Source of the DNA: an uncultured bacterium
GTDB taxonomy: Bacteria; Cyanobacteriota; Vampirovibrionia; Gastranaerophilales; Gastranaerophilaceae
Length of the DNA stretch: 53,592 nt
Assembly: GCA_902794035.1 (NCBI GenBank)
Contig: CADBFN010000009.1
Location: forward strand, 1-53,592
Direction of reading: 5' to 3'
Both the position numbers and the translations under genes were made by a program. Shown one piece after another: positions 1-53,592 of the stretch; within the stretch, counting starts at the first letter, position 1, and every line of letters begins with the position of its first letter. The notes under the pieces are model-generated. The model worked only from the letters and a program-made list of their open reading frames with translations. It was not told the DNA's origin and ran no database searches.

Positions 1-1064
1 TCAAATTTGATTTCACCTGTAACGTCAGTTGTTCTGATGTAGAATTGAGGTCTGTAACCAGGGAAGAATGGAGTGTGACGTCCACCTTCATCTTTTGTCA
101 AAACGTAAACGTTTGCTGTGAAATGAGTGTGTGGGTGGATTGAACCAGGTTTGCATAAAACTTGACCACGTTGGATTTCAGTTTTATCAACACCACGAAG
201 CAATGCACCAATATTATCACCTGCTTGACCTTGGTCAAGAGATTTTCTGAACATTTCAACACCGGTAACAGTAGTTTTCTTAGTTTCGCCTAAACCAACT
301 AATTCAACTTCGTCACCAACTTTTACAACACCACGTTCTACTCTACCTGTTGCAACTGTACCACGACCTGTGATTGAGAATACGTCTTCAACCGGCATCA
401 AGAATGGTTTGTCTAAGTCTCTTTCAGGAGTTGGGAAGTAAGAATCGATAGCATCCATCAATTCCCAAATTTTATCAACCCACTTATCTTGTCCTCTTTG
501 AATATTTGGATTAGCTTGAACTGCTTCTAAAGCCTTTAAAGCTGAACCGTGAATGAATGGGATGTTGTCTCCGTCAAATTCGTAAGAAGAAAGAAGTTCT
601 CTAACTTCCATTTCAACTAATTCTAATAATTCAGGGTCATCAACCATATCACATTTGTTTAAGAATACTACCAAGTTAGGTACACCAACCTGTCTAGCTA
701 ACAAGATGTGTTCACGAGTCTGAGGCATAGCACCATCTGTTGCAGCAACAACAAGAATAGCACCGTCCATTTGAGCAGCACCAGTGATCATGTTTTTAAC
801 ATAGTCAGCGTGGCCCGGGCAGTCAACGTGAGCATAGTGTCTTGCATCTGTTTCATATTCTACGTGAGCTGTAGCAATGGTTATACCACGAGCTCTTTCT
901 TCAGGAGCAGCATCGATTTCATCAAATTTCTTAGCATCTGCTTTACCTGCTGCAGCCATAACACCTGTAATAGCTGCTGTTAATGTTGTTTTACCGTGGT
1001 CAACGTGGCCGATTGTACCTACGTTAACGTGCGGTTTCGTACGTTCATACTTTTCACGTGCCAT
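1..1064 (-). CDS. tuf: Elongation factor Tu, 3'-truncated by the window edge
   Basis: EF-Tu is the GTPase that brings aminoacyl-tRNA to the ribosome. About 354 of roughly 400 codons are present; the end of domain III lies beyond base 1. The G-domain motifs are clear: GHVDHGKTT (P loop), DCPGHADYV (switch II) and NKCDM. Domains II and III follow, for example [13 protein letters not shown]. The start at 1064 follows an AAGGAG Shine-Dalgarno site. One small oddity is the switch I stretch [13 protein letters not shown], with Ala where many bacteria have Asn. A good sigma-70-type promoter lies just upstream, and the next upstream gene is divergent, so tuf appears to be transcribed apart from fusA here. 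Confidence 0.98.
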
Positions 1065-1137
1065 GAGATTAATCTCCTTTTCTTTTGTGTCTAACTTATA
1101 TATCCTACTATAACTTAGTATTCAATAATACTCTTTT

Positions 1138-1165
1138 AGTATAGTTGCTCATAAAACTTTGTCAA
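1138..1165 (-). promoter_or_regulatory. Predicted sigma-70 promoter of tuf
   Basis: On the minus strand a consensus -35 TTGACA (1160-1165) is separated by 16 bases from TATACT (1138-1143). The tuf start is about 75 bases further on, leaving a moderate 5' leader with an AAGGAG ribosome site. This is read from sequence only. Confidence 0.7.
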
Positions 1166-1247
1166 GTGTAATCAATAAAAAATCCCCGACGACACACATA
1201 AAAAACTAGATTGTAAAGATATGTAACAATATTTTTGATTTTAGTCA

Positions 1248-1286
1248 ATCCATTCATTAAAAATTACTTTATATACATGAATGGAT
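1248..1286 (+). promoter_or_regulatory. Perfect 10-bp inverted repeat before a small gene
   Basis: ATCCATTCAT (1248-1257) is repeated in inverse as ATGAATGGAT (1277-1286) with 19 bases between. It ends 10 bases before the GGAGG ribosome site of the 78-residue gene. It could be an operator, or a leader hairpin close to the ribosome site. Which one cannot be decided without knowing the transcription start. Confidence 0.45.
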
Positions 1287-1308
1287 ATTGAAATTCGGAG
1301 GAATGATT

Positions 1309-1545
1309 ATGGCAGGCGATAAAATTGATACAAGTAATAATATTTCACCTTATATAAAAAGACCGCAAGATTACGGCATAAAAAATTATTTTCTTGAAGC
1401 TCAGAAAAAAGCTGCAGCTTTGGGACAAGGTGTAAAGAAAAAAATGCCGCCTATATTTAATGATTATCTGCAGGCAAATGCAAGTTCTAATGCCGGTTTT
1501 GTACAACCGGGGAATGCAAATTATTTAGGTACAACAAACAAATAA
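1309..1545 (+). CDS. Small hypothetical protein (78 aa)
   Basis: I do not recognise a family. The start at 1309 (MAGDKIDTSN) is chosen because GGAGG at 1297-1301 sits seven bases before it; in-frame starts further upstream (1288, 1303) are badly placed. The product is soluble, has no signal peptide or membrane segment, and is rich in Asn, Lys and Ala. A basic helical middle (EAQKKAAALGQGVKKK) is followed by a Gly/Asn-rich tail. The gene stands alone between the divergent tuf and the downstream coaX, with a strong intrinsic terminator right after it, so it is probably a single-gene transcript. Coding status rests on the ribosome site, terminator and ordinary codon use. Confidence 0.7.
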   Translation: MAGDKIDTSNNISPYIKRPQDYGIKNYFLEAQKKAAALGQGVKKKMPPIFNDYLQANASSNAGFVQPGNANYLGTTNK

Positions 1546-1574
1546 TTTTTGCATATTCAAATATTTGTAATAAA

Positions 1575-1608
1575 ATAATCCTTGAAGCAGATTCAAGGAT
1601 TATTTTTT
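1575..1608 (+). terminator. Intrinsic terminator abutting the coaX start
   Basis: A perfect 12-bp stem (1575-1586 with 1592-1603, loop GCAGA) runs into six T residues (1603-1608). The coaX ATG begins at 1609. The only Shine-Dalgarno-like sequence for coaX, AAGGA at 1595-1599, lies inside the 3' arm of this stem. Confidence 0.85.
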
Positions 1609-2391
1609 ATGCTACTGACTGCAGATATAGGAAATACAAATATTACACTCGGAATTTTTGACAATGACAAATACGTCAATGAATTCCGTTTGGCTTCTGA
1701 CAAAGATTTAGCTCAGGAAGAATATGAAAATCTGCTAAAAACCATACTCAGAGATTACAAAATTACAGGCTGCGTAATCGGTTCTGTAGTAAATGAACTT
1801 GATGATAAATTTAAATGTGCAATAAAAAATACACTAAATACAGAGCCGGTAATCGTATCAAACAAAATTAATAGCGGGGTTAAAATAATAGCGGATTCTC
1901 CTGAAGAAGTCGGAGCAGACAGAATTGCCAATGCCGCAGCTGCCGCAAGCATGAATATAGGTGCAGTTATCGTAATCGATTTTGGAACAGCAACTACTTT
2001 TGATATTGTTAATGCTAAAAAAGAATTTTGCGGAGGAATAATTATTCCGGGTTTAAAAACTCAATTAAAAAGTCTATATAACTCTACTTCAAAATTACCA
2101 ATAATTGACATTGATATATCCCCTTGTGCAGTCGCTCAGAACACTAAAGATGCCATTCTTGCAGGTGTAATTCGTGGTAGCGCCTGCGCAGCTGACGGAC
2201 TTATTGAACAATGCGAAAAAGAATTGGAACAACGGGCAACCTTAATCGCGACAGGAGGTTATTGCGGGCTGATGGCAAATTATATGAAAAGAAAATTTGA
2301 CTACATTAAACCCATACTAACACTTGAAGGTTTAAAATTAATTTACGAATTAAATAAAGTCGAAGGGAAAAATTATTCTTCAACGTTATAG
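1609..2391 (+). CDS. coaX: Type III pantothenate kinase
   Basis: CoaX phosphorylates pantothenate, the first step of coenzyme A synthesis; type III enzymes are ATP-dependent and feedback-insensitive. The 260-residue length is normal. Family signatures are present: DIGNTNITLGIF at the N-terminus, EEVGADRIANA, and DFGTATTFD in the ASKHA fold. The start at 1609 is the only one that gives the canonical N-terminus. It has no free ribosome site, because AAGGA (1595-1599) is within the terminator hairpin of the preceding gene. The 3' end overlaps the convergent gene 2373-3572 by 19 bases. Confidence 0.95.
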   Translation: MLLTADIGNTNITLGIFDNDKYVNEFRLASDKDLAQEEYENLLKTILRDYKITGCVIGSVVNELDDKFKCAIKNTLNTEPVIVSNKINSGVKIIADSPEEVGADRIANAAAAASMNIGAVIVIDFGTATTFDIVNAKKEFCGGIIIPGLKTQLKSLYNSTSKLPIIDIDISPCAVAQNTKDAILAGVIRGSACAADGLIEQCEKELEQRATLIATGGYCGLMANYMKRKFDYIKPILTLEGLKLIYELNKVEGKNYSSTL

Positions 2392-3572
2392 AATCTGTAA
2401 GCCTTGAATATTGCACCTATAGCATCTTTAAATGACCTGTTCATTGCTTCTTCATCCATATTGAATTCCCCTAAAAGCTGGTCAGTTTCAGCTGAATAGA
2501 TTTTAGTACGAGGCAACTCATCCGTTTTTGTAAAATAATTGTATCCGTTCGGATGTTTTGCTTTAAATTGCTTATTCCTGACTTCACTTGCTTTTGAAGC
2601 TGCCAAATCAAGCATATCTTTCTTATCTTTAAAATCAGAACTTTTCCAGTCTGAATTTAAAACATAAAATTTGTTTTCATTTTCAGTAATTTCATATCTT
2701 TCAAAGTACAAAGAAACAATGCCGTCTAAAAAACTTTCAACAAATGAAGTTTTATTTTGCGCAGGAGCAGCAGGATCAGCCGGAGCATTTTTTGAATCAG
2801 CAGCAACCGCGAATACCAAAGCAATAATTAACGCAAAAATTACTATAAAATATACAACAGGTAAAATAACCAAACTTAATATTGAAAATACAGTTGCATG
2901 AGTTCTCTGAGATTTATTAAACTCATCTACATCAGTACAACCTTTATTTTTATAAGCCCACTCATTTCCTTTTAAACCGCAATACATCTGAAAATAAAAT
3001 CCGAGCGGAGTAAGCCACAGTAAAAGTTCAAACAACGGGATATAAGACTTATTGAACAATCCCCATATCCAGGTGCCGAAAAAAGCACCCCAGTTAAATT
3101 CTTTTTTATAATCGTAAGGTAAAACGCCCGTAATTTTACCTTTTTGGAAAAATAAATACGCAAATAATATTAAAGATAAACATAAAAATAATATTATATA
3201 AATCAAAGGATATAAGAAGGAAAAAGCCCCAATCGCAGAGATTGAACAAAGGGCCAGATTAGTATGTTTTCTGACTTCACCAAACATATCATTCAATCTT
3301 CTGTATATATTGGAAATACTAAGCACTGAAACAAATGCTGTTCCTGTCAATATCCATAATTTGAGTAATAACGGAGCATCATAAAAAATCTTTGAGATAT
3401 TAAAAAAATCTCCAAATTCTTTTATATGACTATAAGTATATGTAGAATAAGGAAACATAACAACAGTACTGATTGCACAAATTATAACCATATTTAATAA
3501 GAATGCATGTCTTCCTATTACACCCTCAAACGAAAATAATTTTTCATTTATCTCTAACTTATTATCTTCCAT
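2373..3572 (-). CDS. Multi-pass membrane protein, DUF805/DUF2628-like regions
   Basis: A 399-residue membrane protein of unknown function. The N-terminus, LFSFEGVIGRHAFLLNMVI, resembles the start of DUF805 proteins, with several hydrophobic segments up to about residue 145. A second part around 158-205 (NWGAFFGTWIWGLFNKSYIP) resembles DUF2628-type segments found in envelope proteins. A further membrane pair lies near 230-260, followed by a soluble, charged C-terminal domain of about 140 residues that I cannot place. It is transcribed alone on the minus strand and its 3' end overlaps coaX. The assignments come from motif memory, not from a profile search. Confidence 0.75.
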   Translation of the reverse strand: MEDNKLEINEKLFSFEGVIGRHAFLLNMVIICAISTVVMFPYSTYTYSHIKEFGDFFNISKIFYDAPLLLKLWILTGTAFVSVLSISNIYRRLNDMFGEVRKHTNLALCSISAIGAFSFLYPLIYIILFLCLSLILFAYLFFQKGKITGVLPYDYKKEFNWGAFFGTWIWGLFNKSYIPLFELLLWLTPLGFYFQMYCGLKGNEWAYKNKGCTDVDEFNKSQRTHATVFSILSLVILPVVYFIVIFALIIALVFAVAADSKNAPADPAAPAQNKTSFVESFLDGIVSLYFERYEITENENKFYVLNSDWKSSDFKDKKDMLDLAASKASEVRNKQFKAKHPNGYNYFTKTDELPRTKIYSAETDQLLGEFNMDEEAMNRSFKDAIGAIFKAYRFYNVEE

Positions 3573-3632
3573 ATAGTATCTCCTTACTTAAACAAGTGTT
3601 TTAATTATACAAATACAAATTAGATTTATCAA

Positions 3633-4286
3633 CTATTTAATATCTTGCGGATAGGTTATTTTGATATTACTTTCAGAACCTTGCACAACAAATATATCAG
3701 AGAGAGAATTTTTGAGAATAAGACCACAATCATCAGTAAAGTTTGAATCATCCGCAGAAAGCAGATGAGCTTTTTTAATCAATGACAACTTGAAACCCTG
3801 AGGAGTTTGCACACGCCGAAGAGAATTTCTATCGGGCATATCAACTAATATATCATTTTTTACCACTACAACTGTATCAGAAGACTTTATCGCTGCAGTC
3901 ACTGCATTATGAGAATCTAATGCCTTAACACATCGTTCAATTATATCCTGAGTAACAAACGGTCTTGCGCAATCATGAATTAACACATTTGCTTCATCAT
4001 CCTCAATCGCAAACACACCATTATATGAACTATCCTTGCGCTCATTCCCGCCTTCAACAATTTTTACTACCTTTTTATAATTGTTTTTATTTATAATATC
4101 TAATGTTTTCTGCATGTACAAAGGATTTATGACTAAAATGATACCGTCGATAAAAATGGATTGTTCAAAAGCCTCTACAGACAACTCTATCAAGGTCTTT
4201 CCATCAATCTGTGCAAATTGCTTCGGCAAATCACTGCCAAATCTTTTTCCTGAACCAGAAGCTAATATTACTACATAATTTTTCAC
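3633..4286 (-). CDS. ispD: 2-C-methyl-D-erythritol 4-phosphate cytidylyltransferase
   Basis: IspD makes CDP-ME from MEP and CTP in the non-mevalonate isoprenoid pathway. The nucleotide-binding start (LASGSGKRFG, then LPKQF), the CARPFVT segment, TPQGFK and the TDDCGL motif are all visible. At 217 residues it is slightly short and ends at NIKITYPQDIK, at the point where most IspD proteins carry a further helix. The start is GTG at 4284-4286 behind GAGG. The related CDP-ribitol enzyme TarI cannot be fully excluded by eye, but no teichoic-acid genes accompany it. Confidence 0.85.
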   Translation of the reverse strand: MKNYVVILASGSGKRFGSDLPKQFAQIDGKTLIELSVEAFEQSIFIDGIILVINPLYMQKTLDIINKNNYKKVVKIVEGGNERKDSSYNGVFAIEDDEANVLIHDCARPFVTQDIIERCVKALDSHNAVTAAIKSSDTVVVVKNDILVDMPDRNSLRRVQTPQGFKLSLIKKAHLLSADDSNFTDDCGLILKNSLSDIFVVQGSESNIKITYPQDIK

Positions 4287-4391
4287 TATATAACCTCTTA
4301 TTATAAATTATATCACATTTACAATGACCGGCTAATAATTTTTTCTGCTACCTTGCTATTAATGGTTCAAACACAAAGGCTCACATATAAA

Positions 4392-6395
4392 CTAATTTGT
4401 GCCGAATTTTATTATATATACATAATCAAAACCTGTTGCAGGCTTTAAATATTTTTTATTCCATTTATCTAAAGCTCTTTTACCGATAAAAAATTTTGGA
4501 TGAGGCGGCTGATTATACCCCGAATTCTGAAAAGCAACTGCCGTTCTGTATTGAGTATCGTGTAATAATGTCGGCATTTTATATTTTGTTTTGAACGTCG
4601 TAAAATAAATTCTTAAAGTTGAATTATCTTTTGTCGCATAAGCAATTTCTTCTCGCCAATCACCGAATATATCTGCCTGAAAAATCGGTGCATCACGCTC
4701 CATATGTAATACATTTTTAAAATGTTCTATTGTTTTATACCTACGACGACGGATATTATATTTAGAAATCTTTGTTCTAAAAACAATTTCTCTTGATAAA
4801 TCCCCATCCCACCATATTATAAATGCAGGATTTCCCGGAGGTACAAGACCTACCCGCTTACCTTTCATGTCATATAAATATTTATCTATTGTTGTAAACA
4901 TTACTGAAGAATTTATACTGTCATCAATATTACCTGCAACGCCACGCCCTATATCCCTGTCCGCAGGAATAGCACCAATTATTTTTCCATTTTTTGCTTT
5001 TCTCATATCCGCACCATATGAAAAATAGTATGGAGCTTCCTCGTGCACCTGAAAAATCTCCTGTTCCCCGTCGTTATCAAAATCCGTAACATGCAGGGTA
5101 TCACCATGTCCATGTTCTGTAGAATTAAGAATTGAACCATCATCATCAACGATTGTCGCACCAAAAACTATCTCATCTTTACCGTCATTATCGGCATCAC
5201 ATACAGACAGCTGATGATTCCCGTTACCATAAAGCGTTTCTCCCCGGAAATCATCATACCTTTTCCACAACAATTTAAAGTTTTTGCCATCCCAATCGTA
5301 AGCAGCCATTGCAGCTTTTCGGTAATATCCTCTTGACATTATAATACTTGGATGAACGCCATCAAGATAAGCAACTCCTGCCAAAAACCTTTCAGACCTG
5401 TTTCCAGACTGTTTTCCTTCATCTCCCCAACTTTGGGAATTCCCGCGCTGAGGATAAAAATTTATTGTTTGTAAAGCTCTGCCTGTTTTCCCGTCAAACA
5501 TAGTAATCCAGTCAGGTCCATGAACAATTTTTCCTTTCAAATCGCCATTTTTTTCTCTTAAATCGCTGTAATTATTATACTTTTTACCTGTTTCAGAATC
5601 TGTAAATAATAAATCTTTGCCTTCGAATTTAACACCGGCATCACTTACAAATTTACCTGCAGAATCTTTTGTACCCAAAGTAGTACGCATAACAATATCA
5701 CTACGACCGTTGCCATTGAAATCATAAACTATGAACGGAGTATAATGAGCTCCTGCGCGGATGTTTATCCCCATATCAATCCGCCACAGTTTCTTGCCAC
5801 TTACTTTATAACAATCTAAAAAAGCATTCCCGGAATATCCCGGGAAACCATTATCACGTTTATTAGTCGGATTCCACAGAATAAAATACTCATAAATACC
5901 ATCCCCATCAACATCACCAACTGAGACATCATATATCATATAAGAATATTTTTCTCCGTCAGGGGTTACCCCATCTTTTGGCTTATCCAACTTTATATCT
6001 AAATAATTATTTTTAAAAACTGCGATATTCTCACTCTTTACAGGCTTTAATCCCTTTAGAACGACATTATAGACGTCACCAATTTTTCCTTTTTTATCAA
6101 GAAAATTTGTAGAATCCAAATTTGAAACAAATAATTTTCCGTTCTTATATATATCAAACCTCTGATTAATTGGTTCCTCTCCTAAAAGCCGCCAGCTAAG
6201 ATAAACCCCTTTATCTGTTTTTACCGCATATCCGCCACGCGTTAAATACTCTACATTCCGAGGTTTATCAAATTTTACGGAATTTGATTTTTCGCCTGAA
6301 TCAATACTCACATAAATGATTATTCCAAAGAGAATAACCATTGCAATAACTAATGCTTTTTTATAATTGTTAAATATTTTACGAACAAAATTCAT
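4392..6395 (-). CDS. Rhamnogalacturonan lyase, PL11 family, membrane-anchored
   Basis: PL11 enzymes cleave the rhamnogalacturonan I backbone of pectin by beta-elimination, leaving unsaturated products. Residues 13-31 form an uncleaved hydrophobic anchor. An N-terminal fibronectin-like beta domain (about 45-130) is followed by the eight-bladed propeller, with the Ca-binding type motif GDVDGDGIYEY (160-170), then NIRAGAHYTPFIVYD (211-225) and further DxDNDG repeats. The 667-residue length is normal. It lies alone among housekeeping genes, with no neighbouring SusCD or transporter genes. A GH105 gene that would act on its products is 38 kb away in this window. The anchor suggests action on the outer side of the inner membrane or at the surface. 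Confidence 0.95.
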   Translation of the reverse strand: MNFVRKIFNNYKKALVIAMVILFGIIIYVSIDSGEKSNSVKFDKPRNVEYLTRGGYAVKTDKGVYLSWRLLGEEPINQRFDIYKNGKLFVSNLDSTNFLDKKGKIGDVYNVVLKGLKPVKSENIAVFKNNYLDIKLDKPKDGVTPDGEKYSYMIYDVSVGDVDGDGIYEYFILWNPTNKRDNGFPGYSGNAFLDCYKVSGKKLWRIDMGINIRAGAHYTPFIVYDFNGNGRSDIVMRTTLGTKDSAGKFVSDAGVKFEGKDLLFTDSETGKKYNNYSDLREKNGDLKGKIVHGPDWITMFDGKTGRALQTINFYPQRGNSQSWGDEGKQSGNRSERFLAGVAYLDGVHPSIIMSRGYYRKAAMAAYDWDGKNFKLLWKRYDDFRGETLYGNGNHQLSVCDADNDGKDEIVFGATIVDDDGSILNSTEHGHGDTLHVTDFDNDGEQEIFQVHEEAPYYFSYGADMRKAKNGKIIGAIPADRDIGRGVAGNIDDSINSSVMFTTIDKYLYDMKGKRVGLVPPGNPAFIIWWDGDLSREIVFRTKISKYNIRRRRYKTIEHFKNVLHMERDAPIFQADIFGDWREEIAYATKDNSTLRIYFTTFKTKYKMPTLLHDTQYRTAVAFQNSGYNQPPHPKFFIGKRALDKWNKKYLKPATGFDYVYIIKFGTN

Positions 6396-6500
6396 AAAAA
6401 AATTATATCATACCAAAAACAGATAAACGTAATAATCATATATAAAAATTGCAGATTATAGCAAAAAATTAATTTATATGTTTTGTATTAAAACACAAAT

Positions 6501-7238
6501 ATGATTACGAAAATAACATCAAACACTGTACATAACACATTTAAGGCAAAATTACCGCAAAAGTCGATAAATATTGCTTCAATAAGTGCTTGTGGTCGTT
6601 TGGATAAAAACAGCAAAGCAAGTATCTTCTTTGGAGTAGAAAACAGAGAAAATTTGCTTGCAAAAATAGAAAACCACATTAACCTTGTATTGCAAAAAAG
6701 TAAAGACTTAGGGTTCTTACCCTCTTTTCCGAAAAGAGCTTTTTTCTCTATTAATAAACCTGAAACCATAATTAATGCCTGGAATCACATTTGGACTCAA
6801 AGCAAAGGACGCAAATTTGAAGAACTAATTGAGCATCCGGCGCGTCTTACTTTCGATGGGGATTTTTTTGGAATTAACGGGAAAGCAGATTCTCATACAA
6901 TCGGAATAATGTATGAACCGAAAACAAAAACATTATTTTGTCTGGATTCATTATCAAATTTATGCAAACAAGTCAAGGAATATCAAGATATTTTAATAAA
7001 TCAAATATTTAATTCTCCAAACGGTGAAATAAAAAAAATTATTTTTTCAAATAAATACCAACAAGGAACAGATGAATATACCTGCAACAACTGGGCTCTC
7101 GCAAACATTGAAGCATTGCAAAAGGCTTTAAGAGCCGGAAAAGATATTGACAATACTGAAAAATTAAACGCAGTATTACCTGAAGATATAAATGAAATTT
7201 TAAAGAAACAATACGAATATTTACTTAAAAGACAATAA
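6501..7238 (+). CDS. Predicted clan CE (Ulp1/YopJ-like) cysteine protease
   Basis: A 245-residue soluble protein. I see a candidate catalytic arrangement in the order used by clan CE peptidases: His132 (SHTIGIMYEP), Asp149 (CLDSLSNL), Gln187/Gln188 and Cys195 (YQQGTDEYTCNNWAL). The His-Asp gap of 17 and Asp-Cys gap of 46 are close to those of Ulp1-type SUMO proteases. Clan CE also contains deubiquitinases and YopJ-type acetyltransferases used as host-directed effectors. There is no signal peptide; the N-terminus carries TFKA at 13-16, also found in the LOG-like protein at 12425. The upstream leader has no Shine-Dalgarno site. Function is inferred from motif spacing only; the fold is unproven. 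Confidence 0.6.
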   Translation: MITKITSNTVHNTFKAKLPQKSINIASISACGRLDKNSKASIFFGVENRENLLAKIENHINLVLQKSKDLGFLPSFPKRAFFSINKPETIINAWNHIWTQSKGRKFEELIEHPARLTFDGDFFGINGKADSHTIGIMYEPKTKTLFCLDSLSNLCKQVKEYQDILINQIFNSPNGEIKKIIFSNKYQQGTDEYTCNNWALANIEALQKALRAGKDIDNTEKLNAVLPEDINEILKKQYEYLLKRQ

Positions 7239-7244
7239 TAAAAA

Positions 7245-7283
7245 AAAGCAGGAATCCAAATTATATTTTGTAATTCCTGCTTT
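7245..7283. terminator. Bidirectional terminator between convergent genes
   Basis: An 11-bp perfect stem, AAAGCAGGAAT (7245-7255) with its complement at 7273-7283, has A-runs on one side and T-rich sequence on the other. It can end both the plus-strand protease-like gene and the minus-strand gene at 7302. Confidence 0.8.
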
Positions 7284-7301
7284 CTTATATTCTTAAAAAT
7301 A

Positions 7302-8348
7302 CTAGAATGTAATATTATAAGTTGAGCCGTTTGTGAATTTGATACTGAAATTCAGTGGTTTCGGATCGTCTTTGTATTTCAAAACTAATATTCTCATATT
7401 TGCATTTGAACTTAACTGATAATCTTCAGGCAACGCGTTAGCAAATCTTTTTGATTCTTTAGTAATGCGGGCTAATCTTATCCAGTTTGGAACACTGCAC
7501 AATGCAGATGTTCCTGCGGTCAGGACCAAAACAGGCGGAAAAGTAGCTACAGTGTCAAGTAAATCAAGTCTGTCTAAATCAACAAAGGATTCTGTAGTTA
7601 CATCTTTTAGCCCTGCAAGTCTTTCACTTGTAGCTGTAACAGATGCCGTTGAAGAATTTTTGTTAGTTACCACATATTCAAAAGCATGTACATATTTGTT
7701 TTCTTTTTGTTTTAAACGATATTCATTTTGTACAATTGATATTTTCGCATTATCATCGCTATAAGTTTGAGTATCAAGAAGGGTTAAATCAATAGGATTA
7801 GTATCATTTGAATACGGGAAAACAGATGTTTTTTTGTTATCTTTTGCCATATGATTATTTAATTTTGCCATTCCTGTTTTCAAAGGTTTTACCAAATCAG
7901 GTGAAATATAAAAATTTCCTAATTCTTGTTTTCTTGCCAAGGTAAAGAAATCAAATTTATATTCTTTCATTGCATCCCTGTCATCAACCTTTTCATAACT
8001 TAACCCGCTTTGTTTTAAGAAATCTGTCATTTCATTATTTTCAACATCATATTTTTCATTTGATACAACAAAAATATTTGTATTTTTATTCGCAGGATAC
8101 AATCTTACAAAATAACTGCAATTATCATCGGAATAAATATATGCGTTTGATACTTTTTCCAAAGGAACAAATGCATCTGCTCCATTATATGAATCAACAA
8201 GATTTCTTATATTTGCACTAAGCTCTCTTATATTAATACCATTTACCTGATAAGCATAAAAATTCTTTGCAAGCTCAGCAGAAACAACACCAGCATTGAC
8301 CAAAGTAATAATTACCGCAAATACTAATAATTTAAAAATCTTTTTCAT
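7302..8348 (-). CDS. Secreted protein of unknown function, paralogue 1
   Basis: A 348-residue protein with a clear signal peptide (MKKIFKLLVFAVIITLVNAG, cleavage near VSA-EL). I recognise no domain. It is a diverged tandem copy of the next gene (8388-9413): both share an ENKYVHAFEYV segment, ERLAGLKD, FVDLD.LD, and a C-terminal MRIL..K.KDDPKPL block. The signal peptide implies export to the periplasm or beyond. It lies third in an apparent operon behind an AI-2E family transporter gene and paralogue 2, with a terminator after it. The conserved blocks fall mainly in the C-terminal half, so that half probably forms the shared domain. Confidence 0.85.
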   Translation of the reverse strand: MKKIFKLLVFAVIITLVNAGVVSAELAKNFYAYQVNGINIRELSANIRNLVDSYNGADAFVPLEKVSNAYIYSDDNCSYFVRLYPANKNTNIFVVSNEKYDVENNEMTDFLKQSGLSYEKVDDRDAMKEYKFDFFTLARKQELGNFYISPDLVKPLKTGMAKLNNHMAKDNKKTSVFPYSNDTNPIDLTLLDTQTYSDDNAKISIVQNEYRLKQKENKYVHAFEYVVTNKNSSTASVTATSERLAGLKDVTTESFVDLDRLDLLDTVATFPPVLVLTAGTSALCSVPNWIRLARITKESKRFANALPEDYQLSSNANMRILVLKYKDDPKPLNFSIKFTNGSTYNITF

Positions 8349-8387
8349 TTTTACCTTCCTTAATTACCATTACACGTACAATATCTA

Positions 8388-9413
8388 TTAGTATGTAAAC
8401 TGATAAGTTTGTCCCTGTTTTTTAACAGTAAATTGTAACGGCTTTGGATCATCTTTAAATTTCATACAAAGTATTCTCATTGAAGAATTTGCCTTTAAGT
8501 CATAATTTTCAGGCAGCGAATGAGCAAATCTTGTAGCTTCTTTGATAACCATACCAAGTCTAACATTGTTAGCTACTGTAAAGCCTAATGATAAACCGCC
8601 TGTAGCAATAGCAAGCGGAACACCCAAGTTATCTGCGACATCTAATTTATCCAAATCTACAAATGTTGATGTTGTAATATCTTTTAGTCCAGCAAGTCTT
8701 TCTGAATATACCTTTTCTACTTTTATATCAGAATTTGAATTATTTTTAACGATATATTCAAATGCGTGAACATATTTATTTTCTTTATTCTTTAAACGAT
8801 ATTCATTAACCGTAACGGTAACATTTGCAGCCGCATTATAATATTCTACAGAATCTACACATGTTAAATCTATCGGGTCATTATCTTCGGAATACGGAAT
8901 AGCAGATGTTTTTTCATTCCCTTTAGACAATTTATCATTTAATTTATTCATACCTTTTTTAAGTGGTTTTAAACCGTCAGGGAGTGTAAACAAACCGTCT
9001 AAAGCTCCGGATCTGGCATAATCTATAAAATCAAACTTATATTCTTTATAAGCCTCTTTATCTTCTAGAGTTTCATATCTGTAATTTTGACTTCTAAAGA
9101 AAGCAGTGACATCATTGTTATCTTTATCATATGATGCGTCTGACACAATATATACATCCGTATCATGCAAGGCCGGGTAAAATTTCATATAATAGTGTTC
9201 CCCATCATATGTTGCATAGTATGCATCTCTTGCAAGTTTCTTTACTTCAATTTCTCTGCTTAAAATGTTATCAACAACAGGAACAACCGTTCTTATATTT
9301 TGTCCTTTTATCCTGTAGGCATGATAATCTTTAATCATTCCGGCTGCATTTGCAGTTACCGAGAATATTACAAGTAATGATAATACGCAAATACCTTTTA
9401 ATAATTTTTTCAT
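8388..9413 (-). CDS. Secreted protein of unknown function, paralogue 2
   Basis: A 341-residue tandem paralogue of the gene at 7302-8348, with its own signal peptide (MKKLLKGICVLSLLVIFSVT, then ANAAG). The start at 9413 follows GGAGAAT, which overlaps the end of the transporter gene, one base away, so translation is probably coupled. The N-terminal half is tyrosine-rich (AYYATYDGEHYYMKFYP) and more diverged from its sister. The C-terminal half keeps the shared ERLAGLKDITTS, FVDLDKLD and FKDDPKPLQF blocks. No function can be named. Confidence 0.85.
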   Translation of the reverse strand: MKKLLKGICVLSLLVIFSVTANAAGMIKDYHAYRIKGQNIRTVVPVVDNILSREIEVKKLARDAYYATYDGEHYYMKFYPALHDTDVYIVSDASYDKDNNDVTAFFRSQNYRYETLEDKEAYKEYKFDFIDYARSGALDGLFTLPDGLKPLKKGMNKLNDKLSKGNEKTSAIPYSEDNDPIDLTCVDSVEYYNAAANVTVTVNEYRLKNKENKYVHAFEYIVKNNSNSDIKVEKVYSERLAGLKDITTSTFVDLDKLDVADNLGVPLAIATGGLSLGFTVANNVRLGMVIKEATRFAHSLPENYDLKANSSMRILCMKFKDDPKPLQFTVKKQGQTYQFTY

Positions 9414-9414
9414 A

Positions 9415-10476
9415 TTAATTATTCTCCTTTATTGATTCAACATTTTCTTCTTTTTCATTTATATTTTTTACATATAATTCGTCAAGCAAAACACAAACTG
9501 CTGCTGCCATTGCAGGTCCAAAAAGAACTCCTATAAATCCGAAATATTTCCCGCCTAAAATTAATGACAAGAAAATAATTGTCGGATGCAGATCCATCAA
9601 TTTACTGAATGCATAAGGTCTAACCAAATTATTTTCTACCAGTTGAGCTAAAACCATAACAATTAGCGTTGTAATAAGCACTTTTGCGCCAAATTCATAA
9701 ACGCCTATTAAACAAATTACAATTGCTATAGCAGGCCCGACAACAGGGATGATATCTAAAATAGCAGCAATGATTGCTATAGAAATTGCATAAGGATTTT
9801 GCAGAATTAATAAACCAATTGCATTTACAGCAAACACACTTAATACTGCCATTGTTTGAGCAAAAACATATCCTCCCATTTTTGAAGATATATTATCAAT
9901 AATTTCTTCAGTTCTGTTTTTTATATTTGCAGGGAAATATTTCAATATAGTTGCTTTAATGCTCTTTTTATCCTGCATAAAGAAAAACAGAAATATTAAA
10001 CCCGTTAAACAATAAGCAAAACCTGAACCCATTCCTTTTATTAATCCCATAATATAATCAATTACACCCTCGGTAGAATTTGCCATAGAAGCCGTAATTC
10101 CGTCAATATCAATTTTGCTTATGCCCATTTTTTGAAACAATGAACAACCATTTATAGCATCATCCAAATTTTTAACATAATTCGGATACTCTTTAATTAA
10201 TTCACTAATTTGGTAAGCCCCAAGCATAAATATAAATGTTATTAATAAACCTAATATAGACAACGCACCGAATAATACAATACATGTAGCAACAGGTCGT
10301 GGCATTTTATTTTCTAATTTATCAACAATAGGATTAAGAGAGCAAGCAAAAACCAACGAAATAAACAGCATTATTGCGACATCAACATTTGTGAACATAA
10401 AAATTAAACAAAGAACAATAAAAAATCCAAAAATAACAATACTAATCGGAATTTCTTTGTTAAACAACTTTATCAT
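9415..10476 (-). CDS. AI-2E family (UPF0118) transporter
   Basis: A 353-residue polytopic inner-membrane protein of the AI-2 exporter superfamily. The family includes TqsA and Na+/H+ antiporter-like members, and the true substrate is often unknown. Hydrophobic segments lie near 10-30, 60-90 and 150-170, with four or five more in the C-terminal half. Typical family motifs are visible: the central region DIIPVVGPAIA and the later LHPTIIFLSLILGGKYFG and GPAMAAAV. It is the first gene of a three-gene unit with the two secreted paralogues, one base ahead of the second. This linkage suggests, but does not prove, a joint envelope function. Confidence 0.9.
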   Translation of the reverse strand: MIKLFNKEIPISIVIFGFFIVLCLIFMFTNVDVAIMLFISLVFACSLNPIVDKLENKMPRPVATCIVLFGALSILGLLITFIFMLGAYQISELIKEYPNYVKNLDDAINGCSLFQKMGISKIDIDGITASMANSTEGVIDYIMGLIKGMGSGFAYCLTGLIFLFFFMQDKKSIKATILKYFPANIKNRTEEIIDNISSKMGGYVFAQTMAVLSVFAVNAIGLLILQNPYAISIAIIAAILDIIPVVGPAIAIVICLIGVYEFGAKVLITTLIVMVLAQLVENNLVRPYAFSKLMDLHPTIIFLSLILGGKYFGFIGVLFGPAMAAAVCVLLDELYVKNINEKEENVESIKENN

Positions 10477-10664
10477 ATTCCCTCCTATTAACCTCTTTAT
10501 AAGGACTAAATAATCATATACAAAAGTAAGATATTATTCAATTTACTTAATAAAAAATTACAAATTTTTAAGTCAGGATAAAGAAAGGAACAAAAATTAC
10601 TGTTGTAAAATAGCAGTCGATTTGAGAAGAAAGAACACAAAATTTGAGAATATTCTAATAAACG

Positions 10665-10697
10665 AGCAAATTTTATTTTTAGGAGCATTTATATAAT
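10665..10697 (+). promoter_or_regulatory. Repeated upstream element, copy 1, with -10 box
   Basis: The 16-mer AGCAAATTTTATTTTT (10665-10680) is followed 11 bases later by TATAAT (10692-10697). The same exact 16-mer occurs at 12390 and 23407. It lies 46 bases before the start of the metalloprotease-like gene. The rest of the 250-base gap (10477-10726) is AT-rich and shows nothing else. Confidence 0.5.
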
Positions 10698-10726
10698 ATC
10701 AATATTGTGTAAAAGGAATTAAATGA

Positions 10727-12388
10727 ATGGAAGTATCAGCAATTAATCCAACACAGCAAGCGACTTTAACACCGCATGAATTATTAGAAAGATTTAAAAA
10801 AGGTGAAAGACCTGAATATAAAGTGAGCGATAGTGACAAGATGTTGCAGGAATTAGATGTACTTGCTCAAAAATATAAACAGGCAGTATCCGTTGATAAA
10901 AAAGCAGATTTAATCAGTAAAGAACGAGAAATGCTATATGAAGAACTTTTAAAACCTGAACTTACACTCTCACGAAATTATAAAGAAATCTCGGATATTA
11001 TGCCAAAAGAATTCACACCGCAAGAAATTGATGATACTTTGAGATTATTCAATATTACAGGTATTGGCAGAATGGAACGACTCGGAGGGGCATATCAGCA
11101 TAAAACCCCAAAAGAAAATGTTGCAGTTCTTAAAAATGCCTACGCACTATTTGATGAAACAACTAAAGCAGGAAACCGAGGAAGAGATTTTGTTGTAAGA
11201 ACATTAGCATCGATTGAAGAACGAAATCCGAAATTAAAACCTTTTATTCAGGAAACATATAAATATTTATTAGACATAACAAAAGACAAAAATTTAGTTG
11301 AAAGCATAACTCAACTAAGAGAGGATTTTGATACTTCCTCAGCATTAAAACAGTTAAAAGAAAATCCGAATAATGACTTTTTATTCAGAACAGTAATTAA
11401 AAAAAGCTCTCCAAATAATAATGAGACAAGAGAATTTATAACCGAAATATTAAAAAGTGAAAAAGCAGAACCTCAAATGGTAAGAACGGCAATTTTGGGT
11501 GGCGGTAAATTCAGAAGTGATGATATTTTTGGGATTATTAAAAACATTGCACTTAATACAAAAGAACCTGACATCAGAAAACGAGAATTTGCAGTTCAAT
11601 CAGCCGCACTTTATTTGAAAGATAAGCCGGAAGAAACTAAGGAAGTTTTAGAACAAATCAGCAGAGAAAAATCTGAATTCGCACCGTTGGGCAAAATTCT
11701 TCTTGATAAAATAACAGGGAATTATCATGGGCAAAAAGACAGAGAATTAAAATATGCAGGAATGACCAAAAAACAAGCCGACAGATTTAAGAGTTTGTTT
11801 AATCGTTATTATCAGACAGAATCGCCTTTGAATACAAGACAAGAAAATGTATGCCAGTTGAACACTTTGCCGTTCAGAAAGCAGTTGGGAAGATTTATCG
11901 GTAAAGGCAGACATTATTTAATCCAAAGTGATACATATACAAAACAAGCAATTAATAGTGTTGCAAAAAGATATTTCTTTAAAAATGCCGGCATATATAA
12001 TTCAGGTGATTATATGGACGCCTTTGACGGAATAGCTTCCCCAAAATATAATATGATGAATTTTTACAGAGTAAGTTCATCAACCCACCAGAACCAAATG
12101 GCGCACGAAAACGGACATACCGTTCACGATATGTTTGATAAATCAGATATGAAAACTCTCACAAGACTATATAAAAAAGCAATGCGTGAGAACAGGACTT
12201 TAGATTACTATGCGGCGGCGAATAAATATGAATATTTTGCACAGGGTTGTGATGCATTTGCATCGGTTTATAAACCGCATAAAGAAATATTTGCAAATAG
12301 CGGACTTGCACATACAATTTATGAACTAATGGATAAAGATCCTGATTTGTTGAAATTTATTAAAAAAGTACTGAAAAAATACCATTAA
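10727..12388 (+). CDS. HExxH metalloprotease-like protein, possible lethal-factor type
   Basis: A 553-residue soluble protein without signal peptide. The first 390 residues are charged and mostly helical, possibly armadillo- or TPR-like, and unrecognised. The C-terminal domain carries a zincin signature: H460-E461-x-x-H464 in AHENGHTVHDMF, and a second Glu502 in NKYEYFAQGCDAF, 38 residues on, as expected of a third zinc ligand in gluzincins. The EYFAxG context is like anthrax-lethal-factor-type (ATLF) domains. The start at 10727 follows AAAAGGA. It is flanked by the LOG-like gene 36 bases on, and both have the AGCAAATTTTATTTTT element upstream. A cytosolic or injected protease role is inference. 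Confidence 0.65.
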   Translation: MEVSAINPTQQATLTPHELLERFKKGERPEYKVSDSDKMLQELDVLAQKYKQAVSVDKKADLISKEREMLYEELLKPELTLSRNYKEISDIMPKEFTPQEIDDTLRLFNITGIGRMERLGGAYQHKTPKENVAVLKNAYALFDETTKAGNRGRDFVVRTLASIEERNPKLKPFIQETYKYLLDITKDKNLVESITQLREDFDTSSALKQLKENPNNDFLFRTVIKKSSPNNNETREFITEILKSEKAEPQMVRTAILGGGKFRSDDIFGIIKNIALNTKEPDIRKREFAVQSAALYLKDKPEETKEVLEQISREKSEFAPLGKILLDKITGNYHGQKDRELKYAGMTKKQADRFKSLFNRYYQTESPLNTRQENVCQLNTLPFRKQLGRFIGKGRHYLIQSDTYTKQAINSVAKRYFFKNAGIYNSGDYMDAFDGIASPKYNMMNFYRVSSSTHQNQMAHENGHTVHDMFDKSDMKTLTRLYKKAMRENRTLDYYAAANKYEYFAQGCDAFASVYKPHKEIFANSGLAHTIYELMDKDPDLLKFIKKVLKKYH

Positions 12389-12389
12389 T

Positions 12390-12405
12390 AGCAAATTTTA
12401 TTTTT
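12390..12405 (+). promoter_or_regulatory. Repeated upstream element, copy 2
   Basis: An exact copy of AGCAAATTTTATTTTT, beginning in the 36-base gap just after the metalloprotease-like gene and 19 bases before the LOG-like start. No good -10 box follows within the usual distance, so if it is a promoter part the transcript would be nearly leaderless. Confidence 0.4.
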
Positions 12406-12424
12406 TACAAATTTTACATGCAAT

Positions 12425-13060
12425 ATGCAAATTACATTTAAGGCGAATATTAATAAACAAATTAATCCAAAGTATAAAACTCCTCACTCAAAAGAAAATA
12501 CTGTTGCTATATTGGGAAGTTCAAAAGCGACAAATGACATTTTAAATTACATGGATATGTGTGCTAATTCTACAAAAGCACTAGTTTTAAGTGGCAAAAA
12601 ATTAGTTCATGGTTGCGGTTCAGCAGGAATAATGGGTGAAGCGTATAATTCAGGTTATAAATATTCTTCCAAGAACAGTAAGGGTTTGCCTGAACAAAAT
12701 TTAGCAATACTTGCAGAGCCATTGTGGGGAGACGAAGATACTGAACATTGTATTCCAATAGGTTGTGCAAAAAGTGAAGCAGATAGAATAGAAAAATTTG
12801 CACAGGTTGCAAATACAATATTAATATTCCCTGGAAGTGCAGGGACTTTACAGGAAGCTACAACCCTTATATCTAAAAATTATTATGGGAAACCTGAGGA
12901 TAAAAAGAAAATCATATTAGTTGGAAGTGAATTTTTTAAAGGATTAATAGAGCAGTACAATAAATTGTATCAATCTCAACTAATAAAATATCCGCCCGAA
13001 GAACTTTTCAGTGTTGCAGACAGTGAACAAGAAATTATTGGGCTAATAAATAAATTGTGA
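12425..13060 (+). CDS. LOG family (lysine decarboxylase-like) Rossmann protein
   Basis: LOG proteins are nucleotide 5'-monophosphate phosphoribohydrolases; plant and bacterial members release cytokinin bases. The 211-residue protein has the two family signatures: VHGCGSAGIMG (61-71, equivalent to the usual YGGGxxGLMG) and FPGSAGTLQEA (135-145, equivalent to PGGxGTxxE). Between them SEADRIEKFAQ supplies the usual basic residue. The second Gly of PGGxGT is Ser here, a small departure. The N-terminus has an extra segment with TFKA (4-7). No Shine-Dalgarno site is visible. It follows the metalloprotease-like gene by 36 bases. The substrate is unknown; nucleotide salvage is the simplest guess. Confidence 0.85.
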   Translation: MQITFKANINKQINPKYKTPHSKENTVAILGSSKATNDILNYMDMCANSTKALVLSGKKLVHGCGSAGIMGEAYNSGYKYSSKNSKGLPEQNLAILAEPLWGDEDTEHCIPIGCAKSEADRIEKFAQVANTILIFPGSAGTLQEATTLISKNYYGKPEDKKKIILVGSEFFKGLIEQYNKLYQSQLIKYPPEELFSVADSEQEIIGLINKL

Positions 13061-13091
13061 TTATTGAACATAGAATGTAAATTGCCAGTAA

Positions 13092-13120
13092 GAGTAAATA
13101 ATGAGTAAATATGAGTAAAT
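13092..13120 (+). repeat. Three short tandem GAGTAAAT units
   Basis: GAGTAAAT occurs at 13092-13099, 13103-13110 and 13113-13120, spaced 11 and 10 bases. It lies in the 223-base gap 13061-13283, which is otherwise featureless apart from a short ACCAA/TTGGT hairpin near 13241-13257. The helical-turn spacing would suit a protein-binding site. Confidence 0.4.
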
Positions 13121-13283
13121 TGGTTTTTGGGTAAAGTTGCACTTCCGACCAGCAAAACCCCTACAAATTGCGGACTTTATAAAATAAAACCATCAAATTT
13201 TATTAACCGCACCAACTCGATAAATACAGCTAGAACACAGACCAAACTTCGCTTGGTAGGATTCTCATCCCAACCACACATAT

Positions 13284-13307
13284 AAAAAACGCACCCATAA
13301 AGGGTGC
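13284..13307 (-). terminator. Intrinsic terminator, probably the original tRNA-His terminator
   Basis: GCACCC (13291-13296) pairs with GGGTGC (13302-13307). Read on the minus strand, the stem is followed by six T residues (complement of 13284-13289). It lies directly downstream of the duplicated tRNA-His 3' end. Confidence 0.8.
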
Positions 13308-13316
13308 TTATTTTTA

Positions 13317-13338
13317 TTATGGGGCGGGTGGTGGGATT
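13317..13338 (-). repeat. Duplicated tRNA-His 3' end (att-like direct repeat, 22 bp)
   Basis: The 22 bases 13317-13338 are identical to 13534-13555, the CCA end, acceptor strand and start of the T arm of tRNA-His plus four bases beyond. A direct repeat of a tRNA 3' end is the usual footprint of site-specific integration. The interval between the two copies is only about 195 bases. Confidence 0.75.
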
Positions 13339-13500
13339 GTCTTGCTGCGCCTCGCGTTAGACGGCTTCCGCGTCGGCTCATTTGTCTAGCCGACCGCTTG
13401 GCGATTTCGCCGACGGCTTCAGCCTTTGCTCGGCTTGCGCTCGAACCCAGACAGTCCTGTCGGCCTGTTGGGTTCTTCAAAACTCTTCAGCACTGCAATA
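13339..13500. mobile_element. GC-rich insert between tRNA 3'-end repeats
   Basis: About 160 bases with base composition quite unlike the AT-rich surroundings and many short inverted repeats, such as GTCGGCT with AGCCGAC and GGCGA with CGCC. I find no convincing protein: stop-free frames across it also cross the tRNA. It is too short for an integrase, so it is either a remnant or a non-autonomous cassette that uses tRNA-His as its site. Confidence 0.5.
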
Positions 13501-13536
13501 TAAAACAGACCACGACAAAAGTCGAAGTCTGTTTTA
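13501..13536 (-). terminator. Terminator directly after tRNA-His
   Basis: A 10-bp perfect outer stem (13501-13510 with 13527-13536) with an inner CGAC/GTCG pair and AAAA loop. It starts at the base next to the encoded CCA end and supplies a TTTTATATT tail on the minus strand. Confidence 0.75.
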
Positions 13537-13613
13537 TGGGGCGGGTGGTGGGATTCGAACCCACGCATAACGGAACCACAATCCGTGGTCTTAACCACTT
13601 GACGACACCCGCC
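13537..13613 (-). tRNA. tRNA-His (GTG), CCA encoded
   Basis: The minus strand folds as a full cloverleaf. The anticodon stem ACGGA/TCCGT encloses loop TTGTGGT with anticodon GTG, and the T arm is GTGGG-TTCGAAT-CCCAC. The acceptor is eight base pairs: an encoded extra G at position -1 (13613) faces C73 (13540), the identity element of tRNA-His. CCA is encoded at 13537-13539. The 3' 18 bases are duplicated at 13321-13338. Confidence 0.97.
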
Positions 13614-13669
13614 ATATGTTTCAATATATTCATATTATCAAATAAATATTCAAAATCAAGTACTAAAAA

Positions 13670-13691
13670 GAGAACCACATACATGGTTCTC
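13670..13691 (-). terminator. Terminator of the rpaB-like gene
   Basis: GAGAACCA (13670-13677) pairs with TGGTTCTC (13684-13691) around a six-base loop, and on the minus strand the stem is followed by TTTTTAG. It lies 28 bases after the regulator's stop codon. Confidence 0.8.
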
Positions 13692-13718
13692 CCTTTATTT
13701 ATTAATTATCCCTTTGAT

Positions 13719-14468
13719 TTAATTTATACGCTGAAACATATAACCTATTCCGCGAGCTGTCAATATCAACTCAGGATTTGCTGGGTCAGTTTCCAATTTT
13801 GATCGCAATCTTGAAATATGAACATCTACAACTCTTGTATCAATTCTGTGATCAGGCGGATATGCCCAAACATGCTGCAAGATTTCGTTTCTTGAAAATG
13901 CCTGACCGGAATTATTAACCAACAATTCTAACAAGCTGAATTCCATACCGGTTAATCGGATTCTGTCATTCTTTCTGTAAACCTGACGACGTGCAGTATC
14001 AATTTTTATATTACCGGTTGTAATTACGTTCTTTGTAACTTTACCTGAAGATGAAGTCATTTCACGGTTATTTGTTCTTCTCAATACCGCTTTTACTCTT
14101 GCTTCAAGTTCTTTTGGGCTGAAAGGTTTTACAACATAATCATCTGCTCCAAGTTCCAAACCTGTAATTCTTTCTGAAACATCACCCAATGCTGTCAAAA
14201 TAATAATAGGCACATCAGAAGTACGTCTGATTTCTCTTGTTACTCCATAACCATCCATTTTTGGCATCATTACATCCAATACAACCAAATCAGGATTATT
14301 TTTATTAAATGATGCTACTGCTTCTTCACCGTCTTGCGCAGTATATACATCATAACCTGCCATTTTCAATCTTGTTTCAAGAATCCTTCTGATACTTGAT
14401 TCATCGTCAGCCAAAAGAATCCTCTGACGATTATCGCCTTCAACAGGCATTTCAACATTTTCTGACAT
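13719..14468 (-). CDS. rpaB: RpaB-like OmpR family response regulator
   Basis: A two-component regulator: receiver domain (about 16-130) with acidic pocket Asp21/Asp22, phosphoacceptor Asp65 (LVVLDVMMPK) and KPFSPKELEARV, then a winged-helix DNA-binding domain (about 150-249). The match to cyanobacterial RpaB is close along its length, for example SIRRILETRLKMAGY, GLELGADDYVVKPFSPKE and the ending ELILTARGIGYMFQR. In Cyanobacteria RpaB is an essential regulator with kinase Hik33/NblS acting in light and redox stress; no such kinase is present here. A HLR1-like double repeat lies upstream at 14563-14580. The symbol reflects family membership, not proven function. Confidence 0.93.
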   Translation of the reverse strand: MSENVEMPVEGDNRQRILLADDESSIRRILETRLKMAGYDVYTAQDGEEAVASFNKNNPDLVVLDVMMPKMDGYGVTREIRRTSDVPIIILTALGDVSERITGLELGADDYVVKPFSPKELEARVKAVLRRTNNREMTSSSGKVTKNVITTGNIKIDTARRQVYRKNDRIRLTGMEFSLLELLVNNSGQAFSRNEILQHVWAYPPDHRIDTRVVDVHISRLRSKLETDPANPELILTARGIGYMFQRIN

Positions 14469-14562
14469 AGTGACTTCCTTATTTCTTTAAAATTCTACCT
14501 TATAGAAAAATTATATATAAATATTAAAATTTGTATCTTTTTCTATACTTTTATAACAGTAT

Positions 14563-14580
14563 GTTACACTAATTAACAAA
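14563..14580 (+). promoter_or_regulatory. HLR1-like direct repeat upstream of the rpaB-like gene
   Basis: GTTACACT, two bases, then TTAACAAA. As I recall it, the RpaB target HLR1 in Cyanobacteria is two copies of (G/T)TTACA(T/A)(T/A) separated by two bases; this copy has the 10-base period, with one mismatch in each half. The site lies about 95 bases before the regulator's start, which would suit autoregulation. The rest of the 174-base gap is AT-rich. Confidence 0.35.
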
Positions 14581-14642
14581 AAATTGCAATAGGGTAAACA
14601 TATATTTTTTATATTATTATCCTGTTGTATAATATAGCACTG

Positions 14643-15386
14643 TTATTGAGCCACCGAAAGTTTTTCACTTACAATCTTTCTGAATTTTTCAAGATCATCT
14701 TTCGTGTCAATTCCCACCGGAACAAAATTTACAACTGATGTTTTTATACGCATACCGTTTTCTAATGCTCTTAATTGCTCAAGACTCTCAGTCTTTTCAA
14801 GCATAGTCTGAGGCAATGAGGTCATAGACTCAAGAGCATGTCTTTTATAGCCGTAAATCCCCAAATGCCCGTAAAATTTGGCAATTGAAGTGTTTCGTTC
14901 AAAAGGGATTTTAGAGCGGGAAAAATAAAGTGCAAAGCCATTAATATCAGTTACGCATTTGACAAGATTTGGATTTTCGGCTTCCTGCGCTGAAATTTCT
15001 CTGATCAATGTAGAAATATCTGCCATATCATCTTCAATTACATTTTTTATAACGGCATCGATGCTATCAGGTTCAATAAGAGGTTCATCTCCCTGCAAAT
15101 TACATATATAGTCTATTTCAGGATGTCTTAATACTACTTCCATGATTCTGTCGGAACCAGATTTATGCTCAGTTGAAGTCATTTCAACTTCTCCTCCAAA
15201 ACCTTTTACACAATCATATATTCTCTGATCATCAGTTGCCACAATAATGATATCAGCAAGTTTTGAAGCCTGAGCTTTTTCATATACCCATTGAATAACA
15301 GGTTTATCAAGAACTTTTAACAAAGGCTTCCCTTCTAATCTTGAAGAACCGTATCTGGCAGGTATGATTATTGCACTTTTACCCAT
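14643..15386 (-). CDS. kdsB: 3-deoxy-manno-octulosonate cytidylyltransferase
   Basis: KdsB activates Kdo with CTP to give CMP-Kdo for the LPS inner core, so the organism should make a Kdo-containing outer membrane. The 247-residue length is normal. Family motifs are PARYGSSRLEGKPL (8-21), the ICNLQGDEPLIEP block and GHLGIYGYKRHAL. It stands between the rpaB-like regulator and prmA without close coupling; 88 bases separate it from prmA. No other Kdo or lipid A gene is in the window. Confidence 0.96.
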   Translation of the reverse strand: MGKSAIIIPARYGSSRLEGKPLLKVLDKPVIQWVYEKAQASKLADIIIVATDDQRIYDCVKGFGGEVEMTSTEHKSGSDRIMEVVLRHPEIDYICNLQGDEPLIEPDSIDAVIKNVIEDDMADISTLIREISAQEAENPNLVKCVTDINGFALYFSRSKIPFERNTSIAKFYGHLGIYGYKRHALESMTSLPQTMLEKTESLEQLRALENGMRIKTSVVNFVPVGIDTKDDLEKFRKIVSEKLSVAQ

Positions 15387-15474
15387 AAAAAACCTCCTTA
15401 TATTTATAACAATTATATTACACGCAGAATACTAAAAATTCAAACAAGGAAAAAGAGCATAAAAATATTCTTAA

Positions 15475-16386
15475 CTATTTTGTCACCACAAATGATGTCC
15501 ATTGATCCTGATGTATTTCTTCTGCAATTTTGAGATTTTCTCTATCAATAGCATCAAGAACCATTTGTTTTTTTTCATCTAAAATACCACTTAACGAAAG
15601 ATAAGCACCATCTTTCATAATATTTTTCAAATCGCCCATGATTTCTGCCAAAACGAAATGCAAAATATTTGCACAAACGAAATCAAATTTTTCCGTAATC
15701 TTATCCGCACTGCCAAGCTCAAATACACAGCTTTCGGAATTTTTTAAAGCATTTTCTTTTGCAACATCAATTACCGTCTCATCCGTATCGCATCCGTAAA
15801 CATAAGATGCTCCGAGTTTTTTTGCCAAAATAGACAAAATACCCGAACCCATACCAATATCTGCAACTCTGTCACCTTTTTTCATATATTTTTCCAAAGC
15901 CTTCATACAAAGTTGAGTTGTCTGATGAGTTCCTGTACCAAACGCGCACCCCGGCTCAAGTTTTATCACAACTTCATTTTCTTTTGGCTTATATTCAATC
16001 CAATCAGGAACAACGGCAATTTTGTCAGTAACATGAGTTACATCCCATTTCTCTTTCCATTTTTGCGACCAGTCTTCGGTCTTTTTTTCTTCTAACTTAA
16101 ACTCCCAGGACCCAAGCTCAAAAGGTGTCAGACCACGACTTGAAAATTCTTCTCTGTACAAATCCAAAACATTTTCAATATCATATTGCATATCTTCAAA
16201 AGATTCATCATTTTTTAAAAATATACGCAGAGTTCCTTCGGTTGTATCAACCATTTCGAGGTCTTTATAAGTTTCTTCAGCTAAAATAACACCTTCACAA
16301 TCAAAATTATCAAAGAAGATTTCACTAATCAAATCTTCCATCGCAGGATTTATTTTTAACTTTAGCTCGTAATATGTATTATCCAT
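15475..16386 (-). CDS. prmA: Ribosomal protein L11 methyltransferase
   Basis: PrmA methylates L11 lysines and its N-terminal amine using S-adenosylmethionine. Residues 1-110 form the small substrate-recognition domain (MDNTYYELKLKINPAMEDLI). The Rossmann methyltransferase follows, with EPGCAFGTGTHQTTQL, then VADIGMGSGILSILAKKLG (motif I) and CANIL, the family version of NPPY. It begins four bases after accA ends and probably shares the accD-accA transcript, since no terminator lies between. Confidence 0.95.
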   Translation of the reverse strand: MDNTYYELKLKINPAMEDLISEIFFDNFDCEGVILAEETYKDLEMVDTTEGTLRIFLKNDESFEDMQYDIENVLDLYREEFSSRGLTPFELGSWEFKLEEKKTEDWSQKWKEKWDVTHVTDKIAVVPDWIEYKPKENEVVIKLEPGCAFGTGTHQTTQLCMKALEKYMKKGDRVADIGMGSGILSILAKKLGASYVYGCDTDETVIDVAKENALKNSESCVFELGSADKITEKFDFVCANILHFVLAEIMGDLKNIMKDGAYLSLSGILDEKKQMVLDAIDRENLKIAEEIHQDQWTSFVVTK

Positions 16387-16390
16387 ATTA

Positions 16391-17344
16391 TTACTCTATA
16401 AACGCACCCATTGCACGGTATTTGTCATAGCGTTGATTTCTTAATTCTTCACCAGACATTCCGTCAAGTTCTTTCAGCGCATTCAAAATTGTTTCTTTCA
16501 GATTATTTGCCGTTTTTTCATAATCTGTATGTGCGCCGCCTGTAGGTTCTTTAACCATACCATCAATAATTCCGAATTTCATCAAATCAGGTGCCGTAAT
16601 TTTTAAAGCAGTAGCAGCTTCGAGATTTTTTGAAGCATCACGCCATAAAATTGAAGCACAACCTTCAGGTGAAATAACGGTATAATAAGCATGTTCTAAA
16701 AGATAAACTTTATTTGCAACTGCAAGTCCTAAAGCACCACCGGAGCAACCCTCGCCTGAGATAATCGCAATAACAGGGACTTTTAATTTTTGCATTTCTT
16801 TAAGATTATATGCAATAGCAGCACCTTGTGCATGTTTTTCAGCGCTTATCCCCGGATATGCCCCCGGAGTATCGATAATAGTAACAATCGGAATATTAAA
16901 TTTATTGGCATGATAGAAAAGTCTTAAAGCTTTTCTGTATCCTTCAGGCTGAGGCATTCCAAAGTTATACTCAAGATTTTCCTTGGTTGATTTGCCTTTC
17001 ATAGTCCCTATAATCATAACAGGGCGACCATCAATTTTAGCCAAACCGCCAACAATAGCTCTGTCATCAGTACCGACTCTGTCTCCATGAAGTTCTACAA
17101 AATCAGTAGTCATTAAATCTACATAATCCAGAAATTTTGGTCTTTCAGGATGACGTGCTATCTGCATTTTTTGAGCAGGGTTAAGATTTTCAAATAATTC
17201 TTTTTTGAAATCTTCTGCTTCTCTTTCTAATGTTTCTATCACTTTATTTAAATCCTTACCTGAGTCAATACTCATTTCTTTCAATTCTTCTATTTTCTTT
17301 TGAATTTCTAATATAGGTTTTTCAAAATCTAAAGATGTACTCAT
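16391..17344 (-). CDS. accA: Acetyl-CoA carboxylase carboxyltransferase, alpha subunit
   Basis: AccA and AccD form the carboxyltransferase that makes malonyl-CoA for fatty acid synthesis. At 317 residues it is of typical length, with an N-terminal helical hairpin (LEIQKKIEELKEMS) and the crotonase-fold core: ELHGDRVGTDDRAI, IDTPGAYPG, and SGEGCSGGALGLAVA with the glycines of the oxyanion region. It lies 16 bases after accD on the same strand and four bases before prmA, so the two subunits are encoded together, unlike the split arrangement of Escherichia coli. Confidence 0.97.
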   Translation of the reverse strand: MSTSLDFEKPILEIQKKIEELKEMSIDSGKDLNKVIETLEREAEDFKKELFENLNPAQKMQIARHPERPKFLDYVDLMTTDFVELHGDRVGTDDRAIVGGLAKIDGRPVMIIGTMKGKSTKENLEYNFGMPQPEGYRKALRLFYHANKFNIPIVTIIDTPGAYPGISAEKHAQGAAIAYNLKEMQKLKVPVIAIISGEGCSGGALGLAVANKVYLLEHAYYTVISPEGCASILWRDASKNLEAATALKITAPDLMKFGIIDGMVKEPTGGAHTDYEKTANNLKETILNALKELDGMSGEELRNQRYDKYRAMGAFIE

Positions 17345-17360
17345 TTATACTTAGGCTCCT

Positions 17361-18224
17361 TTATTCATGCATTGACAAGATATTTGCCAGTACACTTTTT
17401 AAATCTTTTCTTGATGATACAACATCAACCTGTCCATACTTCATTAAATATTCTGCTGTTTGGAAATCTGCAGGAAGTTTTTGTCTTATTGTCTGTTCAA
17501 TAACTCTGCGTCCTGCAAAACCAACTCTTGCGCCTTGTTCCGCAACAATAATATCGCCTAAAGTTCCAAAACTTGCGGTAACTCCGCCAAAAGTAGGATC
17601 AGTAATTACGTTTATATATAACAATCCTGCTTCATCTAATCTTGCACAAGCACAGGAAGTTTTAGCCATTTGCATAAGACTTAATGCGCTTTCCTGCATC
17701 CTTGCACCGCCTGATGAAGTAACTGCAATAACAGGTAATCTCAGTTCAATCGCCTTTTCAATAATTCTTGTTACTTTTTCCCCAACTACACTACCCATAG
17801 AGCCGCCCATAAAATCAAAATCCATGATGGCTGCTGCAACTCTGTGACCGTCAATACAGCCAACACCTGTTATAACAGCATCATTTAAACCTGTTTTTTC
17901 CTGAGCTTTTGCAACACGGTCTTTATAACTTTCAGTATCTACAAAATCCAACGGATCAGTCGGTTTTATATCCGAAAACATCTCATCAAAAGTGCCTTCA
18001 TCAAATAACTGGTTTACTCTTTTTCTTGCATTTACCCTGAAATGGTAATCACAAGCAGGGCATACCATCAAATTATCTTCTATATCTTTTTTTAGTAATT
18101 GAGCTTCGCAATGAACACATTTTGTCCATAAGTCAGGGTTTGCCTCTATTTCAACTCTGGCTTCAAGTGCTCTGCGCTGAATTTGAGCTTCCTTCCGCTT
18201 TTCAAACCAATCTTGAACTGTCAT
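17361..18224 (-). CDS. accD: Acetyl-CoA carboxylase carboxyltransferase, beta subunit
   Basis: The beta subunit carries a zinc ribbon. Cys36, Cys39, Cys55 and Cys58 (CVHCEAQ, then CPACDYHF) are all present. The crotonase-fold core has AIMDFDFMGGSMGSVVGEK and SSGGARMQESALSLMQM. The length of 287 residues is standard. A ribosome site AAGGA precedes the ATG. It is the first gene of accD-accA-prmA, with 114 bases of AT-rich sequence upstream that should hold the promoter. Confidence 0.97.
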   Translation of the reverse strand: MTVQDWFEKRKEAQIQRRALEARVEIEANPDLWTKCVHCEAQLLKKDIEDNLMVCPACDYHFRVNARKRVNQLFDEGTFDEMFSDIKPTDPLDFVDTESYKDRVAKAQEKTGLNDAVITGVGCIDGHRVAAAIMDFDFMGGSMGSVVGEKVTRIIEKAIELRLPVIAVTSSGGARMQESALSLMQMAKTSCACARLDEAGLLYINVITDPTFGGVTASFGTLGDIIVAEQGARVGFAGRRVIEQTIRQKLPADFQTAEYLMKYGQVDVVSSRKDLKSVLANILSMHE

Positions 18225-18338
18225 ATTAAATAATCCTTTTACTATATCCCTAAAGGTAAATTTTTATACTTACCCAAATATATTATAACAAATATTTGAA
18301 ATTGGCAAAAACTTAATATAATCCTTACATAATAAATG

Positions 18339-19085
18339 TCACATAAACAATTCATAAAGAATAACAGATACAGACGATGCAAGGTTTAAGGATTCTACAT
18401 TTTCATTCATTTCAATTTTAACAGAATCTGTTGCATAATCTGTCAGCTCTTTTGATAATCCGTCTGATTCCGCTCCAAACATAATTAAGACAGGATACTT
18501 ACATTCAAATTGCTTTAACATATTTCTGCTTCTTGGTAAAGTTGCGACCTTTGAAAATTTTGCAAATACTTTATCCAATATCTTGAAATCATTTACATAA
18601 ACAAAAGGAATTTTCCATAAATTGCCGACTGCGGAACGAACACACTTTGGATTGTAAATATCAGCACTTTCTCCGTATAAAACAATACCCTCAGCCCCAA
18701 ATGCAACCGCAGAACGAATTATAGTACCCAAATTTCCCAAATCTTTAATATTTTCCAATAAAATAACCTTTTTAAATTTTGAAAAATCATTTATATCATA
18801 TTTCTTTTGATACGCAACAGCTACAGCAGGCGGTTCGGATTCGGTAGAAGAAAGTTTTTTTAACACAGCAGAAGTTGTTTCAATTATCAAATCTTTTGCA
18901 AATGAGTAATCTGAAACATTATCCTTATTTACAAATATTTTTTCTATATTAATTCCGTAATCAAAAGCCTCTTTTATAGCTTTAAAACCTTCAAGCAAAA
19001 ATTTTCCCGTTTCGGTTCTGTATTTTTTTTGAAGTAATTTTGAACAGGATTTTACCAAATCATTATTTGTACTAGTTATTTCCAC
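18339..19085 (-). CDS. SpoU/TrmH family RNA 2'-O-methyltransferase
   Basis: A SPOUT-fold enzyme that methylates ribose in tRNA or rRNA. The N-terminal part is the L30e-like substrate-binding domain (YRTETGKFLLEGFKAIKEA). The C-terminal knot carries the three SpoU motifs: NIKDLGNLGTIIRSAVAFGA, LIMFGAESDGLS and ENVESLNLASSVSVILYE. At 248 residues it fits the RlmB/TrmH-like group, but the exact target base cannot be read from sequence. The GTG start at 19083-19085 overlaps the stop of the upstream peptidase by one base (TAGTG), so translation is coupled. Confidence 0.92.
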   Translation of the reverse strand: MEITSTNNDLVKSCSKLLQKKYRTETGKFLLEGFKAIKEAFDYGINIEKIFVNKDNVSDYSFAKDLIIETTSAVLKKLSSTESEPPAVAVAYQKKYDINDFSKFKKVILLENIKDLGNLGTIIRSAVAFGAEGIVLYGESADIYNPKCVRSAVGNLWKIPFVYVNDFKILDKVFAKFSKVATLPRSRNMLKQFECKYPVLIMFGAESDGLSKELTDYATDSVKIEMNENVESLNLASSVSVILYELFM

Positions 19086-20647
19086 TATATAACCTCGAAT
19101 TCATTTAGCCGGAGTTTTTCTTCTTCACTGAGCAAGTCATAATCAATCAATTTTGATTCATAAGGCATTTTTACGAAAGAATGAATATCTCCATCTTTAA
19201 AATAACATGAATTTTCCAATCGGACACCAAATTCACCTTCTTTATACAACCCCGGCTCAATTGAAAAACATTCCCCATCTAATAAAGGAGTTTTGGCAAT
19301 TTCGTGCGAACTCAAATTTGGCGGATATTCATGAACATTAATTCCAATACCATGCCCTAAACCATGATTAAACACAAAACCATCTAAATCACATTGTGCA
19401 AAAAAATCACGAACCATAGCATCTATTTCATAACCTGTTACAGGTCTTTTAGCAGATAATTTGCAATAATTAAAGCCTCTGAGAAAAGCTTTTAACACAT
19501 ATGTATAGATTTTTTTATGCAATGGAGAAGGAGTACCTTTAACAAACACTCTTGTTATATCAGTAGCCAAACCACCTTCAAAATAACCGCCGCAATCGAT
19601 TAAAACAAGACTTCCGTCAGTTATAATTTCGTCTTTGGAACATTTTGAATAATGGGCTAATGCGCTATTTTTATCTTTTGCAACAATTGAAGCAAAACTC
19701 AAGCCTGTTGCGCCCTGATTTTTAAACTCTTTAGCCAGCTGAAATGCAATATCAAATTCAGAAATATTATCGTTATTATATATATAATCTCTGATTGCCA
19801 TTAAAGCATTATCTGTTCTTTTAAATGCATCTTTCATATGCTCAAGCTCAAATTTATTTTTTTGAGCTTTATAAAGCTTTACAGGATTGTTTTTCAAATT
19901 AAATGCTCTATCCCCAAGCAAAGCATATTCATAAGCATTAATAGAAGTTTTATCGACAAAAACATCATGTTTTATATTTTTTAAGAATTCATCAATATTA
20001 TTTAATTTTTCACCATTAAACAATATTGCATTATTTTTCATAATCATGGCTTTTGCCATAATTTTTGCGCTATAAGGCTGTCTTGTAAAATTACGCATAT
20101 TAAATATATACGAGACTTCATCAGGATCAGTAAGATAAATAGCTTCATCATCACTTAGATTTGAAGATATTTTTGCAATTTTGTCATCCGAATTTAAGCC
20201 GGTATATTTTGACTCAAGAGAAATCTCTCCGTCAGAATTATAATGAATTTTATCATCATAAGGATCATTCTCAAAAAGTTTAATTTTTCTTCTTTGTGCA
20301 TATAATTCCAGATTTTTTTGAGAAATCTTTTTACTAAAAATACCTAAAACCTCATCTTCTGGAATTTTATTTACGATTTCATCAATAAAATTTTGTCCGT
20401 TTTGTAATTTGACAACCGAAACAAAATTATGATTTACCTCAATATCCGCCTGAATATGATATCTTCCATCTACAAACAAATAAACCGTTTCGGGAGCAAC
20501 TAAAGCCTCGCCTGTAGAGCCCGAAAATCCGGTTAATTTATACCTTGAATTCTGCGCTAAGGTATTATACTCTACCAAAAATTCGTTAGTAGAATTTACC
20601 AGAAGATAATTTACATCATTATCACGCATAAAGGTTCGTATATTCAT
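19085..20647 (-). CDS. pepP: Xaa-Pro aminopeptidase (M24B family)
   Basis: Aminopeptidase P removes N-terminal residues preceding proline, using a dinuclear metal centre. The pita-bread domain holds the five expected ligands: two Asp in VLIDCGGYFEGGLATDITRV, His in HGLGHGIGINVHE, Glu in FSIEPGLY and Glu in GVRLENS. The first 260 residues form the two creatinase-like N-terminal domains, making the 520-residue protein of the longer type. It starts behind GAGG at 20655-20652 and overlaps the SpoU methylase by one base. No signal peptide, so cytosolic. The gene symbol is by family. Confidence 0.92.
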   Translation of the reverse strand: MNIRTFMRDNDVNYLLVNSTNEFLVEYNTLAQNSRYKLTGFSGSTGEALVAPETVYLFVDGRYHIQADIEVNHNFVSVVKLQNGQNFIDEIVNKIPEDEVLGIFSKKISQKNLELYAQRRKIKLFENDPYDDKIHYNSDGEISLESKYTGLNSDDKIAKISSNLSDDEAIYLTDPDEVSYIFNMRNFTRQPYSAKIMAKAMIMKNNAILFNGEKLNNIDEFLKNIKHDVFVDKTSINAYEYALLGDRAFNLKNNPVKLYKAQKNKFELEHMKDAFKRTDNALMAIRDYIYNNDNISEFDIAFQLAKEFKNQGATGLSFASIVAKDKNSALAHYSKCSKDEIITDGSLVLIDCGGYFEGGLATDITRVFVKGTPSPLHKKIYTYVLKAFLRGFNYCKLSAKRPVTGYEIDAMVRDFFAQCDLDGFVFNHGLGHGIGINVHEYPPNLSSHEIAKTPLLDGECFSIEPGLYKEGEFGVRLENSCYFKDGDIHSFVKMPYESKLIDYDLLSEEEKLRLNEFEVI

Positions 20648-20671
20648 ATAACCTCAATACTTTTAAAATTA

Positions 20672-20956
20672 TTAATCTTCTTTTCCTGTTAATTGAATCA
20701 AATGCCAGCCAAACTGAGTTTCAACAGGCTGAGATATATCACCGATTTCCATAGAAAAGCATGCATCTTCAAAAGGTTTAACCATCATGCCTTTGCCAAA
20801 ATACCCCAAATCGCCGCCTGCTCTGCCTGATGGGCATAAAGATTTTTCCATAGCAGCATCGGCAAAATCAATTTTACCTGCCATTATTTCATCATATAAA
20901 TCTTTTGCTTCCTGCTCTGTTTTTACTAATATATGGCTTGCTCTAACTTCTGTCAT
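20672..20956 (-). CDS. ppiC: Single-domain parvulin peptidyl-prolyl isomerase
   Basis: A 94-residue cytosolic parvulin with no signal peptide. The family pattern is complete: ASHILVKTEQEAKDL, SGRAGGDLGYFGKGMMVKPF, FSMEIGDIS and TQFGWHLIQL. It speeds cis-trans isomerisation of prolyl bonds in folding proteins. It lies 24 bases ahead of the aminopeptidase P gene, a neighbour with a proline-related role, and has its own promoter. Confidence 0.95.
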   Translation of the reverse strand: MTEVRASHILVKTEQEAKDLYDEIMAGKIDFADAAMEKSLCPSGRAGGDLGYFGKGMMVKPFEDACFSMEIGDISQPVETQFGWHLIQLTGKED

Positions 20957-20981
20957 AATATACTCCTTTTCAAATACACAC

Positions 20982-21010
20982 TATATACTAAACACAAAGA
21001 CATTTTACAA
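20982..21010 (-). promoter_or_regulatory. Predicted sigma-70 promoter of ppiC
   Basis: Minus-strand TTGTAA (21005-21010), a 17-base spacer, then TATATA (20982-20987). A ribosome site AAAGGAG follows about 15 bases later, before the ppiC start. Confidence 0.6.
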
Positions 21011-21321
21011 TAAAAAGACCTGTCTTGCAAGAAACAAAACAAGCCGGAAGTTATAAAACATGAAAAATTTTGATTAAAGTGTAAGTCCAAAACATTTTAA
21101 ACCAAACCGGAAAAGAAACAAAATCTTATCGTAACCCCGAAAAAGTGCCTGGATGCATTGAACTTACATTTATATAATAACCGTTCATGACACTTATGGC
21201 ACCATTCTAAAGTATAAATTCACGCTATTCTTTGGAAGTATTTTTATATAATACTTTAGAGTTATAAATTAACAAAATGAAATATTTTAACAAAAAATGA
21301 ACTTATTTATTTTCAAATCGT
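21011..21321. other. Gene-free stretch with two inverted repeats
   Basis: No coding region is visible. TCTAAAGTAT (21206-21215) is the exact reverse complement of 21251-21260, and AAGTAT at 21236-21241 can pair with the same 3' arm (21251-21256), giving mutually exclusive hairpins. A further pair, TGTAAGT near 21079-21085 with ACTTACA near 21167-21173, brackets about 80 bases containing the only GC-rich patches of the region. This could be a small RNA or a regulated leader, but I recognise no known RNA family. Confidence 0.35.
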
Positions 21322-21338
21322 TATAATATTGTAAAGGA
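21322..21338 (+). promoter_or_regulatory. -10 box and ribosome site of the anti-sigma operon
   Basis: TATAAT at 21322-21327 is followed at once by AAAGGA (21333-21338), nine bases before the ATG at 21347. The leader would be very short. No good consensus -35 is seen, which would suit recognition by the ECF factor encoded in the same operon. Confidence 0.45.
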
Positions 21339-21346
21339 TAAAAATT

Positions 21347-21691
21347 ATGACAGACAAATGTACAAAATACGAAGCTCTATTTACTTTTGCAAGTGAAGAA
21401 GATTTTCTCAAACACATTGAACAATGTGAAGATTGCAGGCTCGAACATGAAAAAATGCAAAAAATTTCATCATTAATACAGGAAGTAAAACCTTACTACA
21501 GAAAAAAACGCAATCAAAGTAAGATATTAAAAATCGCATGTTCATTTTTACTGTTTGCATTCTTAGGTACAGGAATAGGCATTGTAAATTTAAACACTGA
21601 TATTTCTGACACAATAAAATATGGCACGACATTGAGTGCAGAAGACTTAGGTTTTCCGGTTGATTCATACGGATTAATAATGGTAGAATAG
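21347..21691 (+). CDS. Putative zinc-binding anti-sigma factor
   Basis: A 114-residue protein with H23-x3-C27-x2-C30 (HIEQCEDC), the zinc anti-sigma (ZAS) signature, in the N-terminal cytosolic part. One membrane helix follows at about 61-80, then a short periplasmic tail of 34 residues. Such proteins hold an ECF sigma factor until an envelope signal releases it. Its stop codon directly abuts the ATG of the sigma factor at 21692. It stands first in the operon, as in CnrYXH-type systems. Family placement rests on the motif, topology and neighbour. Confidence 0.8.
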   Translation: MTDKCTKYEALFTFASEEDFLKHIEQCEDCRLEHEKMQKISSLIQEVKPYYRKKRNQSKILKIACSFLLFAFLGTGIGIVNLNTDISDTIKYGTTLSAEDLGFPVDSYGLIMVE

Positions 21692-22189
21692 ATGGATTTT
21701 AACAAAATAATAGAAACAAATAAACAAAATATCAAAAATATAATCCGTTTGATAACAAAAGAAGAAAATGAAGATATCGAACAGGAAGTATATTTAAAAA
21801 TATGGAAAAACTCACACAAATACGAAGAACGAGGCTCAGTAAAGAGTTGGGTTTCGATGATTGCGAAAAACACATCACTTGATTACATCAAATCCGCATA
21901 TCACAGATTTATTTGCGCCAGTGATTCAGACGAATATACACTTGATTCAATAAAAGACAAAAAAATATCTCCGGAAGATAAAATAATAAGTCTTGAGCGA
22001 CAAAGAAAAATCATCTCAGCGATAGAATCACTAAAACCAAAATTTAAAGAAGTAATAATAATGACTGAAATCGACGGATATTCATACGAACAATGCGCGC
22101 AAAAGTTAAAATGTCCGCTCGGTACTGTTAAATCACGCATATTTAATGCAAAAAAAGAACTAAGTATTTTACTGAAAGATTTAATATAA
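21692..22189 (+). CDS. ECF (extracytoplasmic function) sigma factor
   Basis: A 165-residue sigma-70 family protein with only regions 2 and 4. Region 2 covers about 20-75 (DIEQEVYLKIWKNSHKY, then GSVKSWVSMIAKNTSLDYI), and region 4 is the helix-turn-helix at about 105-160 (ALQ-like segment ending GYSYEQCAQKLKCPLGTVKS). The gene starts with no gap after the anti-sigma gene and is followed 10 bases later by a Spy/CpxP-like gene, its likely target and feedback partner. Confidence 0.93.
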   Translation: MDFNKIIETNKQNIKNIIRLITKEENEDIEQEVYLKIWKNSHKYEERGSVKSWVSMIAKNTSLDYIKSAYHRFICASDSDEYTLDSIKDKKISPEDKIISLERQRKIISAIESLKPKFKEVIIMTEIDGYSYEQCAQKLKCPLGTVKSRIFNAKKELSILLKDLI

Positions 22190-22199
22190 GGAGAACATT

Positions 22200-22760
22200 A
22201 TGAAAAAAATACTTTCAATGCTTTTATTATCAGCAGTTTTAACAATCGGTTCGACTCAGGCAATCGCTGGCGAATCGGCTGATAACATTCAACAAAAGCC
22301 TCAAAAAGAGCAACAAATGATGAAAGTCAGAGAATCATTTGAAAAACGCCTCAATTTAACAGAGGAACAAAAAACAAAAGCTAAAAAAATTCACCAAAAA
22401 GGTGCAAAACAAATGAAACCGGTTATGAAAAAAATCGGTCAGCTAAAACAAGAAATTCGTGAAATCAAAAAATCTGAATTAGACGAATCCGCAAAACAAG
22501 ACAAAATAGACAAAAAGTTTGAAGAAATCCGTAAACTTGATAAAAAAGCACACAATATCAGAAAAGCAAACGGCAAAGAATTTGAAAAGATTTTGACAGA
22601 TACACAAAAAGCTGAACTAAAAAAAATGAAAGCCGAAGGCCGAAAAAGATTTGAAAAGAAACATCCGCCAAGATCACCATTTGGAATGTTTGGTCCTGAC
22701 TTCAAAGGCGGCGAAAAAGGGATCTTTCCTCCTCCACCTCCACCAAAAGAAGAAAAATAG
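22200..22760 (+). CDS. Periplasmic Spy/CpxP-like protein
   Basis: A 186-residue exported protein: signal peptide (MKKILSMLLLSAVLTIGSTQ, cleavage near AIAG-E), then a long amphipathic helical region with LNLTEEQKTKAKKIH and ILTDTQKAELKKM. These are two LTxxQ-type motifs typical of Spy/CpxP chaperone-sensors and CnrX-type metal sensors. The tail is Pro-rich (six consecutive Pro) and charged. Ribosome site AAGGAG. It ends the anti-sigma/sigma operon ahead of a strong terminator. In known systems such a protein senses misfolded proteins or metal and feeds back on the sigma pathway; here that is inferred. Confidence 0.85.
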   Translation: MKKILSMLLLSAVLTIGSTQAIAGESADNIQQKPQKEQQMMKVRESFEKRLNLTEEQKTKAKKIHQKGAKQMKPVMKKIGQLKQEIREIKKSELDESAKQDKIDKKFEEIRKLDKKAHNIRKANGKEFEKILTDTQKAELKKMKAEGRKRFEKKHPPRSPFGMFGPDFKGGEKGIFPPPPPPKEEK

Positions 22761-22778
22761 AATATATGCTCAATACGC

Positions 22779-22814
22779 AAAAACAGGAAGTGATGATTTT
22801 CACTTCCTGTTTTT
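22779..22814. terminator. Strong terminator after the stress module
   Basis: A 14-bp perfect stem (22779-22792 with 22801-22814) containing ACAGGAAGTG, loop of eight, with T5 on the plus strand and A-rich sequence on the other side. It serves the plus-strand operon and possibly the minus-strand gene ending at 22838. Confidence 0.85.
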
Positions 22815-22837
22815 ATATATTTACTTACTTAGTAATT

Positions 22838-23332
22838 TTATTCGCAACGATGACCTTTAGCATTAAATAAATCTCTCAAAAAATTCTTAGCATCATACAA
22901 TCCCGAATCAGAATTCCCATCTGAAAATTTTTTGCATTCGTCAATAATTTGTGTGCAGATTTTTCTCATATCGGTATAATGTTCACGCTTTTTATTTTTA
23001 CCGAAATTTTTAAGTATAATATCAAAGAATGTACCTAAATCCTCACCCTCACGCCATATTGCACATCTAATCCATTCAGGAGCTAAATTCCTTTTATTAC
23101 TGTCAATATGACTGACAACTTCAAGGTTAATTAAACCCCAATGCTTATTTTTATTGACAGGAGTTTCATTTAATACAACAAAGAAACCCTCAACACTTTT
23201 AGGAGAATTCTTTTTTAGCAAGCAATTTTTTAATGCATCTAATCCTCTATTATTTACAATATTTATACCCGATTGTGTTAAATGGTCATATAAATATTGT
23301 TTAGGTTTTGAATCTATAAAAGTAATTTTCAT
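22838..23332 (-). CDS. Hypothetical protein (164 aa)
   Basis: No family recognised. It is a soluble protein without signal peptide, starting MKITFIDSKPKQYLYDHL behind a clear GGAGAAT ribosome site. The central part has aromatic and acidic residues (APEWIRCAIWREGEDLGTFF); the C-terminus has two helices and ends HRCE. Three of its cysteines lie near the ends. It is a single gene, divergent from a short plus-strand unit at 23407 and convergent with the stress operon. Real coding is supported by the ribosome site, length and codon use. Confidence 0.75.
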   Translation of the reverse strand: MKITFIDSKPKQYLYDHLTQSGINIVNNRGLDALKNCLLKKNSPKSVEGFFVVLNETPVNKNKHWGLINLEVVSHIDSNKRNLAPEWIRCAIWREGEDLGTFFDIILKNFGKNKKREHYTDMRKICTQIIDECKKFSDGNSDSGLYDAKNFLRDLFNAKGHRCE

Positions 23333-23406
23333 AATATTCTCCGCATTAATCTATTCTTACTATCTATACATAAAACTCAAAAAAATATTTTTTGCCAATA
23401 CAAAAT

Positions 23407-23436
23407 AGCAAATTTTATTTTTACGGGTTTTATAAT
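23407..23436 (+). promoter_or_regulatory. Repeated upstream element, copy 3, with -10 box
   Basis: AGCAAATTTTATTTTT (23407-23422) followed after eight bases by TATAAT (23431-23436). Downstream comes a ribosome site (GAAAGGG, 23465-23471), ATG at 23474 and then only eight codons before a stop. It looks like a working promoter left in front of a disrupted or peptide-sized gene. Confidence 0.5.
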
Positions 23437-23473
23437 ATGATATCGCAGGGGTAAATATAAACTCGAAAGGGAT

Positions 23474-23520
23474 ATGAAAATGCAAGTTGGTAGTTGGTAG
23501 GTTGGGTGAAACCCAACAAT
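23474..23520 (+). repeat. Eight-codon leader ORF and dispersed repeat with hairpin
   Basis: An ATG at 23474 begins MKMQVGSW and stops at 23500. Sixteen bases from 23496 (GGTAGGTTGGGTGAAA) recur exactly on the opposite strand at 53186-53201. GTTGGGT (23501-23507) and ACCCAAC (23511-23517) form a tight hairpin. This looks like a short dispersed repeat inserted into, and truncating, a former small gene. Confidence 0.45.
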
Positions 23521-23544
23521 AACGAAATTTTCTATTAATATAAT

Positions 23545-23577
23545 AAAAGAGGCTCTGAATAAATCAGAACCTCTTTT
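23545..23577. terminator. Terminator of the SLH gene, usable in both directions
   Basis: AAAAGAGG and TCTGA (23545-23558) pair with TCAGA and CCTCTTTT (23564-23577), with one mismatch and loop ATAAA. T-rich tails are present on both sides. It lies 23 bases beyond the SLH gene stop. Confidence 0.85.
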
Positions 23578-23599
23578 TAATATGTTTTAAGAAATTAAA

Positions 23600-24868
23600 T
23601 TACTTAGCGATGCTAGCATCATCAAGCAAGATAACTTGAATTTCTTCACCTTCGTGTGCAACATAGTTCAAACCAGGAGTTACCAAACCTGTGATTAAAC
23701 CAACACCTGCACCAACAGGAGTACCAATAGCAACACCGGTACCTACTTTGTGAGGGTTAGGAATGAATGAGAATCCAACACCTGCACCTGTACCAACTGC
23801 AGTACCACCAACTGTGTATAATGCAACTTTACCTGCTGTCATCCAAGGACCTTCTTTCAAAGCATAATCTTTGTAGAATGGTTTTGCATTCATATCAACA
23901 GTTTTACCGTTTGGAGTTACAACTTTTGTAATTTGAGTGTAAACTCTAGCGTTTTTGTTGAACCATTGTGGATCCTGAACATTCAATACTGTACCGTAGA
24001 ATGTAGAACCTGCAGGGAATAATACTGTACCTTCTTCAGTAACGATATCTTGTGGGTTAGTGAATGTAACAGTATCACCTGCAGAAGCTAATTTAGATTT
24101 GAATTTGTCTGTATATTCAATTTCTAAAACGTTACCTTCTTTAACGATATTTCTCATATTTGTGATAGTAACTTCATCACAAGGAGCTTTTTTAGTAACA
24201 TTTAAGTGTTCAGTTCCTAAAACTGTTTCTGCTTTGTATTGAGACTTAACTAAATCTAATTTTTTGCTTAATCTGTATAATAATACAGCTGCTTCAGCTC
24301 TTGTTAAATCTTCAGTAGGTCTTAATTCTTTTTCATTTGGATGATTTACATAGATGCCATAAGATAATGTTTTAGCATAAACATTTTTAGCCCAGTTAGG
24401 GATTTTCTTTGCATCAGAGAATTTTGAGATAATTGAAGAATCAACAGAACCATCAATTGTGATATGAGAAATAACTGATTGAGCTTCATCTCTCAAAATT
24501 GAACCATATGGTCTGAAAGTTCCGTCAGGATAACCATAAACTAAACCAATTTGTTGAGATCTTGCAATTGCATCATGATCTGCACCTGATTTAGCAACAT
24601 CAGTATAAGGAACATCAGCAACAACAGCTGCATTGCTTTGACCTAAAACTTTTAATAAAGCTGCAACGAAATCAACTCTTGAAATTTTAGCTTCAGGGTT
24701 GAAGTTACCATTGTTTAAAAACATAACTGAATCGCTAACTACTTCAGCAATTTCAGTTTGAGCCCAGTAGTTTGCATCAACGTCGTTGATACCTGCATAG
24801 GCAAATACAGGAGCTGTAGTAATTGAAAGCATTCCTGCAACTAATAAGCCTGCTAATAATTTTTTCAT
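23600..24868 (-). CDS. SLH-domain outer-envelope protein
   Basis: A 422-residue exported protein. The signal peptide (about 1-23, ending VFA-YA) is followed by three S-layer homology modules at roughly 25-85, 88-145 and 148-205. Each has the usual pattern, for example DVDANYWAQTEIAEVV, IGLVYGYPDGTFRP and DLTRAEAAVLLYRL. SLH modules bind peptidoglycan-linked polymer and, in the cyanobacterial phylum, anchor outer-membrane proteins. Residues 220-345 are beta-rich and unrecognised; the tail (345-405) is Gly-rich and hydrophobic (GGTAVGTGAGVGFSF). Strong promoter and terminator suggest high expression. It is shorter than SLH porins, so it may be an envelope-linking protein. Confidence 0.9.
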   Translation of the reverse strand: MKKLLAGLLVAGMLSITTAPVFAYAGINDVDANYWAQTEIAEVVSDSVMFLNNGNFNPEAKISRVDFVAALLKVLGQSNAAVVADVPYTDVAKSGADHDAIARSQQIGLVYGYPDGTFRPYGSILRDEAQSVISHITIDGSVDSSIISKFSDAKKIPNWAKNVYAKTLSYGIYVNHPNEKELRPTEDLTRAEAAVLLYRLSKKLDLVKSQYKAETVLGTEHLNVTKKAPCDEVTITNMRNIVKEGNVLEIEYTDKFKSKLASAGDTVTFTNPQDIVTEEGTVLFPAGSTFYGTVLNVQDPQWFNKNARVYTQITKVVTPNGKTVDMNAKPFYKDYALKEGPWMTAGKVALYTVGGTAVGTGAGVGFSFIPNPHKVGTGVAIGTPVGAGVGLITGLVTPGLNYVAHEGEEIQVILLDDASIAK

Positions 24869-24920
24869 TTTTTACTTCCTCTTTCTTTTGTACTACTATT
24901 AGTAAACCAACATCGAGTAA

Positions 24921-24949
24921 ATTATAGTACAATTATTCCCAAATGTAAA
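24921..24949 (-). promoter_or_regulatory. Strong sigma-70 promoter of the SLH gene
   Basis: Minus-strand TTTACA (24944-24949), a 17-base spacer and perfect TATAAT (24921-24926). GTTACA lies nine bases upstream of TTTACA on the same strand; the pair recalls, with a one-base shorter period, the HLR1 site bound by RpaB. The 5' leader is about 45 bases. Confidence 0.7.
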
Positions 24950-24977
24950 GAGTGTAACATGAAAATTTTGATAAGAA

Positions 24978-25424
24978 TTAAGGCTTAATTTTTTTTGCAA
25001 TAAATAAAAATGGTGCTTTTACATAATTCCAAAGTTTTTTCGCGACTTTTACAATCCCGTTTTTGATATTTTTAAAATTTATTGACGATGTTGAAATTTT
25101 TGGCATTTTTAATTTATGAAGTTTAGACAAACCGATACCACCTGCAATCAAGCCTGCAGCTGCAATTACTCCGAATAAAACTTTTTTCCAGGTCGGATTT
25201 TGAACCAAAGGCCTATCCTCAGGGTTTTTATATGTATCAAAAGCGGGAACATCTTTTAGCTTAATCCCGGGGGGAAGTAAAAAATCATTTTTCAGCGGCA
25301 AAGATTCCATCTGAGGATGTCCGACATAACGCGGCTGTTTTCCTGTAATAAATGCAGGAGCATCATAATCTATAACTCCTGCTGCTGCACATGCATCTAA
25401 AGCGTTTACCCAATTTGAAGACAT
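24978..25424 (-). CDS. Hypothetical protein with one membrane helix
   Basis: A 148-residue protein of no known family. The N-terminal 75 residues are soluble, with several Pro and aromatic residues (ACAAAGVIDYDAPAFITG). A single hydrophobic segment lies at about 82-102 (WKKVLFGVIAAAGLIAGGIG). The C-terminus is strongly basic (LHKLKMPK ... KKIKP), suggesting an N-out/C-in orientation or membrane-surface contact. No signal peptide. It sits alone between the SLH gene and the divergent metG. AGGAAT precedes the start. Confidence 0.7.
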   Translation of the reverse strand: MSSNWVNALDACAAAGVIDYDAPAFITGKQPRYVGHPQMESLPLKNDFLLPPGIKLKDVPAFDTYKNPEDRPLVQNPTWKKVLFGVIAAAGLIAGGIGLSKLHKLKMPKISTSSINFKNIKNGIVKVAKKLWNYVKAPFLFIAKKIKP

Positions 25425-25542
25425 AATAATATTCCTTTACTTTCACAACCTTATATTTATATAAAGTATTTTTGCTCTCAAAAATTGCCTTTTTTGTGTT
25501 ATTATCAAAATATATAAATACATATAAGGAGAAACAATAAAA

Positions 25543-27117
25543 ATGCTTGATAAATTTTATTTAACTACGGCAATAGACTATGTAAACGGAGCACCGCATA
25601 TTGGGCATGCTTATGAAAAAATATTAACAGATATTATTGCACGTCATTATTCTCTTAGAACAAATAACATGTTCTTTTTGACAGGTACTGACGAACACGG
25701 CATAAAAATTCAAAAAACCGCAGCAGCCCAGGGAATAAGCCCAAAACAGCTGTGTGACGAAAATTCTCAGAAATTTAAAGATGCATGGGAAAAGCTTGAT
25801 GTTAAATACAACAGATTTATCAGAACTACAGACCAAGATCATGAAAATATCGTCCAAAAAATCTTCCAAAAGCTAAAAGATAAAGGTGCAATATATAAAC
25901 ATGAATACGAAGGGTGGTACTGTCAGGGGTGTGAATGTTTCTTAAATCCAAAAGATCTGACAGAAGACGGTTTATGTCCCGATCACCAAAAGAAACCTGA
26001 CATCGTAAAAGAAGAAAACTATTTTTTCAAATTAACAGATTATAAAGATGCTATTATCAAACATATAAAAGAGCATCCAGACTTTATAATCCCAAGCTTC
26101 AGAGCAAATGAAGTTTTAAATCAGCTTGAAGATATACAAGACATTTCAGTATCACGTTCTAAAGAAAATGTAGGCTGGGGTATTGATATTCTTGATGATC
26201 CTGAACAATCTATTTATGTATGGATTGATGCGTTATCTAACTATATAACTGCAATTGGCTACGACCCTGACGGATCAAGCGAACAATTTAATCAGTTATG
26301 GCCGGTTGATGTTCACGTCATAGGTAAAGATATATTAAAATTCCATTCAATTTACTGGCCTGCAATATTGATGGCTTTGGATTTACCTTTACCAAAACAT
26401 ATTTTTGCCCACGGCTGGATTACTATTGATGAGACAAAAATGTCAAAATCATTGGGGAATGTTGTTTCACCAACTTCAGTTTTAGAAAACTTTGAACTAA
26501 AATATCCTGATGCCTTCAGATATTATATGGCTACATCAGCTCCTTGCGGGCGTGACGGCAATTATTCCGATCAGGATTTCAAAGAAAAAGTAAACGCTCA
26601 TCTTGCAAACAGCATGGGTAACCTGCTAAACAGAAGTCTATCAATGCTTGTAAAATATTTTGACGGAGAAATTAAACCAGAGTTTGTCGAAAATCGTTCA
26701 AAAGAAGCAGAAAGTTTACTAAAAACTGCATTAGGAACAGTTAAAATTGTAGAAAATCATTTTAATCACTTTGAAATACAAGAAGCAGCACAAGAAATTA
26801 TCTCAATTGTTGATGCCGCAAATAAATTTGTAACAGACAATGCACCTTGGACACTTGCTAAAGAAGAAAAAATGACAGAATGCGGACAAGTATTGGCAAC
26901 AGTACTTGAAGTAATGTGTATTGTATCATCACTGATTTATCCATACTGTCCTAATATAGCTTCAGATATGGCGAAGCAATTATCTTATGATATAACTGTA
27001 AAATATGACGACATTACAACTGAAAATATTAAACCAGGGAAATTAATCGCTAAAGAAGATATTTTTCCGGTATTTTTAAGAGTCGATTCAGAATTAGCAG
27101 ATAAATCTAAGAAATAG
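25543..27117 (+). CDS. metG: Methionyl-tRNA synthetase
   Basis: MetG charges tRNA-Met. The class I signatures are HIGH at residues 19-22 (GAPHIGHAYEK) and KMSKS (ETKMSKSLGN). A zinc knuckle CQGCECF with a second CPDH pair lies in the connective peptide. At 524 residues it has the anticodon-binding helical domain but lacks the C-terminal tRNA-binding (EMAP/Trbp111) extension of longer bacterial forms. AAGGAG precedes the start. Its last 11 bases overlap the convergent nagA-like gene. Confidence 0.97.
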   Translation: MLDKFYLTTAIDYVNGAPHIGHAYEKILTDIIARHYSLRTNNMFFLTGTDEHGIKIQKTAAAQGISPKQLCDENSQKFKDAWEKLDVKYNRFIRTTDQDHENIVQKIFQKLKDKGAIYKHEYEGWYCQGCECFLNPKDLTEDGLCPDHQKKPDIVKEENYFFKLTDYKDAIIKHIKEHPDFIIPSFRANEVLNQLEDIQDISVSRSKENVGWGIDILDDPEQSIYVWIDALSNYITAIGYDPDGSSEQFNQLWPVDVHVIGKDILKFHSIYWPAILMALDLPLPKHIFAHGWITIDETKMSKSLGNVVSPTSVLENFELKYPDAFRYYMATSAPCGRDGNYSDQDFKEKVNAHLANSMGNLLNRSLSMLVKYFDGEIKPEFVENRSKEAESLLKTALGTVKIVENHFNHFEIQEAAQEIISIVDAANKFVTDNAPWTLAKEEKMTECGQVLATVLEVMCIVSSLIYPYCPNIASDMAKQLSYDITVKYDDITTENIKPGKLIAKEDIFPVFLRVDSELADKSKK

Positions 27118-28006
27118 AAACAATATTAAAATCTTCATCCCATTCAATATTGCCATCAAGATCAATTTTATGGTAATCATACGGGTTTTGAATAAACTTA
27201 GGATTAAATAAATTTTTCTTGCCTAAAATTTTAACAATATCAGGTAATAAACTTGTGCTACCTGCTAAAGTACCATGTGCAGATTCAGCCTTATTACCAT
27301 CAAAATAAACCGTTTCATCCGCAAAAACAAATTCTCTTATATTACTGTGTGCGCAAGGCAAACTATCTGAAACCAAAATTATTTTATCTTCAGGCTTGGA
27401 TTTAAATAGCAATTTAAGAGCATCATCACTTACATGAACACCATCGGCGATAATTTCAGTATAAATATTATCATTGATTAAAGCAGAAAGAGCCGTTGAT
27501 TTACCCCTGTGAGTTATTCCGCTCATAGCATTAAAAGTATGAGTAACTCCGTCACAACCTGTCAAATCTCCGCCAATACAATGACCTGCCTGAACTTTAA
27601 CATTCTTTTTATTTAAAAAGGATATTAAATTTTTATTGCACAACTCAGGAGCAAGAGTGACAATTTTAATAAAATCATCTGATATTTTTCCGAAATTCTC
27701 AACCGTAGGTTCTAAAAAATGTATCGGGTTATGAATTCCTTTTTTTTCAGGATTAAGAAAAATTCCTTCAAGGTGGATTCCCAATATTTTTGCGCCTTCT
27801 GTCTGCTTAAGGGCTGCTTCTTTAATAACCGCAATTTGTTTTTTAATATTTTCAACCGTATCAGTTACTAAGGTCGGGAAAATTGCGCCAACTCCTTCTT
27901 TTTTGATTTTTTGAGCCAAATCCAACACATCAGCCACAGAGGCTTTGTTAAAATCAACTCCGTATGCACCATGAAAATGCTGTTCTATAAGTAATTTTGT
28001 TTTCAT
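27107..28006 (-). CDS. nagA: N-acetylglucosamine-6-phosphate deacetylase-like, short form
   Basis: NagA deacetylates GlcNAc-6-P, feeding amino sugars to glycolysis or wall synthesis. Amidohydrolase motifs are present: QHFHGAYGVDF, GIHLEGIFLNPEKKGIHNP (metal-binding Glu), AGHCIGGD, THTFNAMSG, IADGVHV and LVSDSLP. At 299 residues it is about 80 shorter than usual. It starts directly in the barrel, lacking the N-terminal part of the small beta domain, and its C-terminal end is also reduced. No upstream reading frame supplies the missing part because murE ends there. It lies seven bases after murE, with no clear ribosome site. Activity is likely but not assured. Confidence 0.8.
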   Translation of the reverse strand: MKTKLLIEQHFHGAYGVDFNKASVADVLDLAQKIKKEGVGAIFPTLVTDTVENIKKQIAVIKEAALKQTEGAKILGIHLEGIFLNPEKKGIHNPIHFLEPTVENFGKISDDFIKIVTLAPELCNKNLISFLNKKNVKVQAGHCIGGDLTGCDGVTHTFNAMSGITHRGKSTALSALINDNIYTEIIADGVHVSDDALKLLFKSKPEDKIILVSDSLPCAHSNIREFVFADETVYFDGNKAESAHGTLAGSTSLLPDIVKILGKKNLFNPKFIQNPYDYHKIDLDGNIEWDEDFNIVSIS

Positions 28007-28012
28007 AAATTT

Positions 28013-29488
28013 TTATATTACGCTTTCTGCAAATACTTTTCTGACTTCTTCCCTGTCATCAAAGTGAATAGTTCGGTCTTTAAGAATTTGATAATCTTCG
28101 TGCCCTTTACCTGCGACAACAACTACATCATTATTACTTGCAAATGTTTTTAAAAGCCTGATTGCTTCCCCTCTGTCAGGTTCAACAGTTACAGTCTCAG
28201 AATCGACAGACTTTAAACCTGCAATAATATCTGTAATTATTTGTTGAGGATCCTCGCTTCTTGGATTATCGCTTGTAATTACAATTCTATCCGATAATTG
28301 CTGAGCAATTGCTCCCATTTTAGGACGTTTTGTGGCATCTCTGTCCCCTCCGCAGCCAAATACACAAATTAATTTACCATTTGGAGGAGTAATTTCTCTT
28401 GCTGTTTTTAAAACATTTTCAAGTCCGTCCGGAGTATGCGCATAATCGACAATAACAAGAGGTTTTTTATTTACAACCTCAAACCTGCCTGCAACCCCAT
28501 GAACATTTTGCAACGCACTGATTGCTACATTTATATCAATTCCCATTGCGATTGATGCCGTTACCGCAGCCAAAACATTATAAACACTAAACATACCGTT
28601 CATATGCAAATTTACATTGTAATCAGTATTATTAAAGTTCAATACAAATTCCGCACCGTTTGAAGAAAAACGGATATCTTTTGCCATAACATCGGCGGAT
28701 TTTTTTACACCATAAGTATATTTTTTAACTTCATCAGGTGTTTGTTCCAAAAATCTTTCACCATATTCATCATCAATATTTATAACCGCAAAATTATCTT
28801 CATTTAATCTCTGAAATAACAAAGCTTTAGCTTTAAAATAATTTTCCATAGTAATGTGATAATCTAAATGATCCTGAGTAAGATTAGTAAAAACTGCGCC
28901 ATTAAAACGACAACCGCCGACTCTGTTTTGTTCTAATGCGTGAGAGCTGACTTCCATTACAACATTATCAATTTTTTCAATGTCTTTTATCATTCTTAAA
29001 GTTGCCTGTAATTCAGGTGCCTGAGGGGTAGTATGTTTTGCATTTCGGTATTCTCCTGATGAAGAAAGTTTATACCCTAAAGTTCCGATAAGCGCACATT
29101 TTTGATTATTTTCTTCTAATATTTTCTGAATTAAATGGGTGACGGTAGTTTTTCCGTTTGTACCTGTTACTCCGACCAAATTAATACCTTTAGACGGACT
29201 TGAATAGAATCTGTCTGCAATATCAGCAATTTGATATTTTGTAGATGCAACCTGAACTTGCGGAACGCTGACATCTTCGACTTTATGTTCAACTAACAAA
29301 GCAACTGCTCCGCTTTCAATTGCCATCTTAGCATATTCATGCCCGTCAGTATGCTCTCCTACCAGACACACAAAGATATCACCTTTTTTAGTTGTACGCG
29401 AATTATATGATATCCCTGAGATTTCAACATTTTTGAAATTTATTAAATCTTTGTATTTTAAATATTCAATTAATTCATCAAGTTTCAT
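28013..29488 (-). CDS. murE: UDP-MurNAc-L-Ala-D-Glu:meso-diaminopimelate ligase
   Basis: MurE adds the third residue of the peptidoglycan stem peptide. The 491-residue protein shows the Mur-ligase P loop GVTGTNGKTTVTHL and the central SSHALEQNRV segment. The specificity motif DNPRSEDP marks it as meso-DAP-adding rather than lysine-adding. It follows the PBP gene by 14 bases with ribosome site AAGGAG, in the order ftsI-murE of the dcw cluster. The cluster stops here: a nagA-like gene follows instead of murF. Confidence 0.97.
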   Translation of the reverse strand: MKLDELIEYLKYKDLINFKNVEISGISYNSRTTKKGDIFVCLVGEHTDGHEYAKMAIESGAVALLVEHKVEDVSVPQVQVASTKYQIADIADRFYSSPSKGINLVGVTGTNGKTTVTHLIQKILEENNQKCALIGTLGYKLSSSGEYRNAKHTTPQAPELQATLRMIKDIEKIDNVVMEVSSHALEQNRVGGCRFNGAVFTNLTQDHLDYHITMENYFKAKALLFQRLNEDNFAVINIDDEYGERFLEQTPDEVKKYTYGVKKSADVMAKDIRFSSNGAEFVLNFNNTDYNVNLHMNGMFSVYNVLAAVTASIAMGIDINVAISALQNVHGVAGRFEVVNKKPLVIVDYAHTPDGLENVLKTAREITPPNGKLICVFGCGGDRDATKRPKMGAIAQQLSDRIVITSDNPRSEDPQQIITDIIAGLKSVDSETVTVEPDRGEAIRLLKTFASNNDVVVVAGKGHEDYQILKDRTIHFDDREEVRKVFAESVI

Positions 29489-29502
29489 TATATTTCTCCT
29501 TA

Positions 29503-31260
29503 TTATTTTTTCTTTTCTGTTTGCAACTTATCAGGTTTTAAATCGAGAATTCTTCCAACCTGTTCAGACACTTCGTGAAAAACGGGGCCTGCAACTGTAT
29601 TACCCCATATAGCACCCTTTGAAGCACTGTCAATAACGACATAAACAAGTACCTGAGGATCATTTGCAGGGAAATAACCTATTGTTGAAGTGTACATTGT
29701 ACCTGAGTACCCTCTGCCGTTGGCTGCAGGCTTCCTTGAAGTCCCTGTTTTAGCGGCTATATTATATCTGTCTGATTTTATTGTAGATTTTCCGTTATTA
29801 ACACTTTTTACCAACAAATCTGTAATAGTTTTTGAGGTTTGAGGGGATATTGTAGGAATTCTCTTAATTTTTTCTTCTTCTTCCTCAGGCGAATATTTTA
29901 TTATATGAGGAGTAACACGAACCCCGTTATTTGCCAAAGCCGAAACTGCAGAAACCATTTGCATTATAGATACTGACGTTCCGTATCCGTAAGACATAGT
30001 CATATGCAATCCCTTATCCCAGTATTTAGGAGATGCAAGCAATCCTGAAGATTCACCTGGCAAGTCAATACCTGATTTTTCGCCAAAACCAAATTTTTTA
30101 AGCATCTCATAGAATTCTTTATGAGTCATCATATAACCGACATTGACAGAACCAATATTACTTGAATGTTCAAATAAATAAACTAAATCAATAGTCCCCG
30201 GAGCTCCCTTTTGTTTATAATCATAGTTTTCAATAGTATAGTTGCCAAACTTTATACGCCCCTGATCCTGAATCAGCGAATTTTTGTTAATCTTGCCAAG
30301 CTCCATAGCACTTGTAACGGTAATTATTTTGAAGGTAGAACCCGGCGGGTAAACATCTGTCAGAGTCCAGTTTTTTATAATATGATTAGGTACTTTTTGA
30401 AATTTATTAGGATCATAAGTCGGTGCAACGGCATAAGCAAGAATCTCGCCGTTTTTTGGATTCATTACAATAACAGCACCTCTTAAAGCACCTTTTTCTT
30501 TAATCATTTTGAATAATTCTTTTTCACAAACATGCTGAATAGCTGCATCTATAGTCAGGGTAACATCCAAACCTTTAGGATTCACCGTCAGAGCAACCGG
30601 ATCAGTTGAAAATTTATAAATAATTTTTCCATCTCTTGTTTGCTGATAACCTGTTGCTTTCACGACATGTTCAAGTTTGTCCTTCGCACTATACTCAACA
30701 CCGCTTGATAAATCGGCTTCGAAATTGTAAAAACCAAGGACATGGGAAGCAAATACTCCCTGAGGGTACTCTCTTTCATCTTTTTTATCCAGCGATATTG
30801 AACGGAAATTATTTTTTGCAATAATTTTCATAAGTTTTTGCGCAGTATCTCTATCGACATTTTTCTTTACCGCAATAACTTTTATAGATTTATCGGAAAG
30901 CTTTTTTTGCAATGTTTGTTTTGAGATTCCCAAAATTGGAGAGAAAAGTTCCGCAATTTTTTCCGGAGATTCTCTTTTTGAATAATCAACAGGACGGGCA
31001 TAAATATTATAGTAAATTCTGTCAGTAGCAAGTTTTATACCATTGCGGTCATATATATCTCCCCTAAGTTCAAAGTCGTGACTTGCTCTTTGCATTTTTC
31101 CGCGCTCTCTGTAACGATGAGGGTCTATAACCTGCAAAATTACAAGATGAAACAAAAGAATAATTATTATAAAAATATATGCTATGTTTAGCCAATTAGT
31201 AACATCATTACAACGACGACCTCTTTTGCCGTCATTATTTTTATCTTTAACATATCCCAT
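29503..31260 (-). CDS. ftsI: Class B penicillin-binding protein (FtsI/PBP3 type)
   Basis: A division transpeptidase. A membrane anchor lies at about 22-44 (WLNIAYIFIIIILLF) after a basic cytosolic tail. The dimerisation/pedestal domain (RGDIYDRNG) is at about 66-220 and the transpeptidase domain at 255-570. The active-site motifs are complete: Ser308 and Lys311 in PPGSTFK, HSSN near 366, and AAKTGTSRK near 505. No PASTA domains. At 585 residues it is a standard length. Its link to murE supports FtsI over PBP2 or SpoVD. The start codon has no strong ribosome site. Confidence 0.93.
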   Translation of the reverse strand: MGYVKDKNNDGKRGRRCNDVTNWLNIAYIFIIIILLFHLVILQVIDPHRYRERGKMQRASHDFELRGDIYDRNGIKLATDRIYYNIYARPVDYSKRESPEKIAELFSPILGISKQTLQKKLSDKSIKVIAVKKNVDRDTAQKLMKIIAKNNFRSISLDKKDEREYPQGVFASHVLGFYNFEADLSSGVEYSAKDKLEHVVKATGYQQTRDGKIIYKFSTDPVALTVNPKGLDVTLTIDAAIQHVCEKELFKMIKEKGALRGAVIVMNPKNGEILAYAVAPTYDPNKFQKVPNHIIKNWTLTDVYPPGSTFKIITVTSAMELGKINKNSLIQDQGRIKFGNYTIENYDYKQKGAPGTIDLVYLFEHSSNIGSVNVGYMMTHKEFYEMLKKFGFGEKSGIDLPGESSGLLASPKYWDKGLHMTMSYGYGTSVSIMQMVSAVSALANNGVRVTPHIIKYSPEEEEEKIKRIPTISPQTSKTITDLLVKSVNNGKSTIKSDRYNIAAKTGTSRKPAANGRGYSGTMYTSTIGYFPANDPQVLVYVVIDSASKGAIWGNTVAGPVFHEVSEQVGRILDLKPDKLQTEKKK

Positions 31261-31387
31261 AATTAGATTTTACCACAAGCTGACAATTAAAAGTAATATA
31301 TTAAAGAATTTTAATATTATATAATATTTGTAAATTTCTTTGTATTTAAAAGATAAATGTTGTAATATATACAAAGAGGATAACGAA

Positions 31388-33100
31388 ATGGAAAACATAA
31401 CAGAAAATAAAGAAAATATAAAATCTGCTATAGAATTTATTGTTCAAAAAAAATATACAGAAGCTGAACAATATGTAAATGAGGCTTATCAGTCAGCAAA
31501 AGAATCAAACGATAGCTCAATTATTTCCATATGTTTGACTCTGAATGCATTTTTAAAATATTCCACAGGAGAAACAAATACTCAACAGGGAATAGAAGAA
31601 GGATACTTCATGGCGCAGAAATCTGAAGATTTATCAGCGTTACTAATTAATGAAATGATAAAAGGAAATATTAATTTTTCAGAAAACGACAAAAACGTCG
31701 CATTAATACACTATAATAATGCTCTGAAACTTTCTGCTCAAAAAGATGAATATAATCTTTCAGATTTAATTAATACAAGGATTAAACAGCTTCAAAACGG
31801 TATGGATTATTCTCTGCCTACCCAAACAGATCCATTGGTTTCACTTGTTAAAATAAGCCGCTCAATTACCGCACTTACCGATATTGACGAACTGTTAAAA
31901 GTAATAGCGGAGGAAACAAGAAATGCAATGCAGGCTGACAGATGCACCGTATTCCTTTGGGACAAAGACAGTAACGAATTATGGTCAAAAGTTGCTCTGG
32001 GCGTAGAGAATAAAGAAATACGATTTCCTGCCGATAAAGGGCTTGCAGGATATGTTGTTCAGTCAGGAGAGACACTTAATATTACAGATGCATATTCTGA
32101 TTCAAGATTTAACCCGGAAGTAGATAAAAATACCGGATATCGCACAAAAACCATTCTTTGTATGCCGATTATGAACAATAACCACGAGATTATCGGCGCT
32201 TTTCAGGTTCTTAACAAAATTGACGGTATTTTTACAAAAAATGATGAGGATCTGTTAATTGCAATAGGCGGAAGTGCCAGTATCGCACTAGAAAATGCTC
32301 AACTATTTGACAGGCAGCTGCAAATGTATCACGAACAAAAACTTTTATTTGAAAGTTTTATTGATACATTAGCAACCTCTGTGGATGCCAGAGATAAAAT
32401 AACAGCAGGTCACTCTACAAGAGTTAAACTATATTCTTCTCTTATTGCAGATGAATTAAATTTCTCGGCAAAAGATAAAAATTTACTGGAAAAAGCCGCA
32501 ACCCTTCATGATATAGGTAAAATAGGAATCAGAGATTCCGTACTTCAAAAAGAAGGTAAATTGACAGATGAAGAATACAAACATATACAAGAACATGTAA
32601 GAATTACACATAACATACTAAATAAATTGTATATGTCCCCTGATTTCAGAATTATTACCGAAATGGCTTCTTCTCACCATGAAAAATATGACGGAAGCGG
32701 TTATTACAGACATCTTAAAGGGGAAGAAATAACTTTAGGCGGACGTATTCTTGCGGTTGCAGATGTTTTTGATGCTATAACATCTAAAAGACACTATCGT
32801 GATAAAATGCCGATTAAAAATGTTTTAGGTATTATTTCTGATGGCGCAGGTTCTCACTTTGATCCGAATTTGGTTGATACGTTTTTAAAAATATCACTTG
32901 ATAAAATAATAAGCGTATTTTTATATGACACAAAAGGCGAAATAAAAAATGAAGATTTAGCCGAATTAAAGGCACACAATTTATATGATATAAAAAATTA
33001 TTCACTGACAGAAAACTTAGGTACAAAAGAACAGCACACTCTGGATTTATTTAATAAATATTATCTGAATCTTGCAGAAGGAGAAAATAATGAGGGATAA
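31388..33100 (+). CDS. TPR-like, GAF and HD-GYP domain signalling protein
   Basis: A predicted cytosolic cyclic-di-GMP phosphodiesterase of 570 residues. The start at 31388 is favoured by AAAGAGGA (31373-31380); an in-frame ATG at 31340 has no such site. Residues 1-140 are helical and TPR-like, about 150-310 form a GAF sensor domain (DRCTVFLWDKDSNELW, GLAGYVVQSGE), and 325-500 an HD-GYP domain. Ligands HDIGKIGI (His374, Asp375), the HH pair at 430-431 and DAITSKRHY are present, but the GYP motif reads GSGYYRHLKGEE, with Tyr for Pro. The gene overlaps the next by 11 bases. Confidence 0.9.
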   Translation: MENITENKENIKSAIEFIVQKKYTEAEQYVNEAYQSAKESNDSSIISICLTLNAFLKYSTGETNTQQGIEEGYFMAQKSEDLSALLINEMIKGNINFSENDKNVALIHYNNALKLSAQKDEYNLSDLINTRIKQLQNGMDYSLPTQTDPLVSLVKISRSITALTDIDELLKVIAEETRNAMQADRCTVFLWDKDSNELWSKVALGVENKEIRFPADKGLAGYVVQSGETLNITDAYSDSRFNPEVDKNTGYRTKTILCMPIMNNNHEIIGAFQVLNKIDGIFTKNDEDLLIAIGGSASIALENAQLFDRQLQMYHEQKLLFESFIDTLATSVDARDKITAGHSTRVKLYSSLIADELNFSAKDKNLLEKAATLHDIGKIGIRDSVLQKEGKLTDEEYKHIQEHVRITHNILNKLYMSPDFRIITEMASSHHEKYDGSGYYRHLKGEEITLGGRILAVADVFDAITSKRHYRDKMPIKNVLGIISDGAGSHFDPNLVDTFLKISLDKIISVFLYDTKGEIKNEDLAELKAHNLYDIKNYSLTENLGTKEQHTLDLFNKYYLNLAEGENNEG

Positions 33101-34628
33101 AATAATACTTATAGCATTTTCACTAATTATTTCTAATTCTGCTTTTGCGCTGGATATGAAAGGAATTTCACCTGTTAATCCGCTGGAGAAAACAGAGGCA
33201 TATCAAAGCCGCGTAATCATCCCATCTTTTGAATTGAAAAGAGCAACTTTGACCAAAAATTCAATAAAGAATCAATATGCAATAGCAATGGATAAATTCA
33301 CAAAAAGCAATGTACGTTCGTCATATGAAGATTTCAGAAATCTCATAGATAACGTAACTCCAAATGACTATGCTTATATGAAATTATCTCAGGATATGGC
33401 ATCTATTGGTTTTTTCAATCTTTCTGAGCTGGCAATTTCAAAAATGAAAGATGATGATTTGTCATCTTTGTTGGAGCAGGATATTAAAAAGTTTTATTTC
33501 CCTACTGAAAAATTAAGTAAAAAAGATCAGATTTATCTGGCAGAATTATATTCAAACATGAAATATAATGATCAGTCAAAAGAAGCAACGACAGAATTAT
33601 CAAAACAAACATCATTGCTTATGGATTCGGATTATGCCAACTATATTGCAGCATACGGAGCAATGAAAAGTTCTGATTTTAAACAGGCGGAAAAATTTAT
33701 CGATAAGGCTATCAGCATTAATGAAGATAACATTAATTACAAACGACTTAAGGCAGAAATTGCCGCACAGGGAAACAATCCTAAAGAAGCCGTAAATTTG
33801 TATAACTCATTTTCAACCGACGATTTTAAAACCGTTGCTTTTGAAAAAGATATATTTGCCTCAAAGGAATATATCCTATACAAATCAGTTAAAAATGAGT
33901 ACCAGAAAAAATACCATCTTGCATACTATTATTATGACAATGGAGAATTAAACAAATCTATAGGTGTTTTACAAACCTCAATATCAGGAAAGAAAAGTAT
34001 AAATAAAGATGTTTATGCTCTTAGTGCTCGAGTGTATTTCGATATGAAAGAATTTGAAAAAGCACAAAATTATGCACAAAAAGCACTAGACATTGACAAA
34101 AAGAATTCTGCTGCACTGATTATTCTTGGAGATATTGCATACAGAAACAAAGATTATCAATCTGCGATAAATTATTATAAAAAAGTACAGGGTAAATGTT
34201 CTAATTTTGATCCGGAATTAAAACTCGCTCTGACATACATAAGTCTTAATGACATAAAAAAAGCAAAAGAAATATATTCGAAAATTTTAAAAGTTTCGTC
34301 TAAGTCATTTATGGCATACTATCAGATGGCATTACTTGACTCTGACAGAAGATTAGAATACCTAAAAAAAGCTATAGCTATTAATCCGAATTTTAATGAT
34401 GCCTGGCTGAGTCTTGCAGAATATGCTATCAACAAAGGAAATACCGATAATGCTCTTTCATATTTAAATTCGTCAAAATACATTGATGATAACAACTATA
34501 AATATTATTATTACTTAGGATTAATCTTAAAAAATAAAGGTCTATTAACAGAAGCAAAAGAAAATTTTGAATATAGTCTTAAATTGAATCCGGACTATGA
34601 ATTAACCAAAAAGGAACTAAACATATGA
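33090..34628 (+). CDS. Exported TPR-repeat protein
   Basis: A 512-residue protein with a signal peptide (MRDKIILIAFSLIISNSAFA, cleavage before LDMKG). From about residue 175 onward it has tandem tetratricopeptide repeats, for example ALSARVYFDMKEFEKAQNYA and AWLSLAEYAINKGNTDNALS. Such proteins act as scaffolds in envelope complexes. The start at 33090 follows AAGGAG and lies within the end of the HD-GYP gene; its stop overlaps the following regulator's ATG (ATGA). That double overlap marks a translationally coupled operon joining cytosolic signalling and an exported scaffold. Partner unknown. Confidence 0.85.
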   Translation: MRDKIILIAFSLIISNSAFALDMKGISPVNPLEKTEAYQSRVIIPSFELKRATLTKNSIKNQYAIAMDKFTKSNVRSSYEDFRNLIDNVTPNDYAYMKLSQDMASIGFFNLSELAISKMKDDDLSSLLEQDIKKFYFPTEKLSKKDQIYLAELYSNMKYNDQSKEATTELSKQTSLLMDSDYANYIAAYGAMKSSDFKQAEKFIDKAISINEDNINYKRLKAEIAAQGNNPKEAVNLYNSFSTDDFKTVAFEKDIFASKEYILYKSVKNEYQKKYHLAYYYYDNGELNKSIGVLQTSISGKKSINKDVYALSARVYFDMKEFEKAQNYAQKALDIDKKNSAALIILGDIAYRNKDYQSAINYYKKVQGKCSNFDPELKLALTYISLNDIKKAKEIYSKILKVSSKSFMAYYQMALLDSDRRLEYLKKAIAINPNFNDAWLSLAEYAINKGNTDNALSYLNSSKYIDDNNYKYYYYLGLILKNKGLLTEAKENFEYSLKLNPDYELTKKELNI

Positions 34629-35272
34629 AAAAAAACCTCTTAATAGTAGAAGATCACGAATTAACGCGTTTTGGGCTTAAAACAACATTTGAAGACGTAG
34701 ATTACATTGAAGTGATATATGAAGCATCAACAGGGGAAGATGCAGTTGAAATATTTAAAAATAATAAAATAGATTTGGTTATTATGGATTTGGGGTTACC
34801 TAAAATGAACGGTATAGAAACAACTCAGGCAATCCACTCAATAAATCCTGATGTAAAAATAATAATTTTAACATCTCATAATGATGAAAAAGAGGTATTA
34901 AGCAGCTTAAAAGCGGGCGCAAATGCATATTGTTCCAAAGAAATAAACCTGCAAAGATTAGTACAGGTTGTTCAGTCTGTATCTGAAGGAGCAGCATGGT
35001 TTGACCCAAGTATCGCAAATATTGTTCTTCAGGCAACTTCAACATCAAAATTTGATGACAAAATTTCTAATTATAAAGACTACGACCTGACTGCAAGAGA
35101 AGCTCAAATACTAAAATTAATGACTGAAGGTTTTAGCAACATGGAAATAGCTCAGCACCTTGTAATAAGCGTAAACACAACAAAAGCACATGTCGCAAGC
35201 ATATTGCAAAAACTGGAAGTAGATGACAGATTACAGGCAGCACTAAAAGCATTAAAATATAAAATAGTTTAA
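34625..35272 (+). CDS. NarL/FixJ family response regulator
   Basis: A 215-residue two-component regulator. The receiver domain has Glu9/Asp10 and phosphoacceptor Asp55 (LVIMDLGLPKMNG), with Lys in AYCSKEI. The C-terminal LuxR-type helix-turn-helix reads LTAREAQILKLMTEGFSNME and AHVASILQKLEV. Its start overlaps the TPR gene stop as ATGA. No histidine kinase is encoded nearby, so its partner is elsewhere, or it responds to another phosphodonor. Being third in an HD-GYP/TPR operon suggests a surface or lifestyle switch. Confidence 0.94.
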   Translation: MKKNLLIVEDHELTRFGLKTTFEDVDYIEVIYEASTGEDAVEIFKNNKIDLVIMDLGLPKMNGIETTQAIHSINPDVKIIILTSHNDEKEVLSSLKAGANAYCSKEINLQRLVQVVQSVSEGAAWFDPSIANIVLQATSTSKFDDKISNYKDYDLTAREAQILKLMTEGFSNMEIAQHLVISVNTTKAHVASILQKLEVDDRLQAALKALKYKIV

Positions 35273-35339
35273 AATCTTGACTACAAGCATAAATATGTTT
35301 TATTATAAAAAAACCTGATATATATTTAAGGAGATAAGC

Positions 35340-35879
35340 ATGCTAGATTATACAAAAGATGAATTATTATCTTTAATAGAAAATACCCCGGAGAAATTTA
35401 ACGAATGGAAATCAGATAAAGACGATGTCGATTTAAGCGAAGTCGATTTTTCTAATATTGTATTGAAGGAAATTGACTTTAGCGGAGTTGATTTAAATTC
35501 AAGCTCTTTTGCCGACAGTGATTTATCATTAGTTAATTTTACTGATGCAGATTTGACATCTGTTGATTTTACAAGAGCTTCTATTGTTGAATGTGATTTT
35601 ACAGATGCACTATTAACAGGAGCTGATTGCAGCTATGCACAAATGACATACTGTACTTTTACAGGTGCAGATATGGCAGGATGTATTCTTTCTGAAACAG
35701 ATTTGTCAAATTCTGATTTATCGGCATCAGAAAATTTGGCTTCGGCAAGATATGATAATGATACTCAATGGCCTGACAGCGATATGCTGCCTGAGGACTT
35801 TGATTCTGAATGTTCTGATGATTTATCAGCTCTTAAAGATGAAGAAGATGCTCCTATAAGAAGTGACGGAGAATACTAA
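35340..35879 (+). CDS. Pentapeptide-repeat protein, acidic
   Basis: A 179-residue soluble protein. Residues 28-135 form about 20 pentapeptide repeats with the A(D/N)LXX pattern (VDLSEVDFSNIVLKEIDFSG, TDADLTSVDFT), which fold as a right-handed four-sided beta helix. The last 40 residues are very acidic and probably flexible. No signal peptide. The function of most such proteins is unknown; some mimic DNA and protect gyrase, and the high negative charge would be compatible with that, but this is only a possibility. AAGGAG precedes the start, and dapB begins one base after the stop, so the two are probably co-translated. Confidence 0.85.
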   Translation: MLDYTKDELLSLIENTPEKFNEWKSDKDDVDLSEVDFSNIVLKEIDFSGVDLNSSSFADSDLSLVNFTDADLTSVDFTRASIVECDFTDALLTGADCSYAQMTYCTFTGADMAGCILSETDLSNSDLSASENLASARYDNDTQWPDSDMLPEDFDSECSDDLSALKDEEDAPIRSDGEY

Positions 35880-35880
35880 T

Positions 35881-36633
35881 ATGATTAAAGTTGCAGTATG
35901 CGGTGCAAGTGGCAGAATGGGAAAAGAAGTTTGCCTTGCCGTTACAAATAATCCTTTAATGGAATTAATTGCAAAAATTGATATTACAGGAGAGGATGTA
36001 TATAATTCGATTGAACAGGCACATAAAAATTGCCCGATTGATGTATTAATTGATTTTACCCAGCCAAAATCAATTTTTGAGAATGCAAAATATTGCTTAA
36101 ATAATAATATCAAGATTGTTATAGGAACAACAGGTCTTAATGATGACCAAATAAAAGAATTAAAAGACTTATCAAAAAACAATAATACCGGGTGTTTAAT
36201 TGCGCCGAATTTTTCAACAGGTGCGGTTTTGATGATGATGTTTGCCAAAATGGCTGCTAAATATTTTGATAACGCTGAAATCATTGAATTACACCACAAT
36301 CAAAAGAAAGACGCTCCTTCAGGTACGGCAATCAAAACCGCCCAAATGATGGCAGAAGCAAAAGGAAGTTTTAAAACAGGTAATTGTCCTGAAACAGAAA
36401 CCATCAAAGGTTCAAGAGGAGGAACATCGTATTCTGATATTCAGATTCATTCTGTCAGAATGCCTGGATTTATGGCATCTCAAGAGGTCATTTTCGGATC
36501 AAACGGTCAGGTATTAAAAATCAGACACGACTCCACAGACCGAAAATGCTATATGGACGGAGTTCTATTGGCCGTAAAACATATTTACGAATATAATGAC
36601 TTCATTTACGGACTTGATAACTTATTAAAATAG
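35881..36633 (+). CDS. dapB: 4-hydroxy-tetrahydrodipicolinate reductase
   Basis: DapB makes tetrahydrodipicolinate in the lysine and diaminopimelate pathway, which supplies the meso-DAP added by MurE. The 250-residue enzyme starts at 35881 (MIKVAVCGASGRMGKEV, with the nucleotide-binding glycines), behind GGAG in the end of the preceding gene. The catalytic signature ELHHNQKKDAPSGTA is intact, as is the C-terminal FGSNGQVLKIRHDS. An upstream in-frame codon would add six residues with no ribosome site. A terminator follows. Confidence 0.96.
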   Translation: MIKVAVCGASGRMGKEVCLAVTNNPLMELIAKIDITGEDVYNSIEQAHKNCPIDVLIDFTQPKSIFENAKYCLNNNIKIVIGTTGLNDDQIKELKDLSKNNNTGCLIAPNFSTGAVLMMMFAKMAAKYFDNAEIIELHHNQKKDAPSGTAIKTAQMMAEAKGSFKTGNCPETETIKGSRGGTSYSDIQIHSVRMPGFMASQEVIFGSNGQVLKIRHDSTDRKCYMDGVLLAVKHIYEYNDFIYGLDNLLK

Positions 36634-36637
36634 AATA

Positions 36638-36676
36638 AAAATAGCACCTCACATTTATTATGAAGTGCTATTTTTT
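36638..36676. terminator. Bidirectional terminator between dapB and speE
   Basis: AAAATAGCAC (36638-36647) pairs with GTGCTATTTT (36665-36674), with an extra TCA/TGA pair inside and T6 on the plus strand. The genes on either side converge. Confidence 0.85.
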
Positions 36677-36697
36677 ATGTTTTTATAATTTCTAAAG

Positions 36698-37549
36698 CTA
36701 AACCAATTCTTTTAAATAATTTGGAAGCGCAAATCTTGCATAATGATAATCTTTATTATACATCTTGCAGGTTGGTATAATTTCATTTGCACGTTCGTCA
36801 TTATAGTACTCTAACGGTTTTACATCTTTGGAACAAAAAGCCCAAGCCCAATAACCGCCCGGATATGTCGGCATATTTGAAGTATATGTTGAAACAACAG
36901 GAAATACCCTATGCAGCTGCTCATACATCTTTTTAATCTCACTATGATTAGTAACAGGAGATTCAGACTGCGCAGCCATTATGCCGCCTTTTTTAAGAGA
37001 ATTTTTAATATTTGTATAAAATTCGTCTGTAAAGAGTCCCTCTCCAGGCCCCATCGGATCTGTTGAATCAATCAGGATTATGTCATACTCATCTTTTTTA
37101 TCCTTTATAAATTCAATAGCATCTTCAACTTTGATTTCAACTTTTGGATTGTCTAATTCACAGGCAACTGTTGGTAGGAATTTTTTTGAAGCTTCAATAA
37201 CCATTCCGTCAATTTCGCATAAAACAACTTTTTCAACAGTTTTATGCTTAAGAACTTCTCTTACTGTTCCGCCATCTCCGCCGCCAATAACAAGTACTGA
37301 TTTTGGACAAGGATGCTGCATCATAGGAACATGAGCGATCATTTCATGATAATGATATTCATCACCTTCTGTAACCATCATTAAATCATCAAGAGTTAAA
37401 ACTCTGCCTAACATTGAATCTGATTCAAAAACTTCTACTTTCTGAAACGGAGAATTATCTGAAAACAAAACCTCTTTTGCTTTTATAACCAACCCAAAAC
37501 CTTGCGGAGTAATTTCATGATAATATCCGTTTTCTATACCATTTTTCAT
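36698..37549 (-). CDS. speE: Spermidine synthase (polyamine aminopropyltransferase)
   Basis: SpeE transfers aminopropyl from decarboxylated SAM to putrescine. The 283-residue protein has the expected N-terminal beta part (VEVFESDSMLGRVLTLDD), the nucleotide pocket VLVIGGGDGGTVREVLKH and the catalytic-region motif LIDSTDPMGPGEGL. It is set off by terminators on both sides and so is a single-gene unit. No decarboxylase for SAM or arginine is encoded nearby. Confidence 0.95.
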   Translation of the reverse strand: MKNGIENGYYHEITPQGFGLVIKAKEVLFSDNSPFQKVEVFESDSMLGRVLTLDDLMMVTEGDEYHYHEMIAHVPMMQHPCPKSVLVIGGGDGGTVREVLKHKTVEKVVLCEIDGMVIEASKKFLPTVACELDNPKVEIKVEDAIEFIKDKKDEYDIILIDSTDPMGPGEGLFTDEFYTNIKNSLKKGGIMAAQSESPVTNHSEIKKMYEQLHRVFPVVSTYTSNMPTYPGGYWAWAFCSKDVKPLEYYNDERANEIIPTCKMYNKDYHYARFALPNYLKELV

Positions 37550-37569
37550 TAATATTCCCTTTCATATAC

Positions 37570-37598
37570 AAAACCTGCACATACATTGTGCAGGTTTT
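37570..37598. terminator. Terminator after the HIT gene
   Basis: A perfect 12-bp stem, AAAACCTGCACA (37570-37581) with 37587-37598, loop of five, with A and T runs on both sides. It separates the HIT-led transcript from speE. Confidence 0.9.
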
Positions 37599-37626
37599 AT
37601 TTTATCATATAAATATATTCATTCAA

Positions 37627-37944
37627 TTATTTTTTGCCTAATACATGTATGTGCAAATGGAACACTTCCTGTCCTGCTTCTTTTCCTGTATTAATTTGGG
37701 TTCTGTATGATTTTAGCCCTACTTTTTTAGTTACCTCTTGTACGGTTTGTAAAAGTTCGGCAAGCAAATCCTTATCATCAACATCATTTAAAGTTGCGTA
37801 ATGTTTTTTGGGACAGACAAGCATATGGATTGGGGCTTTTGGATTTATGTCATTAAATACAACCGTATTTTCAGTTTCATACACAAATTCTGTTCCAAAA
37901 TCACCATTTATTATCTTACAAAAAATACAATCTTCATTAGACAT
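37627..37944 (-). CDS. Histidine triad (HIT) family hydrolase
   Basis: A 105-residue HINT-type protein: CIFCKIINGDFG with two zinc-site cysteines, NTVVFNDINPKAPIHMLV and the C-terminal triad HLHIHVLG. These enzymes hydrolyse adenosine phosphoramidates and are found in nearly all cells. AAGGAG precedes the start; the O-methyltransferase ends 10 bases before it. It is the last gene of a minus-strand run that starts at grpE. Confidence 0.95.
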   Translation of the reverse strand: MSNEDCIFCKIINGDFGTEFVYETENTVVFNDINPKAPIHMLVCPKKHYATLNDVDDKDLLAELLQTVQEVTKKVGLKSYRTQINTGKEAGQEVFHLHIHVLGKK

Positions 37945-37954
37945 AATCTACTCC

Positions 37955-38530
37955 TTATCTTAACTTTTTACCTAATGACAAGCCCGCAGGTAAAGGCAGA
38001 ACAACATTTTCATAATTCTGATTTTTATCAATATCTTCTAAAAACGTCTGAACCTTTGGTGCGTGAGAAATAACATTATCACATGCAATATATCCGCCTG
38101 TCAATAAATGCGGATCAATCAAATGGAAGAAATCTATATATTGCCTTTTATTTGCATCTACAAAAGCAAAATCAACTTTGTAATCATCGGGCAGATACTC
38201 TAAAACAGTTGCCGCATCACCTTGTTTAATTGTAATAATATCAGATACCCCGCACTTTTCAAAATTGGCTTTGGCAAGAACGATACGTTTATCATAAAAT
38301 TCAATAGTAGTAAGCCTTCCGCCTGTTTTTTTCAATGCCTTACCAAGCCAAATTCCTGAATAACCGTTTGATGTGCCTACTTCAATAACACTTTTTATGC
38401 CGGCATCAACAATTAAATTATACATAAATTCTGCCGTTGTTCTTGAAATATTCCAAAAATCATGCTGAGTCTTTTCAAGTTCAGCCAGTACAGATTGTGT
38501 AATTTCATCAAACGTATTTATAATGCCCAT
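37955..38530 (-). CDS. Class I SAM-dependent O-methyltransferase
   Basis: A 191-residue enzyme of the caffeoyl-CoA/catechol O-methyltransferase type (COG4122). The SAM pocket VIEVGTSNGYSGIWLGKAL, the acidic TTIEFYDKR strand and FAFVDANKRQYIDF, with the usual metal-binding Asp, are visible; a second metal region DNVISH lies near 150. Its start overlaps the last base of the beta-propeller gene upstream. The substrate is not predictable from sequence. Confidence 0.88.
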   Translation of the reverse strand: MGIINTFDEITQSVLAELEKTQHDFWNISRTTAEFMYNLIVDAGIKSVIEVGTSNGYSGIWLGKALKKTGGRLTTIEFYDKRIVLAKANFEKCGVSDIITIKQGDAATVLEYLPDDYKVDFAFVDANKRQYIDFFHLIDPHLLTGGYIACDNVISHAPKVQTFLEDIDKNQNYENVVLPLPAGLSLGKKLR

Positions 38531-39945
38531 TATTTTATTGTTTTAACCTTATCTGTAACTACAATCGCTCTGACAGGGACTTCAAGCGGACTTGTTTTAA
38601 CAATGTCTTTTGTCTGAGTATCTATAACACTGTACATTCCGGCTTTTGCATTTGTTACCATTATCAAAGATGTGTTCTCTATTGGAGTAATATTAGATGC
38701 AAAAGACTCTGTATCAAGATACAACTTATCAGTTATAATATCTTCCTGAGTATTTAAAACTTCCAAAATATTATCTGCGGCTCCAAGAACATACAAGTCA
38801 TCATTATTTACATATAATCTGACAGGTTTTTCGCATGTATAAATTTCCTTTACAAGTTCTTTTGAATTGTAATCAACAATTGCCATTCTGTTTTTAGTTC
38901 TGCTTGTAACATATACTTTACCATTTACATATGCTATATCCGAAATATTAGGGAAAGTCCCGAGATTTGTTAATTTATACTCATTATCAAGCTCTATAGA
39001 CCAAATATCATTTTTATTCCTGTCAACATAAAATATTTTTGTTCCGTTATCGGCTAAAATAAGCTTATCGCACTTACCGTTTATTTTAAGCTGTCTTTTT
39101 TTAGTCATTGTTGTCAAATCAAACACATAAATACTTGAATTTGAACCGGCAGAAATATATGCTATTTTATTATCCTTATCAATAATTATTTGTTCTGGTA
39201 TATCATCAAAAAAGACATCTTTGATAACTTTTTCATCCATAAGAGAAATTATATTCATAACATGAGAATCAAAATATGTTACAAGTAAAAATTTTCCTTC
39301 ATAACCTTTTATATCATTTATTACGGCATTTTGTTCAAGTGCATACGATGCAATTTTTGATTGTGCACTTACAACCTGAATATTTCTGTTTACCCCGGGT
39401 GCGATATAAAAACTTTTATTTTCCAACTCCGGAACAGGAACTGTTTTTTTATTCGGGGTAAATTTAAGGTTATCAATTCTTAAACCCACGTCATCCGCAA
39501 CTGCGACATCTAAATCTCCGATAATACCATTCAGTGAAGTCGGAATAACTAATCCTTTTGGTAACAATATATCCTGCGGCAAAAGACCTGATTGCAACTC
39601 GTCTGGAGGATTAGCAACATTCAAAACAGTCTTTTTACCGTTTATATTGATTACTTTTAAAAGAGTATATCCGTTATTTAAAATAATCATATCTGGTTTT
39701 TGCTTTAAAGTTTGCCCTGCAGGATAAGCACTTTTAATCTCTAAAGTTTCATAATCTCTTATCTTAGAAGGTACAACAGGCAAATACATTGTATTGTCAG
39801 GCAAAATTATTGCTCCGTCAAATCTGAAATCAGTTTGAGGGAATACTTTATTTATGAAATCTTGTATTTCAGCAGGAGCCTGCGCTCCATATGATGCAGC
39901 TGCCGACAATAAACAAAATATAAAAGCTGTTATTAACTTTTTCAT
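38530..39945 (-). CDS. Exported YVTN-type beta-propeller protein
   Basis: A 471-residue exported protein: signal peptide (MKKLITAFIFCLLSAAASYG-AQ). An N-terminal part (20-180) is followed by a seven-bladed-like propeller from about 190, with repeated strands such as NKIAYISAGSNSSIYVFDL, TKIFYVDRNKNDIWSIEL and GKVYVTSRTKNRMAIVDY, as in YVTN/YncE proteins. Function unknown; periplasmic binding is likely. It lies one base after dnaJ and overlaps the methyltransferase gene by one base. Confidence 0.85.
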   Translation of the reverse strand: MKKLITAFIFCLLSAAASYGAQAPAEIQDFINKVFPQTDFRFDGAIILPDNTMYLPVVPSKIRDYETLEIKSAYPAGQTLKQKPDMIILNNGYTLLKVININGKKTVLNVANPPDELQSGLLPQDILLPKGLVIPTSLNGIIGDLDVAVADDVGLRIDNLKFTPNKKTVPVPELENKSFYIAPGVNRNIQVVSAQSKIASYALEQNAVINDIKGYEGKFLLVTYFDSHVMNIISLMDEKVIKDVFFDDIPEQIIIDKDNKIAYISAGSNSSIYVFDLTTMTKKRQLKINGKCDKLILADNGTKIFYVDRNKNDIWSIELDNEYKLTNLGTFPNISDIAYVNGKVYVTSRTKNRMAIVDYNSKELVKEIYTCEKPVRLYVNNDDLYVLGAADNILEVLNTQEDIITDKLYLDTESFASNITPIENTSLIMVTNAKAGMYSVIDTQTKDIVKTSPLEVPVRAIVVTDKVKTIK

Positions 39946-39946
39946 A

Positions 39947-41077
39947 TTATTTAAAAACCCCTTTTACCTTCGACATTATAGATTTTTCGTCCTGTGCCTT
40001 TTTGCTTGTTTGCAATTCATAAAGTTGTCTGTACAATTGCTTTTCTGGTTCACTAAGTTTTACAGGTGTCTTTATTTTTAATACTACAACATGATCACCT
40101 TTTTGTGAAGGTCTTGAGATTACAGGGATGCCTGCGCCCTTTATTCTGACAATATCTCCATATTGAGTGCCCTGAGAAATTTCAATTTCGTGTTCGCCAT
40201 AGAGAGTTTTTACTTTGACTTTATCTCCAAGAACGGCCTGAACTGGAGATATTTCAAGTTCCGTAATTACATTTATGCCGTCACGTTTATAATATTTTGA
40301 AGGTTCTACATGAATAACTACAAACAAATCTCCGTTAGGACCGCCATTTAGACCGCAATCTCCTTCGCCTGAAACACGCATTTTAGACATATTATCAACC
40401 CCGGCAGGTATTTTTATCTGAACCGTACGTTCTTTATTTACATGTCCCTGCCCATTACAGGTTTGACAAGGTTTATCAATAACCTGACCTGTACCGTGGC
40501 AGTTTGGACAAACAGAAATCTGAGAAAAAGATCCTAAAGGAGTTCTGGCAACAGTCTGAACCTGACCCGCGCCATTACACTGCGGACAGGTTTTTGGAGA
40601 TGAACCTTTTTGTGCCCCTGTACCGTTGCAATCAGGACAAACTTCCAAATGTTGGAATTTTATTTCTCTTTCCAGACCAAAAGCAGCATCTTCAAATTTT
40701 ATTTTTATATCATATCTTAAATCGTCTCCACGCTGAGGAGCATTCGGATCCTGCATGCCGCCAAATCCAAATCCGCCAAAGTCGCCAAAAAAGGATTCAA
40801 ATATATCATTAAGATTACCAAATCCTCCCGCAAAAGGTCCTCCGGTATCGAAACCTGCATTTTTCAAGCCATCTTCGCCATATCTGTCATAAGTAGCCCT
40901 TTTACCATCATCAGACAAAGTTTCATATGCTTTGCCAAGTTCTTTGAATTTTTCTTCAGCATCCGGGGCCTTATTTACATCGGGGTGTAACTCTCTTGCA
41001 CGTTTTCTGAACGCGGATTTTATTTCATCTTTTGAGGCATCTTTTGATACCCCTAAAATTTCATAGTAATCTGCCAT
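39947..41077 (-). CDS. dnaJ: Chaperone DnaJ
   Basis: The DnaK co-chaperone. The J domain (1-70) has the essential HPD ([10 protein letters not shown]), then a Gly/Phe-rich linker (about 77-110). The zinc centre has four repeats, [24 protein letters not shown] and CQTCNGQG, followed by the substrate-binding C-terminal beta domains. At 376 residues it is full length. It follows grpE by 53 bases; dnaK is not in the window. Confidence 0.98.
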
Positions 41078-41130
41078 AATTCTTTTTCTTTAATATCCCT
41101 ACTAATCTTATAATAATATTTATACTACAA

Positions 41131-41694
41131 TTATTCGGCCGTGGCAACATTTACCATTGTTGGTCTTAATACTTTGTCTCCCATTTTATAACCTTTACGA
41201 AGTTCAGCTATGACAGTATGTTCTTTATGCTCACTTGTAGGGGTTTGCATTACTGCTTCATGAAAATTAGGATCAAATTCTTCTCCAACGGCTTTAATTT
41301 CTTCCAATCCAAGTTTGGAAAGAGTTTCATATACCTGTTTTTGAATTAAATCAAAACTTTCTTTAACCTTTGCGCAGTCATCAACATTTTCTAAAGATTT
41401 CTGACCTCGTTCAAAATTGTCTAAAACTTCAATTAATTTAGTCAAAGCATTTTCTGTACCAAATTTTATAAGATTTTCTCTTTCCTGCTCCTGACGTTTT
41501 CTGAAATTATCAAAATCTGCAGCCAGTCTTATGTATTGGTTATTCAGCTGTTCATACTTCGTCTGCCACTCATTATCTTCATTTTTGACTTCGTCAGTTG
41601 ATTGCTCATCATTCTTTTCAATTGTTTCATTTATATTAATTTCTTCATCCTTAATTTCATCATTTTTGAACGGATTTGAAGTATTTTCATCCAT
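41131..41694 (-). CDS. grpE: Nucleotide exchange factor GrpE
   Basis: GrpE releases ADP from DnaK. The 187-residue protein has a long acidic N-terminal tail (ENTSNPFKNDEIKDEEININ), a coiled coil (NDEWQTKYEQLNNQYIRLAA, FDNFRKRQEQERE) and the C-terminal beta wing, with PNFHEAVMQTP and GYKMGDKVLRPTMVNVA. The start at 41694 (MDENTSNPF), preceded by GGGAGA, is preferred over an upstream in-frame start at 41742 that would add an unrelated hydrophobic-basic stretch. Confidence 0.96.
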   Translation of the reverse strand: MDENTSNPFKNDEIKDEEININETIEKNDEQSTDEVKNEDNEWQTKYEQLNNQYIRLAADFDNFRKRQEQERENLIKFGTENALTKLIEVLDNFERGQKSLENVDDCAKVKESFDLIQKQVYETLSKLGLEEIKAVGEEFDPNFHEAVMQTPTSEHKEHTVIAELRKGYKMGDKVLRPTMVNVATAE

Positions 41695-41788
41695 ATCTGA
41701 TTTCTCCCTTATAACTGTAACAATACTTTTATTATAGAACACAACAAGCCCAATATAAAGAATATTTATTATTTTTTAATAATTTAAT

Positions 41789-43021
41789 TTACTTAAATAA
41801 AGCTTCAAAAATACCTTCACTATAGGTTGGGTGAGGGAAACAAATTTCCTTGAGTTTCTCTGCATTTATACCATTTTGCATTGCAATTAATAATTGCAAA
41901 ATTAATGATGAAGCTTCGGCACAAACTATATGTACTCCGACAATTTTATTGTCTTGCGACAAGATTTTTATAAAACCATCGGTATTTCCGTCACAATGAG
42001 CCTTACCCAAAGCAGAAACAAGTACCATAGATTTTTTATATGTATTTGGCTCCAAATCTTGTTCTCTTTTTCCTACCCATGCAATTTCAGGATTCCCATA
42101 AACAACTGACGGGGTATATTCTTTTCTGAATTCAATATCATCAATCTTTTCCAAAGCCTGTTTTATAGCATAATGAGCAAGCTGAATTTCGCCGCAAACA
42201 TCACCGATATATTCAATACCTTCAATAATCGTATGAGGATTAGGAGTTCTGCCAACTGCAACAAGCACGATTTCAGGCTCTATAATTTCATTATTTGATA
42301 ATATAACTTTATGATTTTCAATTTTTTGAACAGATGTTTCGGTATAATATTTAATTTTATTTGATTTAAATATGCGTTCGACACGTTTTGAAACTTCTGT
42401 ATCTGCAATCGGCAAAAGGCTTGAAGCAAGCTCAATAACAGTAGTATCTACCCCGAAATTATTAAATATTCTTGCCCATTCAATTCCAATAGCACCAGAG
42501 CCAACAATTAAAACACTTTCAGGTAATTTATCCAAATCTAAAATATCATCTGAGGACAATAAAAATTTATGATCAAATTCTAAACCTTTGACAACTTTTG
42601 GACTTGAACCTGTGGCACAAATGATTTTATTACACTCATACTGATTATTTTTTGTTTGTATAACATTTGAACTTACTATATGAGCTTCTTCCTTTACTAC
42701 AGAGACTTTTGAATTTTTCAGAGCAAGTTCAATCCCTTTACGCAGAATTTCGACAGTTTTGTTTTTACGTTCTTTCACTTTTGAATAATCAAGATTAATA
42801 TTTTCAACCGAAACACCAAAAGAAGCACTATTTATAATTTGTTTATAGACTTCAGAGGAATGTAAAATTGATTTTGTCGGGATACAACCTTTATTTAAAC
42901 ATACACCACCGATGTTATCTTTTTCAAAAAGTACAACTTTTTCACCCTTAGCCGCAGCATGTAATGCAGCCGTATAACCTCCCGGACCTCCACCGATAAT
43001 ACCAACATCAAATTTGTTCAT
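41789..43021 (-). CDS. lpdA: Dihydrolipoyl dehydrogenase, shortened form
   Basis: An FAD/NAD disulfide oxidoreductase that reoxidises lipoamide in 2-oxoacid dehydrogenase or glycine cleavage complexes. The FAD motif GIIGGGPGGYTAAL, redox pair Cys41/Cys46 (GGVCLNKGCIPTKS), NAD motif VGSGAIGIEWARIF and the C-terminal HPTYSE catalytic region are intact. At 410 residues it is about 50 shorter than usual. Most of the loss is between VAVGRTPN and EYIGDVCG, where around 30 residues that normally run from the second NAD strand to the FAD-binding GD motif are absent. No complex subunit genes are near. Function is probably retained, but unverified. Confidence 0.85.
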   Translation of the reverse strand: MNKFDVGIIGGGPGGYTAALHAAAKGEKVVLFEKDNIGGVCLNKGCIPTKSILHSSEVYKQIINSASFGVSVENINLDYSKVKERKNKTVEILRKGIELALKNSKVSVVKEEAHIVSSNVIQTKNNQYECNKIICATGSSPKVVKGLEFDHKFLLSSDDILDLDKLPESVLIVGSGAIGIEWARIFNNFGVDTTVIELASSLLPIADTEVSKRVERIFKSNKIKYYTETSVQKIENHKVILSNNEIIEPEIVLVAVGRTPNPHTIIEGIEYIGDVCGEIQLAHYAIKQALEKIDDIEFRKEYTPSVVYGNPEIAWVGKREQDLEPNTYKKSMVLVSALGKAHCDGNTDGFIKILSQDNKIVGVHIVCAEASSLILQLLIAMQNGINAEKLKEICFPHPTYSEGIFEALFK

Positions 43022-43077
43022 AAATACCCCTTATTCATGAGATATTATAAATCAAAAATACTCATGTATAAAACAAA

Positions 43078-44748
43078 CTATATTTCAAATAAACTGTGAA
43101 GTCTTTCTTTAATATCTTCTTCGTCAAGATCGTCTGTCAGTTTGTTTAAATCAAGCGACATCTGATAATAATTCGCTGCATCATTTATGAAGCCCATTAT
43201 TTGACTTGCACGACCGGCATTAAAATAAGCAAGAGTGTAATTAGGATTGATTGAAATAGCAGTTTCAAAATATTCCAAAGCTTCCTGTGCATCTTCAAGC
43301 CCATCAAGATACAAAATACCAAGATTATTTTGAGAATATTCATTTTCAGGGTTTAGCTCAATAGCCTTATGGTATGCAACAAGAGCCTCTTCCAAATAAT
43401 CTTTTTCCCACAATGCAACTCCCAATTTTGAATACCCGCGTTCTTCATCTGGATTTAATATAACAGCATCGCAATATGAATGAATAGCTTTATCCAAATC
43501 ATAATCAGCCATATAAATATCGCCAAGTGCAATATACAGATCATAATTTTTAGGATCTAATATTATGCCTGCCTGATAGGTTGAAACAGCAGCTTCTATA
43601 TTGCCCTTTTCGCCGGCATAAACTGCACCTAACGCCTGACAAACGATTGATGTCCATTCAGGATCAGGATTAATTGCAATAGCTTTCTGATAATGCTCTA
43701 TCGCATCATCATACAATTCCGCTCTTGCATAAGCATACCCTAAGGAATTGTTATAAAACGGATTTTCAGGATCATTTTGAACCGCAAGTTTAAACGCGCT
43801 GACAGAATTTAATTTATCATCCTTACTCATATACAAATGACCTAATTCATAATAAATTTGAGCTCTGTCAATATCAAATTCCAAAAGTCTTTCGTAACAA
43901 TCAATAGCTTCGTCACTATTTTCAGGAAAATATGATTGGAGTATTCCTGCCAGTTTAACTAATACAGCACGATTAAGCGGGTTTTCTTCCAATACTTTTC
44001 TGTAACATTGTGCGGTAGTTTCAATATCTTTTGACTTAAACGCTATATCACCCATTTTTGAATAAAAATATTCACGATTAGGAGTTTTTTCGATAGCACG
44101 TTTATAAACCAATTCTGCTTTATCATACATATTGAACTTTTCGAAGAATTTACCAACAGTTGAATAAGAAAATACACTCATATCACTTGCCATGCTCTGA
44201 TAAAACATTTTCATAGTATTTCTGTCCCATGCAAGCATGACACTCCCGGACAAAAAGTAATATAAGAATTTCATGTAGTCAGCAAAGTTGCCTGATTCTG
44301 AATTTATTTTTTCAAGAATTGCCTGCGACATGATCATTCGGGGACGACCTGAATTAATTCCGCTAAGTTTAATAGCAGATTCATACTCTTTTTCAGCCGA
44401 TACATAGTCTTTTGACTGCTGCATAAAATAACCGGTATATAAATGAGCATTAACACTGTCAGGAGATAAAGTAATTGCGGTCTGGCACTGTTCAATTGCA
44501 CTATATATACTAATTTGTCCCTGTTCCCACATCAAAGAAGCAAGACGGTAATAAGTTTCAGGAATTGAAGGATCATATTTTACCGCATCAATATAATTGT
44601 TTATAGCATCCTGCAAATCAGAACTTTTTTGTTCACGCAAATATTTTTCGTGAAACAATCTGGCTTTTTCTAAATATTCCTGTGCCTTTTGCCTGTATTG
44701 GGAGTTTACTGCACCTGCTACCATCGGCATAACTATTTGTTCTGACAT
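43078..44748 (-). CDS. TPR-repeat protein, cytosolic
   Basis: A 556-residue protein composed almost wholly of tetratricopeptide repeats; I count at least ten, such as PETYYRLASLMWEQGQISIY, FYNNSLGYAYARAELYDDAI and YSQNNLGILYLDGLEDAQEA. TPR arrays bind partner proteins, and here the partner is unknown. The start at 44748 (MSEQIVMPMV) follows TGGAGC; an in-frame ATG further upstream has no ribosome site. No signal peptide. It stands alone between lpdA and the GH105 gene. Confidence 0.88.
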   Translation of the reverse strand: MSEQIVMPMVAGAVNSQYRQKAQEYLEKARLFHEKYLREQKSSDLQDAINNYIDAVKYDPSIPETYYRLASLMWEQGQISIYSAIEQCQTAITLSPDSVNAHLYTGYFMQQSKDYVSAEKEYESAIKLSGINSGRPRMIMSQAILEKINSESGNFADYMKFLYYFLSGSVMLAWDRNTMKMFYQSMASDMSVFSYSTVGKFFEKFNMYDKAELVYKRAIEKTPNREYFYSKMGDIAFKSKDIETTAQCYRKVLEENPLNRAVLVKLAGILQSYFPENSDEAIDCYERLLEFDIDRAQIYYELGHLYMSKDDKLNSVSAFKLAVQNDPENPFYNNSLGYAYARAELYDDAIEHYQKAIAINPDPEWTSIVCQALGAVYAGEKGNIEAAVSTYQAGIILDPKNYDLYIALGDIYMADYDLDKAIHSYCDAVILNPDEERGYSKLGVALWEKDYLEEALVAYHKAIELNPENEYSQNNLGILYLDGLEDAQEALEYFETAISINPNYTLAYFNAGRASQIMGFINDAANYYQMSLDLNKLTDDLDEEDIKERLHSLFEI

Positions 44749-44842
44749 TATAATGCTCCAATAATCTGATTTATCTATCATGTCGGAAGGCAAAAAAGCA
44801 TCTTTAATATTGTTTAAGATTAATCATTCAAACGTATGAGAA

Positions 44843-46114
44843 TTAAAATAATTTTTTTAATTCACTTTTTAATAACTTAGAAACTGTTGCAGAAACATAT
44901 GATGATGCAAGAATAAAAGGAGCAGAACCTTTAGGATCGTCTTTCACATAATAATAACAATTATTATACATATGAGGATAGTCATTTACTATTGCCATTT
45001 TATATATATCATTTAAAGAATAATTAAAGAAACCTTCAGATTCTAATTTATTATCCGTTACTCCATTAAAAGCCTTTAAACCTGCATAAGCATATTTATC
45101 ATCAGTTACGAAATTATTTGTATATGCTTTCATCAGTGCATATGCCATCATAGAGGTTCCTGAAGTCTCAAATTTATTACAACCTGAAATATTATCTTCC
45201 GGATAAATAACATTTTTCCACATGCCTGTATTCGGGTCCTGATATGAAATCATCCCGTCAAAAAAATCCTTTAGCTGAGTTTTTAAAATTTCTTTTTGAC
45301 TTCCTTCAGGGAATAATTCAATAATATCAACCTGAGCCATCGCATACCAACCGACACCTCGTGACCACACAACACCATTCATTGTTTTTCCGTCAGACTT
45401 ACACCCATGATTATATAAACCGTTCTTATTTTTAAGATGTTTTGATACCCAATCAAGCCTGTTAAAAATTAAACTATAATGACTTTCCATATCATCTGAA
45501 AACATCATTTTTTTATACCGTAATTCAAACGGTAAAGCCATGTATAAACCATCAAGGGCAAAAGGATAATTAATCCATGCTCTGTTATTTATTTTATGAT
45601 AATAATTTCCGCCAACCATATCTAAAACAGGTTGCTTTGACAATTCGCCATAAACTTTATCCAAATTATTTTTGTACTTGTCTGAATTGTTTGATTTTAG
45701 AATATCGAACAATGTAAAACCCGGAGCAACATCATCAACAGTTCCTTTTACATATATATTTCTGAAGTTTCTTGTATTATTTACTGAGCCGTCATCATTT
45801 ATATTGTCATTATAAAATTCATCAACAAAATTTTTATAACCCATTCTTAAAAGAGCCTTCATCATAAGACCGTCACAATAACTCCAGTTATGCACCTTTG
45901 GACCTTTATTCCAGCTCAGAATTTTTACATCATTAGTACCTTTTATTGATTTTGTCTTATGAACCAATTCCCACGCATATTCAGATGCTTTGTATTGATT
46001 CTGAACAGAATGCAAAAAATAAAATCCGTTCAATCTGCGAAAACAAACAAAAAATATGCATATGAAAATTATTAAAAAAAACAAAATGGCATTTCTTCTT
46101 GGAATCATAGACAA
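44843..46114 (-). CDS. Unsaturated rhamnogalacturonyl hydrolase, GH105/GH88 type
   Basis: GH105 enzymes remove the unsaturated galacturonyl residue left by pectate or rhamnogalacturonan lyases. A 423-residue protein with an N-terminal membrane anchor at about 9-25 (AILFFLIIFICIFFVCF). The alpha6/alpha6 barrel has the family signatures INYPFALDGLYMALPF (with the likely catalytic Asp), VVWSRGVGWYAMAQVDII and FETSGTSMMAYALMKAY. It would use the products of the PL11 lyase at 4392-6395, which has a similar anchor. The neighbouring gene is divergent and unrelated. The GH88 alternative (chondroitin/heparin products) is less likely given PL11. Confidence 0.9.
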   Translation of the reverse strand: MSMIPRRNAILFFLIIFICIFFVCFRRLNGFYFLHSVQNQYKASEYAWELVHKTKSIKGTNDVKILSWNKGPKVHNWSYCDGLMMKALLRMGYKNFVDEFYNDNINDDGSVNNTRNFRNIYVKGTVDDVAPGFTLFDILKSNNSDKYKNNLDKVYGELSKQPVLDMVGGNYYHKINNRAWINYPFALDGLYMALPFELRYKKMMFSDDMESHYSLIFNRLDWVSKHLKNKNGLYNHGCKSDGKTMNGVVWSRGVGWYAMAQVDIIELFPEGSQKEILKTQLKDFFDGMISYQDPNTGMWKNVIYPEDNISGCNKFETSGTSMMAYALMKAYTNNFVTDDKYAYAGLKAFNGVTDNKLESEGFFNYSLNDIYKMAIVNDYPHMYNNCYYYVKDDPKGSAPFILASSYVSATVSKLLKSELKKLF

Positions 46115-46199
46115 AAACTAACACAAATGTAAATTGTAGTAAAGAATAGTGTAAAAAACATGAATTACAAATTATTTTTTAATATACTTATCATGACAC

Positions 46200-47918
46200 A
46201 TGGACTCATTAAAAGCTTTATATAACAAATACTACAAATCTAAAGATATCATAATTTTCATATTTTTATTAATTATTGCAGGTTTCTGTAGCATTTATTT
46301 AGGTATGGAAAGGCAATGGGATACGTTAAATTATCACATTTATAACCCTTATGCTTTTCTTACCGGCAGAATGAATATTGATATAATGCCGGCAGGGATA
46401 CAATCTTATTTTAATCCGCTGCTTGATATCCCATACTATTTGCTGATTAAGTATAACAATAATCACCCTTGTATTAATACTTTTCTGATGGGATTTGACT
46501 TTGCTCTATTCATATTTATGATATACAAAATATCTTCATTAATTTTCAAAAATTATTATAAAAATTTTATAGTAATTTTTTGCATAATATGCGCTTCTGC
46601 CACATATATTGTATATAGACATATAGGATTTTTATCACACGATTTATTTCTGAATGCTCTAGGACTTGTCGGAGTATATTACTTATTAAAAGCTCTGGAT
46701 AAAGAACATTTCAAATTAAAATACATAATAATTGCCGGATTATCGACAGGCTTAGCATGCGGATTAAAATACTACGCATCTGTATTTGCACTGCCTACTG
46801 TTTTAACCGCTCTTATATTTATCAAAAATTTTAAAAAACCTAAATCTGCATTAATTGCACTATTATCTTCTTCTGTCATAGGTTTTTTGATTACCGGCGG
46901 ATTTTGGGTGTACAAACTATACATAACATTTGGAAATCCATTTATGCCATATTTTAATTCTATATTCCTTAATCCTAATATAAATATTGATAACATATAC
47001 AGATTAGATTTCCCTAATTATGACATCCGATATAAATTGTTTTATCCATTTACGGCAAAGTGGGGAATATGGATGAATATGCTTTATTTCACTTTTATAG
47101 CAAATTTTTTATTATTTAAGTTTTTTGACAAAAATGATTTTGAAAGCAGATACAAAATAAAAAATATTCATATAAACTTTTTAATATGTTTTTTATTTAT
47201 TGCATATTTGTACTGGGTTAATTACCTGGCAGTTGCAAGATATTTTATTTTTGCTGCGGGATTATCTTCTTTAATATTATTTGCTCTTGCTCTGAAATTT
47301 TTACATATTTTATTTGCAAAATCAAAATATGTACCATCTTTAAATGTAATAAATATTATTGCAATAGTGGTTATAACATCAGGAATAATTATCGGTAATT
47401 TATATGAGAAAAAGAAAAGAGTATATCGAATAAATCCACTATTTATGCATACAACATTATCAATAGACAATACACGCATCCTCATCCCTGATAATGCTAT
47501 AGTATTAAATCTTCATGGCACAGGTTTTATAATTCCTTTTCTTAACCCAAATGCAAAATATATTCATCTGAATAGCAAAGTATTTACAAGAATTGATTCT
47601 AATTTATTTACCCAACAAAAACTTAATGAAATAACAAAATTAATAAAAAACAATAAAGATTCTGTATATTTTATCAGCAAATACAGATATAGACACAGAT
47701 ATAATAATATAGAAAGATACCAAATAACCAACATAAAAAAACTTATTAAAATGAATAAACAAATGCCCCAAGAAACACTGATAAGCGAATATAGAGCATC
47801 ACTATATGAACTCGACAAGCTTGGTATAGATATGCATCCTGAATACTGCAACAGAATCTTTGTTAATTATTTCAGATATCCTTTTTATTTATGCAAAATG
47901 AGATTAAAAAATGAATAA
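46200..47918 (+). CDS. Multi-pass GT-C-like glycosyltransferase
   Basis: A 572-residue protein with about ten hydrophobic segments (for example IIIFIFLLIIAGFCSIYLG and IHINFLICFLFIAYLYW) and a soluble C-terminal part from about 420. The acidic motif WDTLNYHIYNPYAFLTG in the first external loop is like the D-x-Y catalytic loop of GT-C fold, polyprenyl-phosphate-sugar-dependent transferases. It probably modifies a surface glycan or lipid. The start at 46200 has no strong ribosome site. A terminator follows. The family cannot be fixed further by eye. Confidence 0.7.
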   Translation: MDSLKALYNKYYKSKDIIIFIFLLIIAGFCSIYLGMERQWDTLNYHIYNPYAFLTGRMNIDIMPAGIQSYFNPLLDIPYYLLIKYNNNHPCINTFLMGFDFALFIFMIYKISSLIFKNYYKNFIVIFCIICASATYIVYRHIGFLSHDLFLNALGLVGVYYLLKALDKEHFKLKYIIIAGLSTGLACGLKYYASVFALPTVLTALIFIKNFKKPKSALIALLSSSVIGFLITGGFWVYKLYITFGNPFMPYFNSIFLNPNINIDNIYRLDFPNYDIRYKLFYPFTAKWGIWMNMLYFTFIANFLLFKFFDKNDFESRYKIKNIHINFLICFLFIAYLYWVNYLAVARYFIFAAGLSSLILFALALKFLHILFAKSKYVPSLNVINIIAIVVITSGIIIGNLYEKKKRVYRINPLFMHTTLSIDNTRILIPDNAIVLNLHGTGFIIPFLNPNAKYIHLNSKVFTRIDSNLFTQQKLNEITKLIKNNKDSVYFISKYRYRHRYNNIERYQITNIKKLIKMNKQMPQETLISEYRASLYELDKLGIDMHPEYCNRIFVNYFRYPFYLCKMRLKNE

Positions 47919-47934
47919 GACATAATTGAAACAT

Positions 47935-47962
47935 AAAAGCCCCCGACTACTCGGAGGCTTTT
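47935..47962. terminator. Bidirectional terminator
   Basis: AAAAGCC and CCGA (47935-47946) pair with TCGG and GGCTTTT (47951-47962), with one mismatch, loop CTAC. It separates the GT-C-like gene from the convergent CopG-like gene. Confidence 0.85.
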
Positions 47963-48010
47963 ATAATATGTTTCCCAAAATCTGATAGTTTCTTTCCTTT
48001 TTCCTATTGG

Positions 48011-48199
48011 TTATCCCAACAAACTTTCCAATACATCTGCGTTTTTAAGTGCACTTGTTGATTCTTTGATTCTTTGCTTATATATATATGTTCGCAATGC
48101 TTCTCTGATAAGTTCACTTCTTGATCGATTTTCGCCCGTTGCTACCTGATCAATTCTGTTTAAAAAATCTTCGGGCATTGAAATTAATACTCTTGCCAT
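48011..48199 (-). CDS. CopG-type ribbon-helix-helix DNA-binding protein
   Basis: A 62-residue protein: strand ARVLISMPEDFLNRID, then two helices with SRSELIREALRTYI, the standard ribbon-helix-helix pattern. Such proteins are dimeric repressors and often antitoxins. No toxin gene adjoins it, since a terminator lies on the 3' side and 175 gene-free bases on the 5' side, so an orphan regulator is more likely. Strong ribosome site AAGGAG. A 9-bp inverted repeat upstream (48288-48321) could be its operator. Confidence 0.88.
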   Translation of the reverse strand: MARVLISMPEDFLNRIDQVATGENRSRSELIREALRTYIYKQRIKESTSALKNADVLESLLG

Positions 48200-48287
48200 A
48201 TATACTCCTTTTCAAAAATACTTATACTCTTATCTATATATTAATAAACAATTATTCACTTAAAAAAGTGCTAAACTTTATATAAAA

Positions 48288-48321
48288 GCTATATATCAAA
48301 TTTTTAAAAAGCATATATAGC
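48288..48321. promoter_or_regulatory. Inverted repeat upstream of the CopG-like gene
   Basis: GCTATATAT (48288-48296) and ATATATAGC (48313-48321) with a 16-base spacer, in an AT-rich 175-base gap (48200-48374) that holds no gene. The placement would suit an operator, but AT-rich sequence makes chance symmetry easy. Confidence 0.3.
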
Positions 48322-48374
48322 AAGGCTTTTAAACGATAGATTAATTTTAATATTTCTTAACAATAATCAAAAAC

Positions 48375-49340
48375 TTATGAAATCATCAAGACAAAACAAA
48401 CACAAAGCATGAACCAGGTTGATATGTTTCTTGCAAACATAAACCTTAAAAAGAAAGAGGCATTCGGTGTTTGTTTTACAGTTTCCCAGGTATCTAAAGG
48501 GTAATGCCAAGGCTTTACAACAGGCAAATCATTTTTATTTTCATTATATTTTTTGAGCATATTAAATAAATCCGCTACTAACGGTAACGTCACAAATGGA
48601 ACTAAATAATAATAATTTCCTGATTTTAGAGCAAGAAGCAAAATAAATAAATATCCGACGATATAAAACAACAACATAAACTTTAACGCTTTATCTTTTG
48701 TTTTTAAAAGCGTACATAAAGTCCTTTTTGAAGAACACACATCTTCATCAAAATCCATGAGCATGTGAGCATATAAAACAGCATTTACAAACATTGAACA
48801 AGCTAAAGACAAAATAAGGACATCTAATGATAAATTCTTTGTCATAACATAATATATGCCCTCAAACATAAGCGGTCCATACGCCAAAATCACGGCCAAA
48901 TCCCCAAATCCTTTACTTGAAAGTTTTGAATATAAAAGAGCTATCGGCAAAACTGCAGCCGCAAAAAATACAACCCACCATCCCGAGCAGAAAAATAATA
49001 TTACTCCGCATAAAGCGGCAACAGATAACATGAAAATTATAACATTTCTCAAATCTTCAATCGTAGCCTGCCCGTTACGCAGGTATCTGCATTTTATTTC
49101 TTTTGAATTATCAAGAAATTTTTTGTCACAAGAAAGCCTTTTATAATCAAAATAATCATCACTAAGATTTGTAGATAAATGAACTAATACAATTCCAAAC
49201 AAAGCAATCAATCCGCAATAGATATTGCCTCCTGCTTTTACACTGTAAGCAAAAGCAACAAGCCAACTCAAAAAAGTCATAGGGACTGAATACGGTCTTG
49301 CATTATTTATCCAAAATTTTACAGTTTCAACTATTTTCAT
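48375..49340 (-). CDS. UbiA family prenyltransferase
   Basis: A 321-residue integral membrane enzyme attaching a polyprenyl chain to an aromatic or related acceptor. The first Asp-rich motif, N58-x2-D61-x3-D65 (TNLSDDYFDYKR), and the second, MDFDEDVCSSKR, are present, with about eight membrane helices. The NxxDxxxD context with N-terminal NNARPYSVPMTFLSW resembles MenA (menaquinone) members, but no other men gene is present. It is the last gene of a coupled run; its ATG overlaps the stop of the 73-residue gene (TAATG). Confidence 0.88.
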   Translation of the reverse strand: MKIVETVKFWINNARPYSVPMTFLSWLVAFAYSVKAGGNIYCGLIALFGIVLVHLSTNLSDDYFDYKRLSCDKKFLDNSKEIKCRYLRNGQATIEDLRNVIIFMLSVAALCGVILFFCSGWWVVFFAAAVLPIALLYSKLSSKGFGDLAVILAYGPLMFEGIYYVMTKNLSLDVLILSLACSMFVNAVLYAHMLMDFDEDVCSSKRTLCTLLKTKDKALKFMLLFYIVGYLFILLLALKSGNYYYLVPFVTLPLVADLFNMLKKYNENKNDLPVVKPWHYPLDTWETVKQTPNASFFLRFMFARNISTWFMLCVCFVLMIS

Positions 49341-49561
49341 TATGTAAATATATTTTTAATTGCTACAACAGTTTCGTAACTTGCACCTGATTCTAATAAC
49401 TCTTCTGCACTTAAACAAAACATGGTTATATATCTTTTAGCCTCAGTAATCTCTGCTTTTTCAAGGTTTTCAACAGCGAATGCAATTGCATCATTGCGGC
49501 TGATTTTAGGCATCAGGTCATTTTTACCCTTGCGAAATATTCTTGCTTTTGATTTGCCCAT
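49340..49561 (-). CDS. Small hypothetical protein (73 aa)
   Basis: No known family. It is basic at the N-terminus (MGKSKARIFRKGKNDLMPKI) with two or three helices after (AFAVENLEKAEITEAKRYIT, SAEELLESGASYETVVAIKN). Both ends are joined to neighbours by TAATG stop/start overlaps: with the ROK kinase upstream and the UbiA gene downstream. That arrangement is good evidence that it is translated. It may be a helical adaptor; no function is assigned. Confidence 0.8.
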   Translation of the reverse strand: MGKSKARIFRKGKNDLMPKISRNDAIAFAVENLEKAEITEAKRYITMFCLSAEELLESGASYETVVAIKNIFT

Positions 49562-50439
49562 TACAACACCCCTTTTTCGAAAGCCAAAAGAGCCGCACCA
49601 ATCATGCCTGAATAATTGCCTGCAGTCGCTTTTTTAACCTCAATAGGAGTTGTTATAATTTCTTTATTTGCATTATTCTGAATTTTTTCAACATCAACAA
49701 ACTCTGCCATAGAACCTGAAAGAACGACACAATCAGGATCAAAAATATTTGCCAGACCTATAATGCCGTTTGTAATATCATCCTGCCATTTATTAAATAT
49801 TTCAATCATCCGGCTGTCGTTATTATTAACACCTTCTACAATATCATAAGTAGTAATATCAGGATTATTAGAAATTTCTTCTCCTGTCAATTTCAAACCC
49901 TTGCCTGAAGCATAGATTTCAAAACAATCCCAACTTCCGCAGGTACATTTTCTTCTTTTATCCGAATACATTTTAAAATGCATTTCCCCTGCCGCACCAT
50001 TTTGTCCTTTCAGAAGCTGATTATTTATAATTATACCGCCGCCGACGCCGGTACCTAAAGTCAGCATGACAGACACTTTTGTCCCTTTTGAAGCTCCTAT
50101 TTTATATTCTGCCCAGGCTGCGCAATTTGCATCATTTTCAACAAACACAGGTTTTGAAGATAAATCACAAAACGGCATATCAGGATAACCTTTTGCAATA
50201 TTACCTGTTGAGCCCAAAATATGATTATTCTCATTATTAACGGCACCACAAGTGGAAAAAGCCACGATATCTATGTCATTTTCATGTTTTCTTATAATTG
50301 ATTCAAACAAAGATTTAATTTCTTCATAAGTTTTCGGAGTCGGATTTTTTTCAATTTCAGATACAATTTTTCCGCATTCATCAATAATGGCAGAATAAAT
50401 CTTTGTTCCTCCGACATCTATTCCGAGAGCATATCGCAT
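49561..50439 (-). CDS. ROK family sugar kinase (possible N-acetylmannosamine kinase)
   Basis: A 292-residue ASKHA-fold kinase: ALGIDVGGTKIYSAII (phosphate loop), VENDANCAAWAEY (catalytic Asp), LTLGTGVGGGI and the zinc-binding ROK motif CTCGSWDCFE. ROK kinases phosphorylate glucose, GlcNAc, ManNAc or fructose. Next to nanE, ManNAc kinase (NanK) is the natural guess, though glucokinase or GlcNAc kinase cannot be excluded. Its start lies inside the end of the 57-residue gene, a 22-base overlap. Confidence 0.92.
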   Translation of the reverse strand: MRYALGIDVGGTKIYSAIIDECGKIVSEIEKNPTPKTYEEIKSLFESIIRKHENDIDIVAFSTCGAVNNENNHILGSTGNIAKGYPDMPFCDLSSKPVFVENDANCAAWAEYKIGASKGTKVSVMLTLGTGVGGGIIINNQLLKGQNGAAGEMHFKMYSDKRRKCTCGSWDCFEIYASGKGLKLTGEEISNNPDITTYDIVEGVNNNDSRMIEIFNKWQDDITNGIIGLANIFDPDCVVLSGSMAEFVDVEKIQNNANKEIITTPIEVKKATAGNYSGMIGAALLAFEKGVL

Positions 50440-50591
50440 ATACTTCTTCCTTTTTTTAATGGTTTTTCACTAATACTTACAACATCAGAATCAATTTTTT
50501 TAATATTTTTTGGAGTCTGATTTACAACTATTTTATACAAATTTGCCACTTTATCAAAATTTGATAAAGGTCTGAGCGGAAATATTTTCAT
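50418..50591 (-). CDS. Overlooked microprotein (57 aa) between nanE and the ROK kinase
   Basis: An open frame of 57 residues starting MKIFPLRPLSNFDKVANLYK and ending ICDMLSE. The ATG overlaps the nanE stop (TAATG) and is preceded by GGGAG within the end of nanE; its 3' end runs 22 bases into the ROK gene. It is basic with a DVVSIS stretch near residue 36. The DxVxIS pattern faintly recalls FlgM-type anti-sigma proteins, but I would not assign that. Below the usual size cut-off for gene calling, yet the coupling on both sides makes it a likely gene. Confidence 0.7.
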   Translation of the reverse strand: MKIFPLRPLSNFDKVANLYKIVVNQTPKNIKKIDSDVVSISEKPLKKGRSICDMLSE

Positions 50592-51286
50592 TATTGTTTC
50601 TCCCTGAATACAAATCTTTTAGTTATCAGCTGTGGTCTGGTAATTGCAGACCCTATAACAACAGAATGAGCTCCAATCTTAAAAGCACGATTCACCTGTT
50701 CAGGTTCCCAAATTCGTCCTTCTAATATTACAGGCAAATTAGTATTTTTAACAAGTTCTTCAAGCAATTTAAAATCCGGACCATCAGCAGGAGAATCAGC
50801 AGATTCAAGAGTATAACCTGCAAGAGTTGTTGATAAAATATCTGCACCGGCTTCCTGTGCTTTTATACCTTCTTCAACAGTACTAATATCAGCCATTGCG
50901 ATTCTTTTATTTATATGAACATATTTTATTAAGTCTTTTATTTTTTCATTATGGGGACGAACTCTTTGGGTCCCGTCAAAAGCAATTATATCTGCACCTG
51001 CATGAATTACATCAAGTACATCTTTTATTGTCGGGGTTATATAAACAATTTCCTTATAATTTGGGGGAATTCTGTCAGGTTTTGTAATACCGATAACAGG
51101 GACATTAAAAAGCCTTTTGGCATTTGTTATATCACGAACACCCGCAACTCTTAATCCGCCGGCACCGCCATTTAAAACACTTTTCATCATTGCGACCATA
51201 CACTTTTCAAGATAAAGCGGTTCAGATGGCATAGCCTGAACAGATACAACAACAGTACCCTTAATTTTCTCTAAAACATTATTCAT
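50591..51286 (-). CDS. nanE: N-acetylmannosamine-6-phosphate 2-epimerase
   Basis: NanE converts ManNAc-6-P to GlcNAc-6-P in sialic acid and ManNAc catabolism. The 231-residue TIM barrel has the family pattern: VQAMPSEPLY, NGGAGGLRVAGV, VIGITKPD, DGTQRVRPHN and the phosphate-binding end VILEGRIWEPEQ and VVIGSAITRP. Together with the ROK kinase next door and the NagA-like deacetylase at 27107 it forms most of a ManNAc to GlcN-6-P route. NanA (lyase) is not in the window. Confidence 0.95.
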   Translation of the reverse strand: MNNVLEKIKGTVVVSVQAMPSEPLYLEKCMVAMMKSVLNGGAGGLRVAGVRDITNAKRLFNVPVIGITKPDRIPPNYKEIVYITPTIKDVLDVIHAGADIIAFDGTQRVRPHNEKIKDLIKYVHINKRIAMADISTVEEGIKAQEAGADILSTTLAGYTLESADSPADGPDFKLLEELVKNTNLPVILEGRIWEPEQVNRAFKIGAHSVVIGSAITRPQLITKRFVFREKQ

Positions 51287-51313
51287 AATCGAATTATAAA
51301 AAAAACATTTTTT

Positions 51314-51616
51314 TTAAACAACAGATTTTAACACTTCTTCAATAAAAGTTAGTTTATCTGTCAGATTATACGAAATATTTGTATATTTTTCACTTTTGAT
51401 TTTCTTATCAAAATATTTACTTATCATTTTTTCCTGAGAATTCATTGTAAAATCATCCCAGCAAGGGGTATTTTTAATTTTACTGATTAGTTTTTCTGCC
51501 AAATCCCCGAATTTGTTTACTCTTTCAACTTTGGGATTTATGGTTTTAATAACACCATCACTTTTGTAAATGTCTTTTTCTTTCAATGCTTTCTTAAATT
51601 TACCGGCAATATTCAT
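51314..51616 (-). CDS. Hypothetical protein (100 aa)
   Basis: No family recognised. A basic, helical, soluble protein (MNIAGKFKKALKEKDIYKSD ... FIEEVLKSVV) lying 17 bases after the CpaE-like gene and 27 bases before nanE on the same strand. The start is plausible but with a modest ribosome site. Its position suggests a partner of the CpaE-like ATPase; this is inference only. Confidence 0.7.
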   Translation of the reverse strand: MNIAGKFKKALKEKDIYKSDGVIKTINPKVERVNKFGDLAEKLISKIKNTPCWDDFTMNSQEKMISKYFDKKIKSEKYTNISYNLTDKLTFIEEVLKSVV

Positions 51617-51633
51617 GTTTTTTCACTCCACTT

Positions 51634-52809
51634 TTATGAATTGTTCAAAATGTTTTCATATTTAGCTTCCAAACTAATTTTATATAAATTATCCGACATA
51701 AATTTTGCCAATTCACGATAACTTTGGGCCACATTTGTCGAAGTATTTATTTCACTTACAGGTATTCCTTTATTTATAGCACTCATAATTGCAAAATAAT
51801 TATTTGGAACTTTCCAGTATATTTCTCTTGATAAAACTTTTTCAACATCTTCTTCTTTTATCTCATCATTATCCATATAACGATTTACGACAATTTTGGT
51901 TTTTTCCTTGTCATACCCAAGCTTATCAAACAATTCCAAACATCTTTGGGTATTCCTTAAAGCAGGCAAATTCGCAACAGTAACCAGTAACACGACATCC
52001 GAATTATCTAACGCCGCAATATTTTTTCCTTCAAAACTTGCCTCAACATCTACTACGATATAAGAAAAAGTAGATTTTAAGGTATTAAATAATTTCGTAA
52101 TCTGCTGCGGCTTTATATCATCAGCCTGTTTAAAATACGGAGGATCCGCAAGGACATAAAGACTTGTCCTTTTGTACCGTTCCAAAGTGCTTAATAAAAA
52201 TGTTTCGTTAATTTTGTCGATATTTTCAAGCATATAGGAAATGTTAAAAGACGGCTTCAGATCAAGAAATGTAGTAATATCTCCGGTTTGAAAATTCAAA
52301 TCAATCAGCGCAATATTTTCTTTTGTAATTTTAGCCAACTCAAGAGCTAAATTTGTCGCTAAAGAAGTTTTACCAATTCCGCCTTTATTAGAAAAAACTG
52401 AAATAATTTTACACTTATTTTTAACTTTTGGAGCAGATTCTTCTGTCAAAATTCTTGTTATACTCTCGTAAAACTCATTTTTGATAATTGGAACAGGCAA
52501 GAATTCTTTTGCACCTGCACGCAGCGCTTCAACAATTAAATTAACTGACGGATTATCAGATAATGCAATAACCCTGCAATTAGGATTTTTTAGGACTACA
52601 CGGGAAATAAGGTGAATTTTTTGCGATTTATTCGCAGACAAATCCGCTATCAGAACGGTTCTTTCAGAACAAGACGCAATATTATCAAACGCTTCGTCAC
52701 AATTCTTTATAATAATCGGTTCCAAAGTATCAAATTCAGAACAATACAACTTCAAAACTTCCACTGTTGAAAATTCTTCTGATAATATATAAGCTGATAC
52801 TTTAGACAT
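51634..52809 (-). CDS. CpaE-like ATPase: receiver-like domain plus ParA/MinD domain
   Basis: A 391-residue protein. Residues 1-120 form a receiver-like domain (RVIALSDNPSVNLIVEALRA, GAKEFLPVP), with VLIADLSAN at the usual phosphosite strand. Residues 132-385 form a ParA/MinD ATPase with deviant Walker A KGGIGKTS (142-149), switch ALIDLNFQTGDITTFL and YIVVDVEASF. CpaE proteins place Flp/Tad pilus machines. Here no cpaF or tad gene follows, so the role may be different localisation work. It is the first gene of the run leading to nanE. Confidence 0.9.
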   Translation of the reverse strand: MSKVSAYILSEEFSTVEVLKLYCSEFDTLEPIIIKNCDEAFDNIASCSERTVLIADLSANKSQKIHLISRVVLKNPNCRVIALSDNPSVNLIVEALRAGAKEFLPVPIIKNEFYESITRILTEESAPKVKNKCKIISVFSNKGGIGKTSLATNLALELAKITKENIALIDLNFQTGDITTFLDLKPSFNISYMLENIDKINETFLLSTLERYKRTSLYVLADPPYFKQADDIKPQQITKLFNTLKSTFSYIVVDVEASFEGKNIAALDNSDVVLLVTVANLPALRNTQRCLELFDKLGYDKEKTKIVVNRYMDNDEIKEEDVEKVLSREIYWKVPNNYFAIMSAINKGIPVSEINTSTNVAQSYRELAKFMSDNLYKISLEAKYENILNNS

Positions 52810-52989
52810 AATATAATCAAATCCCTACGATATAAATATACCATGCTTTTCAACTTAGGGCAACTGTTAAGAAAACCCGAGGATAAATAAAGGAATTAGA
52901 ACTCCTGTAAAAATTAAATCATAAGTTTTTTATAAAATTTGTGTCGGGTTAAAACCTGACCTTGCATAGCGATTTTTTTTTAATAATAG

Positions 52990-53201
52990 ATGCGTAGAAA
53001 CCCACCATACAAGCTACATTTCTTACCCCTCGCCTGCAGGGGCATTTTAGGGGGAGAGGGAGCAGTTCTTGAAATTTTAATTTCTTAGAAATGCGGGTGA
53101 GGGTTGAATTTGTATCATTAGCAATTTGGTGCGTAGAAATGCATCCTACATTACTATTTCAAATATTTTGTTGGGTTTCATTACATTTCACCCAACCTAC
53201 C
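52990..53201. repeat. Mosaic of short dispersed repeats
   Basis: The gene-free stretch 52810-53361 is built of several small repeats. TGCGTAGAAA at 52990 and at 53130 begin two diverged copies of one unit. A GC-rich unit with CCCCTCGCC, GGGGGAGAGGG and GGGTGAGGG spans about 53024-53106. GTTGGGTTTCA with CACCCAACCTAC (53170-53201) shares 16 exact bases with 23496-23511 on the other strand. No protein is encoded; frames across it are incidental. Confidence 0.65.
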
Positions 53202-53220
53202 TACTGCAAAAAAAGATACA

Positions 53221-53359
53221 TGTCATTACGAGGAGGGCAAAAGATTGCCCGACGAAGTAATCCAGCTTTTTATTACATTTATTTTAAAAAGTATATTTTA
53301 TTCTGATTTTGAATTGTTAAACGGCTGGATTGCCACGCCCTGACGGGCTCGCAATGACA
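53221..53359. mobile_element. MITE-like palindromic repeat (139 bp)
   Basis: It begins TGTCATTACGAGGAGGGC and ends GGGCTCGCAATGACA, an imperfect terminal inverted repeat, with an inner pair GTAATCCAGC / GCTGGATTGC. Such TCATTxCGAGG elements are widespread small intergenic repeats in many bacteria. It stops two bases short of the stop codon of the GC-rich minus-strand gene, so it was inserted immediately downstream of it. Confidence 0.75.
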
Positions 53360-53361
53360 AA

Positions 53362-53592
53362 TTACAAATCACCCACACAAACGGCCCTGAAGCTCGAAGT
53401 AGTGCGGATGCTGTGGCCCCGGTACGAGCTCGAACTGCGGAAGTACCGGCGGTACGCGTTGGTGGCGCTGAACTCACGGCCTGACCACAAGACGTACCAG
53501 GAGGAGCCTATGCCGGAAAAGCTCTCAGGTAGTTTGCTGAAATCTGCAGTGCCATCGCATCGCTTTGTTGAATCATTACAATTTGATTCTCC
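53362..53592 (-). CDS. 3' end of a FISUMP-like protein, candidate DGR variable region
   Basis: An uninterrupted minus-strand frame of 76 codons from the window edge to a TAA at 53362-53364; the 5' part is beyond the window. The product ends with FSATNAYRRYFRSSSSYRG and FRAVCVGDL, with LWSGREFS before. This agrees with the C-terminus of the Fib_succ_major (FISUMP) domain, a C-type-lectin-like fold found in adhesins, pilin-like proteins and diversity-generating retroelement targets. G+C over 53401-53460 is 39 of 60 by hand count, far above the genome, and many codons have the form NNC (CGC, TTC, AGC, CAC, ATC, TAC), as expected if AAC codons were randomised at adenines. No reverse transcriptase or template repeat is visible here. 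Confidence 0.6.
   Translation of the reverse strand, partial: GESNCNDSTKRCDGTADFSKLPESFSGIGSSWYVLWSGREFSATNAYRRYFRSSSSYRGHSIRTTSSFRAVCVGDL

What the first reader, a model, noticed from the sequence alone, without database searches (positions are those of the whole stretch)
53362..53592. Candidate diversity-generating retroelement variable region at the window edge
The minus-strand frame ends in a FISUMP/C-type-lectin-like domain. Its last 40 codons are GC-rich in an AT-rich genome, poor in coding-strand adenine, and full of NNC codons at positions where relatives often carry Asn or Tyr. That is the pattern left by adenine-directed mutagenic retrohoming. Fib_succ_major is, to my knowledge, among the domains reported as DGR targets. 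A GCCC-GTCA-GGGC mini-hairpin lies just after the stop, although it belongs to the repeat element there.
Basis: partly seen in the sequence, partly recalled or inferred. Interest (0 to 1): 0.85.

Follow-up and report, generated by a model that had tools for sequence, protein, structure and literature searches.

The report
Retroelement that diversifies switchable pilin proteins
The end of the window is a real hypervariable patch written by a gene-diversifying reverse transcriptase, one of at least thirteen such patches at the tips of pilus-like surface proteins whose genes also look able to flick on and off through runs of G, so one small gut-type bacterium may shuffle its surface in two ways at once.

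Summary
The window is a whole contig (C9) of a 1.79-Mb, 47-contig assembly. Its last 231 bases are the 3' end of a gene ending in a diversity-generating retroelement (DGR) variable region (VR, 53368-53507, minus strand). Elsewhere in the assembly lie the 140-bp A-rich template repeat (TR, contig C18), an Avd-like gene just after it, and an open DGR-type reverse transcriptase (contig C30). The window VR differs from the TR at 19 of 39 adenines and 2 of 101 other bases. Twelve more VRs occur in this genome. Targets are prepilin-type proteins with a C-terminal variable domain. Three things go beyond the finding. Twelve loci carry poly-G runs (10-15 G) in a leader, ten shown to lead to this family's prepilin motif, mostly out of phase, as in slipped-strand phase variation. 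A covarying structured RNA lies directly upstream of the TR, without an Rfam match. Similar sets occur in other genera of the family. Verdict: a new variant of a known kind, a multi-target DGR acting on apparently phase-variable type IV pilin-like proteins, probably in a Gastranaerophilales relative. Activity, phase switching and the lectin fold were not measured.

The parts
53362..53592 (-). 3' end of a DGR target gene (variable protein), 76 codons plus stop; 5' part lost at the contig edge
   Evidence: paralogues with more of the 5' part
53368..53507 (-). Variable region (VR), 140 bp, matching TR at G000:C18:1215-1354; 19/39 TR adenines changed, 2/101 others
53508..53592 (-). Conserved part of the variable protein upstream of the VR, shared with paralogues on C22, C21, C41, C38, C20, C11, C6
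53337..53357 (-). Dispersed repeat containing the GCCC-GTCA-GGGC hairpin (53337-53348); near the VR but follows only 2 of 13 VRs directly; not part of the DGR

Best explanation
The window ends in one of at least 13 variable regions of a single multi-target DGR. Shown by sequence: an open DGR-type RT, an Avd-like gene, one adenine-rich TR preceded by a conserved structured RNA, and VRs at the 3' ends of paralogous prepilin-type genes that differ from the TR mainly at its adenines. Inferred from the known DGR pathway: the TR transcript with its structured leader is bound by RT and Avd and copied into cDNA with random bases opposite adenine, and the cDNA replaces VR sequence, rewriting codon positions 1 and 2 of AAC-type codons in a C-terminal, C-type-lectin-like domain. 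The protein would be processed by prepilin peptidase and shown on a type IV pilus-like fibre as a hypervariable adhesin. Also inferred: poly-G runs in the leaders of the same gene family switch individual paralogues on and off by slippage, so a cell shows a changing subset of the repertoire.
For: VR/TR: over 13 VRs, 225 of 507 TR-adenine cells changed against 67 of 1310 others; two old VRs, C6a and C19, give 37 of the 67. TR adenines sit at codon positions 1 and 2 (19 + 19 of 39). VRs track their own species' TR: of 9 sites where this TR differs from that of sister genome G021, the window VR matches its own TR at 8 and the sister's at 0; the two G021 VRs examined match the G021 TR at 8. The one diagnostic mismatch is a site that is A in the sister TR and varies among VRs here. 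RT: 382 aa, open, best PDB hit 8ub7 at 1.5e-34. Avd: NF033474 at 62.4 bits. Targets: prepilin domain TIGR02532 over its cut-off in 3 of 3 scanned proteins that had their N-terminus. RT - poly-G pilin/VR - TR - Avd order on one contig in G263 (L152). Structured leader: 26 of 39 pairs with changes on both sides, 90.2% of cells paired against 74.5% shuffled, 0 of 500 shuffles as high. The RNA model hits 20 of 229 family genomes, all 20 of them among the 34 Avd-positive ones. Poly-G: by summing tract lengths, 34 of 35 overlapping G10 matches in this genome fall in 12 tracts; 10 of the 12 reach a prepilin motif before the contig ends.
Against: RT, TR/Avd and the window VR are on three contigs. The C30/C18 join is a 22-bp overlap that also occurs in other pilin copies. 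Avd is under its NCBIfam cut-off (62.4 of 80). C-type lectin fold not shown: profile hits weak and structure prediction switched off. No reads or strains, so current activity and slippage are unmeasured. The paralogue nearest the TR (C18a) lacks a stretch and is out of frame, by decay or misassembly. The window gene's own leader is beyond the contig, so whether it has a poly-G run is unknown. Poly-G runs in other genera are not confined to pilins: of 20 distinct runs examined 5 led to a prepilin motif, 12 did not, 3 ran off. 14 of the 34 Avd genomes are not among the RNA-model hits (unsampled or missed).
Confidence: 0.9

Rival explanations
1. A genuine DGR, but the poly-G runs are not a switch: they are hypermutable junk or encode a tolerated glycine stretch in a leader that is cleaved off.
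For: Poly-G runs occur in other contexts in other genera. One target in G021 (C19) and one in G243 have no run. Some leaders also hold dispersed repeats, in C38 in the pilin frame, so this stretch tolerates junk.
Against: In this genome each of the 12 runs lies after an ATG, lengths differ between loci (10-15), and at the 9 loci where the following frame leads to the prepilin motif it is in phase with the ATG at 1 and out of phase at 8. G10 matches in this genome are all but confined to these tracts (34 of 35).
Confidence: 0.3
2. Relic: the VRs were diversified in the past but the DGR no longer works in this lineage.
For: VRs C6a and C19 carry 22 and 15 non-A differences, C6b partly matches the sister-type TR (3 of 9 sites); the TR-proximal target C18a is damaged.
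Against: RT open with a YVDD stretch. C22 and C20 differ from the TR at 0 non-A sites (each has one 3-base insertion) while carrying 15 and 19 A changes, which suggests recent rewriting; 12 of the 13 VRs match the current own TR at 6 or more of 9 diagnostic sites.
Confidence: 0.08
3. Plain gene conversion between paralogous pilins, as in pilE/pilS-like cassettes, without mutagenic reverse transcription.
For: A large paralogous family with shared blocks.
Against: Differences are concentrated at A of one copy outside the target genes; RT, Avd and a conserved TR-leader RNA are present.
Confidence: 0.02

Closest known systems
Bordetella phage BPP-1 DGR (mtd / avd / TR / brt; its anatomy is recalled)
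   Same: RT related to 8ub7 (that this is the BPP-1 enzyme is recalled), Avd, adenine-specific TR/VR pair, VR at the 3' end of the target
   Different: One tail-protein target in the phage; here 13 pilin-family targets, Avd after the TR, RT (by inference) upstream of the first target, structured RNA before the TR, no hairpin shared after the VRs
Bacteroides DGRs diversifying type V pilus tip proteins (Macadangdang et al., cited in PMC12632263; I saw only passages of that review)
   Same: Pili as the thing diversified in gut bacteria
   Different: Type V lipoprotein pilins, not prepilin-type; no poly-G switch mentioned in the passage seen
Human-microbiome DGR target with Mfa2 and Fib_succ_major domains (PMC4159848; passages)
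   Same: Fimbria-associated protein with the VR domain at its end
   Different: Lipoprotein anchor-type protein, not a prepilin; one example
Cyanobacterial DGRs with remote variable proteins (PMC7517822; passages)
   Same: One DGR acting on dispersed paralogues with C-terminal CLec domains
   Different: Those targets are mostly predicted cytosolic; 'pilin' and 'pilus' do not occur in the text held
Multi-VR DGRs (PMC6642488; passages)
   Same: Single TR with many VRs is known (216 of 271 multi-VR DGRs have one TR); DUF1566 targets linked to putative pilin structures are mentioned
   Different: No phase-variable leader or type IV prepilin named in the passages seen

Membership tests
Diversity-generating retroelement | Reverse transcriptase of the DGR clade | tested here: met
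   PF00078 61.8 bits; best PDB hit 8ub7, E 1.5e-34, next 1.4e-9. No tree was built; that 8ub7 is a DGR enzyme and that an IGxxxSQ-type motif marks DGR RTs are recalled.
Diversity-generating retroelement | Near-identical TR/VR pair differing at TR adenines | tested here: met
   Window VR 19/39 A, 2/101 non-A; 13 VRs 225/507 A, 67/1310 non-A
Diversity-generating retroelement | VR at the 3' end of an open reading frame | tested here: met
   13 of 13 VRs end in VGD plus 0-2 codons before the stop; the frame of C18a has only 73 codons
Diversity-generating retroelement | Accessory protein Avd | tested here: inconclusive
   NF033474 62.4 bits, E 4.1e-17, full model length, but cut-off is 80; close to the TR here and in relatives
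Diversity-generating retroelement | C-type lectin (or Ig) fold around the VR | tested here: inconclusive
   Weak FGE-sulfatase, Lcl_C and Fib_succ_major hits below cut-offs in one paralogue, C29; structure prediction unavailable
Diversity-generating retroelement | Ongoing mutagenic retrohoming | not testable with these tools
   No reads or same-species strains; only indirect evidence from species-specific TR tracking
Diversity-generating retroelement | Hairpin/cruciform just after the VR, as in BPP-1 (recalled) | tested here: not met
   No hairpin shared after the 13 VRs (by eye). Recalled as a BPP-1 feature and not required of all DGRs.
Type IV pilin-like (prepilin) protein | Prepilin N-terminal cleavage/methylation domain | tested here: met
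   TIGR02532 19.2, 21.2 and 16.8 bits against cut-off 16.3 for C6b here, G021 and G005; Pfam N_methyl 20.8, 19.6 (both under 21.2) and 23.0. The window fragment itself lacks the N-terminus.
Fib_succ_major / FISUMP | Score over the curated cut-off | tested here: not met
   14.6 bits against 41.65 in one of five proteins; the window fragment was scanned with Pfam only (nothing)
Slipped-strand phase-variable gene | Homopolymer in the coding leader with lengths that open or close the frame | tested here: met
   12 tracts of 10-15 G; at 9 loci where the following frame leads to the prepilin motif, 1 in phase (C37), 8 out of phase; not established for C4, C12, C33
Slipped-strand phase-variable gene | Length variation within a population tied to expression | not testable with these tools
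   No reads

The most novel reading that the evidence does not exclude
A two-layer surface diversification system: poly-G slippage picks which of about 13 paralogous type IV pilin-like proteins a cell makes, while one DGR, using a TR carried on a previously undescribed structured RNA, rewrites the binding tip of each of them. It recurs with local variations across genera of this non-photosynthetic cyanobacterial family.
Probability: 0.55. Interest if true: 0.8.

Novelty: new variant of a known kind. Interest (0 to 1): 0.62.

Why it matters
If true, a small-genome gut bacterium joins targeted hypermutation and phase variation on one protein family, giving very large surface diversity while showing few variants at a time. 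It makes testable what these pili bind (phage, other microbes, host or food glycans) and why DGRs are kept. The covarying leader gives a handle for finding TRs in fragmented genomes and for asking how RT and Avd recognise their template.

Tried and rejected
The downstream hairpin as a DGR cruciform: rejected, it belongs to a dispersed repeat. A phage origin: TR DNA finds nothing among 50,697 phage records. RT relatives there are all under 60% identity (125 records). One viral contig (L132) holds a 36% RT; the pilin finds no viral relative. Defence RT families: 56 PADLOC models match, as expected for any RT; the 8ub7 match and the TR/VR evidence decide. Rfam: no match in L013 and L110. A tRNA scan of L013 found none. 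Joining the window VP to its 5' half: no locus held overlaps the contig end. Dropped rows: 6 of the 20 matches (E 0.008 or worse, 39 bases or fewer) were not counted as VRs; the strongest, on C3, was fetched (L018) and not examined. Own errors: the pilin rows used a wrong frame and are not used; the own/sister table had a TR shifted by one base and was redone; one search had wrong coordinates and was redone. The strict TR/VR filter missed the pair in G005 that is visible by eye. Loci L218-L223 were fetched and not used.

Literature (10 searches used). DGR + Gastranaerophilales 0 papers; DGR + Melainabacteria 0; Gastranaerophilales + phase variation 0; diversity-generating + prepilin 0; DGR + type IV pil + hypervariable 1 (listing only). 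DGR + pilin 10 (listing; passages read in PMC6642488 and PMC12632263). DGR + phase variation 23, of which 20 listed and none opened. DGR + Fib_succ_major 3 (passages read in PMC4159848). Two or more of four DGR terms 73, 15 listed (passages read in PMC7517822). Melainabacteria + pilin 6 (listing only). PMC8144416: passages, no 'pilin' or 'pilus' in the text held. The library holds open-licence PMC papers only, so absence there is weak evidence.

Full report
What was checked. The window is the whole of contig C9 of an assembly of 1,785,283 bases in 47 contigs, 94.5% complete. Its minus strand ends in a 76-codon open frame cut by the contig edge. The VR part is 62.1% G+C against 32.9% for the contig, with 25 NNC codons of 46.

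Template, targets and pattern. A DNA search of the assembly with 53362-53592 gave 20 matches: 14 long ones including itself, and 6 short ones of E 0.008 or worse that were not counted. Aligned, one of the 14, C18:1215-1354, is the adenine-rich template: no pilin-family frame leads into it and it reads as AAC-type codons. The other 13 are VRs. The window VR differs from the TR at 19 of 39 adenines and 2 of 101 other bases. Over all 13 VRs it is 225 of 507 and 67 of 1310, with two old VRs (C6a 22, C19 15) giving 37 of the 67. TR adenines sit at codon positions 1 and 2 (19 and 19, one at position 3).

Copying from the species' own template. The sister genome G021 (its contig C36 has the length of a contig of isolate RUG12020) has its own TR, with A at all 39 of the adenine sites and different at 9 other sites. 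The window VR carries the own-TR base at 8 of the 9 and the sister base at none. Two G021 VRs carry the sister base at 8 of 9. Across the 13 VRs here, own-TR matches run from 4 (C6b, an old copy) to 9 of 9. The ninth site in the window VR is T in this TR but A in the sister TR and varies among VRs here, which looks like the trace of an older template adenine. This is what repeated retrohoming predicts and plain paralogy does not. Nine VR-like loci in six other congeners, compared with this TR for want of their own, show 16-25 of 38-40 A and 11-23 of 100-101 other sites changed.

Machinery. One reverse transcriptase is found in the assembly with PF00078 (C30:707-1855, minus). It is open over 382 aa and its best solved relative is 8ub7 (E 1.5e-34, next best 1.4e-9). 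I recall 8ub7 as the BPP-1 DGR enzyme. An Avd-like frame begins 54 bp after the TR (C18:1409-1783, first ATG 1436; NF033474 62.4 bits, under the cut-off of 80). C30 and C18 overlap by 22 bp, but that 22-mer also occurs in other pilin copies. The order RT - pilin with VR - TR - Avd is therefore inferred here. It is seen on one contig in G263 (L152) and in two pieces in G021.

Targets. Paralogues reaching further upstream show what the window lost. C6b has an N-terminal prepilin domain (TIGR02532 19.2 bits, cut-off 16.3) and a long middle; the VR is at the C-terminus. G021 and G005 targets also pass (21.2 and 16.8 bits). The C-terminal domain has only weak profile hits, to FGE-sulfatase, Lcl_C and Fib_succ_major in paralogue C29, so the lectin fold is likely by analogy but not shown.

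Poly-G leaders. Twelve loci in the assembly match CCTC-G(n)-TAAAAGCC with n = 10 to 15. Ten of 12 reach a prepilin motif: eight directly, and C38 and C4 through inserted dispersed repeats, C4 in a shifted frame. C12 and C33 run off their contigs. At the nine loci where the frame after the run leads to the motif, it is in phase with the upstream ATG at one (C37) and out of phase at eight. Summing tract lengths, these 12 tracts account for 34 of the 35 overlapping G10 matches in the assembly. C6b carries an interrupted run and is also out of phase. The shorter pattern CCTCG(8) is found in 3 of 46 genus genomes: here, in G021 (two prepilin leaders with 10 G) and in G039 (not a pilin). One G021 target, C19, has no run. 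In other genera, targets with a TR-matched VR and a prepilin motif numbered five (G082, G243, G263, G064, G142), and four of the five have a run of 10-15 G in the leader. Against over-reading: of 20 distinct G10+ runs in loci returned (one of them a G021 tract already counted) only 5 led to a prepilin motif by my regular expression, 12 did not and 3 ran off. Phase switching is an inference; no reads were available.

Structured RNA before the TR. The roughly 150 bases upstream of the TR align between this genome, G021, G005, G243, G263, G064 and G007 and fold into a consensus of 39 pairs. I left out G061, G082 and G142, which aligned poorly. 26 pairs have changes on both sides, 90.2% of cells are paired against 74.5% in shuffles, and 0 of 500 shuffles reach any of the five measures; sliding the partners drops pairing to 35-44%. 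The structure was derived from this alignment, which favours it in the sliding control. A covariance model hits 20 of 229 family genomes with 24 matches, including the three left-out ones. By comparing coordinates, 22 of 24 lie beside an Avd hit and 2 (G260:C118, G117:C8) have none listed there. Four of the 24 are training sequences. Among 28 held sources, a match in L159 (E 2.1e-5) lies over 4 kb from its Avd. 14 of the 34 Avd genomes are not among the hits, whether unsampled or missed. Rfam has no match in the two loci given.

Distribution. In the genus, RT matches are found in 10 of 46 genomes, but only G000, G021, G005 and G025 exceed 50% identity, and the G025 stretch holds two stops. TR-like DNA is found in 11 of 46. 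Avd is found in 34 of 239 family genomes, 13 of 41 genera, one of them (G088) weak and broken. Of 20 Avd loci fetched from 19 genomes, 16 also hold the RT and my filter found an adenine-biased pair in nine. Seven of these look convincing (G061, G082, G243, G263, G064, G007, G142), G214 is cut by its contig end, and the pair in G065 and a second one in G064 look spurious.

Organism. Named relatives are isolate RUG12020 and Cyanobacteria bacterium SIG32.

Reading. The DGR verdict rests on direct sequence evidence. That the targets are displayed, that the poly-G runs switch them, and that the leader RNA guides RT and Avd are inferences. Multi-target DGRs (PMC6642488 and PMC7517822, passages) and pilus-related targets (PMC12632263 and PMC4159848, passages) are known. 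The combination with type IV prepilin-type targets and poly-G leaders, and the TR-leader RNA, I did not find in print (searches, open-licence PMC only; the 23 papers were not opened).

Noticed in passing
G000 contigs C2, C4, C11, C12, C24, C30 (two), C33, C34, C37, C38, C43 (L089, L123-L128, L012, L090, L091, L092, L022): Poly-G runs of 10-15 in leaders, ten of twelve shown to lead to the prepilin motif of the DGR target family; mostly out of phase, lengths differ by locus.
   Followed up: partly
L013:1058-1209 (+) and relatives (A4, model R1): Covarying structured RNA directly upstream of the TR, no Rfam match, beside Avd in 22 of 24 model hits.
   Followed up: partly
L022, L123 (C38, C4): Dispersed repeat elements inserted between the poly-G run and the prepilin motif, in C38 still in the pilin frame, giving an unusually long leader.
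   Followed up: no
L013:300-579 (C18a): The target next to the TR lacks a stretch conserved in its paralogues and is out of frame; decay or misassembly of the repeat.
   Followed up: no
G005 (L094, L095, L096): Three DGR-type reverse transcriptases (52-55% identical to the one here) in one genome.
   Followed up: no
G013, G020, G024, G036 (L112, L113, L119, L114, L115, L120): VR-like pilin-family loci in congeners where one search found no related reverse transcriptase: orphan or unassembled systems.
   Followed up: no
L132:4369-4985: A 327-kb viral contig with a DGR; a weak hit of the TR-leader model (E 0.66) falls between its Avd and TR.
   Followed up: no
G117, G142, G064, G243, G229, G263: About 180 to 420 overlapping G10 matches per genome, in pilin and non-pilin contexts among those looked at: poly-G contingency loci may be very common in this family.
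   Followed up: partly
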